Assembly (NCBI GenBank): GCA_030625815.1
Contig: DAOUQF010000028.1
Span: 1-51,479 of the forward strand
Reading direction: 5' to 3'
From: Eubacteriales bacterium
GTDB lineage: Bacteria; Bacillota; Clostridia; Tissierellales; GPF-1
DNA length: 51,479 nt
The position numbers were made by a program, and so were the translations under genes. Shown here in pieces: positions 1-51,479 of the stretch. Every line of letters starts with the position of its first letter. The first letter of the stretch is position 1. The notes under the pieces are model-generated. The model saw only the letters and a program-made list of their open reading frames with translations, had not been told where the DNA came from and searched no databases.

Positions 1-1157
1 GCCTCTTCCACCATGCGAATAATCTGTGCAAGCGCCGTCTCTTTTCCAATGCGCGTTGCACGTATCTCAACGGCACCAGTGGCATTCACCGTTGCGCCAA
101 AGACCATATCGTCCACAGTCTTGTCAACCGGCAGGCTTTCGCCCGTCAGCATGGACTCATCGATGGCGGTTTGCCCCGATACAACAATCCCATCAACCGG
201 AATTTTCTCGCCGGGTTTCACTAGGATCTGATCGCCTGTTTCCACCTCTTCCAAAGGCAGTTCGATCCAAACGCCTTCGCGCCTTACCCGCGCTATTTTT
301 GCCTGCAATTTCATTAGTTTCTTAATCGCTTCGCCCGTTCTGCCCTTGGCTCGCTCCTCCAACATTTTCCCCATCAAAATCAATGTCAACAAAACCGCCG
401 AGGTCTCAAAGTACAAATGCTGCTGGCCGACCAGGACCAAATAGATGCTGTAAAAGTACGCCGCGCTGGTCCCCATGGCTACCAACACATCCATATTGGC
501 GCCACCGCCACGCAGACTATGATAAGCGCCGCGATAAAAGATCAATCCAACAGAAAATTGTACAATGGATGCCAACGTCCACTGCAAATACCCATTGGAA
601 AGAATCGTGCGCATGCCAGCCATTTCAAAGAACATGGCCGAAAGGAGCGGCAAAGAAAGAATAGCCGAAATTATAAAATAGCGGCGCAATTTTTCTTCCC
701 GGGTCCTCTTGTCAGAAGATTCCTCGACCTTTTCTTCGGTCAAGTCAATCGGTTCATACCCCGTTTTTTCAACCACCTTCATCATTTCCGACGCACTCGT
801 CCCCTCCGCATCAAAAAGAATGGTTGCCTTGTTTGCAAGCAGATTCACATTTGCCGTATAGACGCCGTCCTGCTTGTTCAACGCTCGCTCCACCCTTGCG
901 GAACAGGCGGCACAGGTCATCCCCTCCACCCCAATGGTCACCTGAGTCACGCTTGGCGTATAGCCCGATTTTTCAATCGCAGAGAGCATCACACTCACAC
1001 CGATCTCATCTGGATCATATTGTACCGTAGCAATCTCGGACAACCCGTTGACAACGGCGCTGTTCACGCCTTCCAATCGTATCAATGCCTTTTCAACCCT
1101 TTGGGCGCAGGCTGCACAGGTCATCTCTTTTACCCGGATTCGTATCGTTCGTTCCAT
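1..1157 (-). CDS. copA: Copper-translocating P1B-type ATPase, N-terminal part
   Basis: Membrane pump that exports Cu(I) using ATP. About 385 residues are visible; the gene runs off the left edge before the CPC membrane motif and the phosphorylation domain. Two heavy-metal-associated domains come first, each with an MTCAAC metal site (Cys 14/17 and Cys 82/85). Membrane helices and the actuator domain follow, with the TGES motif in [13 protein letters not shown]. The ATG at 1155-1157 follows a GGAGG site. The gene has its own TTGACA-17-TAGTCT promoter and a G/C-rich dyad directly downstream of it, which fits copper-responsive CsoR-type control; the repressor gene is not in the window. Family assignment is firm. 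Copper specificity is inferred from the HMA motifs and the operator, because the membrane metal site is not visible. Confidence 0.93.
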
Positions 1158-1169
1158 ATTCTCGCCTCC

Positions 1170-1196
1170 TACCCCTCCCCCTATGGGGGGTGTGTA
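1170..1196 (-). promoter_or_regulatory. Putative CsoR-type operator of copA
   Basis: The dyad is centred on CCCCCTATGGGGGG, between the -10 box and the copA ribosome binding site. It resembles the G-tract operators of copper-sensing CsoR repressors. It differs from the ATACCC-N5-GGGTAT sites found elsewhere in this window, so it may be read by a different paralogue. Confidence 0.55.
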
Positions 1197-1199
1197 TTC

Positions 1200-1228
1200 A
1201 GACTATCATCTCGCCCGTTTCTTGTCAA
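1200..1228 (-). promoter_or_regulatory. copA promoter
   Basis: TTGACA (1228-1223), a 17-bp spacer and TAGTCT (1205-1200), about 45 bp upstream of the copA start. The -35 box lies just past a hairpin terminator, so copA is transcribed independently of the HesB-like genes. Confidence 0.65.
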
Positions 1229-1230
1229 CA

Positions 1231-1258
1231 CAAAACCCGACAAATTACATCGGGTTTC
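1231..1258 (-). terminator. Hairpin terminator upstream of copA
   Basis: Stem AAACCCGA/TCGGGTTT with a 9-nt loop, followed on the minus strand by TTTTGTG. It is a second stop after the HesB-Sec terminator. The stretch between the two (about 1259-1345) shows no gene on either strand. Confidence 0.6.
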
Positions 1259-1345
1259 ATTATTGTTTCAGTTAAGTTCTCAGATCTGATCAATTCCATT
1301 TATGAAACCAATACTCTATTGAATGGTTTTTTGATGCCTCGCAAA

Positions 1346-1371
1346 CACAAAAACCCGGCCTAAGCCGGGTT
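1346..1371 (-). terminator. Terminator of the HesB-like selenoprotein gene
   Basis: Stem ACCCGGC/GCCGGGT with a 4-nt loop, followed on the minus strand by TTTTTG. It starts 4 nt past the TAA stop codon, which supports the whole TGA-containing frame being a real transcription unit. Confidence 0.8.
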
Positions 1372-1374
1372 CCA

Positions 1375-1680
1375 TTAACAGCTGCCGCCACCCTCAAAGT
1401 TCGCAGGTTCAACAACAAATCCTTTTCGAAGCCAATTATCGGAAAAATCGACGCGAAACTCGCCAAATTGATCCAACAACTCCTTCGCAACAATAAACTT
1501 CACATTAGCAGTCTCATCGACTTGATCCTCATCCGTTTGCTCATCCAGAGCAATGCCAAAACGCGGCCCCGATCAGCCAAAGCCTGACACATATAAACGC
1601 AAGGTTTGATCCAATGCTTCCTTTTGCTCCATAATCCGTTTTAACTCTTCCAGAGCTGATTCGGTTGCATGTACTTTCAT
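1375..1680 (-). CDS. HesB/IscA-like selenoprotein (in-frame UGA = Sec36)
   Basis: A 101-residue protein if the TGA at 1575-1573 is read as selenocysteine. It starts at ATG 1680 behind GGAGGTGAGAAG and ends with TAA at 1377-1375. The reading is GFG-U-SGPRFGIALDE; the paralogue at 1822-2148 has GFGCSGPSFGLAF, so the TGA falls exactly on the family's first conserved Cys. Coding similarity continues on both sides of the TGA, to the C-terminal GGGSC. That leaves one Sec and one Cys (C101), where A-type Fe-S carriers normally have three Cys. HesB-like proteins are a known prokaryotic selenoprotein family. A good SECIS-like hairpin follows the UGA. The gene has its own promoter, operator and terminator. 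The alternative is a recent nonsense mutation of a Cys codon. The exact function (Fe-S, sulfur or selenium handling) is unknown. Confidence 0.85.
1537..1553 (-). promoter_or_regulatory. Bacterial SECIS-like hairpin after the UGA
   Basis: The perfect 6-bp stem TTGCTC/GAGCAA with apical loop TGGAT begins 19 nt after the TGA, which puts the loop 25 nt downstream. A G lies within the first two loop bases. Distance, short stem and loop G all fit the known bacterial SECIS pattern recognised by SelB. It lies inside the coding sequence, as expected in bacteria. Confidence 0.75.
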
Positions 1681-1694
1681 CTTCTCACCTCCAT

Positions 1695-1711
1695 ATACCC
1701 CTTACGGGTAT
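1695..1711 (-). promoter_or_regulatory. CsoR/CstR-type operator of the HesB-Sec gene
   Basis: ATACCCCTTACGGGTAT: 6-bp perfect inverted arms around a 5-bp centre. It sits just downstream of the -10 box, where a bound repressor would block transcription. The same architecture recurs at 3630-3646 and 5819-5835. Confidence 0.7.
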
Positions 1712-1715
1712 GATT

Positions 1716-1744
1716 ATCTTATCAATCCAAGTATCCTTTGTCAA
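1716..1744 (-). promoter_or_regulatory. Promoter of the HesB-Sec gene
   Basis: TTGACA (1744-1739), a 17-bp spacer and TAAGAT (1721-1716). Near-consensus housekeeping sigma promoter, separated from the upstream HesB-Cys gene by a terminator. Confidence 0.75.
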
Positions 1745-1784
1745 CCACTCTTCTCAATTTTTACCCATTCGCCGCAAATTTCAA

Positions 1785-1812
1785 CAAAAAGAAAAGCCTC
1801 CCGAACGGGAGA
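1785..1812 (-). terminator. Terminator between the two HesB-like genes
   Basis: Stem CTCCCG/CGGGAG with a 2-nt loop, followed on the minus strand by GCTTTTCTTTTT. It ends the HesB-Cys unit, so the two paralogues are transcribed separately. Confidence 0.75.
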
Positions 1813-1821
1813 CTCAATTCT

Positions 1822-2148
1822 TTATACTGCGCAGCTGCCTCCACAAGAAGAACATCCGCTTTCCGGTTGAATGGAAGAAGTCAGGATAAACCCTTTTCTC
1901 GCTTCCTCATCTACATACTCGACGGTGAAATCACCATATTGCTCATGCAATTCAGTTTGCATAATAAAATCAATTTCACTTGCGTTCGCCTCAAGATCAT
2001 CATCTTTTTTATCGTCAAACGCTAGGCCAAAGCTAGGTCCGCTACATCCAAATCCCGCTACATACAAGCGAACTGGCTTATCAGAGTCCTTTGCTTCTAA
2101 AATCTTTTTCAGCGCATCAGCCGCTGATTGCGTTAAATTCACATTCAT
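1822..2148 (-). CDS. HesB/IscA-like A-type Fe-S carrier-like protein (Cys form)
   Basis: A 108-residue member of the HesB/IscA (Fe-S biosynthesis) family. The first conserved cysteine is in VAGFGCSGPSFGLAF (about residue 35). The C-terminus, PESGCSSCGGSCAV, is richer in Cys than the usual CGC motif. It is a Cys paralogue of the Sec-containing protein next door; both share the N-terminal pattern ALKKI/ELKRI and a G-F-G-[C/U]-S-G-P core. The start follows GGAGGTTCCAAA. It has its own TTGACA-17-TAAGAT promoter but no ATACCC-N5-GGGTAT palindrome, unlike its Sec paralogue. No sulfurtransferase or isc/suf genes lie next to it, so a general Fe-S assembly role is uncertain. Confidence 0.88.
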   Translation of the reverse strand: MNVNLTQSAADALKKILEAKDSDKPVRLYVAGFGCSGPSFGLAFDDKKDDDLEANASEIDFIMQTELHEQYGDFTVEYVDEEARKGFILTSSIQPESGCSSCGGSCAV

Positions 2149-2185
2149 TTTGGAACCTCCATTCCTAGTAATTTAGTCGGGATTA

Positions 2186-2214
2186 ATCTTATCATGATGT
2201 TTTACCCCTGTCAA
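2186..2214 (-). promoter_or_regulatory. Promoter of the HesB-Cys gene
   Basis: TTGACA (2214-2209), a 17-bp spacer and TAAGAT (2191-2186). It lies just after the tlpA stop codon. No hairpin separates tlpA from it, so read-through from ccdA-tlpA is also possible. Confidence 0.7.
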
Positions 2215-2232
2215 ACTTTTTTCAATTGTCTT

Positions 2233-2877
2233 TTAATGGATTTCCACATCAATCTCTTTAAGAATTTCAAAGACCCGATCAAGGGTCGTTACATTTTCTT
2301 CGTAATCCATCGCGCCGGGAATCGCCCCGATAAACTCGCGATTCGGTCCCACATAGACCTTCGTCGGCGTGCCCGTCACATTAAAAACCCATGCGGAGTT
2401 ATTTGTATCCAATACCAGATCATGCTCATAGACAATTCCGTCGTCGGCATTGTCGTCAATATACTTCTGCAAGCTCTTTGCCGTATCGCCAATGCTCACC
2501 GAGATAATCACAGCATCCTCATAGGCCGCATCAAGCCGTGCAAGATCCGGCATCTCTTTGACGCAATAGCCGCAACTGGTTGCCCAATAATCGAGAATGA
2601 CAACCTTCCCGGCATAATCGCTCATCCGAATTTCCTTCCCCTCGGCATCTTCAAACACAAAATCATCCAAATACTCAATTTCAGGTTCTTCTGGATTCTC
2701 CGCCTCTTGAGCCGGATCGGCTTCCGGTTGTACCTCGGGCGTTTCCTCCGCTCCTTGAGCAGGCTCTGTCACCTCCGGTGCAATCGGAATCGCTTCTCCA
2801 TTCGCTTTCGGGCTGCATCCAACAACCACGAGGGCGAGAATCAACAACACTCCAAAGAGGAGTTTCTTTTTCTTCAT
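2233..2877 (-). CDS. TlpA/ResA-like thioredoxin-fold lipoprotein
   Basis: A 214-residue extracytoplasmic thiol-disulfide oxidoreductase. An N-terminal signal ends in lipobox VVVGC (Cys at about 21), so it is membrane-anchored. A Pro/Glu-rich linker (about 30-68) follows, then a thioredoxin-like domain with the redox pair in ATSCGYCVKEMP (CGYC) and the conserved cis-Pro loop GTPTKV. It lies 10 bp downstream of ccdA and is almost certainly co-transcribed. CcdA carries electrons across the membrane and proteins of this class receive them. In aerobes such pairs serve cytochrome c maturation. No cytochrome c maturation genes are visible here, so a different disulfide, persulfide or metal-stress substrate is more likely. 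Confidence 0.9.
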   Translation of the reverse strand: MKKKKLLFGVLLILALVVVGCSPKANGEAIPIAPEVTEPAQGAEETPEVQPEADPAQEAENPEEPEIEYLDDFVFEDAEGKEIRMSDYAGKVVILDYWATSCGYCVKEMPDLARLDAAYEDAVIISVSIGDTAKSLQKYIDDNADDGIVYEHDLVLDTNNSAWVFNVTGTPTKVYVGPNREFIGAIPGAMDYEENVTTLDRVFEILKEIDVEIH

Positions 2878-2887
2878 GGTTTCCCTC

Positions 2888-3601
2888 CTAATTCATCCAT
2901 TCCACCAGCCACCGGCTGATGACAACCAATTTTCCTGTCATAATCAAGATCCCAAAGAGCACAAGAACCGCTCCCCCAATCTTGCGTAGAATCAGCACAA
3001 AATGCTCAGACCGCGCAATCCAACGATCCGCGACACCTATAAACCAGGCCGTCAAGAAAAATGGTACCGCCATGCCCAAGGAATACATAAACAGCATTAA
3101 CGCTCCCCGGGAGGCTGTCGCCTCTCCCCCGGCGCTTACTAAAATAGCGCCCAGAATCGGTCCAAAACAAGGGGTCCAGCCTGCTGCAAATGCCATGCCC
3201 ATCAAGACTGCCGAAAACCAACTTCTGATTTCCCGCGGCGCCCTTGCCTTTTTCTCCCGATTTAAAATAGCAGGACTGATCCAGCCCAGCATATACAATC
3301 CAAACAGGACGATCAGCCCGCCGCTCATCAGATTAAACGCCTGCTGATAACGATTCATCAACCGACCAATCAGCGATGCCGACAAGCCCAAAGCCATAAA
3401 GATCACCGTAAAACCAATCACGAAACCGAGTGTCCGAATCATAATCTTCTTACGAGACCGATTCTCCAAATCTGTTGTTTCCGAAATATACATCAAGTAC
3501 GCAGGAACCAATGGCAAAAGACAGGGCGTTAAAAAAGAAGCCGCTCCTGCTGCAAATGCCACCCACAGCGTAATATCCAATGTTGGTCCTAAAATTATCA
3601 T
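2888..3601 (-). CDS. ccdA: CcdA-family membrane thiol-electron transporter
   Basis: A 237-residue integral membrane protein of the CcdA/DsbD-beta family with about six helices. The two signature redox cysteines are visible in SFLTPCLLPLVPAYL (near residue 27) and AGWTPCFGPILGAIL (near residue 147). It moves electrons from cytoplasmic thioredoxin to extracytoplasmic thiol proteins. The likely partner is the TlpA-like lipoprotein encoded directly downstream. The start follows AAGGGGGGCG. The upstream region has a perfect TATAAT overlapped by the palindrome ATACCC-N5-GGGTAA, the same operator type as the HesB-Sec and glutaredoxin genes, so the pair is probably in one regulon with them. Confidence 0.92.
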   Translation of the reverse strand: MIILGPTLDITLWVAFAAGAASFLTPCLLPLVPAYLMYISETTDLENRSRKKIMIRTLGFVIGFTVIFMALGLSASLIGRLMNRYQQAFNLMSGGLIVLFGLYMLGWISPAILNREKKARAPREIRSWFSAVLMGMAFAAGWTPCFGPILGAILVSAGGEATASRGALMLFMYSLGMAVPFFLTAWFIGVADRWIARSEHFVLILRKIGGAVLVLFGILIMTGKLVVISRWLVEWMN

Positions 3602-3626
3602 CGCCCCCCTTCGGTCTCTTTATCAT

Positions 3627-3646
3627 ATTATACCCCCCGGGGGTAA
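3627..3646 (-). promoter_or_regulatory. CsoR/CstR-type operator overlapping the ccdA -10 box
   Basis: The 17-bp palindrome ATACCCCCCGGGGGTAA (3630-3646) overlaps TATAAT (3632-3627). No good -35 box is seen at the right distance (CACTTG at 16 bp is the best). This is the second of three sites with ATACCC-N5-GGGTA arms in this block. Confidence 0.65.
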
Positions 3647-3679
3647 ATCAAGTGTTTTTCCAATTTTTTTACAGATCCT

Positions 3680-4561
3680 TCATATTTCCCGACGGTGTTC
3701 CGGTTCCACATGAACCGTGATCCCCAAAACATCTTCATAAGTTTCCTTGACAAGGTCTTCAACTTGATCCGCAATAGCATGTCCTTCATCAACACTGATC
3801 TCCCCGTCAACTTGAATGGTCAGATCCAAATAACAGCCCGCGGAAATGCGCCGCGATCGGATTTGCGTCAACTCCGCCTCAACCCGAGAGGTATGAATAG
3901 CTGAACGCAGGATTTCCAATTCCTCTTCCGGAAGAGAGGCATCCATCAATTCATCGATTCCATGAAACAAAATTCCGATTCCGGTCTTCACAACAACAAT
4001 GGCAACCACAACACCCGCTGCCGAATCCATCCACAACAAACCGAATCGGCTCCCCAAAACCCCAATCAAAGCGCCAAGCGATGAAAGGGCATCGCTTCGA
4101 TGATGCCAGGCGTCTGCCTGCAGCGCAGAGGACCTGAGGCGCTTTCCCGCCTTTATGGTAAAGCGATACTGCCATTCCTTCACAACAATTGATAAAACCG
4201 TTACCCAGACAGCCAGAACCCCTGGCGTTTCCAACTGACCGACCCACAGACGCTGGATCGAGCCATACCCGATGTTGATGCCAACGACAACCACCAAAAG
4301 CGCCAAAACAAAGGCTGCAATGGATTCTGCACGCTCATGGCCGTAGCGATGCTTCTCATCGGCCGGTTTTTTTGCGATAAAAAAGCCCACCAGCAAACCA
4401 ACACTAGAGGCAATATCTGAAAAGGTATGAATTCCATCGGCCAAAACAGCCCTCGAATGCGCAAATGTCCCCACAAGCACCTTCGCAACACCCAGTATGA
4501 AATTAATCAAAATGGCAATCCACAAAACCCGTTTTCCTTCATTATACCGTGTTTTACTCAT
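3680..4561 (-). CDS. CDF-family divalent cation exporter
   Basis: A 293-residue cation diffusion facilitator: proton-coupled efflux of Zn(II), Fe(II), Mn(II) or similar ions. The first metal-site helix carries ADGIHTFSD and the fifth carries DAWHHRSDA, giving the HxxxD-type ligand pairs of the family. The C-terminal cytoplasmic domain (about 205-293) ends with the ferredoxin-like dimerisation fold and ITVHVEPEH. Length is typical. It has its own promoter (TTGTTG-17-TATATT at 4613-4585) and is divergent from the deacetylase gene. The ATACCC palindrome is absent here, so it is probably outside the redox regulon. The metal cannot be fixed from sequence alone. Confidence 0.92.
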   Translation of the reverse strand: MSKTRYNEGKRVLWIAILINFILGVAKVLVGTFAHSRAVLADGIHTFSDIASSVGLLVGFFIAKKPADEKHRYGHERAESIAAFVLALLVVVVGINIGYGSIQRLWVGQLETPGVLAVWVTVLSIVVKEWQYRFTIKAGKRLRSSALQADAWHHRSDALSSLGALIGVLGSRFGLLWMDSAAGVVVAIVVVKTGIGILFHGIDELMDASLPEEELEILRSAIHTSRVEAELTQIRSRRISAGCYLDLTIQVDGEISVDEGHAIADQVEDLVKETYEDVLGITVHVEPEHRREI

Positions 4562-4584
4562 TTGCCTTTCCCCCCTTATGGTCG

Positions 4585-4613
4585 AATATACCCTGTTTTT
4601 CCCTGCTCAACAA
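4585..4613 (-). promoter_or_regulatory. Promoter of the CDF transporter gene
   Basis: TTGTTG (4613-4608), a 17-bp spacer and TATATT (4590-4585), 24 bp upstream of the start codon. Confidence 0.55.
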
Positions 4614-4660
4614 GGCTTTTTGCAAGATCACAACGAATGCAAGGCGTAACTAACTCTCAA

Positions 4661-4688
4661 TTGCAGGTTATTCTCAATATGGTACAAT
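4661..4688 (+). promoter_or_regulatory. Promoter of the polysaccharide deacetylase gene
   Basis: TTGCAG (4661-4666), a 16-bp spacer and TACAAT (4683-4688), followed by the ribosome binding site AAAGGAGG. Confidence 0.6.
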
Positions 4689-4706
4689 AACGAAAGGAGG
4701 AAGAAA

Positions 4707-5498
4707 ATGAAACGAAAAAAAGTCAACCGCATAATTTTAGTCATTCTGCTCGCCGTTTTTGTTTTTTTCGGCCTTGCAGAGCGAAAACCAATAGATGGCG
4801 TTCCCGTTCTGCTCTATCATCAATTGATGTCCAATCGCGAATATGAAACCATTGAAAAAAACGATGCCATTATGTCCATCGGAGAATTTAAAAAACAAAT
4901 GGAGATGATTGCCGAAGCCGGCTATCAAACCATTACCCTCGATCAGCTCCAACAGCATCTAAGCGGAGAGGTGACCGCTCCTGAAAATTCCATCGTAATC
5001 ACCTTCGATGACGGATACATGAGCGACTATCGGCTTGCCTATCCCATGCTGAAAGAATACGGCTTTCACGCGGAATCCTTTCTGGTTACCAGCTTTCTGC
5101 AGGAAGCTTCCGGGGATGAAGAGCGATTGTTCACAGCGAATACGGAAGAGATGAAAGACGTTTTCACCTTCCATTCCCATAGTCACGCCCTTCATACCTT
5201 TGCCTACGAACATGGAGACTTGAGCGAATTGTTGACGGAAAACCTGACCTGGGACACGGATCTTTCCCTGCAAACCCTTGAAATCAAAGGGATCAAAGAG
5301 AAAGAGGACCTGGATGCCTTCTCCTACCCCTACGGAAAATACGACGATCGTTTTCAAGAAATCTTGACTTTCCTCGATGTATCTCTCGGCTTTACGACCC
5401 AAAAGGGTTATGTGAAAGAGGGTTGCGATCCCCTGGCTCTTCCCCGATTCGGCATTTACCCGGAACGTTTCGGACAATTGTATCGAATTTTACATTAA
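4707..5498 (+). CDS. Polysaccharide deacetylase (CE4/NodB fold), membrane-anchored
   Basis: A 263-residue protein. A basic N-terminus and one hydrophobic segment (about 8-24) act as a signal anchor. The NodB domain follows, with the catalytic/metal Asp pair in VITFDDGY, the metal His residues in TFHSHSHALH, and the SYPYGKYD motif. Such enzymes remove N-acetyl groups from peptidoglycan or exported polysaccharides outside the membrane. It is monocistronic: own promoter, AAAGGAGG site, and a strong hairpin 20 bp after the stop. It stands alone on the plus strand between minus-strand redox genes, with no exopolysaccharide genes nearby. The substrate is unknown. Confidence 0.88.
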   Translation: MKRKKVNRIILVILLAVFVFFGLAERKPIDGVPVLLYHQLMSNREYETIEKNDAIMSIGEFKKQMEMIAEAGYQTITLDQLQQHLSGEVTAPENSIVITFDDGYMSDYRLAYPMLKEYGFHAESFLVTSFLQEASGDEERLFTANTEEMKDVFTFHSHSHALHTFAYEHGDLSELLTENLTWDTDLSLQTLEIKGIKEKEDLDAFSYPYGKYDDRFQEILTFLDVSLGFTTQKGYVKEGCDPLALPRFGIYPERFGQLYRILH

Positions 5499-5514
5499 AA
5501 AATCAGCGCTCGCA

Positions 5515-5551
5515 TAAAAAAAGATCCCGAAATAATTTCGGGATCTTTTTG
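5515..5551. terminator. Bidirectional terminator between deacetylase and glutaredoxin genes
   Basis: Stem AAGATCCCGAAA/TTTCGGGATCTT with a short loop, flanked by A-runs on the left and T-runs on the right. It can stop transcription of both converging genes. Confidence 0.85.
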
Positions 5552-5556
5552 ACATT

Positions 5557-5787
5557 CTATAATCCGAGCAATTGATCGATTCGTGCCTTGTCGAATCCAA
5601 CAACCTCTTCATCGCCAATCACCAATACCGGTACGCCCATATGACCTTTCGCCATCAATTCCTTGCGCGCTTCCATATCCGTTTGCACGTTTTTCTCTTC
5701 ATATTCTACATTGTTCAATTTCAAATAATCCTTTGCCGCCACACAATGTGGGCATGTGTTCGTTGAATACACAATTACTTTTGCCAT
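5557..5787 (-). CDS. Glutaredoxin-like protein (NrdH/Grx type)
   Basis: A 76-residue thioredoxin-fold protein with active site [15 protein letters not shown], cis-Pro motif [16 protein letters not shown] and a C-terminal helix [11 protein letters not shown]. It reduces small disulfides or mixed disulfides, probably with thioredoxin reductase or a low-molecular-weight thiol. The ATG at 5787 is chosen because AGGAGGAG lies just upstream. A longer in-frame start at 5844 would place the promoter and operator inside the gene. It is monocistronic and controlled by a consensus promoter whose spacer and -10 are covered by the ATACCC-N5-GGGTAT palindrome, linking it to the HesB-Sec and CcdA-TlpA units. 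Confidence 0.9.
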
Positions 5788-5815
5788 GGTAACTCCTCCT
5801 TTTTCTTGTACAAAC

Positions 5816-5844
5816 AATATACCCCGATCGGGTATCTTTGTCAA
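5816..5844 (-). promoter_or_regulatory. Glutaredoxin promoter with CsoR/CstR-type operator
   Basis: TTGACA (5844-5839), a 17-bp spacer and TATATT (5821-5816). The palindrome ATACCCCGATCGGGTAT (5819-5835) fills the spacer and part of the -10 box, so a bound repressor would exclude RNA polymerase. The TTGACA contains the TGA stop codon of lplA. Confidence 0.75.
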
Positions 5845-6716
5845 TAAACATTTTGTTCTTTGATCCAGCGGAGGAAATCCTCCGGCATTTCTTTTCCTAC
5901 CCAGGTTTGATCAAAACAATCAGAAAGCTCTAAGAATCTCCCATTTTTAACCTTTATTTCATGGTCTTTCCACTTCACGGTGAAAAGCGGAGTCATTCCT
6001 CGATTCCACTCCCAGGTCCTGTATTTCTCCTCTGCCAGCGTCTCCGCCTTCTCCATGAGTTCATGGCCTGGCTGCCACAGCTCGCCATTTGCCGCTCCCC
6101 TAATCCCTTGGATCCACTTCTCCATAAAACCGTCCGTAGAGAGCTCAGACAGGTATTCTGAAAGGTTTACAATTGGCGCTGGAACAGAAGGAGCCGCATG
6201 GGTTTCAAATTCCAATTCACCCTGTCGATCCAACAATCGATGGATCCGATCCAAATCCGAATCAAAGAGCAGGGTTCCATGGAAGAGTGTCGTATCGCGG
6301 CGCATATATTGCGCAGATCCAGAAATCTTCTTTCCATCGATGCGAAAATCATTCCGCTCCGAGGTTTGAATATCCAGTCCCATCTCGCGCAACCCCTGCA
6401 AAACAGGGGCGTACAGCGCAGGAAAGTCCACCGTTTTACTGGGCACATCCTTCAAGATCAAGCTGTAATTCACATTGCCCTCGTCATGAACCACGCAACC
6501 GCCACCGGAAATTCGCCGGAATACGGGAACCGCCTCCGCTTCGGCCTGAGCCAAATTCACCTCGATCCAAGGATTCTGATGCTTGCCCACAATAACGGAC
6601 GGAGAATTCCGATAAAGAAACAACAGGGAATCAAATTCCCCTTCAAAAAACAAAACCTCTTCCACTGCCAGATGGAAGGCGGGATCCCTTCCTTCCGATA
6701 CAACGATCTTCATCAT
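5841..6716 (-). CDS. lplA: Lipoate-protein ligase A
   Basis: A 291-residue ligase that activates free lipoate (or octanoate) with ATP and attaches it to a lysine on lipoyl-domain proteins. The lipoate-binding Gly-rich loop [19 protein letters not shown], the KISGSAQ segment with the catalytic lysine region, and HGTLLFD are visible. The C-terminal part, with [15 protein letters not shown], is the small accessory domain of LplA rather than the LipM/LipL octanoyltransferases, which lack it. The ATG overlaps the rsmA stop (ATGA-type overlap), so the two are translationally coupled. Its own stop codon lies inside the -35 box of the next promoter. Confidence 0.9.
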
Positions 6717-7579
6717 GCCAAAACCTCTCCAATGGCGTCAGCCAGTCGGCCAAACTCCTCGAGAGACAGGCTCTCTCCCCTTCGCATGGGGTCAATCTCC
6801 GCCTTTGCCAAGGCTTCCCTCAAAAGGTCCTTGGCAACCCCCATAGTCGAAGAAAGGGTGTTCGGCAGGGTCTTCCTGCGCTGAGCAAAGGCCGCCTTGA
6901 CGACGCGGAAAAACAGATCCTCATCCTTCACATCTACCGCAGGTTTCTCGCGACGTATCAGGGCGATCACCGCAGAATCCACATTGGGAGGCGGGAAAAA
7001 GGAACCCGCCGACACCGTTGTTACGATTTTGGCTTCCGCATAGTATTGCACCGCAATGGAGAGGGTGCCGTAGGCCTTGGTGGACGGGACCGCTTGCATC
7101 CGGTCCGCCACTTCCTTTTGCACCATGACCACAATCCGCTCCACCGGCAATTTTTTCTCAAAAAAGTTCATAATGATTGGCGTCGTGATATAGTAAGGCA
7201 GATTCGCCACCACCTTGACCTGCTTGCCAGCAAACTTCTCTTCAAACAATTGCGGCAAATCCAATCTCAAGATATCACCCAACACCACTTCCACATTGGA
7301 ATATTCTGAGAGGGTTTCATCCAAAACAGGCAAGAGTCCCCGATCGATCTCCACGGCAACAACCCGGCCCGCTCGCTCGCACAGAACCTGAGTCAGCACC
7401 CCAATTCCAGGACCAACCTCCAGGACCACGTCCTCTTCCGACAATTCCGCACCCTCGGCGATTCGATCCAGCACGGATCCGTCTATCAAAAAATTCTGCC
7501 CCAGGCTCTTGGAAAAATGAAAACCATGCCGGCCCAATACCTCTCGCATCACCGACGGTTTATATAGTCTCTCTTTCAT
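6713..7579 (-). CDS. rsmA: 16S rRNA (adenine1518/1519-N6)-dimethyltransferase
   Basis: The 288-residue KsgA/RsmA enzyme dimethylates two adjacent adenines in helix 45 of 16S rRNA during small-subunit maturation. Signatures: KSLGQNFLID near the N-terminus, SAM-binding VLEVGPGIGVLT, catalytic NLPYYITTPII (about 125-135), and the C-terminal RRKTLPNTLSS. The start at 7579 follows AAAGGAGG. It overlaps the 3' end of rnmV by 20 bp, matching the rnmV-ksgA order of B. subtilis. Confidence 0.97.
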   Translation of the reverse strand: MKERLYKPSVMREVLGRHGFHFSKSLGQNFLIDGSVLDRIAEGAELSEEDVVLEVGPGIGVLTQVLCERAGRVVAVEIDRGLLPVLDETLSEYSNVEVVLGDILRLDLPQLFEEKFAGKQVKVVANLPYYITTPIIMNFFEKKLPVERIVVMVQKEVADRMQAVPSTKAYGTLSIAVQYYAEAKIVTTVSAGSFFPPPNVDSAVIALIRREKPAVDVKDEDLFFRVVKAAFAQRRKTLPNTLSSTMGVAKDLLREALAKAEIDPMRRGESLSLEEFGRLADAIGEVLA

Positions 7580-8108
7580 GAGTCGCCTCCTTTATCGCGG
7601 CTTGCAATTCTTCTTGGGAAATATCAAAGTGATTCAATCGGCGCATAAACTGCAACGTGTTTCCATATCCAAGCCCCAGGATTCGACCGATCCGGATCCG
7701 AAGATCTTTGGATCCCTTGCCGCCGCACAATCCATAGTGAACCATATCCGACTGGGTATAGCGATCCACTCCGTTCCGCTCGGTTCGACAGGTCTTCAGC
7801 GCTTCGCGAATCGCCTCGGCCGATGCGTTCTCGACGCCGATATTTCCTTTCCGCGTCGCCAATTCTCGTGGAATAAATGCATGTTTGCATCCCGGCACTT
7901 CTTTTGCTATCTCATTTCGAATCCGTTCTCCCGCATAATCCGGATCCGTCAAAATAATCACGCCGCAGCGCTTCTGGGCTTCCCGAATTCGATCGAACAA
8001 ATCCTCCGGATACCCAAATCCACTGGTCACGATGATTTGGCAATCCACCGCATGCTTAACGGCGGAAACATCATCCTTGCCCTCCACCACAATTACCTCT
8101 TGAATCAT
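7560..8108 (-). CDS. rnmV: Ribonuclease M5 (5S rRNA maturation)
   Basis: A 182-residue Toprim nuclease that trims precursor 5S rRNA in Bacillota. The Toprim glutamate motif VVEGKDD opens the protein and the DxD motif LTDPDYAGERIR follows. The C-terminal half, with NIGVENAS and HYGLCGGKGS, matches the family. The ATG directly follows the tatD stop codon (TAGATG), and its ribosome binding site GAGGAAGAG lies within the end of tatD, so it is translationally coupled. Confidence 0.95.
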   Translation of the reverse strand: MIQEVIVVEGKDDVSAVKHAVDCQIIVTSGFGYPEDLFDRIREAQKRCGVIILTDPDYAGERIRNEIAKEVPGCKHAFIPRELATRKGNIGVENASAEAIREALKTCRTERNGVDRYTQSDMVHYGLCGGKGSKDLRIRIGRILGLGYGNTLQFMRRLNHFDISQEELQAAIKEATHERETI

Positions 8109-8885
8109 CTACTCTTCCTCAATTCCATAAATTCGTCTTGCATTTTCATCGGTGATTCGCCCGATTTCAACGGGATCCATCCCTCGAAGCCGTGCGATTT
8201 CCTGAATAATAAACCGCACCTTCGACGGATCGTTTCGCTTCCCTCGAAAGGGTTCCGGCGTTTGATACGGAGCGTCGGTTTCCACCAATAATCGATCCAG
8301 CGGAACCTTCACTGCCACCTCTTTGAGTTTTTTCGCATTCTTAAAGGTCACCGTACCGGGCAGTGAAATATAAAAGCCCAGCTTCAGATATTCTTGCATA
8401 ACCTCCACGCTGCCGGAAAAGCTGTGCAGTACGCCCGTGAGCCTTCCGTCCTGCTCCGCCTTCAAGGTCGTCACCATGTCTCCATGGGCGTCTCGGCAAT
8501 GGATATTCACAGGCATTCCCAATCGTTTGGCCAACCGAAGCTGATCGACAAACCATTTTTGTTGCACCTCTTTTGGCGATTCGTCCCAATAATAATCGAG
8601 TCCTATCTCTCCAATGGCAACCGCCTTCGAATGACTCGCCAGTTTTTCCAATTCCTTGATATCCCCCGCCTTCGCAAGATGAGTCTCATGCGGATAAATC
8701 CCAACGGCCGCGTACAAATAAGCTGTCTTTTCGCACAACGCCAATACTTGTTTGGCATTCTCCACATTCACAGAAGCATTCATCACCCCGGTCACCCCGA
8801 GGGTGGGCAGGTCAATCAGCAACTGCTCACGGTCTTCATCAAAGCGTTTTGAATCCAAATGTGCATGACTGTCAAAGATTCGCAT
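8109..8885 (-). CDS. tatD: TatD-family metal-dependent deoxyribonuclease
   Basis: A 258-residue TIM-barrel metallohydrolase. Metal ligands: DSHAHLD at the N-terminus, GEIGLDYYWD (Glu/Asp), NIHCRDAH, HSFSG, and VETDAPYQTPEPFRGKRN near the C-terminus. The family acts as a 3'-5' exonuclease or DNA/RNA-processing nuclease, with a possible D-aminoacyl-tRNA hydrolase role suggested for some members. It opens the tatD-rnmV-rsmA-lplA run; its position near metG matches yabD in B. subtilis. Confidence 0.95.
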   Translation of the reverse strand: MRIFDSHAHLDSKRFDEDREQLLIDLPTLGVTGVMNASVNVENAKQVLALCEKTAYLYAAVGIYPHETHLAKAGDIKELEKLASHSKAVAIGEIGLDYYWDESPKEVQQKWFVDQLRLAKRLGMPVNIHCRDAHGDMVTTLKAEQDGRLTGVLHSFSGSVEVMQEYLKLGFYISLPGTVTFKNAKKLKEVAVKVPLDRLLVETDAPYQTPEPFRGKRNDPSKVRFIIQEIARLRGMDPVEIGRITDENARRIYGIEEE

Positions 8886-8893
8886 AATGCCTC

Positions 8894-9424
8894 CTACTTT
8901 TTTTTCTTCTTCTTTTTGGACTTCAGAAATCCATGTTTTTTCAATTCGGTTTCAATCCTGGCGCGATCGCCCACTACACTCAAATAAATATCGCGTTTTC
9001 GACCGCGTTTTGACTCCGCGACAATGTGCAAACGGGAATGGCCCGGCTTCCGGCCTGGCTCCATATGCATTTCAAAGACCTTCTCGTAGTCGAAATACGT
9101 CGTTGCCGCTTGAATCCCTCGCTCTCTGATCTTTGGCGTCTGCGTGATATAAACGGAAAAATAGACCCACCACAGTGCCCAGAAAGGCAATATGTTGGAC
9201 AATCCCGTTTCCCAGGTTGTACCCATTCGCGTTATCTCATAGTAGAAATAGAAGATAGTCAAGGCAACAAACAAGGCTCCCAGCACCATCCGCTGTCTTT
9301 TGTCCGCCTGAAAAGCATAGAGCACGGCGCCGCCTCTTTTTTTAAATTGTAACAATCGAAAAAACAGGCTGCCCACCATTCCCAATGCCATAAATGTCAG
9401 TAAAAAATAAAAATCAACCGTCAT
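8894..9424 (-). CDS. Small membrane protein with a poly-Lys tail, function unknown
   Basis: A 176-residue protein. Hydrophobic segments lie at about 4-24, 48-68 and 78-96; a cytoplasmic-looking basic domain follows, with YFDYEKVFEMHM and RLHIVAESKRGRKRDIYLSVVG. The C-terminus is a run of seven or more lysines. The overall shape (few helices, then a soluble PH-like or beta-rich part) is common in Bacillota proteins of unknown function; I do not recognise a named family with confidence. It starts at ATG 9424 behind GGGAGG, ends 8 bp before tatD and is probably co-transcribed with it. The lysine tail could bind membrane lipid or nucleic acid, but that is a guess. Confidence 0.75.
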   Translation of the reverse strand: MTVDFYFLLTFMALGMVGSLFFRLLQFKKRGGAVLYAFQADKRQRMVLGALFVALTIFYFYYEITRMGTTWETGLSNILPFWALWWVYFSVYITQTPKIRERGIQAATTYFDYEKVFEMHMEPGRKPGHSRLHIVAESKRGRKRDIYLSVVGDRARIETELKKHGFLKSKKKKKKK

Positions 9425-9437
9425 ATTACCCTCCCAG

Positions 9438-9467
9438 AATCAAGAAGGGGCCTGAAATCAGGCCCCT
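9438..9467 (-). terminator. Terminator after metG
   Basis: Perfect stem GGGGCCTGA/TCAGGCCCC with a 2-nt loop (9447-9466), followed on the minus strand by TTCTTGATTCT. The U-run is weak, so partial read-through into the membrane protein and tatD genes is plausible. Confidence 0.7.
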
Positions 9468-9470
9468 CGC

Positions 9471-11453
9471 TTACCAAATTTTTGTGCCTGAAGCGATGGA
9501 ATCCGCTACTGTCGCCAAAGTAAAAGTCTCTTCGTCATCCGCTGCTAAAATCATTCCATGACTGATTTCTCCACGCAGTTTTCTTGGTTTTAAATTGGTT
9601 ACCACCATCACCTGTTTGCCAACCAAGGCATCCGGCTGATAGTATTTTGCGATCCCCGAAACGATTTGACGCGTTTCTTCTCCCAATTGAACCTGAAGAA
9701 TCAACAGCTTATCCGCATTCGGATGCTTTTTCGCTTCCACAATCGTCGCAACTCGCAAATCCACTTTTGTAAAATCATCATACTCGATGATCTGAATGTC
9801 TTCCTTCTCTTCCGCTTCTTCCACAGGCGCTGCTTCCGGTTTCGCAATCGGCTGTCCCGTTTTCGCCGCGGAGAACTTCGCGTTTTCTTCCTCAATTCGA
9901 ATCAATTCCTTTTCGATATCAAGGCGAGGGAAAAGATTCGCACCCTTGATTACGGTGCGTCCAACCGGCAACGTGCCCCAAACGCCAACAACGTCCCAGG
10001 TTGTTTCATGACCTTCTTCGATTCCCAACTGAGTCCAAATTCGGTTCGATGTTTTCTCCATAAACGGACGAATCAAAATCGAAATAATCCGAATGGATTC
10101 CGACAGATTGTATAAAACCGTATCCAATCTCGGTTTTCTCTCTTCTTCCTTGGCCAGGATCCAAGGGGTAGTTTCATCAATATATTTATTGGTTCTGCTC
10201 ACCAATTTCCAGATCAACTCCAAGGCGCCGGAGAAATTCATTTTATCCATGGCTGCTTCCACGTTTATCGAGGTATCTCCCGCCAGTTTTTTCAGCTCTC
10301 CGTCAATCGATTCCGTAACCGTTGGCGTCGGCATAATCGCGCCGTTGTACTTCTCGATCATGGCAATGGTTCGGCTCACCAGGTTCCCCAAATCATTCGC
10401 CAAATCCGAATTGATTCGAGACAAGAATTTCTCACGCGTAAAGGATCCGTCGGAACCAAAAGAGAACTCCCGCAGCAAGAAATATTTCAAGGCGTCAATC
10501 CCATATAGATCAATCAACGGCTCCGCATACATCACATTCCCTTTGGATTTTGACATCTTGTCATTATCGAAAAGAATCCAGCCATGTCCAAAAACTTGTT
10601 TCGGCAACGGCAGGTCCAAAGCCATCAGCATTGCCGGCCAAATCAGGGTATGGAATCGAACAATCTCTTTCCCGACCAGATGCACATCCGCAGGCCAAAA
10701 CTTCTCAAATTCCCCTTCATCGTCAGACAGATAGCCCAAAGCGGAAATATAGTTGATCACCGCATCGAACCACACATAAACTACATGCTTGTCGTCAAAA
10801 GGCACCTTGACTCCCCAATCGAAACTGGTTCGAGATACGCAGAGATCGTCCAATCCCGGTTTCAAGAAGTTGTTCACCATCTCGTTCTTCCGCGAAACAG
10901 ACAACAGGAAGGTTGGATTCTCAGCAAACAAGGTCTCCAATTTCTCTTGATATTTTGATAACTTAAAGAAGTACGCCTCTTCTTTGGCGATATGTACCTC
11001 TCGACCGCAATCCGGGCACTTTCCGTCATTCAGTTGAGACTCCGTCCAAAAAGACTCGCAAGGGGTGCAATAATACCCTTCGTATTCGCCCTTATAGATA
11101 TCGCCCTTGTCGTAAAGCTTTTGGAAGGCGGCTTGTACGGTTGCCTCGTGGCGAGGTTCCGTTGTACGGATAAAGTCATCATAGCTGATCTCCAGATCGC
11201 TCCACAGTTTCTTGATATCCTTCATAATGCCGTCCAAATACTGGATCGGCGCCACGCCTTTTGCCTCAGCCACTTGCTGAATCTTTTGGCCGTGCTCGTC
11301 GGTTCCCGTCAAAAACTTCACTTCAAATCCGGCCAACCGTTTGAATCGCGCCAAAGCATCCGCTGCCACTGTCGTATAAGTGTGTCCCAAGTGAAGATTT
11401 CCGCTCGGATAATAAATCGGTGTCGTTACATAAAATTGCTTTTTCTCACTCAT
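9471..11453 (-). CDS. metG: Methionyl-tRNA synthetase
   Basis: The 660-residue class I synthetase charges tRNA-Met for initiation and elongation. HIGH-type motif: SGNLHLGHTYT. Zinc cluster: YCTPCESFW and CPDCG (four Cys). KMSKS motif: NDKMSKSKGNV. The anticodon-binding helical domain follows, and the last ~110 residues form a tRNA-binding EMAP/Arc1p-like OB-fold (DFTKVDLRVATIVEAKKHPN, GIAKYY). A Lys/Glu-rich linker joins the two. ATG 11453 follows AAGGAGG. Expression is controlled by a T-box leader just upstream. Confidence 0.98.
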   Translation of the reverse strand: MSEKKQFYVTTPIYYPSGNLHLGHTYTTVAADALARFKRLAGFEVKFLTGTDEHGQKIQQVAEAKGVAPIQYLDGIMKDIKKLWSDLEISYDDFIRTTEPRHEATVQAAFQKLYDKGDIYKGEYEGYYCTPCESFWTESQLNDGKCPDCGREVHIAKEEAYFFKLSKYQEKLETLFAENPTFLLSVSRKNEMVNNFLKPGLDDLCVSRTSFDWGVKVPFDDKHVVYVWFDAVINYISALGYLSDDEGEFEKFWPADVHLVGKEIVRFHTLIWPAMLMALDLPLPKQVFGHGWILFDNDKMSKSKGNVMYAEPLIDLYGIDALKYFLLREFSFGSDGSFTREKFLSRINSDLANDLGNLVSRTIAMIEKYNGAIMPTPTVTESIDGELKKLAGDTSINVEAAMDKMNFSGALELIWKLVSRTNKYIDETTPWILAKEEERKPRLDTVLYNLSESIRIISILIRPFMEKTSNRIWTQLGIEEGHETTWDVVGVWGTLPVGRTVIKGANLFPRLDIEKELIRIEEENAKFSAAKTGQPIAKPEAAPVEEAEEKEDIQIIEYDDFTKVDLRVATIVEAKKHPNADKLLILQVQLGEETRQIVSGIAKYYQPDALVGKQVMVVTNLKPRKLRGEISHGMILAADDEETFTLATVADSIASGTKIW

Positions 11454-11499
11454 TGTATCCTCCTTGTTTGCTTTGCGCCGGGCACGAATTTTAGAGTCA

Positions 11500-11749
11500 A
11501 AAAGAACCCGCCCCCGTTTGTAGAGACGAGATTTCCCGCGGTACCACTCTACTTACAGATCGAGTCTGTCACTTTCGTCATAACGGGGACGTTCCCGCAC
11601 CGCCCTAACGCCAAGCGCTTAAGCATGTTGCTCCAGAACCATCTTCAATCGCTCGTCATATCGGGTTCCACCGCCCCCGACTCTCTAGAATTTCGAAACG
11701 ATTTACTCATTCCTTCACCGCAAAATCTCGATAGATAATAGCTACTCGT
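11500..11749 (-). promoter_or_regulatory. T-box riboswitch leader of metG (Met specifier)
   Basis: The leader between promoter and metG carries the T-box sequence AGAGTGGTACCGCGG (near 11538-11552), which pairs with the uncharged tRNA acceptor end. In Stem I, AAUCGUU pairs with AGCGAUU, flanked by AGUA and GAA as in the loop-E motif of specifier loops. The AUG at 11642-11640 lies 1 nt after that GAA, so I take AUG (Met) as the specifier; GAU would be the strictly adjacent triplet. Pairing of the segments at 11582-11594 and 11505-11519, followed by TTTTT, could form the terminator. Confidence 0.88.
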
Positions 11750-11778
11750 ATTTTATCCAAACTCGCGTTCTTTGTCAA
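11750..11778 (-). promoter_or_regulatory. metG promoter
   Basis: TTGACA (11778-11773), a 17-bp spacer and TAAAAT (11755-11750). It gives a leader of roughly 290 nt before the metG start. Confidence 0.8.
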
Positions 11779-11922
11779 ACAAGATGCATTTAACAAATTT
11801 ATCAACTTTCCGTGGTTTGAATCTTGTCAACATTTTGGAAAAACTTCATTAATTTGGTTAAGTTTTGAAAATCATGGGTAAGATAAAGATAAGTAGTAAA
11901 TAAATAAGAAAGGATCGATACG

Positions 11923-12189
11923 ATGAAATCAACTGGCATTGTTCGTAGAGTCGATGAGCTCGGCCGCGTGGTCATTCCGATTGAACTTCGCCGAACGCTG
12001 GACATCGCAGAAAAAGACGCTCTAGAAATATTCGTGGATGGCGAAAAGATCATCTTGAAGAAATACAATCCAGCAGACGTGTTCACAGGCTCATTGGAAG
12101 ACTTGATCGAGTACAAAGGCAAGAAAATTTCCAAAACCACTATTATTGAATTGGCCCGCATTGCAGGCATGACCTTCACAGAAGATTAA
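11923..12189 (+). CDS. abrB: AbrB/SpoVT-family transition-state regulator
   Basis: An 88-residue DNA-binding protein with the swapped-hairpin AbrB fold at the N-terminus (STGIVRRVDELGRVVIPIEL, LEIFVDGEKIILKKY) and a C-terminal multimerisation segment. Such proteins repress stationary-phase and sporulation genes in Bacillota and bind promoter DNA as tetramers. It lies between metG and rsmI in opposite orientation, the same place as abrB in B. subtilis. The start follows GAAAGGATCGATACG. The 150-bp upstream region is AT-rich with several possible promoters, none clear enough to call. Confidence 0.92.
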   Translation: MKSTGIVRRVDELGRVVIPIELRRTLDIAEKDALEIFVDGEKIILKKYNPADVFTGSLEDLIEYKGKKISKTTIIELARIAGMTFTED

Positions 12190-12228
12190 AAAAAGCCAAG
12201 GAGGATTTATTCCCCCTTGGTTTTTTCT
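12190..12228. terminator. Bidirectional terminator between abrB and rsmI
   Basis: Stem CCAAGG(AGG)/(CCC)CCTTGG at 12196-12220, flanked by A-run and T-run, between the converging genes. The rsmI stop codon lies in the loop. Confidence 0.75.
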
Positions 12229-13046
12229 TTGATTTCCATCGCCCATTGATAGGCTTCATTTTTTTTCACAGAAAAAACAGCAACCGCTTCCTTTACCAAA
12301 TCCTTTGTGCTCTTTCCTTCCAGCGCCCATTCCTCCATGGTACTCACAATCAATTCCTTCGAAACCACTTCCTCCACATGCTCGGCGCCTTCCAAAACCA
12401 ACACGAATTCTCCCCGCGGCGATTCAAAGGCCAAAATCGCCTCGGAAATCGATCCGCGATAGACCTCTTCAAATTTCTTGGTCAATTCTCGGCAAACCGC
12501 AATCTTTCGATTGCCAAATCCCGTTTCCATATCGGCTAGGACTCCCTTCAATCGGTGAGGAGAGGCATAAAAGATCAAGGTTTCTTCAATTTTAGCCAAC
12601 TCAGCGATCCGTACCCGGCGGCCTTTCTTCTCATGAGGCAAAAAACCCTCAAAGAAAAATCGACGGGTAGACAATCCGCTGGCTACCAAAGCAATGGAAA
12701 AGGCAGTCGGTCCCGGCAGCACCTCAAAGGGAATTCCCGCTTCGATGGCCAATTGCACCAGATGTTCCCCCGGATCCGAAATCCCAGGCATTCCCGCATC
12801 AGAAATCAATGCAATCCGTGCTCCGCCCTGCATTCTTCGAATCAGCTCCGGTCCGCGGCTGCGCAGATTATGCTCATGATAACTGATCAACGGCTTTTGA
12901 ATTTCAAAATGCGTCAAAAGCTTCAGGCTGTGCCGGGTATCTTCACAGGCGATCAAATCCGCTGCCTTAAGCGTATCCAAGGTGCGCAGGGTAATATCCT
13001 GCAAATTGCCTATGGGCGTCGGACAAAGCCATAATTTCGTTTCCAT
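12207..13046 (-). CDS. rsmI: 16S rRNA (cytidine1402-2'-O)-methyltransferase
   Basis: A 279-residue SAM-dependent tetrapyrrole-methylase-fold enzyme that 2'-O-methylates C1402 in the ribosomal P site. Signatures: LWLCPTPIGNLQDITLRTL, CEDTRHSLKLL, SDAGMPGISDPGEHLV, and the conserved LPGPTAFSIALVASGL. Length is typical. ATG 13046 follows GAGGAGGCACCA. It lies 12 bp downstream of the trmN6-like gene, matching yabB-yabC order in B. subtilis. Confidence 0.97.
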   Translation of the reverse strand: METKLWLCPTPIGNLQDITLRTLDTLKAADLIACEDTRHSLKLLTHFEIQKPLISYHEHNLRSRGPELIRRMQGGARIALISDAGMPGISDPGEHLVQLAIEAGIPFEVLPGPTAFSIALVASGLSTRRFFFEGFLPHEKKGRRVRIAELAKIEETLIFYASPHRLKGVLADMETGFGNRKIAVCRELTKKFEEVYRGSISEAILAFESPRGEFVLVLEGAEHVEEVVSKELIVSTMEEWALEGKSTKDLVKEAVAVFSVKKNEAYQWAMEIKEKTKGE

Positions 13047-13058
13047 TGGTGCCTCCTC

Positions 13059-13796
13059 TTATTTCCAAATATCTTCATACACCCGATGCACTTCCGGCGT
13101 ATATTCTCCATTCTCATCATATACAAAGAATGGCGGGTCCATTACCAAATCCGGTTTGCCCCCCAAGATCCCCTTGATCAAAACTATATTGGGCCTCTTT
13201 CCCGCTTTGGGATAGATCAAGCGGATCCGCTTGGGCTCGATCCCGTGTTTTTTCATCATCGTAACAATCTCCACCAGGCGCTGCGGTCGATGAACCATAT
13301 AAAACCGCCCTTGGCTGTTGAGCAGGTAGGCTGCGCTTTCAATCAGGGTTTCCAACCCCGCCGTAACTTCATGCCGCGCAATGGCCTTGTGATCCGTCGG
13401 ATTGACGATCCCGCCGCCGATCGGCTTATAGGGCGGATTCATGGTCACCACATCGTAGCTGTGCGCCTTCTCCTCCGGCTTGACCCGGGAAGCATCCCCG
13501 ATTCGAATGGAAATCACCTCGTCCAGCTTATTCATCCGAACGGACCGCTGTGCCATTTCGGCAATTTCCGGCTGAATCTCCAGTCCATGAATGCGCGCAC
13601 CCTTGTTCTTTCCATATAGAAGCAAGGGCACGATCCCATTTCCCGTACAGAGATCCATGATCTTGGCGCGCTTATTGGCTTCCGCGAAGTCCGCCAAAAG
13701 AACTGCATCGATCCCGAAACAAAACCAATCTGGATTTTGAATAATCTGTAGTCCTTTAAGTTGCAGGTCATCGACCCGTTCATGTGATTTAACCAT
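13059..13796 (-). CDS. TrmN6-like N6-adenine tRNA methyltransferase (YabB/YfiC family)
   Basis: A 245-residue class I SAM methyltransferase. The SAM-binding motif is MDLCTGNGIVPLLL and the N6-adenine catalytic motif is VTMNPPYKPIGGG. The E. coli member methylates A37 of tRNA1(Val); the B. subtilis orthologue YabB sits in the same chromosomal neighbourhood. The substrate here is inferred from family and synteny. It starts behind AGAGGGG and follows a terminator that closes the ferredoxin gene, so it probably begins a trmN6-rsmI unit, although no clear promoter was seen in the short gap. Confidence 0.9.
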   Translation of the reverse strand: MVKSHERVDDLQLKGLQIIQNPDWFCFGIDAVLLADFAEANKRAKIMDLCTGNGIVPLLLYGKNKGARIHGLEIQPEIAEMAQRSVRMNKLDEVISIRIGDASRVKPEEKAHSYDVVTMNPPYKPIGGGIVNPTDHKAIARHEVTAGLETLIESAAYLLNSQGRFYMVHRPQRLVEIVTMMKKHGIEPKRIRLIYPKAGKRPNIVLIKGILGGKPDLVMDPPFFVYDENGEYTPEVHRVYEDIWK

Positions 13797-13813
13797 ATTT
13801 CCCCTCTATAATG

Positions 13814-13838
13814 AAAAAAACCCGCAAACCTGCGGATT
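13814..13838 (-). terminator. Terminator of the ferredoxin gene
   Basis: Stem CCGCA/TGCGG with a 4-nt loop, followed on the minus strand by GTTTTTTT. Confidence 0.75.
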
Positions 13839-13852
13839 CTTTCGATTTGCTC

Positions 13853-14014
13853 TTATTCTGGTTGTGGAGCGTCTACAGGACAAACGTCCGCGCAAGCACC
13901 GCAATCGATGCACGCATCGCTGATTACGTAAATATCTCCCGCAGTGATCGCGCCTACTGGGCACTCTGCCTCACATGCACCGCAAGCGATACAATCGTTA
14001 GAAATTTTATACAT
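13853..14014 (-). CDS. 2[4Fe-4S] ferredoxin (clostridial type)
   Basis: A 53-residue electron carrier with two Cys motifs, [12 protein letters not shown] and [12 protein letters not shown], each binding a [4Fe-4S] cluster, and an acidic, short overall sequence. The size and the absence of extra domains match the soluble low-potential ferredoxins of fermentative anaerobes, which carry electrons for pyruvate:ferredoxin oxidoreductase, hydrogenase and similar enzymes. ATG 14014 follows GGAGGTGAATCG. A possible extended -10 box (TGATATAGT) lies in the 70-bp gap after ricT, and a terminator follows, so it can be a separate unit. Confidence 0.96.
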
Positions 14015-14084
14015 TCGATTCACCTCCTTGGCTTTCCGATAATACTATATCATTTCTTCTCTTCCTTGAAAACAAGAATTTTAG

Positions 14085-15221
14085 CTATTCTTCATTCTTC
14101 TTTTCCGGCGCTGCCGGTTTATTCGGATTCGGTCGGCGTCTCCCACTGCGTCTCCGTTTGCTTCCCCTTGACTGGGTCCGATCCTTCCCGTCTATGCCCG
14201 TTAATTTCTTGTTGATGCTAGGGGTTTGAATTTGATCCCGTTTCGCCTGAGGCAACTTCATTTTTTTCGGTGCTTCTTCCACTGGCTTTTTGGTAGAATC
14301 CCCCTCCTCCGTTTTTGCTTTTGGCTCCTCGTAGAGGTCGTCCAAAAAGTCATTTACGGCTCCCAAATCAATCTTTGATTCGAATTTTCCCTTTGGTTTC
14401 GGCTCCGGCTTTTTATACATCGCGACTTCTTTCGCATCATAGGTCACGATTTGATCGGGACCACGCTCATTTCGAAAACGAACCTTGACCTTTCCTCGCA
14501 AAATATCCAGATCAAAGACCTTGCCTACGCCGTCAGGCGTATCCACCATCTTATTGACCTTCGGCAATTCTTTCAGCAATTCCACGTAATGCCCATGTTC
14601 ATAATTCAAGCAACACATCAAACGGCCGCATACGCCGGATACCTTGGTCGGATTCAAAGAGAGGTTCTGATTCTTGGCCATCTTAATGGAGACCGGTGCA
14701 AACTCGCCCAGAAAACTGTTGCAGCACAATTGACGCCCGCAAGATCCCATGCCGCCAACAATCTTGGCCTCGTCTCGAACACCGATTTGACGAAGCTCAA
14801 TCCTGGTTCGAAATACCCCCGCCAAATCCTTGACCAATTCCCGGAAGTCCACGCGGCCATCGGCGGTAAAATAGAAAATGATCTTGTTGTTGTCGAAGGT
14901 ATACTCCACATCCACCAATTTCATTTCCAGCCCATGCTTGTCGATCCGTTCTTGGCAAAGCCGAAAGGCGTTCGGCACTTTTTCTTTATTCTGTTGATGG
15001 ACCTTTCGATCCTCGTCCGTTACAATCCGAATAACCGCTTTAAGGGGGTGACTCATTTCCTGCTCCGAAATTTCTTTCGGTCCGCTCACCACATCTCCAA
15101 ATTCCAATCCGCGTGCGGTTTCAACAATAACTTGATTTCCCGCTGCTATATTCAGATCGCCCGGCGTGAAATAATAAATTTTACCCGCTTGTTTAAAACG
15201 AATGCCTACGATCGTTTCCAC
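14085..15221 (-). CDS. ricT: RicT/YaaT (PSP1-domain) regulator of RNA processing
   Basis: About 378 residues. The PSP1 domain contains cysteine clusters GSCGRQLCCNSF and GVCGRLMCCLNYEH; in B. subtilis such cysteines in the RicT/RicF/RicA complex bind [4Fe-4S] clusters, and the complex helps RNase Y process mRNA and promotes sporulation and competence. A GTG start at 15221 is chosen: AGGAGG lies 6 nt before it. The start region overlaps the end of holB by 29 bp. After about residue 265 the tail is low-complexity, rich in Lys/Arg/Pro, and ends in RRRSGRRRPNPNKP, possibly RNA-binding. Gene order darA-holB-ricT is the standard one in Bacillota. Confidence 0.93.
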   Translation of the reverse strand: METIVGIRFKQAGKIYYFTPGDLNIAAGNQVIVETARGLEFGDVVSGPKEISEQEMSHPLKAVIRIVTDEDRKVHQQNKEKVPNAFRLCQERIDKHGLEMKLVDVEYTFDNNKIIFYFTADGRVDFRELVKDLAGVFRTRIELRQIGVRDEAKIVGGMGSCGRQLCCNSFLGEFAPVSIKMAKNQNLSLNPTKVSGVCGRLMCCLNYEHGHYVELLKELPKVNKMVDTPDGVGKVFDLDILRGKVKVRFRNERGPDQIVTYDAKEVAMYKKPEPKPKGKFESKIDLGAVNDFLDDLYEEPKAKTEEGDSTKKPVEEAPKKMKLPQAKRDQIQTPSINKKLTGIDGKDRTQSRGSKRRRSGRRRPNPNKPAAPEKKNEE

Positions 15222-16182
15222 TGATTTCCTCCTGAATAATCCGGAACATTTGCTGAAGCCCAACCGTTGGATTGAGATTCCTCCGCAATTGTTCCTTTGT
15301 CTGAATAATCTGTTCTATTATACCATAAATCGCGCTTTCTGACACCCTTCGAGCGGTCTCCTTGACTTGGATGCAGCGCGCAGGATTCAAAATCCTACCT
15401 TCTTCCCGCGTGGTTTGCATCACCAGCACATCCCGAAAGAAATTCAAAAAATCATTCAAGATGGCATCCGCCTCGCCCTTCCGCTTTTCGAACAGCGCGA
15501 GAAAGGGAACGATCTTAAGGGATTGCGGCGACAACAGGTAGGTTAGGGCCTGTTCCGAGGCCTCCTGTAAGGCTTGAAACTCTTTCGACTCCAAAAGCGA
15601 AAGGGCATGCCCCGGCCTACCTTCAGAAAGGCGGGCGAGCTTTGTTGCCGTATCCGCATCAACACCGCGGTTTTTCAACCCGGCCACCAATTCCTTTTCA
15701 TCCACCGGATAAAAGCGAATCGACTGCACCCGGCTTCGAATGGTGGGCAACAGTCCCTGCGGGTTTGCCGTCACCAAAATAATCACCGTTTGCGGCGGCG
15801 GCTCCTCGAGGCTCTTCAGCAAGGCGTTTTGCGCCGAGGCAGTCATTTTATCCGCATCGTCAAAGAGGAAGATCTTGTATCCCCCTTCATAGGAACGAAT
15901 CTGCAATTCATGAATCGCTCGTTCCGCCTGTTCCCGCTTCAGCGACCTGCCCTCCGGCAGATACACATGAAAATCGGGATGAGTCCCCGCGGCAAACATC
16001 TGACAGCTATGGCAGACTCCGCAACGTCCCTCTCCCTGCCGACACAACAACTCCATGGCAAAGTTGAAGGCCATCTTCTTTTTCCCGACGGCCTCCGGTC
16101 CTTCAAAACAATATCCATGGGCGACCCGATTGGATCGAATCGCCTCTTTCATTTGCTCCTGCTGCGCTTGATGTCCTATCAT
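15193..16182 (-). CDS. holB: DNA polymerase III delta' subunit
   Basis: A 329-residue AAA+ subunit of the clamp loader. It has a P-loop-like GPEAVGKKKMAF and a zinc module CGVCHSCQMFAAGTHPD, with the Walker B-like sequence FLFDDADKMT and the sensor region NALLKSLEEPP. ATG 16182 follows GAGGAG and begins 14 bp after the darA stop; upstream in-frame codons would run through darA without homology. It overlaps ricT at the 3' end. It works with dnaX encoded about 8 kb away in this window. Confidence 0.95.
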   Translation of the reverse strand: MIGHQAQQEQMKEAIRSNRVAHGYCFEGPEAVGKKKMAFNFAMELLCRQGEGRCGVCHSCQMFAAGTHPDFHVYLPEGRSLKREQAERAIHELQIRSYEGGYKIFLFDDADKMTASAQNALLKSLEEPPPQTVIILVTANPQGLLPTIRSRVQSIRFYPVDEKELVAGLKNRGVDADTATKLARLSEGRPGHALSLLESKEFQALQEASEQALTYLLSPQSLKIVPFLALFEKRKGEADAILNDFLNFFRDVLVMQTTREEGRILNPARCIQVKETARRVSESAIYGIIEQIIQTKEQLRRNLNPTVGLQQMFRIIQEEISGNDRRHSF

Positions 16183-16195
16183 CCTGTACTCCTCG

Positions 16196-16525
16196 CTAAA
16201 ACTGCTCAAATTTATCCACATCAAGCACAAATACAACCGCGCCGCCAACCTTGACGTCCACCAGATACGGCAGATACACCCCGGAACCCCAGGATGCGCT
16301 GGTCGTTGTGTTTCTTGTGACAATTCTCGTCTCGCAATTCTCTTTGATCAACGCCAACACTTCATCCACGCGGTCTCTCTTAACACCCGTCAAGAGGGTC
16401 GTGTTTCCATCCTTTAGAAATCCGCCTGTCGATGCAAGTCTCGTTACGCCAAATCCATTCTCAACCAATACCGTCTGTAATGCATGGGCATCTTGATCCT
16501 GAACAATCGCAATTATAAGCTTCAT
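16196..16525 (-). CDS. darA: Cyclic-di-AMP receptor protein DarA/PstA (YaaQ)
   Basis: A 109-residue PII-like trimeric protein that binds c-di-AMP. Family landmarks: MKLIIAIVQDQDAHAL at the N-terminus, RLASTGGFLKDGNTTLLTG (nucleotide-binding T-loop region) and the C-terminal GAVVFVLDVDKFEQF. Its downstream target is not settled. It overlaps the tmk stop by 4 bp (ATGA-type coupling) and precedes holB. YaaR, which lies between darA and holB in B. subtilis, is absent here. Confidence 0.95.
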   Translation of the reverse strand: MKLIIAIVQDQDAHALQTVLVENGFGVTRLASTGGFLKDGNTTLLTGVKRDRVDEVLALIKENCETRIVTRNTTTSASWGSGVYLPYLVDVKVGGAVVFVLDVDKFEQF

Positions 16526-17214
16526 TCCATCGCCTCCTCAATAATCTGTTCCATTCGTAAGTGAACTATGATTTCTTGATGAATCTCTTCTATGGTTTTC
16601 AGCCGACCATGTTCAACACATCGAATTCGTATCCACCGATACCGCTGCGCCACTTCGCAGGCCGTTTGATACGAAGCCTCCATATAGGCCTCATCCCGTT
16701 CATGAATATCCTTTTCTTCGCTTCCATCCGCCTTGTTTTTTCGGTTTTCCCGCAACCTTGCAGAAACCTCCGGCGGCATATCCAAAAAGAAAATCACGCG
16801 CGGCTTCGGCAACCCCATAATCCCATATTCAAAGTCCTCCACCCAGCCTAAAAAGGATTCCCGTTCAACGGGATCTTCAATCTTCGCTGCCTGATGGATC
16901 ATATTCGACGGGATATAGCGGTCCGCCAGAATAATGGTTCCCGCCTCGTACGCTTCCTTCCAACGTGTTCGAAAACTCGCAAACCGATCGACCGAAAAAA
17001 GCACGGATGCCGCATAGGCGCTCACATCAGCTGGCTTTTTGCCAAAGGCGCCAGCAAGGTACATCCGCACGGGTGCGGAATACTCCTCCTGATAATTGGG
17101 AAAACTAACCGATACAAATGCAGTCCCCGCGGATTGAAAAAACGCCTGCAACAGACCCGTCTGCGTTTCTTTCCCCGCACCATCACTTCCCTCGATGACG
17201 ATTAAATTCCCCAT
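16522..17214 (-). CDS. tmk: Thymidylate kinase-like protein
   Basis: A 230-residue P-loop kinase phosphorylating dTMP to dTDP. The P-loop is EGSDGAGKETQT (usual form GxDGaGKsTQ), the substrate-binding motif is DRYIPSNMIHQ, and FFLDMPPEVS follows. The lid segment around ENRKNKADGSEEKDIHE has a charged insertion and differs from common bacterial Tmk, so it is a divergent variant. ATG 17214 is chosen because TAGGAG lies 8 nt upstream; a GTG at 17223 abuts that site and is unlikely. Neighbourhood (decarboxylase-...-tmk-darA-holB) matches Bacillota tmk. Confidence 0.85.
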   Translation of the reverse strand: MGNLIVIEGSDGAGKETQTGLLQAFFQSAGTAFVSVSFPNYQEEYSAPVRMYLAGAFGKKPADVSAYAASVLFSVDRFASFRTRWKEAYEAGTIILADRYIPSNMIHQAAKIEDPVERESFLGWVEDFEYGIMGLPKPRVIFFLDMPPEVSARLRENRKNKADGSEEKDIHERDEAYMEASYQTACEVAQRYRWIRIRCVEHGRLKTIEEIHQEIIVHLRMEQIIEEAME

Positions 17215-17235
17215 TGTCTTCACTCCTATTCAACC

Positions 17236-19005
17236 CTAGATGACATCGTCTGAATCCAGCACCTCTTCAAAAAACGCTAGAAAGGACAGGATCTCCCGGG
17301 TAAATTCTTCAATTGAAAACTGATTGCTTTCCTCTCCATGATACCAGATTGGCGGTAATAAAAAAATCTCTTTAAAAGGTTTCTTCCACTCATTTAATAC
17401 CCCCAATCGCTCCGCGTAAGGCAGTCCGTAGTAAAAAAGATCCGGCGCATGCTGAATCAGCGCCAGCAACTCCTCCTTCTCCGCATCTCTTAGAAATTTT
17501 CGGTATCCCTGATATTGTCGAATTCGCTCAATTCCATAGACCGTCTTTTCCTCTGATCGCTTGATCAAATAAATAATCAATCCCGCCGAGCCAAAGGCCA
17601 TCAAAAACCCGAAGATCCTGCCCAAATAAAAGGAAAGAAAAGCCAGCAGCCCCAAACATAAAAACCCAAGGATCCGTTTGCTGCCTCGATCCCCAATCTC
17701 AACCCATCGAATGGCAATCAGTTGAACCACCATCAGGAACAGGGAGAGAATCACCCCAATCCAACCGTGAACATTCTCCAGCGTCACTCGAATCCAGAAG
17801 AAAAAGATCGGCAGACTCGCAAAGAATGTAAGTCCAATCGCATCTTTGGTCTGATGATTTTTATAGAAGGCATGGGTTCCCATGCCATATTCCGCCCGCA
17901 AATGGGTTTTTACTTCATCAAAATGACGCGCAAAGCGTCCCCGCAAATCCTCAAGCCGAATGCGATGCCCATTCCCATATTCGTCAAACAAGAGATTGAA
18001 AAATCGCAATTCATAGGCTGCCGTTTCCTGAGACGGCCTTCGTTCCAGGGTAATCACCGCGCCTTCCTTCCCACCCAGACCCGAAAAATTCGGGTAGAGA
18101 TGGATCCAGCCGCGATTCGCCCACTCGAGCAAAAGAATGCTGAAATCTCTCGTTTCCACTTCCTTCGAAAAGAGATAGCTGATCTCCGCCGGCGATGCAT
18201 TCAGCGGCGGATCCATGCGAAGGATTGCCTCTTTTCGCTTTTCTTTCGACCAAAACCACCATCCAATAGCCATCAACAAGGCACCAAGGGTAACCCCGTA
18301 GGCCCAATGCTCCGTTGCCTCATAAAAGGTTCTCATGACCTTCGCCTCCGAAAAGGTTCCTTCCGGCAATTGAATCCCAATGGATACCGCTTCTCCCGGC
18401 ACCAAAAAGTATTGCGTTTCCCCCATCACTCGATTGCCCTCGACTGCAATTCGCATGGTGTCGCGGCTGGCAACCGATCCAATAAAGGCATCAACCGCAA
18501 CCATCTCGGGAAGAACCCGGGTCGGCAATTCAATGGTAAAATCCGCATGATTGATATAGGTATTCCAATCCGGCGCAATGACAGACAGGTAAAACGGATC
18601 CGAGTCGGCTTCTTGATCTTGACTGCCGCGAATCACATAGTCCAGGCGAAATTTTTCCGACCCGGAAAACTCGCCCTGCGACTTTTTAATTGTTAAGATC
18701 ACTTCGTCCCGTTTCCATACCGGGTCAATTTCCACCCCGTCGCCCGAAATCTGATCAACCTCAAAGCGCTGATTGTCCACCCACAAGGGGATCGTTCGTG
18801 TAATTGTGTCTCCGGCCGTGTAAAACATCATTTCCAAGTCTTCCGTAACTTGCACCTGATAGCTGCGATCCACAACCGCTTTTACAGAAATCGACTCCAC
18901 TTCATAGGTATCCGAATCCGCATGTCCGGGCATGCTTCCTAAAAACAGTGCAATCAAACCAATTGCAATCAACAAATAGCTTATTTTTCTTTTTCCAATA
19001 GACAT
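17236..19005 (-). CDS. DUF2207-family membrane protein
   Basis: A 589-residue protein with a signal peptide (about 8-29), an extracytoplasmic beta-rich domain (about 30-230), a transmembrane segment (about 238-255), a cytoplasmic winged-helix-like section beginning DPPLNASPAEISYL, then two or three more hydrophobic segments (about 390-480) and a C-terminal domain with DLFYYGLPYAERLGV, typical of DUF2207. Function unknown. It lies between the decarboxylase and tmk, so the usual Bacillota order is interrupted. ATG 19005 follows AAGGAGGAATTCGT. The 27-bp gap to the gene upstream suggests co-transcription. Confidence 0.88.
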   Translation of the reverse strand: MSIGKRKISYLLIAIGLIALFLGSMPGHADSDTYEVESISVKAVVDRSYQVQVTEDLEMMFYTAGDTITRTIPLWVDNQRFEVDQISGDGVEIDPVWKRDEVILTIKKSQGEFSGSEKFRLDYVIRGSQDQEADSDPFYLSVIAPDWNTYINHADFTIELPTRVLPEMVAVDAFIGSVASRDTMRIAVEGNRVMGETQYFLVPGEAVSIGIQLPEGTFSEAKVMRTFYEATEHWAYGVTLGALLMAIGWWFWSKEKRKEAILRMDPPLNASPAEISYLFSKEVETRDFSILLLEWANRGWIHLYPNFSGLGGKEGAVITLERRPSQETAAYELRFFNLLFDEYGNGHRIRLEDLRGRFARHFDEVKTHLRAEYGMGTHAFYKNHQTKDAIGLTFFASLPIFFFWIRVTLENVHGWIGVILSLFLMVVQLIAIRWVEIGDRGSKRILGFLCLGLLAFLSFYLGRIFGFLMAFGSAGLIIYLIKRSEEKTVYGIERIRQYQGYRKFLRDAEKEELLALIQHAPDLFYYGLPYAERLGVLNEWKKPFKEIFLLPPIWYHGEESNQFSIEEFTREILSFLAFFEEVLDSDDVI

Positions 19006-19032
19006 ACGAATTCCTCCTTGCTTATGGAATTC

Positions 19033-20400
19033 TTACCCATTTAATTCACAAACAATGGGTATTCTGTCATTTCCTCCATATATTGTGCCCTTTTCATCCT
19101 GCATTCGCTTTAAATATCTCGCAATCTCTTTGGTCATTCGCTCTCCGGCAAGAATGGCTGGAATTCCCGGCGGATAAGGCGTCAGATTCTCGGCGAGGAT
19201 CTCGCCGACGCTCTCGTCCATGGCAACCCAAGCGCGATTTGCGCGCCTTGCCTGAAGCGTCGTCATCACTCGCTCCGGAATCTCTTGAATCCCTCGCGGT
19301 CCGATCGAACCTTCAATCGGCTCCCCAGCGGGGAGCGCATCCAACGCCTTGATCAAGGCTATCCCTGCGGTTCGACTCTGATAGGGAGCCCCCATCAAGA
19401 GCACTTGATCCCCTCGCTGCCACTCGGGTTCAATCCCCGAAACTCTAAGCGCCTGAACCAACTTCGGACCCGAAAGTCCACGTTTCAGAGCGGAAATCAC
19501 AAATTTATAGGGATCCTGATTTTCCCCTTCCAACAATTCAATCCCAGACAGATTTCGAATCGTCTCCCGACAAGATTCAAGCGCCGGCAATTCTTCCGGA
19601 TCCTTCTGTCGGCTCATCCAGCAAATCGCTTCTTCCATTCCCAAAAGCAACAGATAGGAAGGCGAGCTGGTCTGGGTGCGCCTCAAGGCTTCCCGAATCC
19701 ACGCCCGCGGAACCAAATCGCTTCCTCGATGCAACAGCGCGGTTTGAGTCGGCGCCGGCAACATCTTATGGGCGCTTTGCACCACAAGATCCGCATTCAT
19801 CTCCACCGCCGATTGAGGCAGGGAAGGGAAAAATGAAAAATGCGCCCCATGGGCTTCATCTACAATGCTGATCACCCCATGCTCCCGGCAAATCGCTATC
19901 AAAGATTGAAGGTCCCAACAGACGCCTTCATAGGTCGGATACGTAAACACCGCCGCCACCGGTTTTTTTGTTTCGATCACACTTCGAAAGGCCAAAGGAT
20001 CCACCCCAGCCACCAACCCGTTCTTTCCTTGGATCGGCATCAGATAGATCGGTTCGGCGCCCGCAAATTCAATCCCGTAATGAATGGATTGATGCGCGTT
20101 TCTAGGCACCACAACACGATCCCCCGGTGCCAAAGCGGCAAGAAGCGCAGCCTCAAGCCCCCCTGTCGATCCATTGACCAGGTAATAGGTTTCCTTCGCC
20201 CCGTAAATCCGGGCAGCCTGCTCTTGGCTCTCTTTCAGGATCCCGACGGGATGGTGCAGGTCATCCGTCTCCGAAATCTCCGTAAAATCCCATTGCAGGG
20301 GAAGAAGAAAATCCTGCCGACCCTTGTGTCCAGGCATATGAAAACGATGCCGATTCTCCGCAATCACCTGCTGCAATCCATCTTTAAGTGGTGTTTTCAT
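19033..20400 (-). CDS. Orn/Lys/Arg decarboxylase family (YaaO/SpeA-like)
   Basis: A 455-residue PLP enzyme of the fold III/aspartate-aminotransferase-like decarboxylase family, shorter than the 700-residue inducible E. coli enzymes and similar in size to B. subtilis SpeA/YaaO. Motifs: RFHMPGHKGRQDF, NGSTGGLEAALLAAL, VDEAHGAHFSF (PLP Asp/His) and the PLP lysine in SAHKMLPAPTQT. It probably decarboxylates arginine, lysine or ornithine in polyamine synthesis; the substrate cannot be set from sequence. It overlaps the upstream membrane-protein gene by 4 bp and its ribosome binding site GGAGAG lies within it. Confidence 0.9.
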   Translation of the reverse strand: MKTPLKDGLQQVIAENRHRFHMPGHKGRQDFLLPLQWDFTEISETDDLHHPVGILKESQEQAARIYGAKETYYLVNGSTGGLEAALLAALAPGDRVVVPRNAHQSIHYGIEFAGAEPIYLMPIQGKNGLVAGVDPLAFRSVIETKKPVAAVFTYPTYEGVCWDLQSLIAICREHGVISIVDEAHGAHFSFFPSLPQSAVEMNADLVVQSAHKMLPAPTQTALLHRGSDLVPRAWIREALRRTQTSSPSYLLLLGMEEAICWMSRQKDPEELPALESCRETIRNLSGIELLEGENQDPYKFVISALKRGLSGPKLVQALRVSGIEPEWQRGDQVLLMGAPYQSRTAGIALIKALDALPAGEPIEGSIGPRGIQEIPERVMTTLQARRANRAWVAMDESVGEILAENLTPYPPGIPAILAGERMTKEIARYLKRMQDEKGTIYGGNDRIPIVCELNG

Positions 20401-20903
20401 GGCTTTGCTCTCCTCGATAACATGCGTGCCATCACCCGTTCCAATCGGAGGGTGTTTTGCAAAATCATCCGCTTATGTTCCGCTCCCACACGATAGTCCA
20501 AGGCGTAATGGCTTGCCTTTTTCCATTGTCGAACAAATCGATGAGAGTGTCGAGCGGGTGATTTCTCCGCCTCATGAATTGGCCCGTAATATGCAATATC
20601 TTCAAACTTCACCCGAATCACCGTCACGCGACGGTGTTTCCCCCAGCACTTGTCTACCTGGAAACTCTCTTCCATCACAACATACTGATAATAGGACGCC
20701 ATCTCCCTGATGATCAAGACAAAGGCGATAACCCCCAAAAGAAAGAACCCCATCCCGCCGGAACGATGATATGCCTCCGGCAGACGGTTCGAAAGGGGGA
20801 TCACAAGATTCAGCCCAATCAACAGAATCACGGTCCAATTGATCAAATGAGTCGTCGGCATAAAGATCTGCTCTTCAAGAATTTTAAAGTTTTGATCAGA
20901 CAC
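20397..20903 (-). CDS. Two-helix membrane protein, function unknown
   Basis: About 168 residues. A GTG start at 20903 is chosen because GAGGAGG lies 6 nt upstream; it overlaps the fumarase beta stop by 8 bp. Two hydrophobic segments (about residues 20-38 and 50-68) are followed by a soluble PH-like domain (YYQYVVMEESFQVDK, VTVIRVKFEDIAYYG) and a basic tail with RMLSRRAKP. I do not recognise the family firmly; the layout resembles small membrane-bound PH-domain proteins. It sits between the fumarase and decarboxylase genes with overlaps on both sides, so it is part of the same operon. Confidence 0.7.
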   Translation of the reverse strand: MSDQNFKILEEQIFMPTTHLINWTVILLIGLNLVIPLSNRLPEAYHRSGGMGFFLLGVIAFVLIIREMASYYQYVVMEESFQVDKCWGKHRRVTVIRVKFEDIAYYGPIHEAEKSPARHSHRFVRQWKKASHYALDYRVGAEHKRMILQNTLRLERVMARMLSRRAKP

Positions 20904-21438
20904 GGGCACCCTCCTCTCGCTCGTACACAGAAGCCCCTGTCGCGTCAACCGCGACAACCACAGGAAAATCCTTCACCTCAAGGGCATGAATGGCCTCCGC
21001 TCCCAAATCCGGATAGGCAATGACCTCTGCAGAAACAATCGCCTGCGCCGCCAAGGCTCCCGCACCCCCCAGGGCTGCGAAATACACGGCGCCATGCTCT
21101 CGAATGGCTTGGCGAACAAGGGATGAACGCCGTCCTTTCCCGATCATGCCCAAGAGGCCCTCCTCCAACAATCGCGGTGTATAGTCATCCATGCGATAGC
21201 TGGTGGTGGGACCGGCCGATCCAATGATCTGACCCGGACGCGCAGGGCTTGGCCCCACATAAAAAATGGTCATTCCATCCAGAGAAATAGGCAAAGCCTC
21301 TCCACGATCGAGGGTTTCCACCAAACGTCGGTGCGCGGCGTCTCGACCCGTAACCATCGGTCCATTCAAATATACCTTCTCCCCGACCCGAAGGGTTTGA
21401 ATGACTTCCTTCGTCAAGGGCAATTGAATTCGTTTCAT
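20896..21438 (-). CDS. Class I fumarate hydratase, beta subunit
   Basis: A 180-residue C-terminal-type subunit of the two-part, oxygen-sensitive [4Fe-4S] fumarase/tartrate dehydratase family. Signatures: YLNGPMVTGRDAAHRRLVE, the conserved glycine-rich PTTSYRMDDYTPRLLE, IGKGRRSS, FAALGGAGAL and the C-terminal KDFPVVVAVDATG. It catalyses reversible fumarate-to-malate conversion together with the alpha subunit, 9 bp upstream. L-tartrate dehydratase is the main alternative. The start at 21438 follows TTAGGAGGCGGCT. Confidence 0.92.
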   Translation of the reverse strand: MKRIQLPLTKEVIQTLRVGEKVYLNGPMVTGRDAAHRRLVETLDRGEALPISLDGMTIFYVGPSPARPGQIIGSAGPTTSYRMDDYTPRLLEEGLLGMIGKGRRSSLVRQAIREHGAVYFAALGGAGALAAQAIVSAEVIAYPDLGAEAIHALEVKDFPVVVAVDATGASVYEREEGARV

Positions 21439-21447
21439 AGCCGCCTC

Positions 21448-22290
21448 CTAAATCACTCGCTCGCGATGGCGAGCGACGTGGCAATTGATATTCACACAGA
21501 CGGGCAATCCCGCAATATGAGTGGGAAACAGGGCTGCATGCACCGCCAAGGCCGTGGTCTTCCCCCCAAATCCCTGGGGTCCGATATCCAGCGCTTCGAT
21601 TCGCTCCATCAACTCTTCTTCCAGCTCGCGCGCTTCTTCCTCCGCCGCAGGTTCTCCAACATTGCGAAGCAATTGCTCCTTTGCCAAGAGACAGGCTTTT
21701 TCCATGGTTCCACCGACTCCAACCCCGATCACCAGGGGCGGACAGGCATTGGGTCCCGCCTTTTTGACCGTATCCACCACAAACTCAAGAACGCCTTCGC
21801 GGCCATCCGATGGCTTCAGCATCCCCAAACGGCCCATATTCTCGCTTCCAAATCCCTTCGGGGCAAACCGAAGCCGAATTTGATCTCCTTCAACCACGCG
21901 ATAATGAATAACCGCCGGGGTATTGTCCTTGGTATTGACTCGGGTAATCGGGCTTTTTACGACAGACTTTCGCAGGTATCCCTTTTCATATCCCAAACGG
22001 ACACCGGCGTGAATCGCCTCTTCCAGGCTTCCCCCCGCCAAGGCGACTTCCTGTCCCAGATCAACAAAAACAACTGCCATGCCCGTATCTTGACAGATCG
22101 GCACCTTAAGCTCCGATGCAACCCGTTCATTCTTGATCAAATCTTCCAATACCTCTTTCGCCAAGGGATTGGTTTCCGTTTCAGCGGCATTTTTCATGGC
22201 AAGCTGCACATCTTTCGTCAAGGCAAGGTTTGCTTCTATGCACATGGCCTCAACGGCTTCCCTAACCTTGGCTACGTTTATTTCTCGCAT
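21448..22290 (-). CDS. Class I fumarate hydratase, alpha subunit
   Basis: A 280-residue cluster-bearing subunit. Three cysteines expected to hold the [4Fe-4S] cluster are visible in VPICQDTGMAVV, PNACPPLVIGVGVGG and EKACLLAKEQL. ATG 22290 is chosen because AAGGAGG lies 6 nt upstream; the frame extends a further 9 codons without homology. It overlaps the small membrane-protein gene upstream by about 29 bp. Two-subunit fumarases of this kind are typical of strict anaerobes, where they work in reductive or fermentative C4 routes. No other TCA-type genes are in the window. Confidence 0.93.
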   Translation of the reverse strand: MREINVAKVREAVEAMCIEANLALTKDVQLAMKNAAETETNPLAKEVLEDLIKNERVASELKVPICQDTGMAVVFVDLGQEVALAGGSLEEAIHAGVRLGYEKGYLRKSVVKSPITRVNTKDNTPAVIHYRVVEGDQIRLRFAPKGFGSENMGRLGMLKPSDGREGVLEFVVDTVKKAGPNACPPLVIGVGVGGTMEKACLLAKEQLLRNVGEPAAEEEARELEEELMERIEALDIGPQGFGGKTTALAVHAALFPTHIAGLPVCVNINCHVARHRERVI

Positions 22291-22513
22291 TTTTTGCCTC
22301 CTTTGGCTGCTTCTCATTCGGATAGCCCTTCCACATCTCTTCCTGGATCTCTTTTTTCATCCGTTTATGGTCGCGAATTCGTTTCTTTCGACGCTTCTGC
22401 TCTTCGGTATATGTCTTTTGCTGTCGAATGACATCCTCGCATAAACTAAAAAAAAGCGCAAGAAAGCCAATGCCCATGACCACCAAGAAAAAAACATACG
22501 CCACCTGCAACAT
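22262..22513 (-). CDS. Small single-pass membrane protein with a basic tail
   Basis: About 83 residues. One hydrophobic helix (MLQVAYVFFLVVMGIGFLAL) is followed by a strongly basic helical tail (EEQKRRKKRIRDHKRMKKE). ATG 22513 lies 9 nt after AGGAGG; a GTG three codons upstream abuts the site. It overlaps the fumarase alpha start. No family recognised. It is the first gene after the recR terminator and may lead the fumarase operon. A possible TAGAAT -10 box lies upstream without a good -35. Confidence 0.6.
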   Translation of the reverse strand: MLQVAYVFFLVVMGIGFLALFFSLCEDVIRQQKTYTEEQKRRKKRIRDHKRMKKEIQEEMWKGYPNEKQPKEAKNARNKRSQG

Positions 22514-22567
22514 CTTCCTCACCCTCCTAACCTGATTCTATTTACTCACAATCCCACCGGGAAAATA

Positions 22568-22599
22568 TGAGGAAAAGGCATGCGGAATTTCGCATGCCT
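22568..22599 (-). terminator. Terminator after recR
   Basis: Perfect 9-bp stem AGGCATGCG/CGCATGCCT with a 6-nt loop, then CCTTTTCC on the minus strand. It begins at the recR stop codon. Confidence 0.8.
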
Positions 22600-23200
22600 A
22601 CACTTCTGTTCGATTCTCCAAAGCCTTGGACAAGGTCACCTCGTCGGCAAACTCCAACTCACCGCCGACCGGGATCCCATGGGCGATTCGTGTTGTCTGC
22701 ACCCCCAATGGCTTCAACAGCCTTGCCAAATACATGGCAGTCGCTTCCCCTTCCACGGTTGGATTTGTCGCCAAAATAATCTCTTCCACCGGCTCAATAT
22801 CGATCCGCTTTAGAAGCTCATGAATACGAATCTCGTCGGGGCCAATCCCCTCCATGGGCGAGATATGTCCATGAAGAACATGGTACTTTCCCCGATATTC
22901 CCGCATCCGCTCCATCGCCAGAACATCCCTCGGGTGTTCCACCACAAGAATCTTCGTCTGATCCCGTTTCAGGTCCGAACAAATCGAACAGGGCGACTCC
23001 TCCGTCAGATTCATGCAAATATCGCAATACCGAATCGTCTTTTTCGCATGGACAATCGCCTTGGCCAGCCCCAAGGCTTCCTCTTGCTCCATATCCAAAA
23101 CAAAATACGCCAATCGCTGCGCGGTTTTTTTTCCAATCCCAGGCAAGCGCGAAAACTCTTGAATTAATTCACCGATCGCTTGAGGAATCCCACTCATCAT
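22598..23200 (-). CDS. recR: Recombination protein RecR
   Basis: The 200-residue RecR promotes RecFOR loading of RecA on gapped DNA. Helix-hairpin-helix [15 protein letters not shown], zinc motif [16 protein letters not shown] and a Toprim domain ([15 protein letters not shown]) appear in order. Start at 23200 (ATGATG) after TAGGAGC. It is 6 bp downstream of ebfC. The dnaX-ebfC-recR order is near-universal in Bacillota. Confidence 0.98.
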
Positions 23201-23206
23201 CAGCTC

Positions 23207-23545
23207 CTAAAACATGCCCGGCATTCCGCCGGTCACTTTGCCCATTTCAGCCGCAACAGCTTCTCCCGCCTTGTTCAGCGCGTCATTCACCGCAACCAGG
23301 ATCAAATCCTGGATCATTTCCACTTCTTCCGGATCCAATAAATCGGGATCGATTTTCACATCCAGCAATTCCTTTTTCCCGTTTACACGAATCGTGATCG
23401 CACCGCCGCCGGCGGTCGCTTCAAATTCTTTCATCTCCGCTTCCTGTTGCGCCACTTCCATTTTCTTTTGCATCTGCTGTGCTTGTTTCATCAAAGCGTT
23501 CATGTTCATGCCGCCACCGGGCATTTGTTTGCGTCCTTTTGCCAT
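23207..23545 (-). CDS. Nucleoid-associated protein, YbaB/EbfC family
   Basis: A 112-residue DNA-binding homodimer subunit. The Met/Gly-rich N-terminus ([20 protein letters not shown]) leads into a coiled-coil helix and the core [19 protein letters not shown]. It lies 13 bp after dnaX and 6 bp before recR in the standard gene cluster. The start follows CGGAGGGTTATA. Confidence 0.96.
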
Positions 23546-23557
23546 TATAACCCTCCG

Positions 23558-25162
23558 TTATTTGATTTTAATTAAATCTTCCCCAAAAAATTGTTTTGCT
23601 TTTTCGATCCCCGCGTCCACCCCTTTAGAGACTGCGTGCGGACGAATTTCTGATAAACGTTTCACATCAATATGGATGGGCGCCCCCAAGGACTCCTCAA
23701 TCGCCTGTCGAATAATCGCCAGATTGGTTGGCTTCGCCACTTCCTTGCGGAAAAATTCATTCTTGTCGTCATAGGCAATGGTCAATCGGCCGTCGGAAAA
23801 ATCCACCGGCTCGCCTCGATCCATCATCGCATACAGACTGCCACTTCGAAACTTCACTCCCAACAGGATATCTTCCCATTGCTGATGAACGTCCGTAAAG
23901 GAAACTGCCCGAGCCTCCGGCTTGGCCTCCACTTTTTCATAGTTTTGATCCTGTTCCCGCACACGTCCCGTTTCGACCGCTGGCGCGGGTGCCGAAGACA
24001 GTGGCTTTGCAATCGCAACGCCCATATCTTCCAAACGGCGAACCCGTTCCAACAGGCCTTCCCAGGTTTTCTCATTCGGTTGATTCATCAATCGAATCAA
24101 TCCCGCTTCCAATAAAACCCGTGGGGAGGTTGCATAGGCCAATTGACTTTCCAGCCCGCTCAGCCCCGATAAATACCGCAGAATTTCTTCCTGCGGAAAT
24201 CGCTCCGCCTGAGCCCGATATCCCTCAATCTGTTCATCGGTACATTGCAACAGATCTTCCAGATCCGTGGATACCTTCACAATCATCAGATTCCGAAAGA
24301 CATGCACCAATTCCCGCGTAAATTGCCGAAGATCCTTGCCCCTCATAATCATGGTGTCGATTACCGACAAAACCCGTCTGGCATCTCTTTCCCAAAGGGA
24401 TTGAATCAAGTCAAACAAGACCTCTTCCTGCACCGATCCCAAGACCGATACAACGTCTTCCACCTCGATCACGCCGTCATTGGCCGCCGTACACTGATCC
24501 AGAATGCTCAAGGCATCCCGCATGGCGCCCTCGGAGTTTCGCGCGATCAGCCTAAGCGCCGCCGGACTCGCTTGGCGATTCATCTTTGTCAGGATCTCGC
24601 TCATATTGGCTGCCATATCTTCCACGGACAGACGATGAAATTCATATCGCTGACATCGTGAAACAATGGTCGCCGGCAATTTTTGCGGTTCCGTCGTGGC
24701 TAAAATAAACACAAGATGGGAAGGCGGCTCTTCCAATGTCTTCAACAGCGCGTTAAAAGCACCCTTGGAAAGCATGTGAACCTCATCGATGATATAAACC
24801 TTCTTTGCTGCTTTCGTCGGCAAGTATTTAACCTTCTCCTTCAGCTCCCGAATATCTTCCACGCTATTGTTGGATGCAGCATCCATCTCCACCACATCAT
24901 AAATGCTTTCCTCTAATAATCCCCGGCAAATCTCACACTGATTGCATGGATTGCCGTCGACGGGATGCAAGCAATTGACCGCCCGCGACAAAATTTTTGC
25001 CGTTGAGGTTTTGCCGGTTCCCCGCGTACCCGAAAACAAATAGGCGTGAGCTGCGTTGCCGGCCTTTACTTGATTCTTCAAGACCCTCGTTATATGACTT
25101 TGTCCGTACACGTCTTCAAAGGTGATCGGACGATATTTTCGATAAATTGCCTGATAACTCAT
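23558..25162 (-). CDS. dnaX: DNA polymerase III gamma/tau subunit
   Basis: A 534-residue AAA+ clamp-loader subunit. Walker A: FSGTRGTGKTSTAKIL. Zinc module: NCLHPVDGNPCNQCEICRG. Walker B: VYIIDEVHMLS. Sensor motif: ALLKTLEEPP. The C-terminal 170 residues are the variable tau part that contacts polymerase and helicase. Translation starts at 25162 behind GAAAGAGGTGTCTC. A TATAAT sits 24 bp further upstream, just past the SRP RNA region, without a clear -35 box. Confidence 0.97.
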   Translation of the reverse strand: MSYQAIYRKYRPITFEDVYGQSHITRVLKNQVKAGNAAHAYLFSGTRGTGKTSTAKILSRAVNCLHPVDGNPCNQCEICRGLLEESIYDVVEMDAASNNSVEDIRELKEKVKYLPTKAAKKVYIIDEVHMLSKGAFNALLKTLEEPPSHLVFILATTEPQKLPATIVSRCQRYEFHRLSVEDMAANMSEILTKMNRQASPAALRLIARNSEGAMRDALSILDQCTAANDGVIEVEDVVSVLGSVQEEVLFDLIQSLWERDARRVLSVIDTMIMRGKDLRQFTRELVHVFRNLMIVKVSTDLEDLLQCTDEQIEGYRAQAERFPQEEILRYLSGLSGLESQLAYATSPRVLLEAGLIRLMNQPNEKTWEGLLERVRRLEDMGVAIAKPLSSAPAPAVETGRVREQDQNYEKVEAKPEARAVSFTDVHQQWEDILLGVKFRSGSLYAMMDRGEPVDFSDGRLTIAYDDKNEFFRKEVAKPTNLAIIRQAIEESLGAPIHIDVKRLSEIRPHAVSKGVDAGIEKAKQFFGEDLIKIK

Positions 25163-25230
25163 GAGACACCTCTTTCATTCATCTTCCCCTATTATACCAA
25201 AATCCCGATCGAGTTTCGACCGGGATTAAC

Positions 25231-25363
25231 AAAAAAGCCGCATGGAGATCGAGCAGGCGCCCTCGCGGCACATAAAAGGCTTCCCTTATCGCTGCTACCT
25301 TCCGGTCCTGACGAGGTTCGAGAACTTTCATTGCGCAAGACCCGCTCGATCTCCATACGGCTT
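25231..25363 (-). ncRNA. ffs: Signal recognition particle RNA, small bacterial type
   Basis: About 129 nt on the minus strand. The conserved Ffh-binding domain reads GUCAGGACCGGAAGGUAGCA, with its asymmetric loop and GGAA tetraloop. The ends pair over about 20 bp (AAGCCGUAUGGAGAUCGAGC with GCUCGAUCUCCAUGCGGCUU), and the closing stem followed by TTTTTT acts as terminator. It lies upstream of dnaX, as in many Bacillota, and 26 nt after tRNA-Ser, so both may come from one transcript. The small form lacks the Alu domain seen in Bacillus. Confidence 0.93.
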
Positions 25364-25389
25364 TATTTTCGGGTTTCCCCGTTTTTCTC

Positions 25390-25481
25390 TGGCGGAAAGG
25401 GAGGGATTCGAACCCTCGTGACGGTATTACCGCCAACACGCTTTCCAGGCGTGCGCCTTAAGCCAACTCAGCCACCTTTCC
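25390..25481 (-). tRNA. tRNA-Ser (anticodon GGA)
   Basis: 92 nt including an encoded CCA (25392-25390). The acceptor stem GGAAAGG/CCTTTCC has a G discriminator base. The anticodon arm ACGCCTGGAAAGCGT presents GGA, reading UCC/UCU. A long variable arm (TTGGCGGTAATACCGTCA) marks a class II serine tRNA. The T-arm GGTTCGAATCC is intact. Confidence 0.96.
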
Positions 25482-25501
25482 ACAATTGGCCTGCAAATGG
25501 T

Positions 25502-25530
25502 ATTATACTTGCTGACCTGTCAAATGTCAA
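25502..25530 (-). promoter_or_regulatory. tRNA-Ser promoter
   Basis: TTGACA (25530-25525), a 17-bp spacer and TATAAT (25507-25502): both boxes match consensus. A second TGTCAA within the spacer duplicates the -35 sequence but is too close to serve. Confidence 0.85.
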
Positions 25531-25585
25531 ACCTTGATTCCACCAGCCACGGGCGGGCGCCTTGCAAAAACAATTGACAAAATCC

Positions 25586-25614
25586 TTGACGAAGTCATAT
25601 TGCAATTTTAGAAT
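25586..25614 (+). promoter_or_regulatory. Promoter of the truncated permease gene
   Basis: TTGACG (25586-25591), a 17-bp spacer and TAGAAT (25609-25614). Confidence 0.55.
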
Positions 25615-25677
25615 ATTGCCGTGGCCGCTTTGATAATTGCTCTTTGTTGTCCCACTCTTTTTAAAGGATGTGTTCCT

Positions 25678-25842
25678 TTGAATATTAGTTTATACGGCAT
25701 TGCCCTATTGCTTATGGCGGCTTCCGCCTTTCGAGATAAAAAGAAAACCAAAAAAGCATTAAAAAAAGCATGGAAGGCCTTTAAAAATATTCCCCCTCAA
25801 TTCTTTGGGACCATTGGATTGGGCGATATCGATTTTTTCTAG
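25678..25842 (+). pseudogene. Truncated N-terminal fragment of a small permease-like protein
   Basis: A 54-residue frame with a TTG start behind AAAGGATG. A hydrophobic segment (SLYGIALLLMAASAF) is followed by KDKKKTKKALKKAWKAF-type sequence (here RDKKKTKKALKKAWKAFKNI) and the beginning of a second helix. This beginning resembles from memory the short ArsP/DUF318-type permeases of clostridia, which run to about 160 residues. Here the frame stops early. Another frame just downstream (about 25830-25900) encodes a hydrophobic run, FFLVTCILVIPPLFILLGLL, which may be the continuation after a frameshift, though the homologous four-helix remainder is missing. A remnant is the best reading; a genuine short peptide cannot be excluded. 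Confidence 0.5.
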
Positions 25843-25953
25843 TCACATGCATCCTCGTCATTCCTCCCCTCTTTATTCTATTGGGATTGCTGGATGTCTG
25901 GCGGTTTTCCAGGATTTCCTGTAGAATAAAAGAAAGAGGAAAGGAGCTCCGCC

Positions 25954-26361
25954 ATGTTCACTGCATGCACAGCCGTTATCGTTGTAAAAGAAAATCTTGT
26001 GCTCTTGGGCTATCGTTCCGATGGACAAGGGTGGTCTTTGGCCGGAGGGAAACAAGAGCCTGAAGAGGACTTGGAAACCTGCGCGAAACGGGAACTGCAT
26101 GAAGAATTCGGACTCGTTGCGACCCAATTGGAATCCCTGGGGCGGATTCATGCTTCAAGCTTGGTGCGGGGCGTTCCGTTAACCGTGCACCCCATGGTCT
26201 ATCTCTGCCGCGAATATACGGGTTCTGTCCACATGCGCATCGAGGAGATGTTGGATTTCCAATGGATCTCTCTCGACCAGGCGAGACAGCTCCCCGATCT
26301 CTACCCCCCAACCCGGGAAGCGCTGCATGCCTATTCCGAACAGATACAAAAGAGATGTTGA
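25954..26361 (+). CDS. NUDIX hydrolase (MutT-like)
   Basis: A 135-residue pyrophosphatase of the NUDIX superfamily. The NUDIX box GX5EX7REUXEEXGU starts at GGKQEPEEDLE and ends RELHEEFGL, complete with the metal-binding Glu residues. The substrate (damaged dNTP, NDP-sugar or other) cannot be told from the box. The start follows GAAAGGAGCTCCGCC. It is followed 15 bp later by a hairpin terminator and converges with the ACT-domain gene. Confidence 0.92.
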   Translation: MFTACTAVIVVKENLVLLGYRSDGQGWSLAGGKQEPEEDLETCAKRELHEEFGLVATQLESLGRIHASSLVRGVPLTVHPMVYLCREYTGSVHMRIEEMLDFQWISLDQARQLPDLYPPTREALHAYSEQIQKRC

Positions 26362-26387
26362 TCATTACAATCAACATCTCTTTTTTG
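26349..26387 (+). terminator. Terminator of the NUDIX gene
   Basis: 11-bp stem AGAGATGTTGA/TCAACATCTCT and a T-run (26380-26386). The stem begins inside the 3' end of the gene. Confidence 0.85.
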
Positions 26388-26430
26388 TCTCATGTCCCTT
26401 TTAAAGGAATACTCTCACAGGCGCTCTTTC

Positions 26431-26871
26431 TTAATATCCCAAGGCAATCAATTCAAGCCGTGTGATTCCTTCCACTTCCTTCAGTTCATCGATAAAATCC
26501 GCCAACTCTCCTCGCAGATTGGTCATGTCGAAGGTAATGCTGACATTGGCAAACTCGTTGATCGGAATATCTTGGTGAATCGTCAAGACATTTCCCCCCT
26601 GCCTCGCAATGGAATCCAGAACATAGGACAACAGGCCCACCTGATGCATCAGCAAAAAGGTAATGGTTACTTTTTTCCCGCGCTTCGCTTCGGACAAGCG
26701 ATAGACATGCTCATGATATTTATAGTAGGTGCTCCGGCTGATCCCGACCTGTTTGACGGCATCGCTGATGCCTCGCGCCTTTCCTGTTCGAATCATTTCG
26801 TCCGCCTCTACCACCTTGACATAAATCTCCGGTAAAATCTCTTTGCTGATGACCAAGTATCGATTCGGCAT
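26431..26871 (-). CDS. ACT-domain protein (UPF0735/PheB-like)
   Basis: A 146-residue protein. The N-terminal half carries a helix-turn-helix-like segment (RGISDAVKQVGISRSTYYKYHE); the C-terminal half is an ACT domain (KKVTITFLLMHQVGLLSYVLD ... NVSITFDMTNL). This layout matches the PheB/UPF0735 family, small amino-acid-responsive regulators of unclear target, once linked to phenylalanine metabolism in Bacillus. ATG 26871 follows AAGGAGGAGCGGG. It lies 11 bp downstream of the large acidic membrane-protein gene and is probably co-transcribed. Confidence 0.85.
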   Translation of the reverse strand: MPNRYLVISKEILPEIYVKVVEADEMIRTGKARGISDAVKQVGISRSTYYKYHEHVYRLSEAKRGKKVTITFLLMHQVGLLSYVLDSIARQGGNVLTIHQDIPINEFANVSITFDMTNLRGELADFIDELKEVEGITRLELIALGY

Positions 26872-26882
26872 CCCGCTCCTCC

Positions 26883-28394
26883 TTATTGTTTTTCTTCATA
26901 ATCAATAATCAGCAAGCCCTTCCATTCATAGGGCCTTACTTGGGTTGGTGAATCAAATGTAAATACCAAGATGCCCGTTTCCTGATCCACCTCAATCTTA
27001 TCAATAATCGCACTATAGCGATCGTAATCAGCAATTTCCAACTCATTAAGCCCGCTGTCCACCTTCACCGTCAGCTGACGATTGTCCTCCGACAGCCACA
27101 ATCGGAAGGATGGCGCGTCAACCGATTGATCCTCCTTTGCTTCTGCGGAGGTAAACACCATCTTTTCAAAGCCTTCCCGCTGAATGCCAAATTTCAAGGT
27201 CAACATGGAATAGGCGATTTCATCCTCTGATTCATAACTGAAGCCGCCAACCTGGATAAATCCGTCCTCAGTTTCCTTTATAACCTGCGGTGCCTCCGTC
27301 AATTCCACGACAGGCGCCTCTTCAACAGGCTCTTCGATAACCACCTCTCCGATGGGCAGCTCCGAATTGTCCTCAATCGTTTGAATCGGCAATTGTCCCT
27401 CTGCAATTCGCGCATTGGACAATTGTGTCAAATAAGCTTCCGCATCAAAGACCCACTCTTCATTTTGAACTCGCCAAACAGTTTCAAACAAGGCATTCTT
27501 CAACACCGGATCAATACTATTTATTTCAATTTTTGCAATCGCACGAATCGCCTGACCGTCCACCTCTTCAATGGACAGATTCGAAATTCCCAAATATTGC
27601 AATTCCTGCACCAACTCGAAACTGGTCTTCAAATCGATCAAGGCATTGATCGCATCCCGATTCGCTTCATACTTTTGTGGATCATCCATGGTCGTCATGG
27701 AGAAAAAGCTTGTCATGCTTTCCGCCTCAATCACCTTGGCCGTGGAAAAGAAAAGCTCGATCCGTGTCCGCAATTGCGCCTCGGGATCTTGGACGTCTAC
27801 AGTCTCTGCACGTTCAAAGCTCGGCAAAATTTCGGCGATCTTTCCCCGGAAAAACCAAATCCCCGCAACGCACAAAAGTATCACCAAAATCCAAATCCAT
27901 TTTCCTGCGAATCCCTTCGGCCGTTGTCGACGGCGGCGACGGTAATGCACCTCGCTATCGTTCTGTTTCGCGCCCAATATGGCTTGTTCGTGGATCCATT
28001 CGCGCCGACCCTCGGGCAATCCAGACTTGATCTGTTTTAATTCCTCTAATTGTTCTTGTAAAGAATCTTCCAAGGGGGTCCGAACAGGCAATGGGTCTTC
28101 CTGGATTTCCTGCTCAAGCGGATTCGGCATGGATTCCGGTTGCAGTTCACGCACGCGTTCCACTTCCTTCTCCAATTCCTCCAAATTTTCTTCCTCTTCC
28201 TCAGGATCAGGCATGACTTCCTCCGGATCTTCCTCCATCGGTTCATCCTCTTCAATCTGCACATCCTCGGCTTCCAACTCGGCATGAAGCACCGCCTCAA
28301 ACTCTCGAAGCGCATCTTCATCAATACCCAATTGTTTTTCGCTTTTTCCCTTTGCGCGACCCCAAAAATGGAACCTCGATTTTTTCTCTGTCAT
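26883..28394 (-). CDS. Large single-pass membrane protein with an acidic N-terminal domain, unknown
   Basis: 503 residues. The N-terminal about 155 residues are cytoplasmic-looking and very rich in Glu/Asp and Pro (DEPMEEDPEEVMPDPEEEEE). A strongly basic cluster HYRRRRRQRPKG then precedes one transmembrane helix (about 168-187, WIWILVILLCVAGIWFF). By the positive-inside rule, the remaining about 310 residues lie outside. They contain a helical NTF2-like segment (about 205-320), an acidic linker and a beta-rich C-terminus ending KGLLIIDYEEKQ. I do not recognise a named family. The ACT-domain gene follows at 11 bp. Start ATG 28394 follows GGAGGTGGAAAG. Confidence 0.7.
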   Translation of the reverse strand: MTEKKSRFHFWGRAKGKSEKQLGIDEDALREFEAVLHAELEAEDVQIEEDEPMEEDPEEVMPDPEEEEENLEELEKEVERVRELQPESMPNPLEQEIQEDPLPVRTPLEDSLQEQLEELKQIKSGLPEGRREWIHEQAILGAKQNDSEVHYRRRRRQRPKGFAGKWIWILVILLCVAGIWFFRGKIAEILPSFERAETVDVQDPEAQLRTRIELFFSTAKVIEAESMTSFFSMTTMDDPQKYEANRDAINALIDLKTSFELVQELQYLGISNLSIEEVDGQAIRAIAKIEINSIDPVLKNALFETVWRVQNEEWVFDAEAYLTQLSNARIAEGQLPIQTIEDNSELPIGEVVIEEPVEEAPVVELTEAPQVIKETEDGFIQVGGFSYESEDEIAYSMLTLKFGIQREGFEKMVFTSAEAKEDQSVDAPSFRLWLSEDNRQLTVKVDSGLNELEIADYDRYSAIIDKIEVDQETGILVFTFDSPTQVRPYEWKGLLIIDYEEKQ

Positions 28395-28538
28395 CTTTCC
28401 ACCTCCGAGATGGATTTATTCCATTTTAGTTTACCACATTCTCCTTTTTTCCACACCATGAAAGAAAAAAATCAAAGCAAATTTTCAAAATTTATCCATC
28501 TTCTCTCCTTCTAAACATTCGATTATTCAGACTATTTA

Positions 28539-28547
28539 TGATATAAT
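28539..28547 (+). promoter_or_regulatory. Extended -10 promoter of the J-like/SH3 protein gene
   Basis: TGATATAAT (TGn plus a perfect TATAAT), with a weak TCGATT 17 bp upstream. It lies 38 bp before the GTG start. Confidence 0.6.
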
Positions 28548-28585
28548 GAAACTTAGTGAAAAACCGGGAAAAGGGGGAACCAATC

Positions 28586-29380
28586 GTGTACTACCGCTAT
28601 TTTGACAAGGAAACGAATCGCTTGAAGAATTACTATAAACTTTTGGGGATTTCCCGCGATTCTGATGAATCGATTACTCATAATCGCTTTGCCGCTCTCC
28701 ATCAGGAAGGCAAGACAAATCAATTGATCGAAGAGGCTTACGCCATTCTTTCCGTTCCAGAGGAGCGAGATCGATACAATCGTATTTATGACCGATACAA
28801 TTGGGACTACGGCATTCAAAAAAATTCACTCTATGCAAACGCAAAACCCAAGAACCGCGGACGCGCCCTCTTTATCTTCCTCTTATTCGTCCTGATCGGA
28901 TTTTCATCCATCGCCTTTTTCTTCTTCCGTTCGCCGGAGGCGGCAACTACGCCGATACCGATAGAAGAACCGGATAAACCGCAAGTTGAATTGGTCGTCG
29001 CAACTGAACCCGCTCAAGCCGATCAAACCGATCAGACAGAAACCACAACAGCAATCGCGACAGAAAGCAGTGAAACGGATTCACCCGTTTCAGGCGATTC
29101 CGCCCCAACGCTTGTTGCCCTTTCTGTTTCCGATGAGGTTCTCGCAAAATATCCCACAATGGAAGTGTACAACAGCCTCGATACTCTCTATCTAAAGGCA
29201 CAAGTCACTGCCGGCGTCAATTTCCGAAACGCGCCCACCATGGATTCAGCGGTGCTGTCATCCCTTGGCACGGATGAAACCTTCCTTGTCTTAGGCAAGA
29301 TCGGCGGATGGTCCTATATCTATCGCGAAGCCGAAGGCTATGGCTGGATCGGCGGAAAATATATTCACTTTACCGAATAA
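28586..29380 (+). CDS. Membrane protein with degenerate J-domain and extracellular SH3 domain
   Basis: About 264 residues from a GTG at 28586, placed 8 nt after AAAAGGGGG. Residues about 14-65 (NYYKLLGISRDSDE ... IEEAYAILSVPEERDRYNR) have the pattern of J-domain helices I and III, but the HPD tripeptide is missing and the loop is short (ALHQEGKTNQL), so DnaK stimulation is unlikely. One transmembrane helix (about 95-113) is followed by a Thr/Glu/Ser/Pro-rich linker (about 120-170) and a C-terminal bacterial SH3 domain (VTAGVNFRNAPTMDSAVLS ... GYGWIGGKYI), which in this position usually binds cell-wall peptide. Target and role unknown. A terminator follows directly. Confidence 0.8.
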   Translation: MYYRYFDKETNRLKNYYKLLGISRDSDESITHNRFAALHQEGKTNQLIEEAYAILSVPEERDRYNRIYDRYNWDYGIQKNSLYANAKPKNRGRALFIFLLFVLIGFSSIAFFFFRSPEAATTPIPIEEPDKPQVELVVATEPAQADQTDQTETTTAIATESSETDSPVSGDSAPTLVALSVSDEVLAKYPTMEVYNSLDTLYLKAQVTAGVNFRNAPTMDSAVLSSLGTDETFLVLGKIGGWSYIYREAEGYGWIGGKYIHFTE

Positions 29381-29404
29381 CCCGGAGTGATCCGGGGTTT
29401 TTTT
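29380..29404 (+). terminator. Terminator between the SH3 protein and flavodoxin-like genes
   Basis: Stem CCCGGA/TCCGGG with a 4-nt loop and a run of seven T. The ribosome binding site of the next gene starts directly after it, so expression of that gene depends on read-through or on an unseen promoter. Confidence 0.75.
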
Positions 29405-29416
29405 AGGAGAAAAATC

Positions 29417-29998
29417 ATGAAAATTGGATTATTTGTACATAGCGTATCCGGAAACACATATCTGTTGGCACGCATGCTGGAAACTGCCTTCCACGATCTT
29501 GGGAAGGATGCCACCCTCTACCGGGTTTCTGATCCCGACGGACAAGCCTTGGTCGATCAATTCGAGTTAGACGCAGACCTATATCGCGAGTATCTCCGGC
29601 TTCCGGAAGCAACGGCCGATGATCTCATGCCCTGCGATCACCTTGTCTTCGCATCGCCCACCTATTTTGGCAATGTCTCCGCGGAGATGAAAACCCTCTT
29701 CGATGCAGCTGCCATTTTCTGGACAGACGCCATGCTTGCAGGCAAAACCTGCTCCGCCCTCGCCACCGCCGGAACCACCGAAGGAGGCGCCGATCAAGCC
29801 CTAAAGGCGATTCATACCTTTGCTCAACATATGGGGATCATCTCCATCCCGGTTCCTTGCAATCTGGTTCCCGGCATGGATCTTCCCGCCTATGGATTGA
29901 AACACTATACGGGTACTGACGGCAGTGTCCGCCCCGGATCCACGCAAGCCATCCAAACGGAGGCCTTGGCAAAATGGATCGTCAAACAAACACGATAA
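29417..29998 (+). CDS. Flavodoxin-fold NAD(P)H-dependent oxidoreductase-like protein
   Basis: 193 residues. The flavin phosphate loop is HSVSGNTYLLARML; later the DHLVFASPTYFGNVSAEMK segment and SALATAGTTEGGADQAL match the FMN site of WrbA-like quinone oxidoreductases and flavodoxin-like reductases. It probably reduces quinones or other electron acceptors with two electrons. ATG 29417 follows TAGGAGAAAAATC; a frame start ten codons upstream would lie inside the preceding terminator. A hairpin terminator ends it. Confidence 0.85.
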   Translation: MKIGLFVHSVSGNTYLLARMLETAFHDLGKDATLYRVSDPDGQALVDQFELDADLYREYLRLPEATADDLMPCDHLVFASPTYFGNVSAEMKTLFDAAAIFWTDAMLAGKTCSALATAGTTEGGADQALKAIHTFAQHMGIISIPVPCNLVPGMDLPAYGLKHYTGTDGSVRPGSTQAIQTEALAKWIVKQTR

Positions 29999-30003
29999 GA
30001 CAA

Positions 30004-30030
30004 AAAGAATCCTTCCGGATTCTTTTTTTA
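30004..30030. terminator. Terminator between flavodoxin-like and DMT genes
   Basis: Stem AAGAATCC/GGATTCTT with a 4-nt loop and a T-run on the plus strand. It lies between convergent genes; an A-run on the left makes weak bidirectional action possible. Confidence 0.75.
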
Positions 30031-30852
30031 TTGGTTCATCAAATAGATGGCAATCAGCGACAAACCCGCCGCCTGCCATTGCATGCGGGTCAACTTTTCC
30101 CGATAAAATCCCGCACTTCCCAAATAAATCAGCAGCATACTCCCCACCCCAAAAGATGGAAAGACCACCGCTGCCGGAAGCTGCACCAAGGCTTGAATCA
30201 AAAAGAACGAAGAAAACAGATTGGTTACCCCAATTCCAACACCCCATGCCCATATGGACCTCGCCGGTTTCCCCTGAGAAAGGCTCTTCCCGAGGCTGAA
30301 GATCAAGGCGATTCCAAAAACAGACGTCAGCCACAGGGGCCGCAGAGAAAGAGAAAACGAGGCCTCAAACCCCTTGTTCATAAACTCCGCCATCCCGTTG
30401 AAGAGAAAAAAGAGCAGGAGCGGAACCGCCCATTCAAATTTCCCTTTTCCCGTTCGATTGGCAATTCCAATCGCCAAGATCGCAAGGGCAATCCCAACGC
30501 TTTGAAAGCGGGTCGGCCATTCTTGAAACACGGCCAAGGATAAAATCACCGGCAGCAAGATGCCCAATTTCCCGTAAAAACCGGTCAGAGACGCGCCAAA
30601 TTTGCGCACGTTTTTTTGATACAGCAAAAAGGATTCAAAAAACAAATAACCCGCAATCCCCGCCATCGCAAAAAAAGAAACCGGCGGCAATTGATCCGGC
30701 GGCGACTGAATCACCATCCAAATTCCAACCCCCGTTGCGACCACATAGTTCGCCGAAGTCACCCAATATCGATTCAAGTTTCTTTTTTCCGTTTCCTTAA
30801 AGAAAAACGCTAATGATGCACTACAAAACATCGCAATTATCAAGGCGCCCAT
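30028..30852 (-). CDS. DMT-superfamily (EamA-like) permease
   Basis: A 274-residue integral membrane protein with about ten hydrophobic helices in two repeats, typical of drug/metabolite transporters of the EamA type. The starting helix MGALIIAMFCSASLAFFF, the internal WVTSANYVVATGVG and the last helix AGLSLIAIYLMNQ show the usual form. Likely transports a small metabolite; direction and substrate are not shown. Its start overlaps the end of the secreted-protein gene by 13 bp, so the two are co-transcribed. Confidence 0.82.
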   Translation of the reverse strand: MGALIIAMFCSASLAFFFKETEKRNLNRYWVTSANYVVATGVGIWMVIQSPPDQLPPVSFFAMAGIAGYLFFESFLLYQKNVRKFGASLTGFYGKLGILLPVILSLAVFQEWPTRFQSVGIALAILAIGIANRTGKGKFEWAVPLLLFFLFNGMAEFMNKGFEASFSLSLRPLWLTSVFGIALIFSLGKSLSQGKPARSIWAWGVGIGVTNLFSSFFLIQALVQLPAAVVFPSFGVGSMLLIYLGSAGFYREKLTRMQWQAAGLSLIAIYLMNQ

Positions 30853-31673
30853 AAATCCCTCCCGTAAATCTTCACTTGTTGTAAAAATAGCGTATCCGTT
30901 TCTTCGATCAAGGCTTCATCCTTTGCAAACACATAGAGAAACACCGTGGATTCCCATTCCGGGAAGTACCGCAGGTACACCCGTCCCTTCAGGATCAAGG
31001 GCGGATAAGACTCCTCCACTTCTTTTGGCGGCGGACCGTATTGCAAATCGTTTTGATTCCAATCGCCGGCCGCATGCACAAGAGATCTCGTCTCGATTCG
31101 AGTATCCACACGAATCCATTCCGCTAACGGGTGCGCATCATCGACCCTTGTTTCTTCAAAAGAATCAATCCTCGTTTTTGCCAGCTCCCGCGGACAGCCC
31201 AGTCCCCGCAAAACCAGAACCTCCAAATCATACAGCGGAATGATGGACAGCTCCTTTTGATCCAACTCTCCCGATGCAGCAAAGCCAAAGGGACGCGTGT
31301 CACCCTTCCGAGTCACCGCATAAGCCCCATAGTACGCCATTTCAAAAGGCGAACCGGAGTCATAGATACGAGACCTGCCCTTCGAAAAACTCGCAAAATT
31401 GTATAGAATAGTCGCGGAAACCGGATTCTCCGCCGATTCAAAGGCCGAGGCATGATAGATCTTCATGCTGGAGGTCCAATCCTCTTTCCCTGTGGCATTC
31501 CCGTCCGGCAGCACCAGCTGAAATCCCTTCTCCCGCATCACGCTGTCCCGATAAGCCAAAAAACTTGCCGGTCGCATCACCATCTCGCTTCTAAGACTTG
31601 GCACAAAAAAGAAGCCCAGCAAAGACAAGCTGATCACAATCAACATTCCTTTTCTCCGCTTCCTTTTTATCAT
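30840..31673 (-). CDS. Secreted or membrane-anchored protein of unknown function
   Basis: 277 residues. A basic N-terminus (KRKRRKG) and a hydrophobic segment (MLIVISLSLLGFFFVPSL) form a signal anchor without a lipobox. The rest is soluble, with FASFSKGRSRIYDSGSPF, LVLRGLGCPRELAK and RVYLRYFPEWESTVFLYVF. No family is recognised. It overlaps the DMT permease start. ATG 31673 follows GGGGAGGCATC. It begins 26 bp before the end of the pgmB frame, with no terminator between, so it may be the distal part of a pgmB transcript. Confidence 0.6.
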   Translation of the reverse strand: MIKRKRRKGMLIVISLSLLGFFFVPSLRSEMVMRPASFLAYRDSVMREKGFQLVLPDGNATGKEDWTSSMKIYHASAFESAENPVSATILYNFASFSKGRSRIYDSGSPFEMAYYGAYAVTRKGDTRPFGFAASGELDQKELSIIPLYDLEVLVLRGLGCPRELAKTRIDSFEETRVDDAHPLAEWIRVDTRIETRSLVHAAGDWNQNDLQYGPPPKEVEESYPPLILKGRVYLRYFPEWESTVFLYVFAKDEALIEETDTLFLQQVKIYGRDLWAP

Positions 31674-31699
31674 GATGCCTCCCCCTCAACAATACTCAT

Positions 31700-32356
31700 C
31701 TATAACCCATCATAAAGGATTTCGTCTTGAATTTCATCCAAAGATTCTAAAATCCAATCGGCAAGGGGTAAATTTTCTTCACTTCCTATTCCAACAACAT
31801 GCATGCCCGCCCGTTTCGCCGCTTCAACACCGGCCGGCGCGTCCTCAAAAACAAGACAATCGACGGGATCGACACCTACGCTTTTGGCCGCCAAGAGAAA
31901 AACTTCCGGATCCGGCTTGGCTTTGCCCACCCGGGTTCCATCGATTCGCGCATCAAAATATTCGCCAATCTCCAGTCGCTCCAAGATGCGCGCCGCGTTT
32001 TTGCTGGCAGAACCCAGGGCGATTTTCACCCCGTCGCGTCTCAATTGGCGCAAAAGGCGTTCTGCCCCGGGCAACAACTCCTCCCTGGTCAATTTATCGA
32101 TCATTTCCACATACCACGCATTTTTCCGTTCCGCCAACCTTTTCTTCTCTTCCGCTTGGGCCCTTTTTCCTCCGAGAGAGAGAAGGATCTCGAGAGATGC
32201 CATCCGACTGACCCCTTTCAATCGCTCATTATCCGCCACAGTAAACGGAATGTCCAATTCCTCGGCAAGGCGTTTCCATGCAAGATAGTGATATTTTGCC
32301 GTATCTACGATCACGCCGTCCAGATCAAAAACGACCGCTTTCCAACGATTTCCCAT
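31700..32356 (-). CDS. pgmB: Beta-phosphoglucomutase
   Basis: A 218-residue HAD enzyme converting beta-glucose 1-phosphate to glucose 6-phosphate. The HAD nucleophile motif is VVFDLDGVIVDTAKYHY, the cap motif KGVSRMASLEILL, motif II GSASKNA, and motif IV VFEDAPAGVEAAKRAG. It is divergent from the GH65 phosphorylase gene, which supplies beta-glucose 1-phosphate, so the pair forms one pathway. It shares the intergenic region containing the LacI-type operator (32419-32432), although its own promoter was not clear. Confidence 0.95.
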   Translation of the reverse strand: MGNRWKAVVFDLDGVIVDTAKYHYLAWKRLAEELDIPFTVADNERLKGVSRMASLEILLSLGGKRAQAEEKKRLAERKNAWYVEMIDKLTREELLPGAERLLRQLRRDGVKIALGSASKNAARILERLEIGEYFDARIDGTRVGKAKPDPEVFLLAAKSVGVDPVDCLVFEDAPAGVEAAKRAGMHVVGIGSEENLPLADWILESLDEIQDEILYDGL

Positions 32357-32382
32357 CCAATCATCCTTTCCAAAAAAAATAT

Positions 32383-32411
32383 TTGTGCCTCAGGCAAACC
32401 TTTGCTATAAT
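32383..32411 (+). promoter_or_regulatory. Promoter of the maltose phosphorylase operon
   Basis: TTGTGC (32383-32388), a 17-bp spacer and TATAAT (32406-32411) with TGn ahead of the -10 (extended -10). Confidence 0.75.
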
Positions 32412-32418
32412 AAAGTTG

Positions 32419-32432
32419 TGCAATCGGTTGCA
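32419..32432 (+). promoter_or_regulatory. LacI/MalR-type operator before GH65
   Basis: TGCAATCGGTTGCA, a near-perfect palindrome with a central CG, just downstream of the -10 box. Binding by the LacI-family protein encoded at 43467-44489 would block transcription. It is the best match of a set also found near 41837, 41967 and 44502. Confidence 0.8.
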
Positions 32433-32508
32433 CTACTAGCATATCATAAGAAACTTAGATTGAAAACTTCTCTGTTGCATTCACAAATACCAGGAAGGTT
32501 GTGTACCT

Positions 32509-34794
32509 ATGAAACAACGAATTCAAGCGGATCCATGGAAGATCATCGAAGATGGATTCCACCCAAAAGAGAATCGGTTTTATGAAAGTGTGATGAGCCT
32601 TGGAAACGGTCATATGGGCATGCGCGGAAATTTCGAGGAAGACTATTCCGGAGACAGCCTCTCGGGCACCTACCTCGCCGGGGTGTACTACCCCGATAAA
32701 ACCCGGGTTGGCTGGTGGAAAAACGGATATCCCGAATATTTTGCCAAGGTATTGAATGCCGTCAATTTTCTTTATACCCCAATGAAACTCAACGGTGTTG
32801 CCGTGGATCTCGCCAAGGAAGAATTTTCCGACTTCACACGAGTCCTCAATATGCAAACAGGCCTTTTGACCCGCACCTTTACGATTGTCCGACCGGAAGG
32901 AAAAGTGAAATTCACCATCGAGCGCTTTGTCAGTACCAACAATCGCGAGATTGCGGCCATTCGCTTTCAAGTGGAGGCGCTTGAGGGAAATCACCAGCTG
33001 GAGTGGGCGCCCGGACTCAATCAAAACGTCCGAAATGAAGACTCCAATTACGAGGAAGTCTTCTGGGAATCCATGGAGGCGGAAGCGGCAGACGGCAAAG
33101 GCTTTGCTATGGCCACCACCAAAAAGACAGAATTCGTTGTGGGTGCCGCCATGGCCATTGACGCGGACGGCGCTACCCTGATTGGCGAAACCGCCCATCT
33201 GCAGCTGGCATCCCTCCAATACGAAATCCAGCTCAAAAAAGGCGTTCCCATTTTTCTCGACAAGATTGTTGCCGTTCTCACAAACCGCGACCACAAGACC
33301 GCGGAGATTAAGGCATTGGCCTATCAAGCCGCGGCCAACGCCAAAGAAATGGGCTACGATCGATTGCGAACCGCCCATATACAGACCTGGTCCGCAATCT
33401 GGCAGGAGAGCGATATAGAAATCTCGGGTGACGATGCGGCGCAACAGGGCATTCGGTTCAATCTTTTCCATTTGAAGCAAACCTACAATGGCCTGGATCC
33501 CCGATTGAATATCGGACCCAAGGGATTTACCGGTGAAAAATACGGCGGCAGCACCTACTGGGACACGGAAGCCTTTTGCATTCCCGTCTTCTTGTCGACA
33601 GCAAAACCGGAGATCGCAAAAAACCTCTTGATTTATCGCCATCGCCATCTTGAAAAAGCCGTAGAAAACGCAAACAAACTCGGCGTAAAGGGTGCACTCT
33701 ATCCCATGGTCACCATGAATGGGGAGGAATGCCACAACGAATGGGAAATCACCTTTGAAGAAATCCACCGAAACGCTGCGATTGCTTACGCCATCTATCA
33801 ATACGTGCTCTATACGGGAGACCGAGACTACCTCTTGAGCCACGGCCTTGATGTCCTGATTGAGATCAGCCGTTTCTGGGCGAATCGCGTAAACTGGTCG
33901 GAGGCAAAAAAAGCCTATGTGCTTTTAGGGGTCACGGGGCCCAATGAGTATGATAACAACGTCAACAACAATTGGTACACCAATCGCATGGCAAAATGGA
34001 CACTCCATTACACGCAAGAGACCATCGCAAGCTATCACTACGCTCAGCCTCAAAAAATTCATGAAATTCTCGATCGCCATCTGGTGACAAAAGAAGAGCT
34101 GCAGCATTGGCAATCGGTGGAAGAAAAAATGTTTGAGCCAAAAGACAAAACTTTGGGCATCTTCTTGCAGCAGGACGGCTATCTGGACAAAGAACAGCGC
34201 ATGGCAGCCGATCTGGATCCAGCAGAACGACCATTGAATCAGAACTGGTCCTGGGACCGCATCCTTCGTTCCTGCTTTATCAAGCAGGCCGACGTGCTGC
34301 AGGGACTCTTTGTTCTCGGCGATCTCTATTCAACGGAAACAAAGGAACGCAATTTTGATTTCTATGAACCGCGAACCGTCCATGAATCCTCCCTCTCCCC
34401 TTGTGTCCACAGCATTTTAGCGGTGGAATTGGGGCGAATCGATAAGGCCATGGAGATGTTTCATCGGGCTGCCCGCCTCGATCTGGACGATTACAACAAC
34501 GATACGGATGACGGCCTGCATATCACCAGCATGGGGGGCACTTGGATGAATATGGTCTATGGTTTCGGCGGACTTCGCGTCAAAGAAAATGGGCTGTATC
34601 TAACCCCCGTCCTGCCAAAAGAATGGACTGGCTATTCCTTTGTTCTTCGGTATCGCGGAAGTGAAATCAAGATCAGCAGAACGCGAAACGAACTGGTCCT
34701 CCAATTGCTGGAAGGCAAACCGCTCCATCTTCGCGTCTGGGAGAAAGATGTGTATTGCGATATAGACGGGGTCAATATCCCCATTGTTTCATAG
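32509..34794 (+). CDS. GH65 disaccharide phosphorylase (probable maltose phosphorylase)
   Basis: 761 residues, the usual length for maltose phosphorylase. It splits maltose with phosphate to beta-glucose 1-phosphate and glucose. Visible: N-terminal beta-sandwich beginning ENRFYESVMSLGNGHMG, the (alpha/alpha)6 domain with STYWDTEAFCIPVFLS, the catalytic acid Glu in VTGPNEYDNNVNNNWY and the phosphate-site region TVHESSLSPCVHS. Kojibiose and trehalose phosphorylases are relatives, but the adjoining pgmB, MalEFG and amylase favour maltose. The start follows AGGAAGGTTGTGTACCT. The glucan phosphorylase gene begins 9 bp later. Confidence 0.92.
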   Translation: MKQRIQADPWKIIEDGFHPKENRFYESVMSLGNGHMGMRGNFEEDYSGDSLSGTYLAGVYYPDKTRVGWWKNGYPEYFAKVLNAVNFLYTPMKLNGVAVDLAKEEFSDFTRVLNMQTGLLTRTFTIVRPEGKVKFTIERFVSTNNREIAAIRFQVEALEGNHQLEWAPGLNQNVRNEDSNYEEVFWESMEAEAADGKGFAMATTKKTEFVVGAAMAIDADGATLIGETAHLQLASLQYEIQLKKGVPIFLDKIVAVLTNRDHKTAEIKALAYQAAANAKEMGYDRLRTAHIQTWSAIWQESDIEISGDDAAQQGIRFNLFHLKQTYNGLDPRLNIGPKGFTGEKYGGSTYWDTEAFCIPVFLSTAKPEIAKNLLIYRHRHLEKAVENANKLGVKGALYPMVTMNGEECHNEWEITFEEIHRNAAIAYAIYQYVLYTGDRDYLLSHGLDVLIEISRFWANRVNWSEAKKAYVLLGVTGPNEYDNNVNNNWYTNRMAKWTLHYTQETIASYHYAQPQKIHEILDRHLVTKEELQHWQSVEEKMFEPKDKTLGIFLQQDGYLDKEQRMAADLDPAERPLNQNWSWDRILRSCFIKQADVLQGLFVLGDLYSTETKERNFDFYEPRTVHESSLSPCVHSILAVELGRIDKAMEMFHRAARLDLDDYNNDTDDGLHITSMGGTWMNMVYGFGGLRVKENGLYLTPVLPKEWTGYSFVLRYRGSEIKISRTRNELVLQLLEGKPLHLRVWEKDVYCDIDGVNIPIVS

Positions 34795-34803
34795 GAGGAT
34801 TTT

Positions 34804-36411
34804 ATGAAAAAACAGATTGCTTATTTTTGCATGGAGTACGGACTGGACTCCAGCTTCAAACAATATGCGGGGGGCTTGGGCATCCTGGCGGGCGATCATT
34901 TAAAGGGCGCCCATGACTTGAATCTGCCTTTGGTTGCCCTTGGGTTACTATGGAAACAAGGCTATACGGACCAGTATATTCAAGAAGATGGGACGCCGTA
35001 CGACAGCTATTCCAACCGTGTCTATGATTTTTTGGAGGAAACCGGGGTTACTGTAACTGTAAAAATCCGCCAGCGAGATGTCGCTTGCAAGGTATGGAAA
35101 TGTGAAGCCTTTGGAAATGCAACCCTGTACCTTTTGGATACGGATATCGACGAAAACAACGGCGCCGATCGCTGGATCACCGGCCAGCTTTACGGCTGGT
35201 TTGGCGAAGAGCGAATCGCCCAAGAAATGGTTCTGGGAATTGGCGGAATCCGCGCCCTGCGGTCCCTGGGCATCAACCCGGAGGTCGTTCACTTCAATGA
35301 GGGTCACGCCCTCTTTGCCGGTTTTGAGCTGCTTCGCGAAAAGATGGAAAAAGGCATGAGCTTTGAAAGGGCCAAAGCCGCCATCAAACCGCAGGTGGTA
35401 TTTACGACGCACACACCGATTCTTCAAGGCAACGAATCCCACGAATTGGATCGGTTGATCTATATGGGCGCCAATAACGGCCTGACCCTGGAGCAATTGG
35501 TTTCTCTGGGAGGCGCCCCCTTCAATATGACGGTGGCCGCCCTTCGTCTGGCAAAAAAAGCCAATGCCGTCGCCGCCCTTCATGCACAAACCGCCAATAA
35601 AATGTGGGCTCATATCAAGGATCGCTGCGAAATCATTGGAATTACCAATGCCATTCATCTCCCGACTTGGGTGGATCAGGGCATGCTGAATTCCATTGAC
35701 AATCCAGAAACCCTCTGGGCTCGCCATCAGACGAACAAATTGGCTTTGATTCAAATGGTGGAAGAACGAAATGGCGTTTCCCTCAATCCCGATGCCCTAT
35801 TGATTGGATTCTCGCGCCGTGCGGCGCCCTACAAGCGCAGTGACTTTATTTTCTCGGATCTCAGAATCATGGAGCCCCTCTTGCAAAATGGCGAGCTCCA
35901 GATCGTCTTCTCCGGAAAGGCACATCCCTTGGATGACAATGGCAAGGAAATTGTTTCGCGCATTGTCGCCATGGCAAAAAAATATCCCAATGCCGTTGTC
36001 TTTTTGGAAAACTACGATATGACCATCGGCGCCGCCCTGACACGAGGCTCGGACATCTGGCTCAACAACCCAAGACGACCGAAGGAAGCCAGCGGCACTT
36101 CCGGTATGAAAGCGGCCATGAACGGGGTTTTGAATTTCTCCATTCTGGACGGTTGGTGGCCGGAAGCCTGTCAGCACGGAGTCAACGGCTGGCAATTCGG
36201 CGATGCCTTCGAGTCGGAAAATATCGAAGAACAAGACGCCCATGATTTGACCGAACTCTACCGCGTCCTTCGAAAAGAAGTGATCCCAACCTACTACAAT
36301 GATCGAAAGCATTGGGTCCGCATGATGCAGATGAGCATTCGCTCAACCCAAGACTTTTTCGGTACAGACCGCATGCTGAAAGAATACTATGAGAACCTTT
36401 ATAACGCTTAA
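34804..36411 (+). CDS. Short alpha-glucan phosphorylase (GT35)
   Basis: 535 residues, much shorter than the ~800-residue E. coli GlgP/MalP and typical of the short alpha-glucan phosphorylases of thermophiles and clostridia. It releases alpha-glucose 1-phosphate from maltodextrin or glycogen ends. The N-terminal MEYGLDSSFKQYAGGLGILAGDHLK and the PLP lysine region SGTSGMKAAMNGVLNFSI (Lys in GMK) are present; HFNEGHALF and THTPILQGNESH are family landmarks. It forms an operon with GH65, uses the product of the imported dextrins, and ends at a strong terminator. Confidence 0.92.
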   Translation: MKKQIAYFCMEYGLDSSFKQYAGGLGILAGDHLKGAHDLNLPLVALGLLWKQGYTDQYIQEDGTPYDSYSNRVYDFLEETGVTVTVKIRQRDVACKVWKCEAFGNATLYLLDTDIDENNGADRWITGQLYGWFGEERIAQEMVLGIGGIRALRSLGINPEVVHFNEGHALFAGFELLREKMEKGMSFERAKAAIKPQVVFTTHTPILQGNESHELDRLIYMGANNGLTLEQLVSLGGAPFNMTVAALRLAKKANAVAALHAQTANKMWAHIKDRCEIIGITNAIHLPTWVDQGMLNSIDNPETLWARHQTNKLALIQMVEERNGVSLNPDALLIGFSRRAAPYKRSDFIFSDLRIMEPLLQNGELQIVFSGKAHPLDDNGKEIVSRIVAMAKKYPNAVVFLENYDMTIGAALTRGSDIWLNNPRRPKEASGTSGMKAAMNGVLNFSILDGWWPEACQHGVNGWQFGDAFESENIEEQDAHDLTELYRVLRKEVIPTYYNDRKHWVRMMQMSIRSTQDFFGTDRMLKEYYENLYNA

Positions 36412-36423
36412 TTCTTCCTCTAC

Positions 36424-36457
36424 AAAAAAACGCTAGCCATATTGGCTAGCGTTTTTT
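36424..36457. terminator. Bidirectional terminator between glucan phosphorylase and GH31 genes
   Basis: Perfect stem CGCTAGCCA/TGGCTAGCG (36431-36451), with seven A on the left and six T on the right. It serves both converging operons. Confidence 0.9.
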
Positions 36458-38626
36458 CGTTATCTTCATAACAGGTGCCGAATACCGATCTTGCAAAATT
36501 TCTTCCCGCAGGATCCCATCCTCCACATGAATCCAGGACTCTCTGTACGCTCCCGATTCGAAAGCAAAGCTCTGCCCATCATCGAAATAAAGTTTGGTTC
36601 TCAAGCCCTCCACGCCTTCAAAATAGATCAATTCCAATTCGTCAATCTCACCCTCAGGGTCAAATTGAGAAGGCATATCCATCGGAATCACCGCGCCCGC
36701 TCGAACAAATACCGGAATCTGATCGAGCGCTGCATCTACAATTGAAGCCGCTTCCGTATAGCGCTTGCCGGTTGTAAATTCAACCCATTCCCCTTTTGGA
36801 AAGATCACCATTCGCTGCTGCTGCCCCGGCCTCATGACCGGACACACCATCAAATGATCCCCAAATAAAAATTGATCATTCACATCATACAATCTCAAAT
36901 CTGTTTGATCCAAGAAATAAAGTGGTCTCATAATGGGAACGCCTTCCCGATGTGACTGCCAAAGCGCCGAATACAGATAGCTGCGCAATCGAACTCGCAT
37001 TTCCACTGCCTTTTTCATGGCTGCCTGCGCTGCGTCGCCGAAACACCAAGGCTCTTGATGCCGCGTGCCAACCGCTGCATGATTCCGAAACAATGGCGTA
37101 AATGCGCCCAATTGCATCCAGCGAATCATCATCTCGGCAGACGGATCTCCATCATATCCGCCAACGTCTGCTCCCACCATGGAAAATCCACTCAATCCCA
37201 TATTCAAGAACATTGGAATGCTCATCTCCATATGCTCCCATGTGCTCGTATTATCCCCAGTCCATACAGCAGCCAAGCGCTGCGTTCCCGCACAAGCGGC
37301 GCGAGACAGAACAAAAGGACGGCTGGTCTTGAGTAATTTTCTCATCCCCGCGCAGGTCGCTTTCGCCTCATAATGTGCATATTGATTGTGCATTTCTTTT
37401 TGCGTTACGATTTTCCCCTCATCATCTTGATGCGTGACTCGCGTAGGTACCGTTTTTGATTTCGTGGAAAAATCAGCGATTTCATTCATATCATTCCAAA
37501 TCCCTCGAATTCCAGCCTCCACAAAGGCTTTATGCAGGTTGCCCCACCAATCCCGAACCTGTTTTTGCAAAAAATCCGGAAAAAGCGATTCTTCTGGCCA
37601 AACCACACCCACGTAGGGTTTGCCTGTCTTCGGATCTTGAATAAAGTACTCCGGCTTCGCACCCGGCAAAGCAACTTGGCCGTCTTCCTCCAACTTAACT
37701 CCCGGATCAATGATGACTATAACTGTAAACCCAAGCTTATGAAGCGTTTGAAGGGTTTCGACAAAATTCGGAAAAGTCTTCTGATCAATGCTGAAAACCC
37801 GATACTCATCCATATAATGAATGTCTAAATACAAGACATCGCACGGAATCTCTTCCTTGCGGAACCGCTTGCCAACCTCCAAAAGTTCTTTCTGGGTACG
37901 ATAGCTATATCGGCTTTGTTGATACCCCAAGAACTTTCGCGGCCATAGCGGGCTTGTTCCGGTCAATCGGCCATAGGCTTTCAATACTTCCTGTGGAGAA
38001 CGCTTCACCATCATGTAGTAATCCAAAAGTCCTCCGTCGGCGGAAAAGCGCATTTCCCCTTCTCCCGCTGCCATTTCGCCTCTGCCATGGTCAAATGAAA
38101 ATCTCGTATGGGTCGGATTATCATAATACCAGCCTACGCAACGTTCCGCACTTAATCCCACATAAAAATTAATCGCCGTATGCATGGACGTCAATGCCGT
38201 GCAGTGCTGAGGCACTCGCGCCAAGGCATCCGTATTCCAATTCTCCATCGTGTGGTGCATCAGATTCAACCAATGGTACTTTTCGCCCAATCCATAGATG
38301 CCCGCTTCCCAGTTCCGCTTGCGTATATGCTTTGGTTTCCCGCCCGTACGGATCTCCCGATCGTCCTGAACCAATCCAAACGAATCATAAATTTTGAGCG
38401 TCAGCTCCTTTTTGTTCACCATGATCCGAAGGTCCTGCCAGCGGATTTCCTCCTCCATTTTTAATTCTTTGCGATCCAACATCTGCGGTTGAATCGGTTC
38501 CAATAACACCGCGTCTGTCTGTACGTTCTGTTGGTCATGATAGGAAACTCTCAAGATTCCCTCTGGATAAAAGCGGAGACGCAAGCATTTGCGTCCCCGA
38601 CGAAATTCTATTTTGTTCAAGCTCAT
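36446..38626 (-). CDS. GH31 alpha-glucosidase
   Basis: A 726-residue glycoside hydrolase family 31 enzyme. N-terminal beta-sandwich with GIYGLGEKYHWLN, the (beta/alpha)8 barrel with RYSYRTQKELLEVG and LDIHYMDEYRVF, the catalytic nucleophile in GIWNDMNEIADF (WNDMNE) and the acid/base Asp in AVWTGDNTSTWEHM. No signal peptide, so cytoplasmic; it removes glucose from the imported maltodextrin. It is the fourth gene of the malEFG operon. AGGAGG abuts ATG 38626, while a TTG two codons later (38620) has a better 6-nt spacing, so the true start may be TTG. Confidence 0.93.
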   Translation of the reverse strand: MSLNKIEFRRGRKCLRLRFYPEGILRVSYHDQQNVQTDAVLLEPIQPQMLDRKELKMEEEIRWQDLRIMVNKKELTLKIYDSFGLVQDDREIRTGGKPKHIRKRNWEAGIYGLGEKYHWLNLMHHTMENWNTDALARVPQHCTALTSMHTAINFYVGLSAERCVGWYYDNPTHTRFSFDHGRGEMAAGEGEMRFSADGGLLDYYMMVKRSPQEVLKAYGRLTGTSPLWPRKFLGYQQSRYSYRTQKELLEVGKRFRKEEIPCDVLYLDIHYMDEYRVFSIDQKTFPNFVETLQTLHKLGFTVIVIIDPGVKLEEDGQVALPGAKPEYFIQDPKTGKPYVGVVWPEESLFPDFLQKQVRDWWGNLHKAFVEAGIRGIWNDMNEIADFSTKSKTVPTRVTHQDDEGKIVTQKEMHNQYAHYEAKATCAGMRKLLKTSRPFVLSRAACAGTQRLAAVWTGDNTSTWEHMEMSIPMFLNMGLSGFSMVGADVGGYDGDPSAEMMIRWMQLGAFTPLFRNHAAVGTRHQEPWCFGDAAQAAMKKAVEMRVRLRSYLYSALWQSHREGVPIMRPLYFLDQTDLRLYDVNDQFLFGDHLMVCPVMRPGQQQRMVIFPKGEWVEFTTGKRYTEAASIVDAALDQIPVFVRAGAVIPMDMPSQFDPEGEIDELELIYFEGVEGLRTKLYFDDGQSFAFESGAYRESWIHVEDGILREEILQDRYSAPVMKITKKR

Positions 38627-38630
38627 CCTC

Positions 38631-39515
38631 CTAGCCCTTTACTCCGCCTAAAGTTAAACCGCCAACCAAATAGCGGGATAGGCTAATAAACAAGATAACA
38701 ACCGGGATACTGGTAATCAAGGCTGCAGCCGAGTAAACGCCCCATTGGGTATTAAACTGGCCTTGCATGGATACCAATCCCACCGGCAGCGTCAACACCT
38801 CCGGCTTCGTTAAAATAACCTTCGCCACAATATATTCCGACCAGGCCGACATAAATCCGAAGAGAAAAGTAATCGCCAAAGCAGGCTTTGCCAATGGCAA
38901 GATAATCCGATAGAACGTCATAAACGGAGAAGCTCCATCGATATATGCACTCTCTTCCAGGGATTTTGGAATGGTGTCAAAATACCCCTTCATCATCCAG
39001 ACTGAAAACGGAACCGCCGTTGCCGTATAGGGCACCAAAAGTCCCAAGAATTGATTCACCAACCCTAGCTTCACCAACAAAATATACATCGGCAAAAGCA
39101 GCATGGGGCCCGGGAACATCTGCGTGACCAAAAACATCATCATCCCTGTTTTTCTTCCGGCAAAACGATACCGTGAAAACGCATATCCCGCTGATGCGGA
39201 GAAGCAAACCGCGATCACCGCCGTCAGGATTGAGATAATCAATGAATTCCGAATCCATAAAAGAAGATCGATCTCAAAGATCGCGCGACGAAAGTTTTCC
39301 AGGGTATAATTATCCGGCACAATCTGCAGATTCATTTGAAAAAGATTGTCTGCAGGTCTCAATGCGACGGATAAAATATTCAGCATTGGATAGACCGTCA
39401 CCACACACATGATCAATAGCAACAAATAAATCAAGATGATTTTCAGCCAAGAATCATTGCGTTCGAAGTGTCGGTTTTTAAAAGAATCGCGAAACCGAAC
39501 TTGATTGTTTTCCAT
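38631..39515 (-). CDS. Maltodextrin ABC transporter permease, MalG-like
   Basis: A 294-residue inner-membrane subunit with six helices. The ABC-permease EAA loop is EESAYIDGASPFMTFYRIILPLAKPAL-type (YIDGA...G...I.LP). The N-terminal cytoplasmic part is short. It pairs with the MalF-like subunit encoded 1 bp away to form the channel for malto-oligosaccharides. ATG 39515 follows GAGGAGGTGCGGTA. The gene for the cytoplasmic ATPase is not next to it. Confidence 0.93.
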   Translation of the reverse strand: MENNQVRFRDSFKNRHFERNDSWLKIILIYLLLLIMCVVTVYPMLNILSVALRPADNLFQMNLQIVPDNYTLENFRRAIFEIDLLLWIRNSLIISILTAVIAVCFSASAGYAFSRYRFAGRKTGMMMFLVTQMFPGPMLLLPMYILLVKLGLVNQFLGLLVPYTATAVPFSVWMMKGYFDTIPKSLEESAYIDGASPFMTFYRIILPLAKPALAITFLFGFMSAWSEYIVAKVILTKPEVLTLPVGLVSMQGQFNTQWGVYSAAALITSIPVVILFISLSRYLVGGLTLGGVKG

Positions 39516-40450
39516 TACCGCACCTCCTCAAGGCCTTGGGTCCGCTTCATAAAGGTCATCCCGAAAATCAATAAGATCAGGAAGATCACAACAGAGTATG
39601 CCGCCGCATATCCATATCGATAAAAGTTGAAGGCCAATCGGTAGACTTCCGTTACCAGGATTTGTGTCTTTTCGTTCCCGAAACCGCCCGCGATAATCAA
39701 GATGACATTCAACATGTTGAAGGTCCAAACGGTTCCCAAAACAATGGCTGGCGCCAATACCGGCTTTAATAACGGCAACGTAATGTTGCGGAATTGCTGG
39801 ATCCCAGAAGCGCCGTCGATCTCTGCCGCTTCATAAAACTCCTTGTCAATGGACTGCAATCCACCTAAAGAAATCATCATCATAAATGGGAATCCAAGCC
39901 AAATGTTCGTTAAAATAGCGCCCACAAAGGTCCATGAGGGATTCGTCAGCCATGGCACAGCGGAAAATCCAATTTTTTGCAGGAAAATATTGATCGCCCC
40001 GAACTGATTGTTCAACATACCACGCCAAGTCAAAGCGACGATATATTGCGGAACAGCCCAAGGGATGATCAAAAGCACACGAAGAATTCCTTTGCCTAGC
40101 AATTTACGATTCAATAATACCGCTAGAAACAAGCCAATTGTTACATGAAAAAAGACATTTACAATCGTCCAGACAATGGTGCGTCCAAATGTGCGCAAAA
40201 AAGCCGCTTCTTGAAAGAGCTTTACATAGTTTCCCAAACCAATAAAGTTCGGGTTCTTAAATGTCGCCAGACTCATATCCGTCATGGAAAGATAAATGCC
40301 GTATCCCAAGGGATAAAACACCATCAACGCCATTACAATAAAAGCGGGCAATATATACCGATACGGCGTCCATCGACTCACCGCTAAATTCTTATTATAT
40401 CGTTTCTTTTTGGGTAATGGCGCCATTGTCGCCGAGTTGTTCCCACTCAT
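39515..40450 (-). CDS. Maltodextrin ABC transporter permease, MalF-like
   Basis: About 312 residues and six helices. The EAA loop is EAAEIDGASGIQQFRNITLPLL in outline (EID-GAS...F..ITLP). ATG 40450 is chosen because AGGCGG lies 7 nt upstream; the frame extends 17 codons further without homology. It lacks the long periplasmic P2 loop of E. coli MalF, normal for Gram-positive transporters. It lies between the binding protein and MalG genes. Confidence 0.93.
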   Translation of the reverse strand: MSGNNSATMAPLPKKKRYNKNLAVSRWTPYRYILPAFIVMALMVFYPLGYGIYLSMTDMSLATFKNPNFIGLGNYVKLFQEAAFLRTFGRTIVWTIVNVFFHVTIGLFLAVLLNRKLLGKGILRVLLIIPWAVPQYIVALTWRGMLNNQFGAINIFLQKIGFSAVPWLTNPSWTFVGAILTNIWLGFPFMMMISLGGLQSIDKEFYEAAEIDGASGIQQFRNITLPLLKPVLAPAIVLGTVWTFNMLNVILIIAGGFGNEKTQILVTEVYRLAFNFYRYGYAAAYSVVIFLILLIFGMTFMKRTQGLEEVR

Positions 40451-40518
40451 CGAATTCCGCCTTTCGTTTATTTGAGAAAAAAAAGGGGGGAGAACTCTCA
40501 TTCTCCCCCAATCAATTC

Positions 40519-41793
40519 TTATTCGCCTCGAATCGTTGCAACACCTTCGACTGCACGTTGCTGCATGTCTTTTGCTGCATCGGCTGGCGCCTTATCTTGA
40601 TAGAGAACCGCTTCTAATTCTGGCCTCATAGCATCCCATACCGCGCGCATCTCTGCTACGATCGGCATTGGTGTTGTATGTTGGATTGTTGCGATTGACG
40701 CTTTTTGCAATTCATCATTTTTAATCTCCGGCAGATCCCATGCCGCGATTACCGCTGGCGCTTGAGAGTTTGCCAATGCAAATTTCGCATTATTCTCTGC
40801 ACTCATAAAGAAAGTGAAGAATGTTCGAATCGCTTCTGTTTTCGCAGGGTCCATTTCCGCAGAAATCATATACCCTTTTGTTGCGCTGTAGAATGTCATA
40901 TTGTCGCCGCCTGGAAGGACTGGTCCCGGTGCAATGCCAAGATCAATTCCGGCTTCTTGATACGATGTCCATGACCATGCACCATTCAGGATGATTGCCG
41001 CCTTGCCTTGCTTGAATAGGGAATCCGGAATATCATAATCCATTCCTTCGATCCCCAAGCCTTCTTTTGCTCGAACATCTTTTACAAATTGAAGGGCTTT
41101 CACCATGGCGTCATTATCTAATGTAGGGTTATTGTCGGCATCCATAACGCTTCCGCCGTATCCATTATAGAATCCAACAAACCAATATGGCTCTTTCTCG
41201 TTAAACAAGAATCCATATGTTGACTTGTCCGGATTGGTTTCGTCAATCACCTGTACATCTTTTGCACTAGCAACCAACTCTTCCCATGTTTCCGGCGCTT
41301 TGTCAATCATCGCCTTATTGTACAGCATTGCAATTTGATTTCCGTTAATATCAGGTACCGTCCAATATTCGCCTGCGGTAAATCCATCTTTTTTCGCATT
41401 TTCATCCACTGTTGCCAGGAAAGATGCTTCCAAAATATTGGTTACCGGTTGAATCAAACCAGAAACATTGAACAAGCCTACGTTATCTGACGGTCCATAA
41501 ACCAAATCCGGTCCTTGTCCCGCCAAAGAAGCTGTTTGAAAATTGGTGCGAAGCTCTTCTGTCTCATAATGCGTTCTCACGATTGTGATTTCCGGATGCG
41601 CCGCCATAAAGTCGGCCGCCACCGCGTCAAAGACATCTTGCGCCACAGGGTCCATTTGTTCCCATAGGGCAATCTCAACTGGCTCCGTTGCAGCCGCTGG
41701 GGTTTCGCCTCCTGCTGCCGGCTCTTCGCTCGTACAACCCGCAAATAAGGTCAAAGCGAGCAGAACTACTAATACCATTGATAGTTTCTTCAT
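40519..41793 (-). CDS. Maltose/maltodextrin-binding lipoprotein, MalE-like
   Basis: 424 residues. The signal peptide MKKLSMVLVVLLALTLFAGC ends in a lipobox (Cys 20), so it is anchored to the outer face of the membrane. The fold is the family 1 solute-binding type: YGPSDNVGLFNVSGLIQPV, IDKAPETWEELVASAKDV, AAIILNGAWSWTSYQEAGID and the typical F-F-M-S-A-E-N-N-A-K region. It delivers malto-oligosaccharides to the permeases. ATG 41793 follows AAAGGGGAACG; the frame runs 16 codons further upstream, across the promoter-proximal operator, so that start is unlikely. Confidence 0.93.
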   Translation of the reverse strand: MKKLSMVLVVLLALTLFAGCTSEEPAAGGETPAAATEPVEIALWEQMDPVAQDVFDAVAADFMAAHPEITIVRTHYETEELRTNFQTASLAGQGPDLVYGPSDNVGLFNVSGLIQPVTNILEASFLATVDENAKKDGFTAGEYWTVPDINGNQIAMLYNKAMIDKAPETWEELVASAKDVQVIDETNPDKSTYGFLFNEKEPYWFVGFYNGYGGSVMDADNNPTLDNDAMVKALQFVKDVRAKEGLGIEGMDYDIPDSLFKQGKAAIILNGAWSWTSYQEAGIDLGIAPGPVLPGGDNMTFYSATKGYMISAEMDPAKTEAIRTFFTFFMSAENNAKFALANSQAPAVIAAWDLPEIKNDELQKASIATIQHTTPMPIVAEMRAVWDAMRPELEAVLYQDKAPADAAKDMQQRAVEGVATIRGE

Positions 41794-41836
41794 TTTCGTT
41801 CCCCTTTCGATTCTTTTGATTCTTCTTGCACCGCAG

Positions 41837-41850
41837 TGCAATCGTTTGCA
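41837..41850 (-). promoter_or_regulatory. LacI/MalR-type operator of the malE operon
   Basis: TGCAATCGTTTGCA, a near-perfect palindrome matching TGCAAnCGnTTGCA, 12 bp downstream of the -10 box and between it and the ribosome binding site. Confidence 0.8.
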
Positions 41851-41861
41851 TTCACAAGTTC

Positions 41862-41889
41862 ATTATACCATTGCTATTGTTTCTGTCAA
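41862..41889 (-). promoter_or_regulatory. malE operon promoter
   Basis: TTGACA (41889-41884), a 16-bp spacer and TATAAT (41867-41862): both boxes are perfect. Confidence 0.85.
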
Positions 41890-41935
41890 TCCTCTTTTGC
41901 AAGAAATTGCAAAATTTTTCTAAACATTGGACTGA

Positions 41936-41949
41936 TGAATGCGGTTGCA
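41936..41949 (+). promoter_or_regulatory. Possible second, weaker LacI/MalR-type operator
   Basis: TGAATGCGGTTGCA agrees with the TGCAAnCGnTTGCA pattern at most but not all fixed positions. The right half GGTTGCA is intact. It lies 18 bp upstream of the main amylase operator (41967-41980), so it may help bind or loop. Confidence 0.4.
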
Positions 41950-41966
41950 CTCTTATTATCTTTTAA

Positions 41967-42004
41967 TGCAACCGATTGCTTTTCTGTATAAATTTAGATA
42001 GAAT
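41967..42004 (+). promoter_or_regulatory. Alpha-amylase promoter and LacI/MalR-type operator
   Basis: The operator TGCAACCGATTGCT (41967-41980) overlaps the -35 box of TTGCTT (41976-41981), a 17-bp spacer and TAGAAT (41999-42004). The first half matches TGCAAnCG exactly; the last base is T instead of A. Confidence 0.6.
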
Positions 42005-42035
42005 GGACTTACAATCCATACTTAGGAGGCCCTTT

Positions 42036-43457
42036 ATGCGTAAATTCAGCCTGATCCTTGCAATCATTTTTTTTATACCCATTTTATCCGGTTGCACACA
42101 GGCGCAACCGCTTGCACCGACTGATAATATCTACTTTTTACTGGTTGATCGATTTTCCAACGGGGAGTCGGAAGCTACCGATGCATTCTGGGACATCAAT
42201 CCCAACGCCCCGAAATCCTATCACGGCGGCGATCTGCAAGGCGTCATCCAAAAACTCGATTACCTTCAGGAGCTAGGGATCACCGCGATCTGGCTCTCCC
42301 CCGTCGCAGACAATGAAACCGGGGGGTACCACGGCTATTGGATCGAGGATTTCTACCAGGTGGAAGAGCACTTCGGCACCATGAAAGACCTTCAACTTCT
42401 CGTCAATGAAGCCCACAAGCGCGGGTTGAAAATCATCTTGGATCATGTGGTCAATCACACAGGCTACAACAGCCCATGGCTGAAGGACGAAGAAAAAAGC
42501 CAATGGTACAACCCAAGAACCGATATCATCAATTGGTCGGATCCCACACAATTGGAGACAGGCTGGCTGGCCGGACTGCCCGATCTGGATTTTTCCAATC
42601 CCGCGGTTCGCGCCTATATGATCGAGAACACCCTGTGGTGGATTAAAGAAACCGGTGTCGACGGATTTCGACTGGACACCATGCGCCATGTTCCCCATGA
42701 TTTTTGGAATGAATTTTCCACGGCAATCAAGGCGGACTATCCCGATTTCTATCTCCTGGGAGAGGTCTGGACCAATGATGTCAAGCAATTGGAAAGCTAT
42801 CACCTGGAGGGAATTGACGGCCTCACCAACTACTCCCTCTACGAAGGACTCCGCGAGGCTTTCTCCGACGGCGGCGAGAGCTACACCTTGATTCAAGCCC
42901 TTCGAAAAGAGGAGCGCTTAAGCAACCCCGAATGGAACGGACTTTTTATCGACAATCACGACAACGCAAGACTGCTTTCCGTTGGCTCCCATGGAGAAGC
43001 TCATGTGAAGCAGTCCCTGTCCTTCCTCTACACCTATCCCACCATTCCAATCCTCTACTATGGAACCGAATTGGGGCTGGAGGGCGGCACTGATCCCGAT
43101 AATCGCCGCGATATGCCATGGAATCGAGTGGCCGAGCCGCCAGCCGTCTATCAATGGACCAAGGATTTGATTGCCCTGCGGCAATCCATCCTTTCCAAAG
43201 GAGACGCGCAATACCGTGTACTCTCCTATGACCGGTACGCCTTCGCGACCCTCTTGGAAGCAGGGGATCAAACGCTTTTAAGCATCTACAACCTATTGAA
43301 CAAAGAAAAAGAATTCGAAATCGACTTGAGCGAGGTTTCAGGCCTTGAGTTCCCCGTCACCCTAACAAACCCAATGGACGGCACCAGTATTACATTCACC
43401 GCGCCGGTCCAGACCCTGACCCTGCCCGCAAAAGCGGTTATTCTTCTTCAGCCATAA
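42036..43457 (+). CDS. GH13 alpha-amylase-family lipoprotein
   Basis: 473 residues. The lipoprotein signal MRKFSLILAIIFFIPILSGC (Cys 20) anchors it outside the cell. GH13 conserved regions: LDHVVNHTG (I), GVDGFRLDTMRHVP with the catalytic Asp (II), LLGEVWTND with the catalytic Glu (III) and FIDNHDNAR (IV). N-terminal IYFLLVDRFSNG is the usual barrel start; the short C-terminal beta domain is present. It cuts starch or cyclodextrin to malto-oligosaccharides for MalE. ATG 42036 follows TAGGAGGCCCTTT. It is divergent from malE and monocistronic. Confidence 0.93.
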   Translation: MRKFSLILAIIFFIPILSGCTQAQPLAPTDNIYFLLVDRFSNGESEATDAFWDINPNAPKSYHGGDLQGVIQKLDYLQELGITAIWLSPVADNETGGYHGYWIEDFYQVEEHFGTMKDLQLLVNEAHKRGLKIILDHVVNHTGYNSPWLKDEEKSQWYNPRTDIINWSDPTQLETGWLAGLPDLDFSNPAVRAYMIENTLWWIKETGVDGFRLDTMRHVPHDFWNEFSTAIKADYPDFYLLGEVWTNDVKQLESYHLEGIDGLTNYSLYEGLREAFSDGGESYTLIQALRKEERLSNPEWNGLFIDNHDNARLLSVGSHGEAHVKQSLSFLYTYPTIPILYYGTELGLEGGTDPDNRRDMPWNRVAEPPAVYQWTKDLIALRQSILSKGDAQYRVLSYDRYAFATLLEAGDQTLLSIYNLLNKEKEFEIDLSEVSGLEFPVTLTNPMDGTSITFTAPVQTLTLPAKAVILLQP

Positions 43458-43460
43458 GAA

Positions 43461-43487
43461 AAGCCCTCACGACCGTGAGGGCTTTTT
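43461..43487. terminator. Bidirectional terminator between amylase and regulator genes
   Basis: Stem AAGCCCTCACG/CGTGAGGGCTT, with A's on the left and TTTTT on the right, between the converging genes. Confidence 0.85.
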
Positions 43488-44489
43488 CATTACGCGAGAA
43501 GATTCTCGCTCAATAAATTCCGTGTCAATCAGGCAATGAGTGACCTCGCTCTTCTCCTTCAGATTCGTAATCAGCAATTTCGCCGCTTCATATCCCAAGG
43601 CTTCCGCTTTGATGTCCACCGAGGAAATGGCCGGCGTTTTATATTCCGCCAAGATCGTGTTGTTGAATCCCGTCAGGGCAACCTCGTTCTTTCCCAATTC
43701 TAAAAGAGCTTTTTGCACCCCAAAGGCGATTAAATCATCCGTCGTCACAATGGCATCCACCTCCGCTCTTTCAAAGAGTTCCTTGGCCGCTCCGTACCCC
43801 GCCTTTTCCGTATAGTCTCGCTCCACCACCCACTCTTGTCGAAATGGAATCCCATAGTGTTTCAAGGCTTTTTGGTAGCCGCGCAGGCGATACCGCGTTA
43901 CCGCAAATTCATGGGGGCCGCCAATAAAGGCAATCCGTTTATGTCCCTTCTCCACAAGACTGGCAACCACCTCATACATGGCGTTGCTGTTGTTGTTGTC
44001 CACCCAAAGAATTTCATCCCCATGTTCTTCCGGGGTTCCGATGACAACAAAGTGATGCTGTTTTGCCCGCAAAAATTCGACGCATCGATCATTCTCTCGA
44101 ATGGTTGTCAAGATGACGCCGTCCACCCACTTGCTGTGCAACAATTCATCCAGCATTTTGATTTCCTGCTCCTCATGATCCGTATAGCTATAGAGAATAT
44201 AATAGCCCGCCTTTTGCGCGTAGCGGCTGATTCCCCGCATCACCTGCACATAGAAGGGATTCTGAAGCAAATCTTCATCATTGTTGGGCAAAAGCAGCCC
44301 CAGGATTTTAGTTGATTTATTGGCAAGAGACCTGGCAATGGCATTGGGGCGATACTGCAAGGTTTCCATCGCCTCCAAGACTCGGTCTTTCGTCGCTTGT
44401 GATATTTTTGGATGATCCGCGATGACACGCGAAACAGTCGAGGGGGAAACCCCTGCCATTTTCGCAACATCTTTTATCGTACTCGGCAT
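43467..44489 (-). CDS. LacI-family transcription regulator of the maltose island (MalR-like)
   Basis: 340 residues. The N-terminal LacI HTH and hinge helix are clear: TIKDVAKMAGVSPSTVSRVI, then RPNAIARSLANKSTK (minor-groove hinge). The periplasmic-binding-like effector domain follows, with LGLLLPNNDEDLLQNPFY, VIGTPEEHGDEILWVDNNN and VTTDDLIAFG. It probably represses the maltose genes in the absence of maltose or maltodextrin. Operators TGCAAnCGnTTGCA lie before GH65, malE and amylase and, in weaker form, before its own gene (autoregulation). ATG 44489 follows GGAGGTAAATT. Confidence 0.93.
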   Translation of the reverse strand: MPSTIKDVAKMAGVSPSTVSRVIADHPKISQATKDRVLEAMETLQYRPNAIARSLANKSTKILGLLLPNNDEDLLQNPFYVQVMRGISRYAQKAGYYILYSYTDHEEQEIKMLDELLHSKWVDGVILTTIRENDRCVEFLRAKQHHFVVIGTPEEHGDEILWVDNNNSNAMYEVVASLVEKGHKRIAFIGGPHEFAVTRYRLRGYQKALKHYGIPFRQEWVVERDYTEKAGYGAAKELFERAEVDAIVTTDDLIAFGVQKALLELGKNEVALTGFNNTILAEYKTPAISSVDIKAEALGYEAAKLLITNLKEKSEVTHCLIDTEFIERESSRVMKKPSRS

Positions 44490-44501
44490 AATTTACCTCC
44501 A

Positions 44502-44515
44502 TGGTACCGTTTGCA
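44502..44515 (-). promoter_or_regulatory. Autoregulatory operator of the LacI-family gene
   Basis: TGGTACCGTTTGCA differs from TGCAATCGTTTGCA at three bases, all in the left half. It lies between the -10 box and the start codon. Confidence 0.5.
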
Positions 44516-44518
44516 CTC

Positions 44519-44546
44519 ATTATACCACGTCTTCGTTTCCCCACAA
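44519..44546 (-). promoter_or_regulatory. Promoter of the LacI-family gene
   Basis: TTGTGG (44546-44541), a 16-bp spacer and a perfect TATAAT (44524-44519). Confidence 0.65.
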
Positions 44547-44548
44547 AA

Positions 44549-44574
44549 TAAAACTCCGGGAAGCCCGGAGTTTC
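44549..44574 (-). terminator. Terminator of the aldo/keto reductase gene
   Basis: Stem AAACTCCGGG/CCCGGAGTTT (44551-44573) followed on the minus strand by TATTTTG. It overlaps the promoter region of the LacI-family gene, whose transcription starts just beyond it. Confidence 0.7.
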
Positions 44575-44576
44575 AA

Positions 44577-45716
44577 TCATTCGCCAAACAATTCAACGAC
44601 TTTTTTCAGTTCCTTGCGGATCTCAATCCCCTGCGGACAATGGGATTCGCAAATTCCGCATTCCACACAATTCGACGCCGCCTGGGACGAACCCACAAAT
44701 CGCAGATAATTCCTCTTCGCTCCCGCTTCGTCGGAAAACAACGAGGCATTGTTGTAGTACTCGAAACATCCAGGAATGTCGACTCCATGCGGGCAAGGAA
44801 CGCAATACTTGCATCCCGTGCAATCCACCCTGATCTTTTCTTGCAAGATCCCCTGCACCTGCTTGAGAATAGCAGCATCCGCCTCGGTCAAATTGCCGAC
44901 CTTCCCACCCTTCGCGGTTTCCAAATTCTCTTTGATCTGCTCCAGATCCGACATGCCGCTTAAAACCAGACTTACTTCCGGACGATTCCACAGATAGCGA
45001 AACCCCCATGCCGCCGCGGTTTTGGGCTCTTCGCTGGTTTCAAACAGCGCCACCGCTTCCGGAGGAAGGCTGTTCACCAGCCGGCCGCCCCGCAAGGGCT
45101 CCATCACAATCACACCCAGTCCGCGCCTTGCCGCAAATTCCAGCCCTTGAATTCCCGCCTGATAGTGCTCATCGAGATAATTCAATTGAATCTGGCAGAA
45201 TTCCCAGGGATACGCCTCAATGATTTCCTGAAAAAGATCGAAGCTATCGTGGAACGAAAACCCCACATGGCGTATCTTCCCAGATGCAAGCGCTTCATCT
45301 AAAAACTCAAAAATTCCATGTTCCTTTACCTGTGCCCACAATTTTTTCGTCAAGGTGTGCACCAGGTAATAGTCGATATGATCCGTCTGCAACCGCTCCA
45401 ATTGCTGATCCAGGTATCGATCCATATCCTCTCGGGAATGAATCAGCCAGCTTGGCAATTTCGTCGCCAAATGAATCTGCTCCCGAATCCCCAGGGCCTG
45501 AATCGCTCGTCCCACCACCGGTTCGCTTTCCCCGCCATGGTATGGCCAGGCCGTATCGATGTAATTCACTCCGCCCTCAACTGCCACGCGCATCATTTCT
45601 TGCACCTGTTCCTCATCGATTTCCTTGGTGCTTTCGCCCTTTAGCGGAAACCGCATGCACCCCATTCCCAAAACCGAAACAAGTTCTTGGCCCTTGCCAA
45701 ACACCCTAGTTTCCAT
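44577..45716 (-). CDS. Aldo/keto reductase with C-terminal 4Fe-4S domain
   Basis: 379 residues. The AKR TIM barrel opens with VLGMGCMRFPL and contains the catalytic Asp/Tyr in YIDTAWPYHGGESEP, Lys in ATKLPSW and His in YYLVHTLTK. After about residue 280 a ferredoxin-like module follows, with DCTGCKYCVPCPHGVDIP and SNCVECGICESHCPQGIEI, enough cysteines for two [4Fe-4S] clusters. This fusion is common in anaerobes; electrons may come from ferredoxin instead of NADPH alone. ATG 45716 follows AAAGGGGAGTGGAAAG. It overlaps the GNAT stop and is co-transcribed. Confidence 0.9.
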   Translation of the reverse strand: METRVFGKGQELVSVLGMGCMRFPLKGESTKEIDEEQVQEMMRVAVEGGVNYIDTAWPYHGGESEPVVGRAIQALGIREQIHLATKLPSWLIHSREDMDRYLDQQLERLQTDHIDYYLVHTLTKKLWAQVKEHGIFEFLDEALASGKIRHVGFSFHDSFDLFQEIIEAYPWEFCQIQLNYLDEHYQAGIQGLEFAARRGLGVIVMEPLRGGRLVNSLPPEAVALFETSEEPKTAAAWGFRYLWNRPEVSLVLSGMSDLEQIKENLETAKGGKVGNLTEADAAILKQVQGILQEKIRVDCTGCKYCVPCPHGVDIPGCFEYYNNASLFSDEAGAKRNYLRFVGSSQAASNCVECGICESHCPQGIEIRKELKKVVELFGE

Positions 45717-46281
45717 CTTTCCACTCCCCTTTCCACTCCTCAATGATCATCGCATAGTGAAGGTGATCTTCCCATTCACCATGGATTTTTAAGTATCGTT
45801 TTGCCAAGCCCTCTTCCCGGAATCCAAGTTTTTCCAACACGCGGCGGCTCGCCTGATTATTCGGCATCACATTCGCCTCAATCCGATGAAGATGAAGCTG
45901 TTGAAATGCAAGGGGAATCGCCGCAGTCAATCCCTCTGTCATCATCCCTTGCCGCTCGAAATCCCGATCCAGACGATAGCCCAAAAAACAGGATTGAAAC
46001 GCGCCTCGAACCACGCTGGAAAAACGAATCGAGCCAATCACTCGCTTGGGACGGCTCTTTTCAAAGAGCCACAACCGCAGAGCCCACCCTTCCCGCCACT
46101 CTAAAAGATCATTCTTCATCAATTCCTTCTGCGCCGCTTTCGTAAAGAAAGCAGTCGGTTGAGTGGGCTCAAAGGGTGCCAAAAAAGACTGATTTCGCAA
46201 AAAGTACGCAACAATCTCCCCAAGATCTTCAGATGCTCCAGTCCTCAAAATCAATCGGTCCGTTTCAATTCGTATCGTCAT
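45706..46281 (-). CDS. GNAT-family N-acetyltransferase (RimJ/RimL-like)
   Basis: About 191 residues. Starts TIRIETDRLILRTG, the standard opening of the RimJ/RimL group; acetyl-CoA binding region RDFERQGMMTEGLTAAIPLAF; substrate-side NNQASRRVLEKLGFREEG and the C-terminal EDHLHYAMI. It acetylates a protein N-terminus or a small amine; the target is not visible. ATG 46281 (GGGAGGCTGTCG ahead) overlaps the GGDEF-EAL stop by 17 bp, so the three genes 46265-49366, 45706-46281 and 44577-45716 form one operon. Confidence 0.88.
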   Translation of the reverse strand: MTIRIETDRLILRTGASEDLGEIVAYFLRNQSFLAPFEPTQPTAFFTKAAQKELMKNDLLEWREGWALRLWLFEKSRPKRVIGSIRFSSVVRGAFQSCFLGYRLDRDFERQGMMTEGLTAAIPLAFQQLHLHRIEANVMPNNQASRRVLEKLGFREEGLAKRYLKIHGEWEDHLHYAMIIEEWKGEWKDGN

Positions 46282-49200
46282 CGACAGCCTCCCCATGCAT
46301 TTTCTCTATCAAACGAATCAAGTCATTGATTGCCATTGGTCTTGCATAATAATAACCTTGAATCAGACACTTCATTTCAGTCAAGAACTTCGCCTCTTCC
46401 TCCACTTCAACCCCTTCAGCCACCAATTGATATCCAAATCGCTTGGATAGCATTACAATGGATTGAACAATCTCGCGATGTTCCGGGTTCTGATCGATCT
46501 GATGGACAAAATACTGATCCACCTTTAAAATATCGGCTGAGATCTTGCTCAATTGCGCAAGATTCGCATATCCCTGTCCAAAATCGTCAATGGCAATTTG
46601 AACGCCCTCCTGCCGGGCATCTCGCAAGAACTCATCAATCTGCGTTCCGTCTGTGAACGGCAGGGTTTCCGTGAATTCCAACACCAAACGCTCCGGCGCG
46701 ATCTGATACTCCCGCAAAATCGCTTGCACTTCTCCAAAAAAATCTTGAAGTTCCAATTGACTCACCGATACATTCACATGCATGGAAATGGATTTCGGCA
46801 ATTTCGTTAGATCTTTCATCGCTTGACGGATCACCCAACGTCCAATGGGATGAATATACCCCATCGATTCTGCCAATGGGATAAATCTAAGCGGCGATAC
46901 AATTCCCAATTTAGGATGATTCCAACGAATCAACGCCTCCGCTGCAACAACCTTTTTTTCCTCCCCGTCGACAATCGGTTGATACTTCAAGAAAAACTCG
47001 TTCTGTTCCATCCCCCGCTTCATCGATGTCATCAATTCATAGCTGTCATTGGCGACGGCCTTCATTTTTTCCCGATAGGCAACAATTTGATTCTTTTGCC
47101 CGCGCCGTCCGGAACTCATGGCAAGATCCGCACAGGTCAGAAGCTCCGGAATCCCCTTTGCATCTCTTGGATATCGCGCAATTCCCACCGATGCGGTGAC
47201 TTCCACTTCTTCCTCCCCAACCTGATAAGGTTTCTCAAACAATCCTTTGATTCGCATCAAAGACTCATTGCGTTCCTCGTCGCTCATATTGAAGCAGCAA
47301 ATCGAAAACTCATCCCCGCCCAATCGGCTGATCAAGACATTCGGAAAAGCCGCCTTAAGTCGATTCGAGATTTGCTTGAATACCTCGTCTCCAAAATAAT
47401 GTCCGAATCGATCGTTCAACGCCTTCATATGATTGAGATTCAATATATACAGCGTCGCGGAATCCGACTTTACCAACTCCGCTTCCGCCTGTTCAAAGTA
47501 AGTGCTCCGGTTTAACAATCCCGTCAATCGATCTTTTTGAGAGATTTCGATCAACAATCGTTCCTGTTGCTTGCGCGCTGTAATCTCTTCCATCATTCCC
47601 ACATAATTCAACACTTCCTGCTTATTGTACACGGCAAAGATCGAAAAGGAAAACACACGATAGCTTTCCGCTTCTTTGCAAGAGAGTTCTCCCGCCCAAT
47701 ACCCCGTGGTTTTTAATTCTTCCCAAATTTCCTCGCTCCCCGCCAGGGGCTCAAGGGCCAATCGAATGGATATTCCCTGCAATCGGCTCCGGGTCCGCTG
47801 AATCAAGTCCAAAAAGGCTTGATTCAGCCATACCAGGCGCAATTCTCGATCGGCAATAAGGATGCCGGATCGATTGGATTCCAAGGTCTCCTTATAGACC
47901 GACAAGACTTGCTCCAATTTCCGTTCATGACTTTCATCTGAAAACAAAACATAAGCGCCAAGTTTTTGATCCTGATCTACAATTAAATTCAGGCGAGCGC
48001 GGATAAACGGATATTCCGCCAATTCATATTCATCGGGCTGATTTTCCTTCCACCGTCCGATTACTTGATGAAGCTGAGGCTTCCCACTGATATTTTCCAG
48101 CTGAAACATCTTCAGAAAGGGACGATTGCTCTGTACAATTCGATTTTCCTCATCCAAAATGACCGCCGGAAATTCAACCGCCTCAAAAAAAGATAAAAAT
48201 CGCAGATTCTTTTCGTGCAGCAAATTTGCAGTCTTTGATTTCATTCGCAGCAAAATGACCAGGAAAAAAAGAACTACCACGCCAAGAATCGCAAGGCCCA
48301 TAATTATCAAATAAAGCTCTCGATACGCCTGCGAGAACGGAATCGGTTTGTAAAGAATCTCGCTGCCCGCCGGCAATTGCTCTTCCTTAATTAAAAATCG
48401 TTCCATCTCCCGATAGTCGAACTGATATCGATTGGTTTCATCTCCATTTAAAACCGGGAAATCTTCGATCGGTTCTCCCGCCAAGATTGAAAGGGCTCGA
48501 TTTGCGGTTTCTTCCCCATATGCGGCATAATTGACAACCTTTCCACCCATGGCGCCCTTCCCAAGCCCAAATTCATAGGGACTGAATACCGGTGCAACCT
48601 GCTGTCTCAACAGGGACATCACATCATCAAAATCTCGCCGGCTTCCCTCCATATCCACATAGGAGGACAATAAAAAGATCACATCATTTCCTTGTACGGT
48701 TTGCAATTCCCCCTCTATCTGTGAAAAGGTAAGTTCCGAAGCTCGGAGTTCTCGGGTTTGAATCTGTGGAAATTGCTCCAGCGCAGTCACAAAGGCTTGA
48801 TACTCCGCAACACCCGTTGGTGTTTGATCCCTCAATACAATCAATTCATCCATTTTCGGAAAAAGCTCGGAAATCAGCGACAATTGCGCATCCATGGATG
48901 GCCGTTCGACAATCCCCGTGATATGATCACAGGCTTTCAACGCATAGACCAGTTCTTCCGAATTCACTCCCATAAACAAAGTCGGCACTGGGCCGAATAG
49001 GTTCTTATGATAATCCGCAATAAATTTCAGCGCAGTGTCATCGGAAACAACAACCAGGTCATAGGGTTCCCGATTCTCTAGCTTATAGGCAAGCGTCTGA
49101 TAAAATCGAGCCAAGTATTCCTCGTCGTAGATGCGCTTGGTATCCATAAACTCCATATGCATAGTCACCTCGGAATCTTGAAATCCCGCTTCCAGCCCAG

Positions 49201-49366
49201 ACAAAAATGGTTCAGTTGTTGGAAAATCAAGGCTGTAAGAAAACAAAATCAAGACACGAGGATTAGAATCCAGTACCGCCTCATTCTTCAGCGACCAAAC
49301 TCCAGAAGGCATCAAAAATAAAAGGATTCCGATCCATATACAAATTAGACTCTGGAATTTTTTCAT
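46265..49366 (-). CDS. Sensor GGDEF-EAL protein (cyclic-di-GMP synthesis/turnover)
   Basis: 1033 residues. A signal peptide (about 8-25) is followed by an extracytoplasmic ABC-substrate-binding-like domain (about 37-325: VLILFSYSLDFPTTEPFLSG, LVVVSDDTALKFI). A transmembrane helix lies at about 348-370. Two PAS-like regions (about 390-490 and 500-610) precede a GGDEF domain with intact RLGGDEFSI (near 683) and an EAL domain with intact AAEALIRW (near 805), NVSVSQLEL, DDFGQGYAN and KVDQYFV. Both catalytic motifs look complete, so it may both make and break c-di-GMP under control of an external ligand. It is the first gene of a three-gene operon; no close promoter was called. ATG 49366 follows AAGGCGGTGTTGAA. 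Confidence 0.92.
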   Translation of the reverse strand: MKKFQSLICIWIGILLFLMPSGVWSLKNEAVLDSNPRVLILFSYSLDFPTTEPFLSGLEAGFQDSEVTMHMEFMDTKRIYDEEYLARFYQTLAYKLENREPYDLVVVSDDTALKFIADYHKNLFGPVPTLFMGVNSEELVYALKACDHITGIVERPSMDAQLSLISELFPKMDELIVLRDQTPTGVAEYQAFVTALEQFPQIQTRELRASELTFSQIEGELQTVQGNDVIFLLSSYVDMEGSRRDFDDVMSLLRQQVAPVFSPYEFGLGKGAMGGKVVNYAAYGEETANRALSILAGEPIEDFPVLNGDETNRYQFDYREMERFLIKEEQLPAGSEILYKPIPFSQAYRELYLIIMGLAILGVVVLFFLVILLRMKSKTANLLHEKNLRFLSFFEAVEFPAVILDEENRIVQSNRPFLKMFQLENISGKPQLHQVIGRWKENQPDEYELAEYPFIRARLNLIVDQDQKLGAYVLFSDESHERKLEQVLSVYKETLESNRSGILIADRELRLVWLNQAFLDLIQRTRSRLQGISIRLALEPLAGSEEIWEELKTTGYWAGELSCKEAESYRVFSFSIFAVYNKQEVLNYVGMMEEITARKQQERLLIEISQKDRLTGLLNRSTYFEQAEAELVKSDSATLYILNLNHMKALNDRFGHYFGDEVFKQISNRLKAAFPNVLISRLGGDEFSICCFNMSDEERNESLMRIKGLFEKPYQVGEEEVEVTASVGIARYPRDAKGIPELLTCADLAMSSGRRGQKNQIVAYREKMKAVANDSYELMTSMKRGMEQNEFFLKYQPIVDGEEKKVVAAEALIRWNHPKLGIVSPLRFIPLAESMGYIHPIGRWVIRQAMKDLTKLPKSISMHVNVSVSQLELQDFFGEVQAILREYQIAPERLVLEFTETLPFTDGTQIDEFLRDARQEGVQIAIDDFGQGYANLAQLSKISADILKVDQYFVHQIDQNPEHREIVQSIVMLSKRFGYQLVAEGVEVEEEAKFLTEMKCLIQGYYYARPMAINDLIRLIEKMHGEAVDDDTN

Positions 49367-49423
49367 TTCAACACCGCCTTCATCCCTTTATATCAGATAT
49401 GTACCCCGGAAAAATCCCGAACA

Positions 49424-49458
49424 GCAAAAAAGCACCCGGAAAAATCCGGGTGCTTTCT
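49424..49458. terminator. Terminator after the rhodanese array gene
   Basis: Perfect stem AGCACCCGGA/TCCGGGTGCT (49431-49454) with A's on the left; on the minus strand it ends in TTTTTTG. It separates the array from the GGDEF-EAL gene. Confidence 0.85.
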
Positions 49459-49481
49459 CTAAATTGGATGATATCAACAGA

Positions 49482-51479
49482 TTACTGAACGATTTCGTAT
49501 CCGTCTTGATTTGACCAGCCCAATGGTGCATTGATTTCCATGCCCATTCCGCCATTCAATGAAACTGCGTCGTATCCCAACAATCGAAGTCCTGCAGTCG
49601 TTTGTCCAGCAGTTTGTCCCGTGTAGCAATAGACAATCACTTTCTTCGCGTCTTTAGGAATTGTATTGAAGGATTTCTCCATTCCAGCTCCCCAAGGAAT
49701 CAAGTTCGCTCCTGGGATATGTCCTGCTGCATAATCTTTCTCAGATCGAACAGAAAGAATGTAGAAGTCTTTTCCTTCTGCAATGGAATCATTCAAATGC
49801 GCTTCAGAAACCTTGTAGTTCTTCCAGTTTCCATCAGCAACATCAGCAAGACCCGCATAATATGCAGTCAATGCTTCTTGAACTGAAGGTTCGATTGGTG
49901 TAACCGCCCCCATAAATTCAGCAACATCAGTTGTTGTTGCAGCTTCAAGACCTTCTACCTTGGAGATTCCGAAGTTCCAGCCCAAGTTGACGCTTCGTGC
50001 GTTAAATCCGGCTAGGTTTAATGTCATTACCGCTTGTCCAGCTGTTTGGCCAGAGTAGCAGTAAACAAATACTGGCTTGTCGTTTGGAATATTCGCTAGG
50101 TTTTCAGCAATGGCAGTGCCCCAAGGAACGTTAACCGCGCCTTTGATATGGCCTTCTGCATATGCGTCCGGTTGACGAATGTCCAAAACTGTCATTTCTT
50201 CGCCCGCTTTCACCATGTCAACAAAATCAGCTTGACCGATCTTGTAAATATGCGCTGGCATATTTGCGAAATAATTCATCACGCCTTGCTCAACAACGGT
50301 GCCTGCAACAACTGGTTTTTCATTGTTTGCCCAGCCTAGTGGAGCATTAGGTGCCATGCCCATGCCGCCATTCAATGAAACTGCGTCGTAACCCATCAAG
50401 CGAAGGGCTGCAGTTGTTTGACCGGCAGTTTGTCCAGTGTAGCAGTATACAACGACCTTCGTGTCTTTTGAAAGACGATCGAATTGTTTTTCCATTCCAG
50501 CACCCCATGAAATCAAGTCAGCGCCTTCAATATGACCTTCTGCGTAATCAGAAGCCGATCGGATGGATAGAAGTTGGAAATCTTCGCCCGCTGCGATCAT
50601 TGCTTCCAAGTTGTCTTCAGACACCTTGTAGTTTTTCCAGTTCGTATCCGCAACATCAGCAAGACCATTGTAGTATGCAGTCAATGCCGCTTGTACGGAA
50701 GGATCAATCTCCGTTACCGCGCCTGCAAATTCTGCAGCATCGGTTGTTGTTGCCGCATCAACGCCTTCAACCTTGGAGATTCCGAAGTTCCAGCCCAAGT
50801 TGACGCTTCGTGCGTTAAATCCGGCTAGGTTTAATGTCATTACCGCTTGTCCAGCTGTTTGACCAGAGTAGCAGTAAACAAATACTGGCTTGTCGTTTGG
50901 AATATTGCTTAAGTTCTCCGCGATTGGAGCGCCCCAAGGAATATTCACAGCACCTTGAACATGACCTTCCGCGTAAGCGTCCGGTTGACGAATATCGACA
51001 ATTGTCATTTCTTCGCCGGCCTTCACCATATCAACAAAATCCACTTGACCGATCTTGTAGATGTGCTTTGGCATATTCTCAAAGTATGCTTTCACTTGTG
51101 CTGAAAGATCCATCGTTACTACTGGCTTGTCATGGTTCGACCATCCTAGAGGAGCGTTAGGCGCCATGCCCATTCCGCCATTCAAGGATACTGCATCATA
51201 ACCCAACAAACGAAGAGCCGCTGTTGTTTGGCCTGCAGTTTGTCCCGTGTAGCAATATACGACAACTTTTTTGCCCATTGGCAACGTTGAGAATGATTCT
51301 TCCATTCCCGCGCCCCAAGGAATCAATTCAGCGCCTTCAATATGGCCTTTTTTATAATCCGCTTCTGAACGAACTGACAATAGATAGAAATCTTCGTCCG
51401 CTTCGATCATAGCTTCCAAATTGTCTTCCGATACTTTGTAGTTTTTCCACTTGGTATCCGCAACATCAGCAAGACCATT
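49482..51479 (-). CDS. Multi-domain rhodanese (sulfurtransferase) protein, C-terminal part
   Basis: 665 residues visible; the frame is open to the right edge, so the N-terminus and any signal peptide lie outside. The chain alternates two rhodanese types: A (YKVSEDNLEAM ... PWGAGME ... VYCYTGQTAGQ) and B (YKIGQ.DFVDMVKAGEEM ... VYCYSGQTAGQ). The visible order is A-B-A-B-A. Every domain has the catalytic cysteine, with codons at 51252-51254, 50871-50873, 50442-50444, 50058-50060 and 49626-49628, in a C-Y-[T/S]-G-Q-T-A loop. Rhodaneses carry sulfane sulfur as a Cys persulfide. B-to-A linkers (ATTTDAAEFAGAVTEIDPSV) repeat too. A terminator follows the stop. Confidence 0.93.
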   Translation of the reverse strand, partial: NGLADVADTKWKNYKVSEDNLEAMIEADEDFYLLSVRSEADYKKGHIEGAELIPWGAGMEESFSTLPMGKKVVVYCYTGQTAGQTTAALRLLGYDAVSLNGGMGMAPNAPLGWSNHDKPVVTMDLSAQVKAYFENMPKHIYKIGQVDFVDMVKAGEEMTIVDIRQPDAYAEGHVQGAVNIPWGAPIAENLSNIPNDKPVFVYCYSGQTAGQAVMTLNLAGFNARSVNLGWNFGISKVEGVDAATTTDAAEFAGAVTEIDPSVQAALTAYYNGLADVADTNWKNYKVSEDNLEAMIAAGEDFQLLSIRSASDYAEGHIEGADLISWGAGMEKQFDRLSKDTKVVVYCYTGQTAGQTTAALRLMGYDAVSLNGGMGMAPNAPLGWANNEKPVVAGTVVEQGVMNYFANMPAHIYKIGQADFVDMVKAGEEMTVLDIRQPDAYAEGHIKGAVNVPWGTAIAENLANIPNDKPVFVYCYSGQTAGQAVMTLNLAGFNARSVNLGWNFGISKVEGLEAATTTDVAEFMGAVTPIEPSVQEALTAYYAGLADVADGNWKNYKVSEAHLNDSIAEGKDFYILSVRSEKDYAAGHIPGANLIPWGAGMEKSFNTIPKDAKKVIVYCYTGQTAGQTTAGLRLLGYDAVSLNGGMGMEINAPLGWSNQDGYEIVQ
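49960..50907 (-). repeat. Near-identical internal DNA repeats in the rhodanese gene (813-bp period)
   Basis: The stretch 49960-50094 recurs at 50773-50907 with one difference that I could find by eye; it encodes the active-site half of the B-type domains. The A-type domains also resemble each other at DNA level but with more changes (periods of 810 and 816 bp). Such long identity points to recent duplication or gene conversion and is a place where assemblies can collapse. Confidence 0.85.

Follow-up and report, generated by a model that had tools for sequence, protein, structure and literature searches.

Organization of the locus

The window, by which is meant the whole stretch of 51,479 nucleotides analysed here, is contig C14 of a 3.22 Mb genome in 58 contigs (G000). 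It carries on its minus strand a gene for a HesB-like protein, hesB-Sec, whose frame holds a TGA, together with a tandem Cys paralogue, hesB-Cys, and several redox genes. The features are as follows.

3..1157, minus: copA-like P-type ATPase gene, cut by the contig end
1350..1373, minus: terminator-like hairpin of hesB-Sec
1375..1680, minus: hesB-Sec, HesB-like selenoprotein gene (101 residues, Sec36, Cys101)
1537..1553, minus: SECIS-type hairpin, core GCUC-UGGAU-GAGC at 1551-1539 (covariation; predicted fold)
1573..1575, minus: UGA codon of the predicted Sec36, in the UxGP motif and at the position of the first conserved Cys
1695..1711, minus: predicted CsoR type-2 operator ATACCCGTAAGGGGTAT, immediately following the -10 box of hesB-Sec
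1716..1744, minus: promoter-like boxes of hesB-Sec, TTGACA from 1744 and TAAGAT to 1716
1794..1815, minus: terminator-like hairpin between hesB-Cys and hesB-Sec
1822..2148, minus: hesB-Cys, tandem paralogue with TGT at the aligned codon and no operator upstream
2233..2877, minus: thioredoxin-like (ResA/TlpA-like) protein gene, behind the CcdA/DsbD gene
2888..3601, minus: CcdA/DsbD transmembrane protein gene (PF02683)
3630..3646, minus: operator of the CcdA/DsbD gene, a perfect TACC-N7-GGTA that differs from ATACC-N7-GGTAT at one position
5557..5787, minus: YruB-type glutaredoxin gene (TIGR02196, 93.9 bits, cut-off 88.55)
5819..5835, minus: operator of the glutaredoxin gene

The hesB-Sec frame runs from an ATG at 1680-1678 to a TAA at 1377-1375, with its single TGA (1575-1573) as codon 36, and is preceded by a GGAGGTG ribosome site; the predicted operator sits between this site and the -10 box. 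An earlier note made from the sequence had read the frame from 1680 to 1375, interrupted once by this TGA, as a HesB-like selenoprotein gene with intact promoter, ribosome site and terminator. The coordinates were exact and span 101 codons, and the promoter-like boxes, the GGAGGTG and the terminator-like hairpin (1373-1350) are all present.

An in-frame UGA in a selenocysteine-decoding genome

The TGA lies, as the earlier note had it, at the first conserved Cys of the HesB/IscA family, and the paralogue has TGT at the aligned codon. Coding similarity downstream of the UGA was also confirmed, conservation reaching as far as the final Cys. A counterpart in a second assembly (L026), 88% identical, likewise carries TGA at this codon. 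Cultured relatives include Maledivibacter halophilus (L030) and Thermohalobacter berrensis (L031). A search with the window protein as query, which favours close relatives, yielded 27 genome-contig loci, each with a TGA copy; the suggested comparison of U and C at this position gave TGA in 28 copies and Cys in 4 across these loci. A sequencing error was rejected and the TGA taken as real, because it recurs at the same codon in L026 and TGA copies occur in 27 of 27 loci. Reassignment of TGA was rejected as well, since TGA terminates three genes of the window that have Pfam matches (3680-4561, 5841-6716 and 6713-7579), so that the genetic code is standard for this codon. The gene exemplifies those that standard gene calling would cut short.

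All four selenocysteine genes, named beforehand as a check, were found in the same genome: selA, selB (342 bits), selD (389 bits) and the tRNA-Sec gene selC (75.3 bits, anticodon tca). The selA and selD genes adjoin on contig C3, and selC lies about 2 kb from selB on C38. The link extends beyond this genome. In a class sample of 391 genomes, HesB matches (E up to 1e-6) were obtained in 48, of which 31 have TGA and 17 Cys only. The selA gene was found in 60 of the 391 genomes, in all 31 genomes with UGA-HesB and in 7 of the 17 with Cys only; within this sample, UGA-HesB is confined to selA genomes.

A separate observation concerns selD of G000 (C3:1548-2471, minus; L021), which has one in-frame TGA across the full selD model match. 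This selD is probably a selenoprotein gene itself, because its own frame holds that TGA.

A covarying hairpin downstream of the UGA

In the window, the sequence starting 24 nt after the T of the UGA is GCTCTGGATGAGC, which holds the predicted hairpin. The folding energy of this single hairpin is unexceptional (z -0.42 and -1.15) and is no evidence by itself, and an Rfam search of window positions 1-6000 returned 8 weak matches, none reaching the gathering score and none over 1537-1575. The evidence comes from comparison of genes. A set of 88 HesB genes was reduced to 75 at 85% identity (Sec from 63 to 54, Cys from 25 to 21), with start codons chosen by a script, and this 75-gene set underlies the hairpin and operator counts. 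When the best of five offsets was taken in both groups, four or more consecutive pairs were found in 52 of the 54 Sec genes versus 1 of the 21 Cys genes. The Sec matches stand at offset 24 in 51 cases and at 27 in the remaining one (L084). Among Sec genes the stem covaries (TA/GC; GC/AT/TA; CG/TA), and 308 of 324 cells are paired, compared with a mean of 266 and a maximum of 280 when the 3' side is shuffled, and with 52 of 126 cells in Cys genes. Two loop G's are conserved in 53 and 54 of the 54 Sec genes.

It is hardly credible that the TGA is a true stop, with a 35-residue product or a pseudogene whose remaining frame is a relic: a table 11 reading does interrupt the frame, and dN/dS against L026 (NG86) is 0.288 after the UGA versus 0.097 before it and 0.043 in the Cys copy, a rise ascribed to the hairpin restraining synonymous change there, but 54 non-redundant genes retain the UGA together with a covarying hairpin, sequence conservation continues beyond the UGA to the last Cys, and the link of UGA to selA is strict (31 of 31 genomes), on which grounds this reading was rejected. 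The selenoprotein interpretation of the earlier note was thus upheld, every computable route to its refutation having failed.

The Sec genes without a stem are L093 and L190. In L093 (2028-2354, genome G372), the stem-less TGA copy adjoins a similar Cys copy, and it could be a new or a decaying selenoprotein gene or simply end at a plain stop. The sole Cys gene with a stem belongs to L045 (5001-5318), where it adjoins a Sec copy as part of a tandem pair; it retains the SECIS-like stem GCTTTAGATGAGC without the GG loop, and judging by this sequence it may be a former selenoprotein gene. A SECIS remnant of such a kind was described in 2006 in a Cys HesB-like gene of Desulfitobacterium, in the part of the paper available (PMC1794560).

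Protein family and fold

The hesB-Sec product matches PF01521 with 34.8 bits (cut-off 26.3). With C in place of U, the best two of nine NCBIfam matches were NF038090 (IscA_HesB_Se, 79.1 bits) and TIGR01911 (HesB_rel_seleno, 55.7 bits), both under the curated cut-offs of 85 and 66.35, respectively. These cut-offs are treated here as annotation thresholds and not as the definition of the family. Judged from its sequence, hesB-Sec is a further member of the known HesB-like selenoproteins, with which it shares the HesB fold, Sec at the first conserved Cys, a Sec-decoding genome, the downstream hairpin and the UxGP motif (here U-S-G-P), and from which it differs in scoring below both cut-offs. That such proteins were already known, as the earlier note remarked, is correct: they were in print by 2006, when 11 HesB-like selenoproteins and two Sec-to-Cys conversions were reported (PMC1794560), and a 2026 paper lists TIGR01911 with UxGP (PMC13188914). 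In the available parts of both papers, no tested function is given for them.

In an alignment of 36 Sec proteins (from 35 of the 54 non-redundant Sec genes, plus L026), no variation occurs at the Sec column, G35, G38, P39, F41 or G87; C101 is present in at least 90%. The predicted structure has a mean pLDDT of 88.8, with residues 98-101 below 50, and matches IscA and SufA structures; the sequence profile of the Sec protein also matches IscA/SufA. The A-type Fe-S carriers IscA, SufA and ErpA have three Cys ligands, one Cys and a Cys-x-Cys. The fold and the first ligand position are the same here, but Sec36 replaces the first Cys and there is one C-terminal Cys, not Cys-x-Cys. Having no such three-Cys ligand set, the product is not filed as an A-type carrier.

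A CsoR-type operator upstream of hesB-Sec and of redox genes

The published CsoR type-2 site has the consensus ATATACCCCTNAGGGGTATAT and follows the rule TAC-X9-GTA, according to the portion available of PMC3902906. The site ATACCCGTAAGGGGTAT fits both and has G/C tracts. Its inner form TACC-N7-GGTA occurs three times in the window, versus 0.10 by chance. Across the 75-gene set, 24 of the 54 Sec genes carry this form in the 160 nt preceding them, compared with a mean of 0.15 and a maximum of 2 in 300 shuffles, and none of the 21 Cys genes does; control spacings of 3-6 and 8-12 gave between 0 and 3 Sec genes and no more than one Cys gene. The 27 loci and the window together (304,594 bases) contain 23 sites, distributed over hesB-Sec (12), glutaredoxin (7) and CcdA/DsbD (3) genes, with one inside copA.

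The exact form was not found upstream of 30 of the 54 Sec genes. It was also not clearly enriched at genome scale: with up to one mismatch, this genome has 59 motif matches versus 98 for the reversed control, and 16 genomes have 111 exact motifs versus 94 for the control. A large regulon was rejected, the motif being not clearly above the reversed control genome-wide; since 30 of the 54 Sec genes also have no exact site, the regulon must be small.

The earlier note had drawn attention to a shared operator. If this meant an operator shared by the Sec/Cys pair, it does not hold, as the Cys paralogue has no TACC-N7-GGTA in front of it; an operator common to the tandem pair was rejected, 0 of the 21 Cys genes having the motif. 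The operator of hesB-Sec is instead common to redox genes nearby and elsewhere in the genome.

A frequent partner was glutaredoxin. In a table not reduced for redundancy, 22 glutaredoxin matches were counted in 21 of 80 HesB-gene sources (flanks of about 1 to 5 kb), always on the hesB strand. Eight lie 13-82 nt downstream of hesB-Sec, ten are separate with an operator of their own, and four have neither arrangement (L030, L038, L041 and one of two L035 copies). This common promoter or operator of hesB-Sec and glutaredoxin is the best functional clue found.

The outer form ATACC-N7-GGTAT occurs exactly six times in G000 among the matches listed. Its sites precede hesB-Sec, the glutaredoxin gene, a Dps-like ferritin gene with a divergent ferredoxin gene, a thioredoxin-like gene, and an ACR3-like transporter gene with a divergent flavodoxin-like gene; the sixth, on contig C12, has no G/C tract and is probably a chance occurrence. 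At L058 (917-1751, contig C36 of G000), the Dps-like ferritin and small ferredoxin genes diverge from one operator. Among relatives, the motif precedes a ferredoxin gene (G069), copA-like genes (G157 and G393), genes for DsrE and a Fer4_5 protein (G392), a gene for a like protein seen by eye (G141), and CcdA/DsbD (G064). The sites inspected were among the matches listed, those with G/C tracts being picked by eye. In 17 inspected stretches, a redox, metal or csoR gene was seen by eye behind the site in 9 (L146, L147 and L150-L156) and not in 8. Six further stretches comprise four with such a gene (L212, L213, L215 and L216), one with a methyltransferase gene (L214) and one with nothing clear (L217). 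Pfam checks of motif-site stretches covered L150, L154, L155, L212, L213, L214 and L203. Overall, the targets that bear the operator are a mix of redox, sulfur and metal genes.

No link between CsoR and HesB was found in the open-licence literature searched, nor one between persulfide, CstR and a selenoprotein. HesB is unmentioned in the available part of PMC3519856, in which both CsoR and selenocysteine occur, and the available parts of papers on HesB-like selenoproteins make no mention of a CsoR-type operator or a glutaredoxin link. Judged from the open-licence literature, the CsoR-type operator and the glutaredoxin partnership would be the new, testable part of this work. An operator of a well-studied repressor family, combined with a frequent glutaredoxin partner, offers a first testable lead to the function of HesB-like selenoproteins.

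Proposed mechanism

In the proposed mechanism, SelB and Sec-tRNA would read the UGA at 1575-1573 as Sec36, aided by the hairpin at 1553-1537, to give a 101-residue protein of the HesB/IscA fold, bearing Sec36 and, at its C terminus, Cys101. The type-2 operator at the transcription start would be occupied by a CsoR-family repressor, which would release it on a thiophilic signal, either Cu(I) or sulfane sulfur. This operator is also present at the YruB-type glutaredoxin gene and at the CcdA/thioredoxin pair, which is why the selenoprotein and the glutaredoxin most likely act jointly, on thiol, Fe-S or thiophilic-metal stress. It thus seems that hesB-Sec and its glutaredoxin partner are switched on through a repressor of a copper- or sulfur-sensing type. 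To the whole explanation, that is, a HesB-like selenoprotein, a CsoR-family repressor at a type-2 operator and a glutaredoxin partnership, we assign a probability of about 0.8.

A more specific reading, on which we would accept no better than even odds, is that the Sec-HesB proteins of Clostridia act as selenium-armed effectors within a small regulon of the CsoR family responding to Cu(I) or sulfane-sulfur stress, with Sec36 and Cys101 forming a selenenylsulfide or a metal site that the co-regulated glutaredoxin resets, and with the tandem Cys copy serving unstressed cells. Its members would be Sec-HesB, YruB glutaredoxin and CcdA/thioredoxin and, in some lineages, ferredoxin, DsrE or copA. 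Which signal induces HesB-like selenoproteins, and what role they have under it, become testable questions.

Candidate repressor and inducer

Two PF02583 matches over the cut-off, both CsoR-family regulators, were found in G000. The first, L053 on contig C54, has Cys-Tyr-Cys, and the second, L054, has the Cu(I) set Cys-His-Cys. Regulator clades A and B are our own reading of a FastTree tree. The L053 clade has 34 rows: Cys-His-Cys in 24, Cys-Tyr-Cys in 8, and Cys-Tyr-Ser and Cys-Asn-Cys in one each. Ten of the 34 genes of this clade have a related site no more than 600 nt away, versus none of the 15 in the copA-linked clade and 11 of 239 stretches taken as background, which include these loci. 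In G398 and G055 the motif immediately precedes CsoR-family genes, and the rseC-like/csoR operon of G000 and G396 has TAC-N9-GTA plus a G tract in the corresponding position. L054 stands behind copA and an HMA gene; the order copA, HMA gene, csoR has been published for the cop operon of Clostridium acidurici, as described in the available part of PMC3519856. From these sequence comparisons, L053 is the likelier repressor of hesB-Sec and the best candidate in G000, because its clade has the sites (10 of 34 versus 0 of 15) and L054 is copA-linked. Genome G069 has the site without a PF02583 match, which argues against a single repressor answer.

As a neighbouring observation, the genes at L053 (189-2179) stand in the order rseC-like gene, CsoR-family regulator gene, glyA, and glyA also adjoins the regulator in G398, G395, G064 and G396.

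Control by Cu(I) is a plausible answer towards which we do not quite lean. The operator would be that of a copper-sensing CsoR, and Sec-HesB would protect or repair Fe-S proteins under copper stress. As in CsoR copper regulons of the copZA type, the operator is type 2, TAC-X9-GTA with G/C tracts, and the genome has CsoR-family regulators; the motif fits the copper CsoR operators in the available part of PMC3902906. It also stands before the copA-like genes of G157 and G393, hesB-Sec adjoins copA in the window, L026, L039 and L041 and lies near csoR in L026 and L039, and most L053-clade regulators retain Cys-His-Cys. However, the targets here are mainly the selenoprotein, glutaredoxin and CcdA genes, and those of G000 and G392 are redox or sulfur genes. 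The candidate L053 has Tyr in place of His, and copA of G000 has its own Cys-His-Cys CsoR (L054) and a different repeat: the G/C-tract repeat before it (1173-1190) is differently built and not of the TACC-N7-GGTA form.

Sulfane-sulfur (persulfide) control of the selenoprotein by a CstR-like family member is possible, and is held tentatively. L053 has both conserved Cys and no His, and the motif is found at thioredoxin, glutaredoxin, CcdA and DsrE genes, which recalls the sulfur and redox genes of CstR/YrkD regulons; repressors of this type govern sulfur genes, according to the available parts of PMC9918477 and PMC10318464. Against this, 24 of the 34 clade members retain the His, unlike CstR/YrkD regulators, and copA-like genes have the motif in two genomes.

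The tandem Sec/Cys pair

The paralogue, placed 140 bp away by the earlier note, was found with 141 bp between the two genes; hesB-Cys and hesB-Sec are 45% identical over residues 1-93, and a whole-genome search with the Sec protein (E up to 1) returned these two genes only. In the window pair, the operator stands at the Sec copy only, and hesB-Cys would be made independently of the signal proposed for hesB-Sec. The locus thereby presents a tandem pair whose Sec and Cys members are wired differently. Sec/Cys neighbours were also found in L026, in L042 and L043, in L045, in G189 and in G372. A tree of 79 HesB proteins joins the two copies as sisters in G189 and in G372 and places those of L045 in a common clade of three; 26 inner branches of this tree are open, and the origin of the window Cys copy was not placed by it.

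Such neighbours invite the explanation of an isoform switch, in which the tandem Cys copy replaces the Sec copy under selenium shortage, and Methanococcus maripaludis offers a precedent, its Cys isoforms being used under selenium depletion according to the part of the source available. We consider a switch of this kind unlikely, as the operator found is of the CsoR type and a Cys copy is nearby in only 4 of the 27 ten-kb loci.

Slightly less likely still is that hesB-Sec is a selenoprotein gene whose palindrome serves a regulator from outside the CsoR family. The site in G069, a genome with no PF02583 match, and the 30 Sec genes without the exact motif would agree with this, but the form and spacing of the motif match the published CsoR type-2 rule (PMC3902906, available part), it stands directly before CsoR-family genes in two genomes, and related sites lie near 10 of the 34 genes of the L053 clade, versus none of the 15 copA-linked csoR genes and 11 of the 239 background stretches. 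The preferred reading remains that the operator at hesB-Sec would be bound by a CsoR-family repressor.

Surroundings of the window

The copA-like gene runs off the end of C14, and contig C44 (L054, 1-1712) starts with the rest of a copA, followed by the HMA gene and csoR. The two contigs are probably adjacent, because each has one part of a copA and L026 has copA and csoR on one contig. L026, the closest relative, has between hesB-Sec and copA a frame of some 550 codons (5304-7201) that the window lacks.
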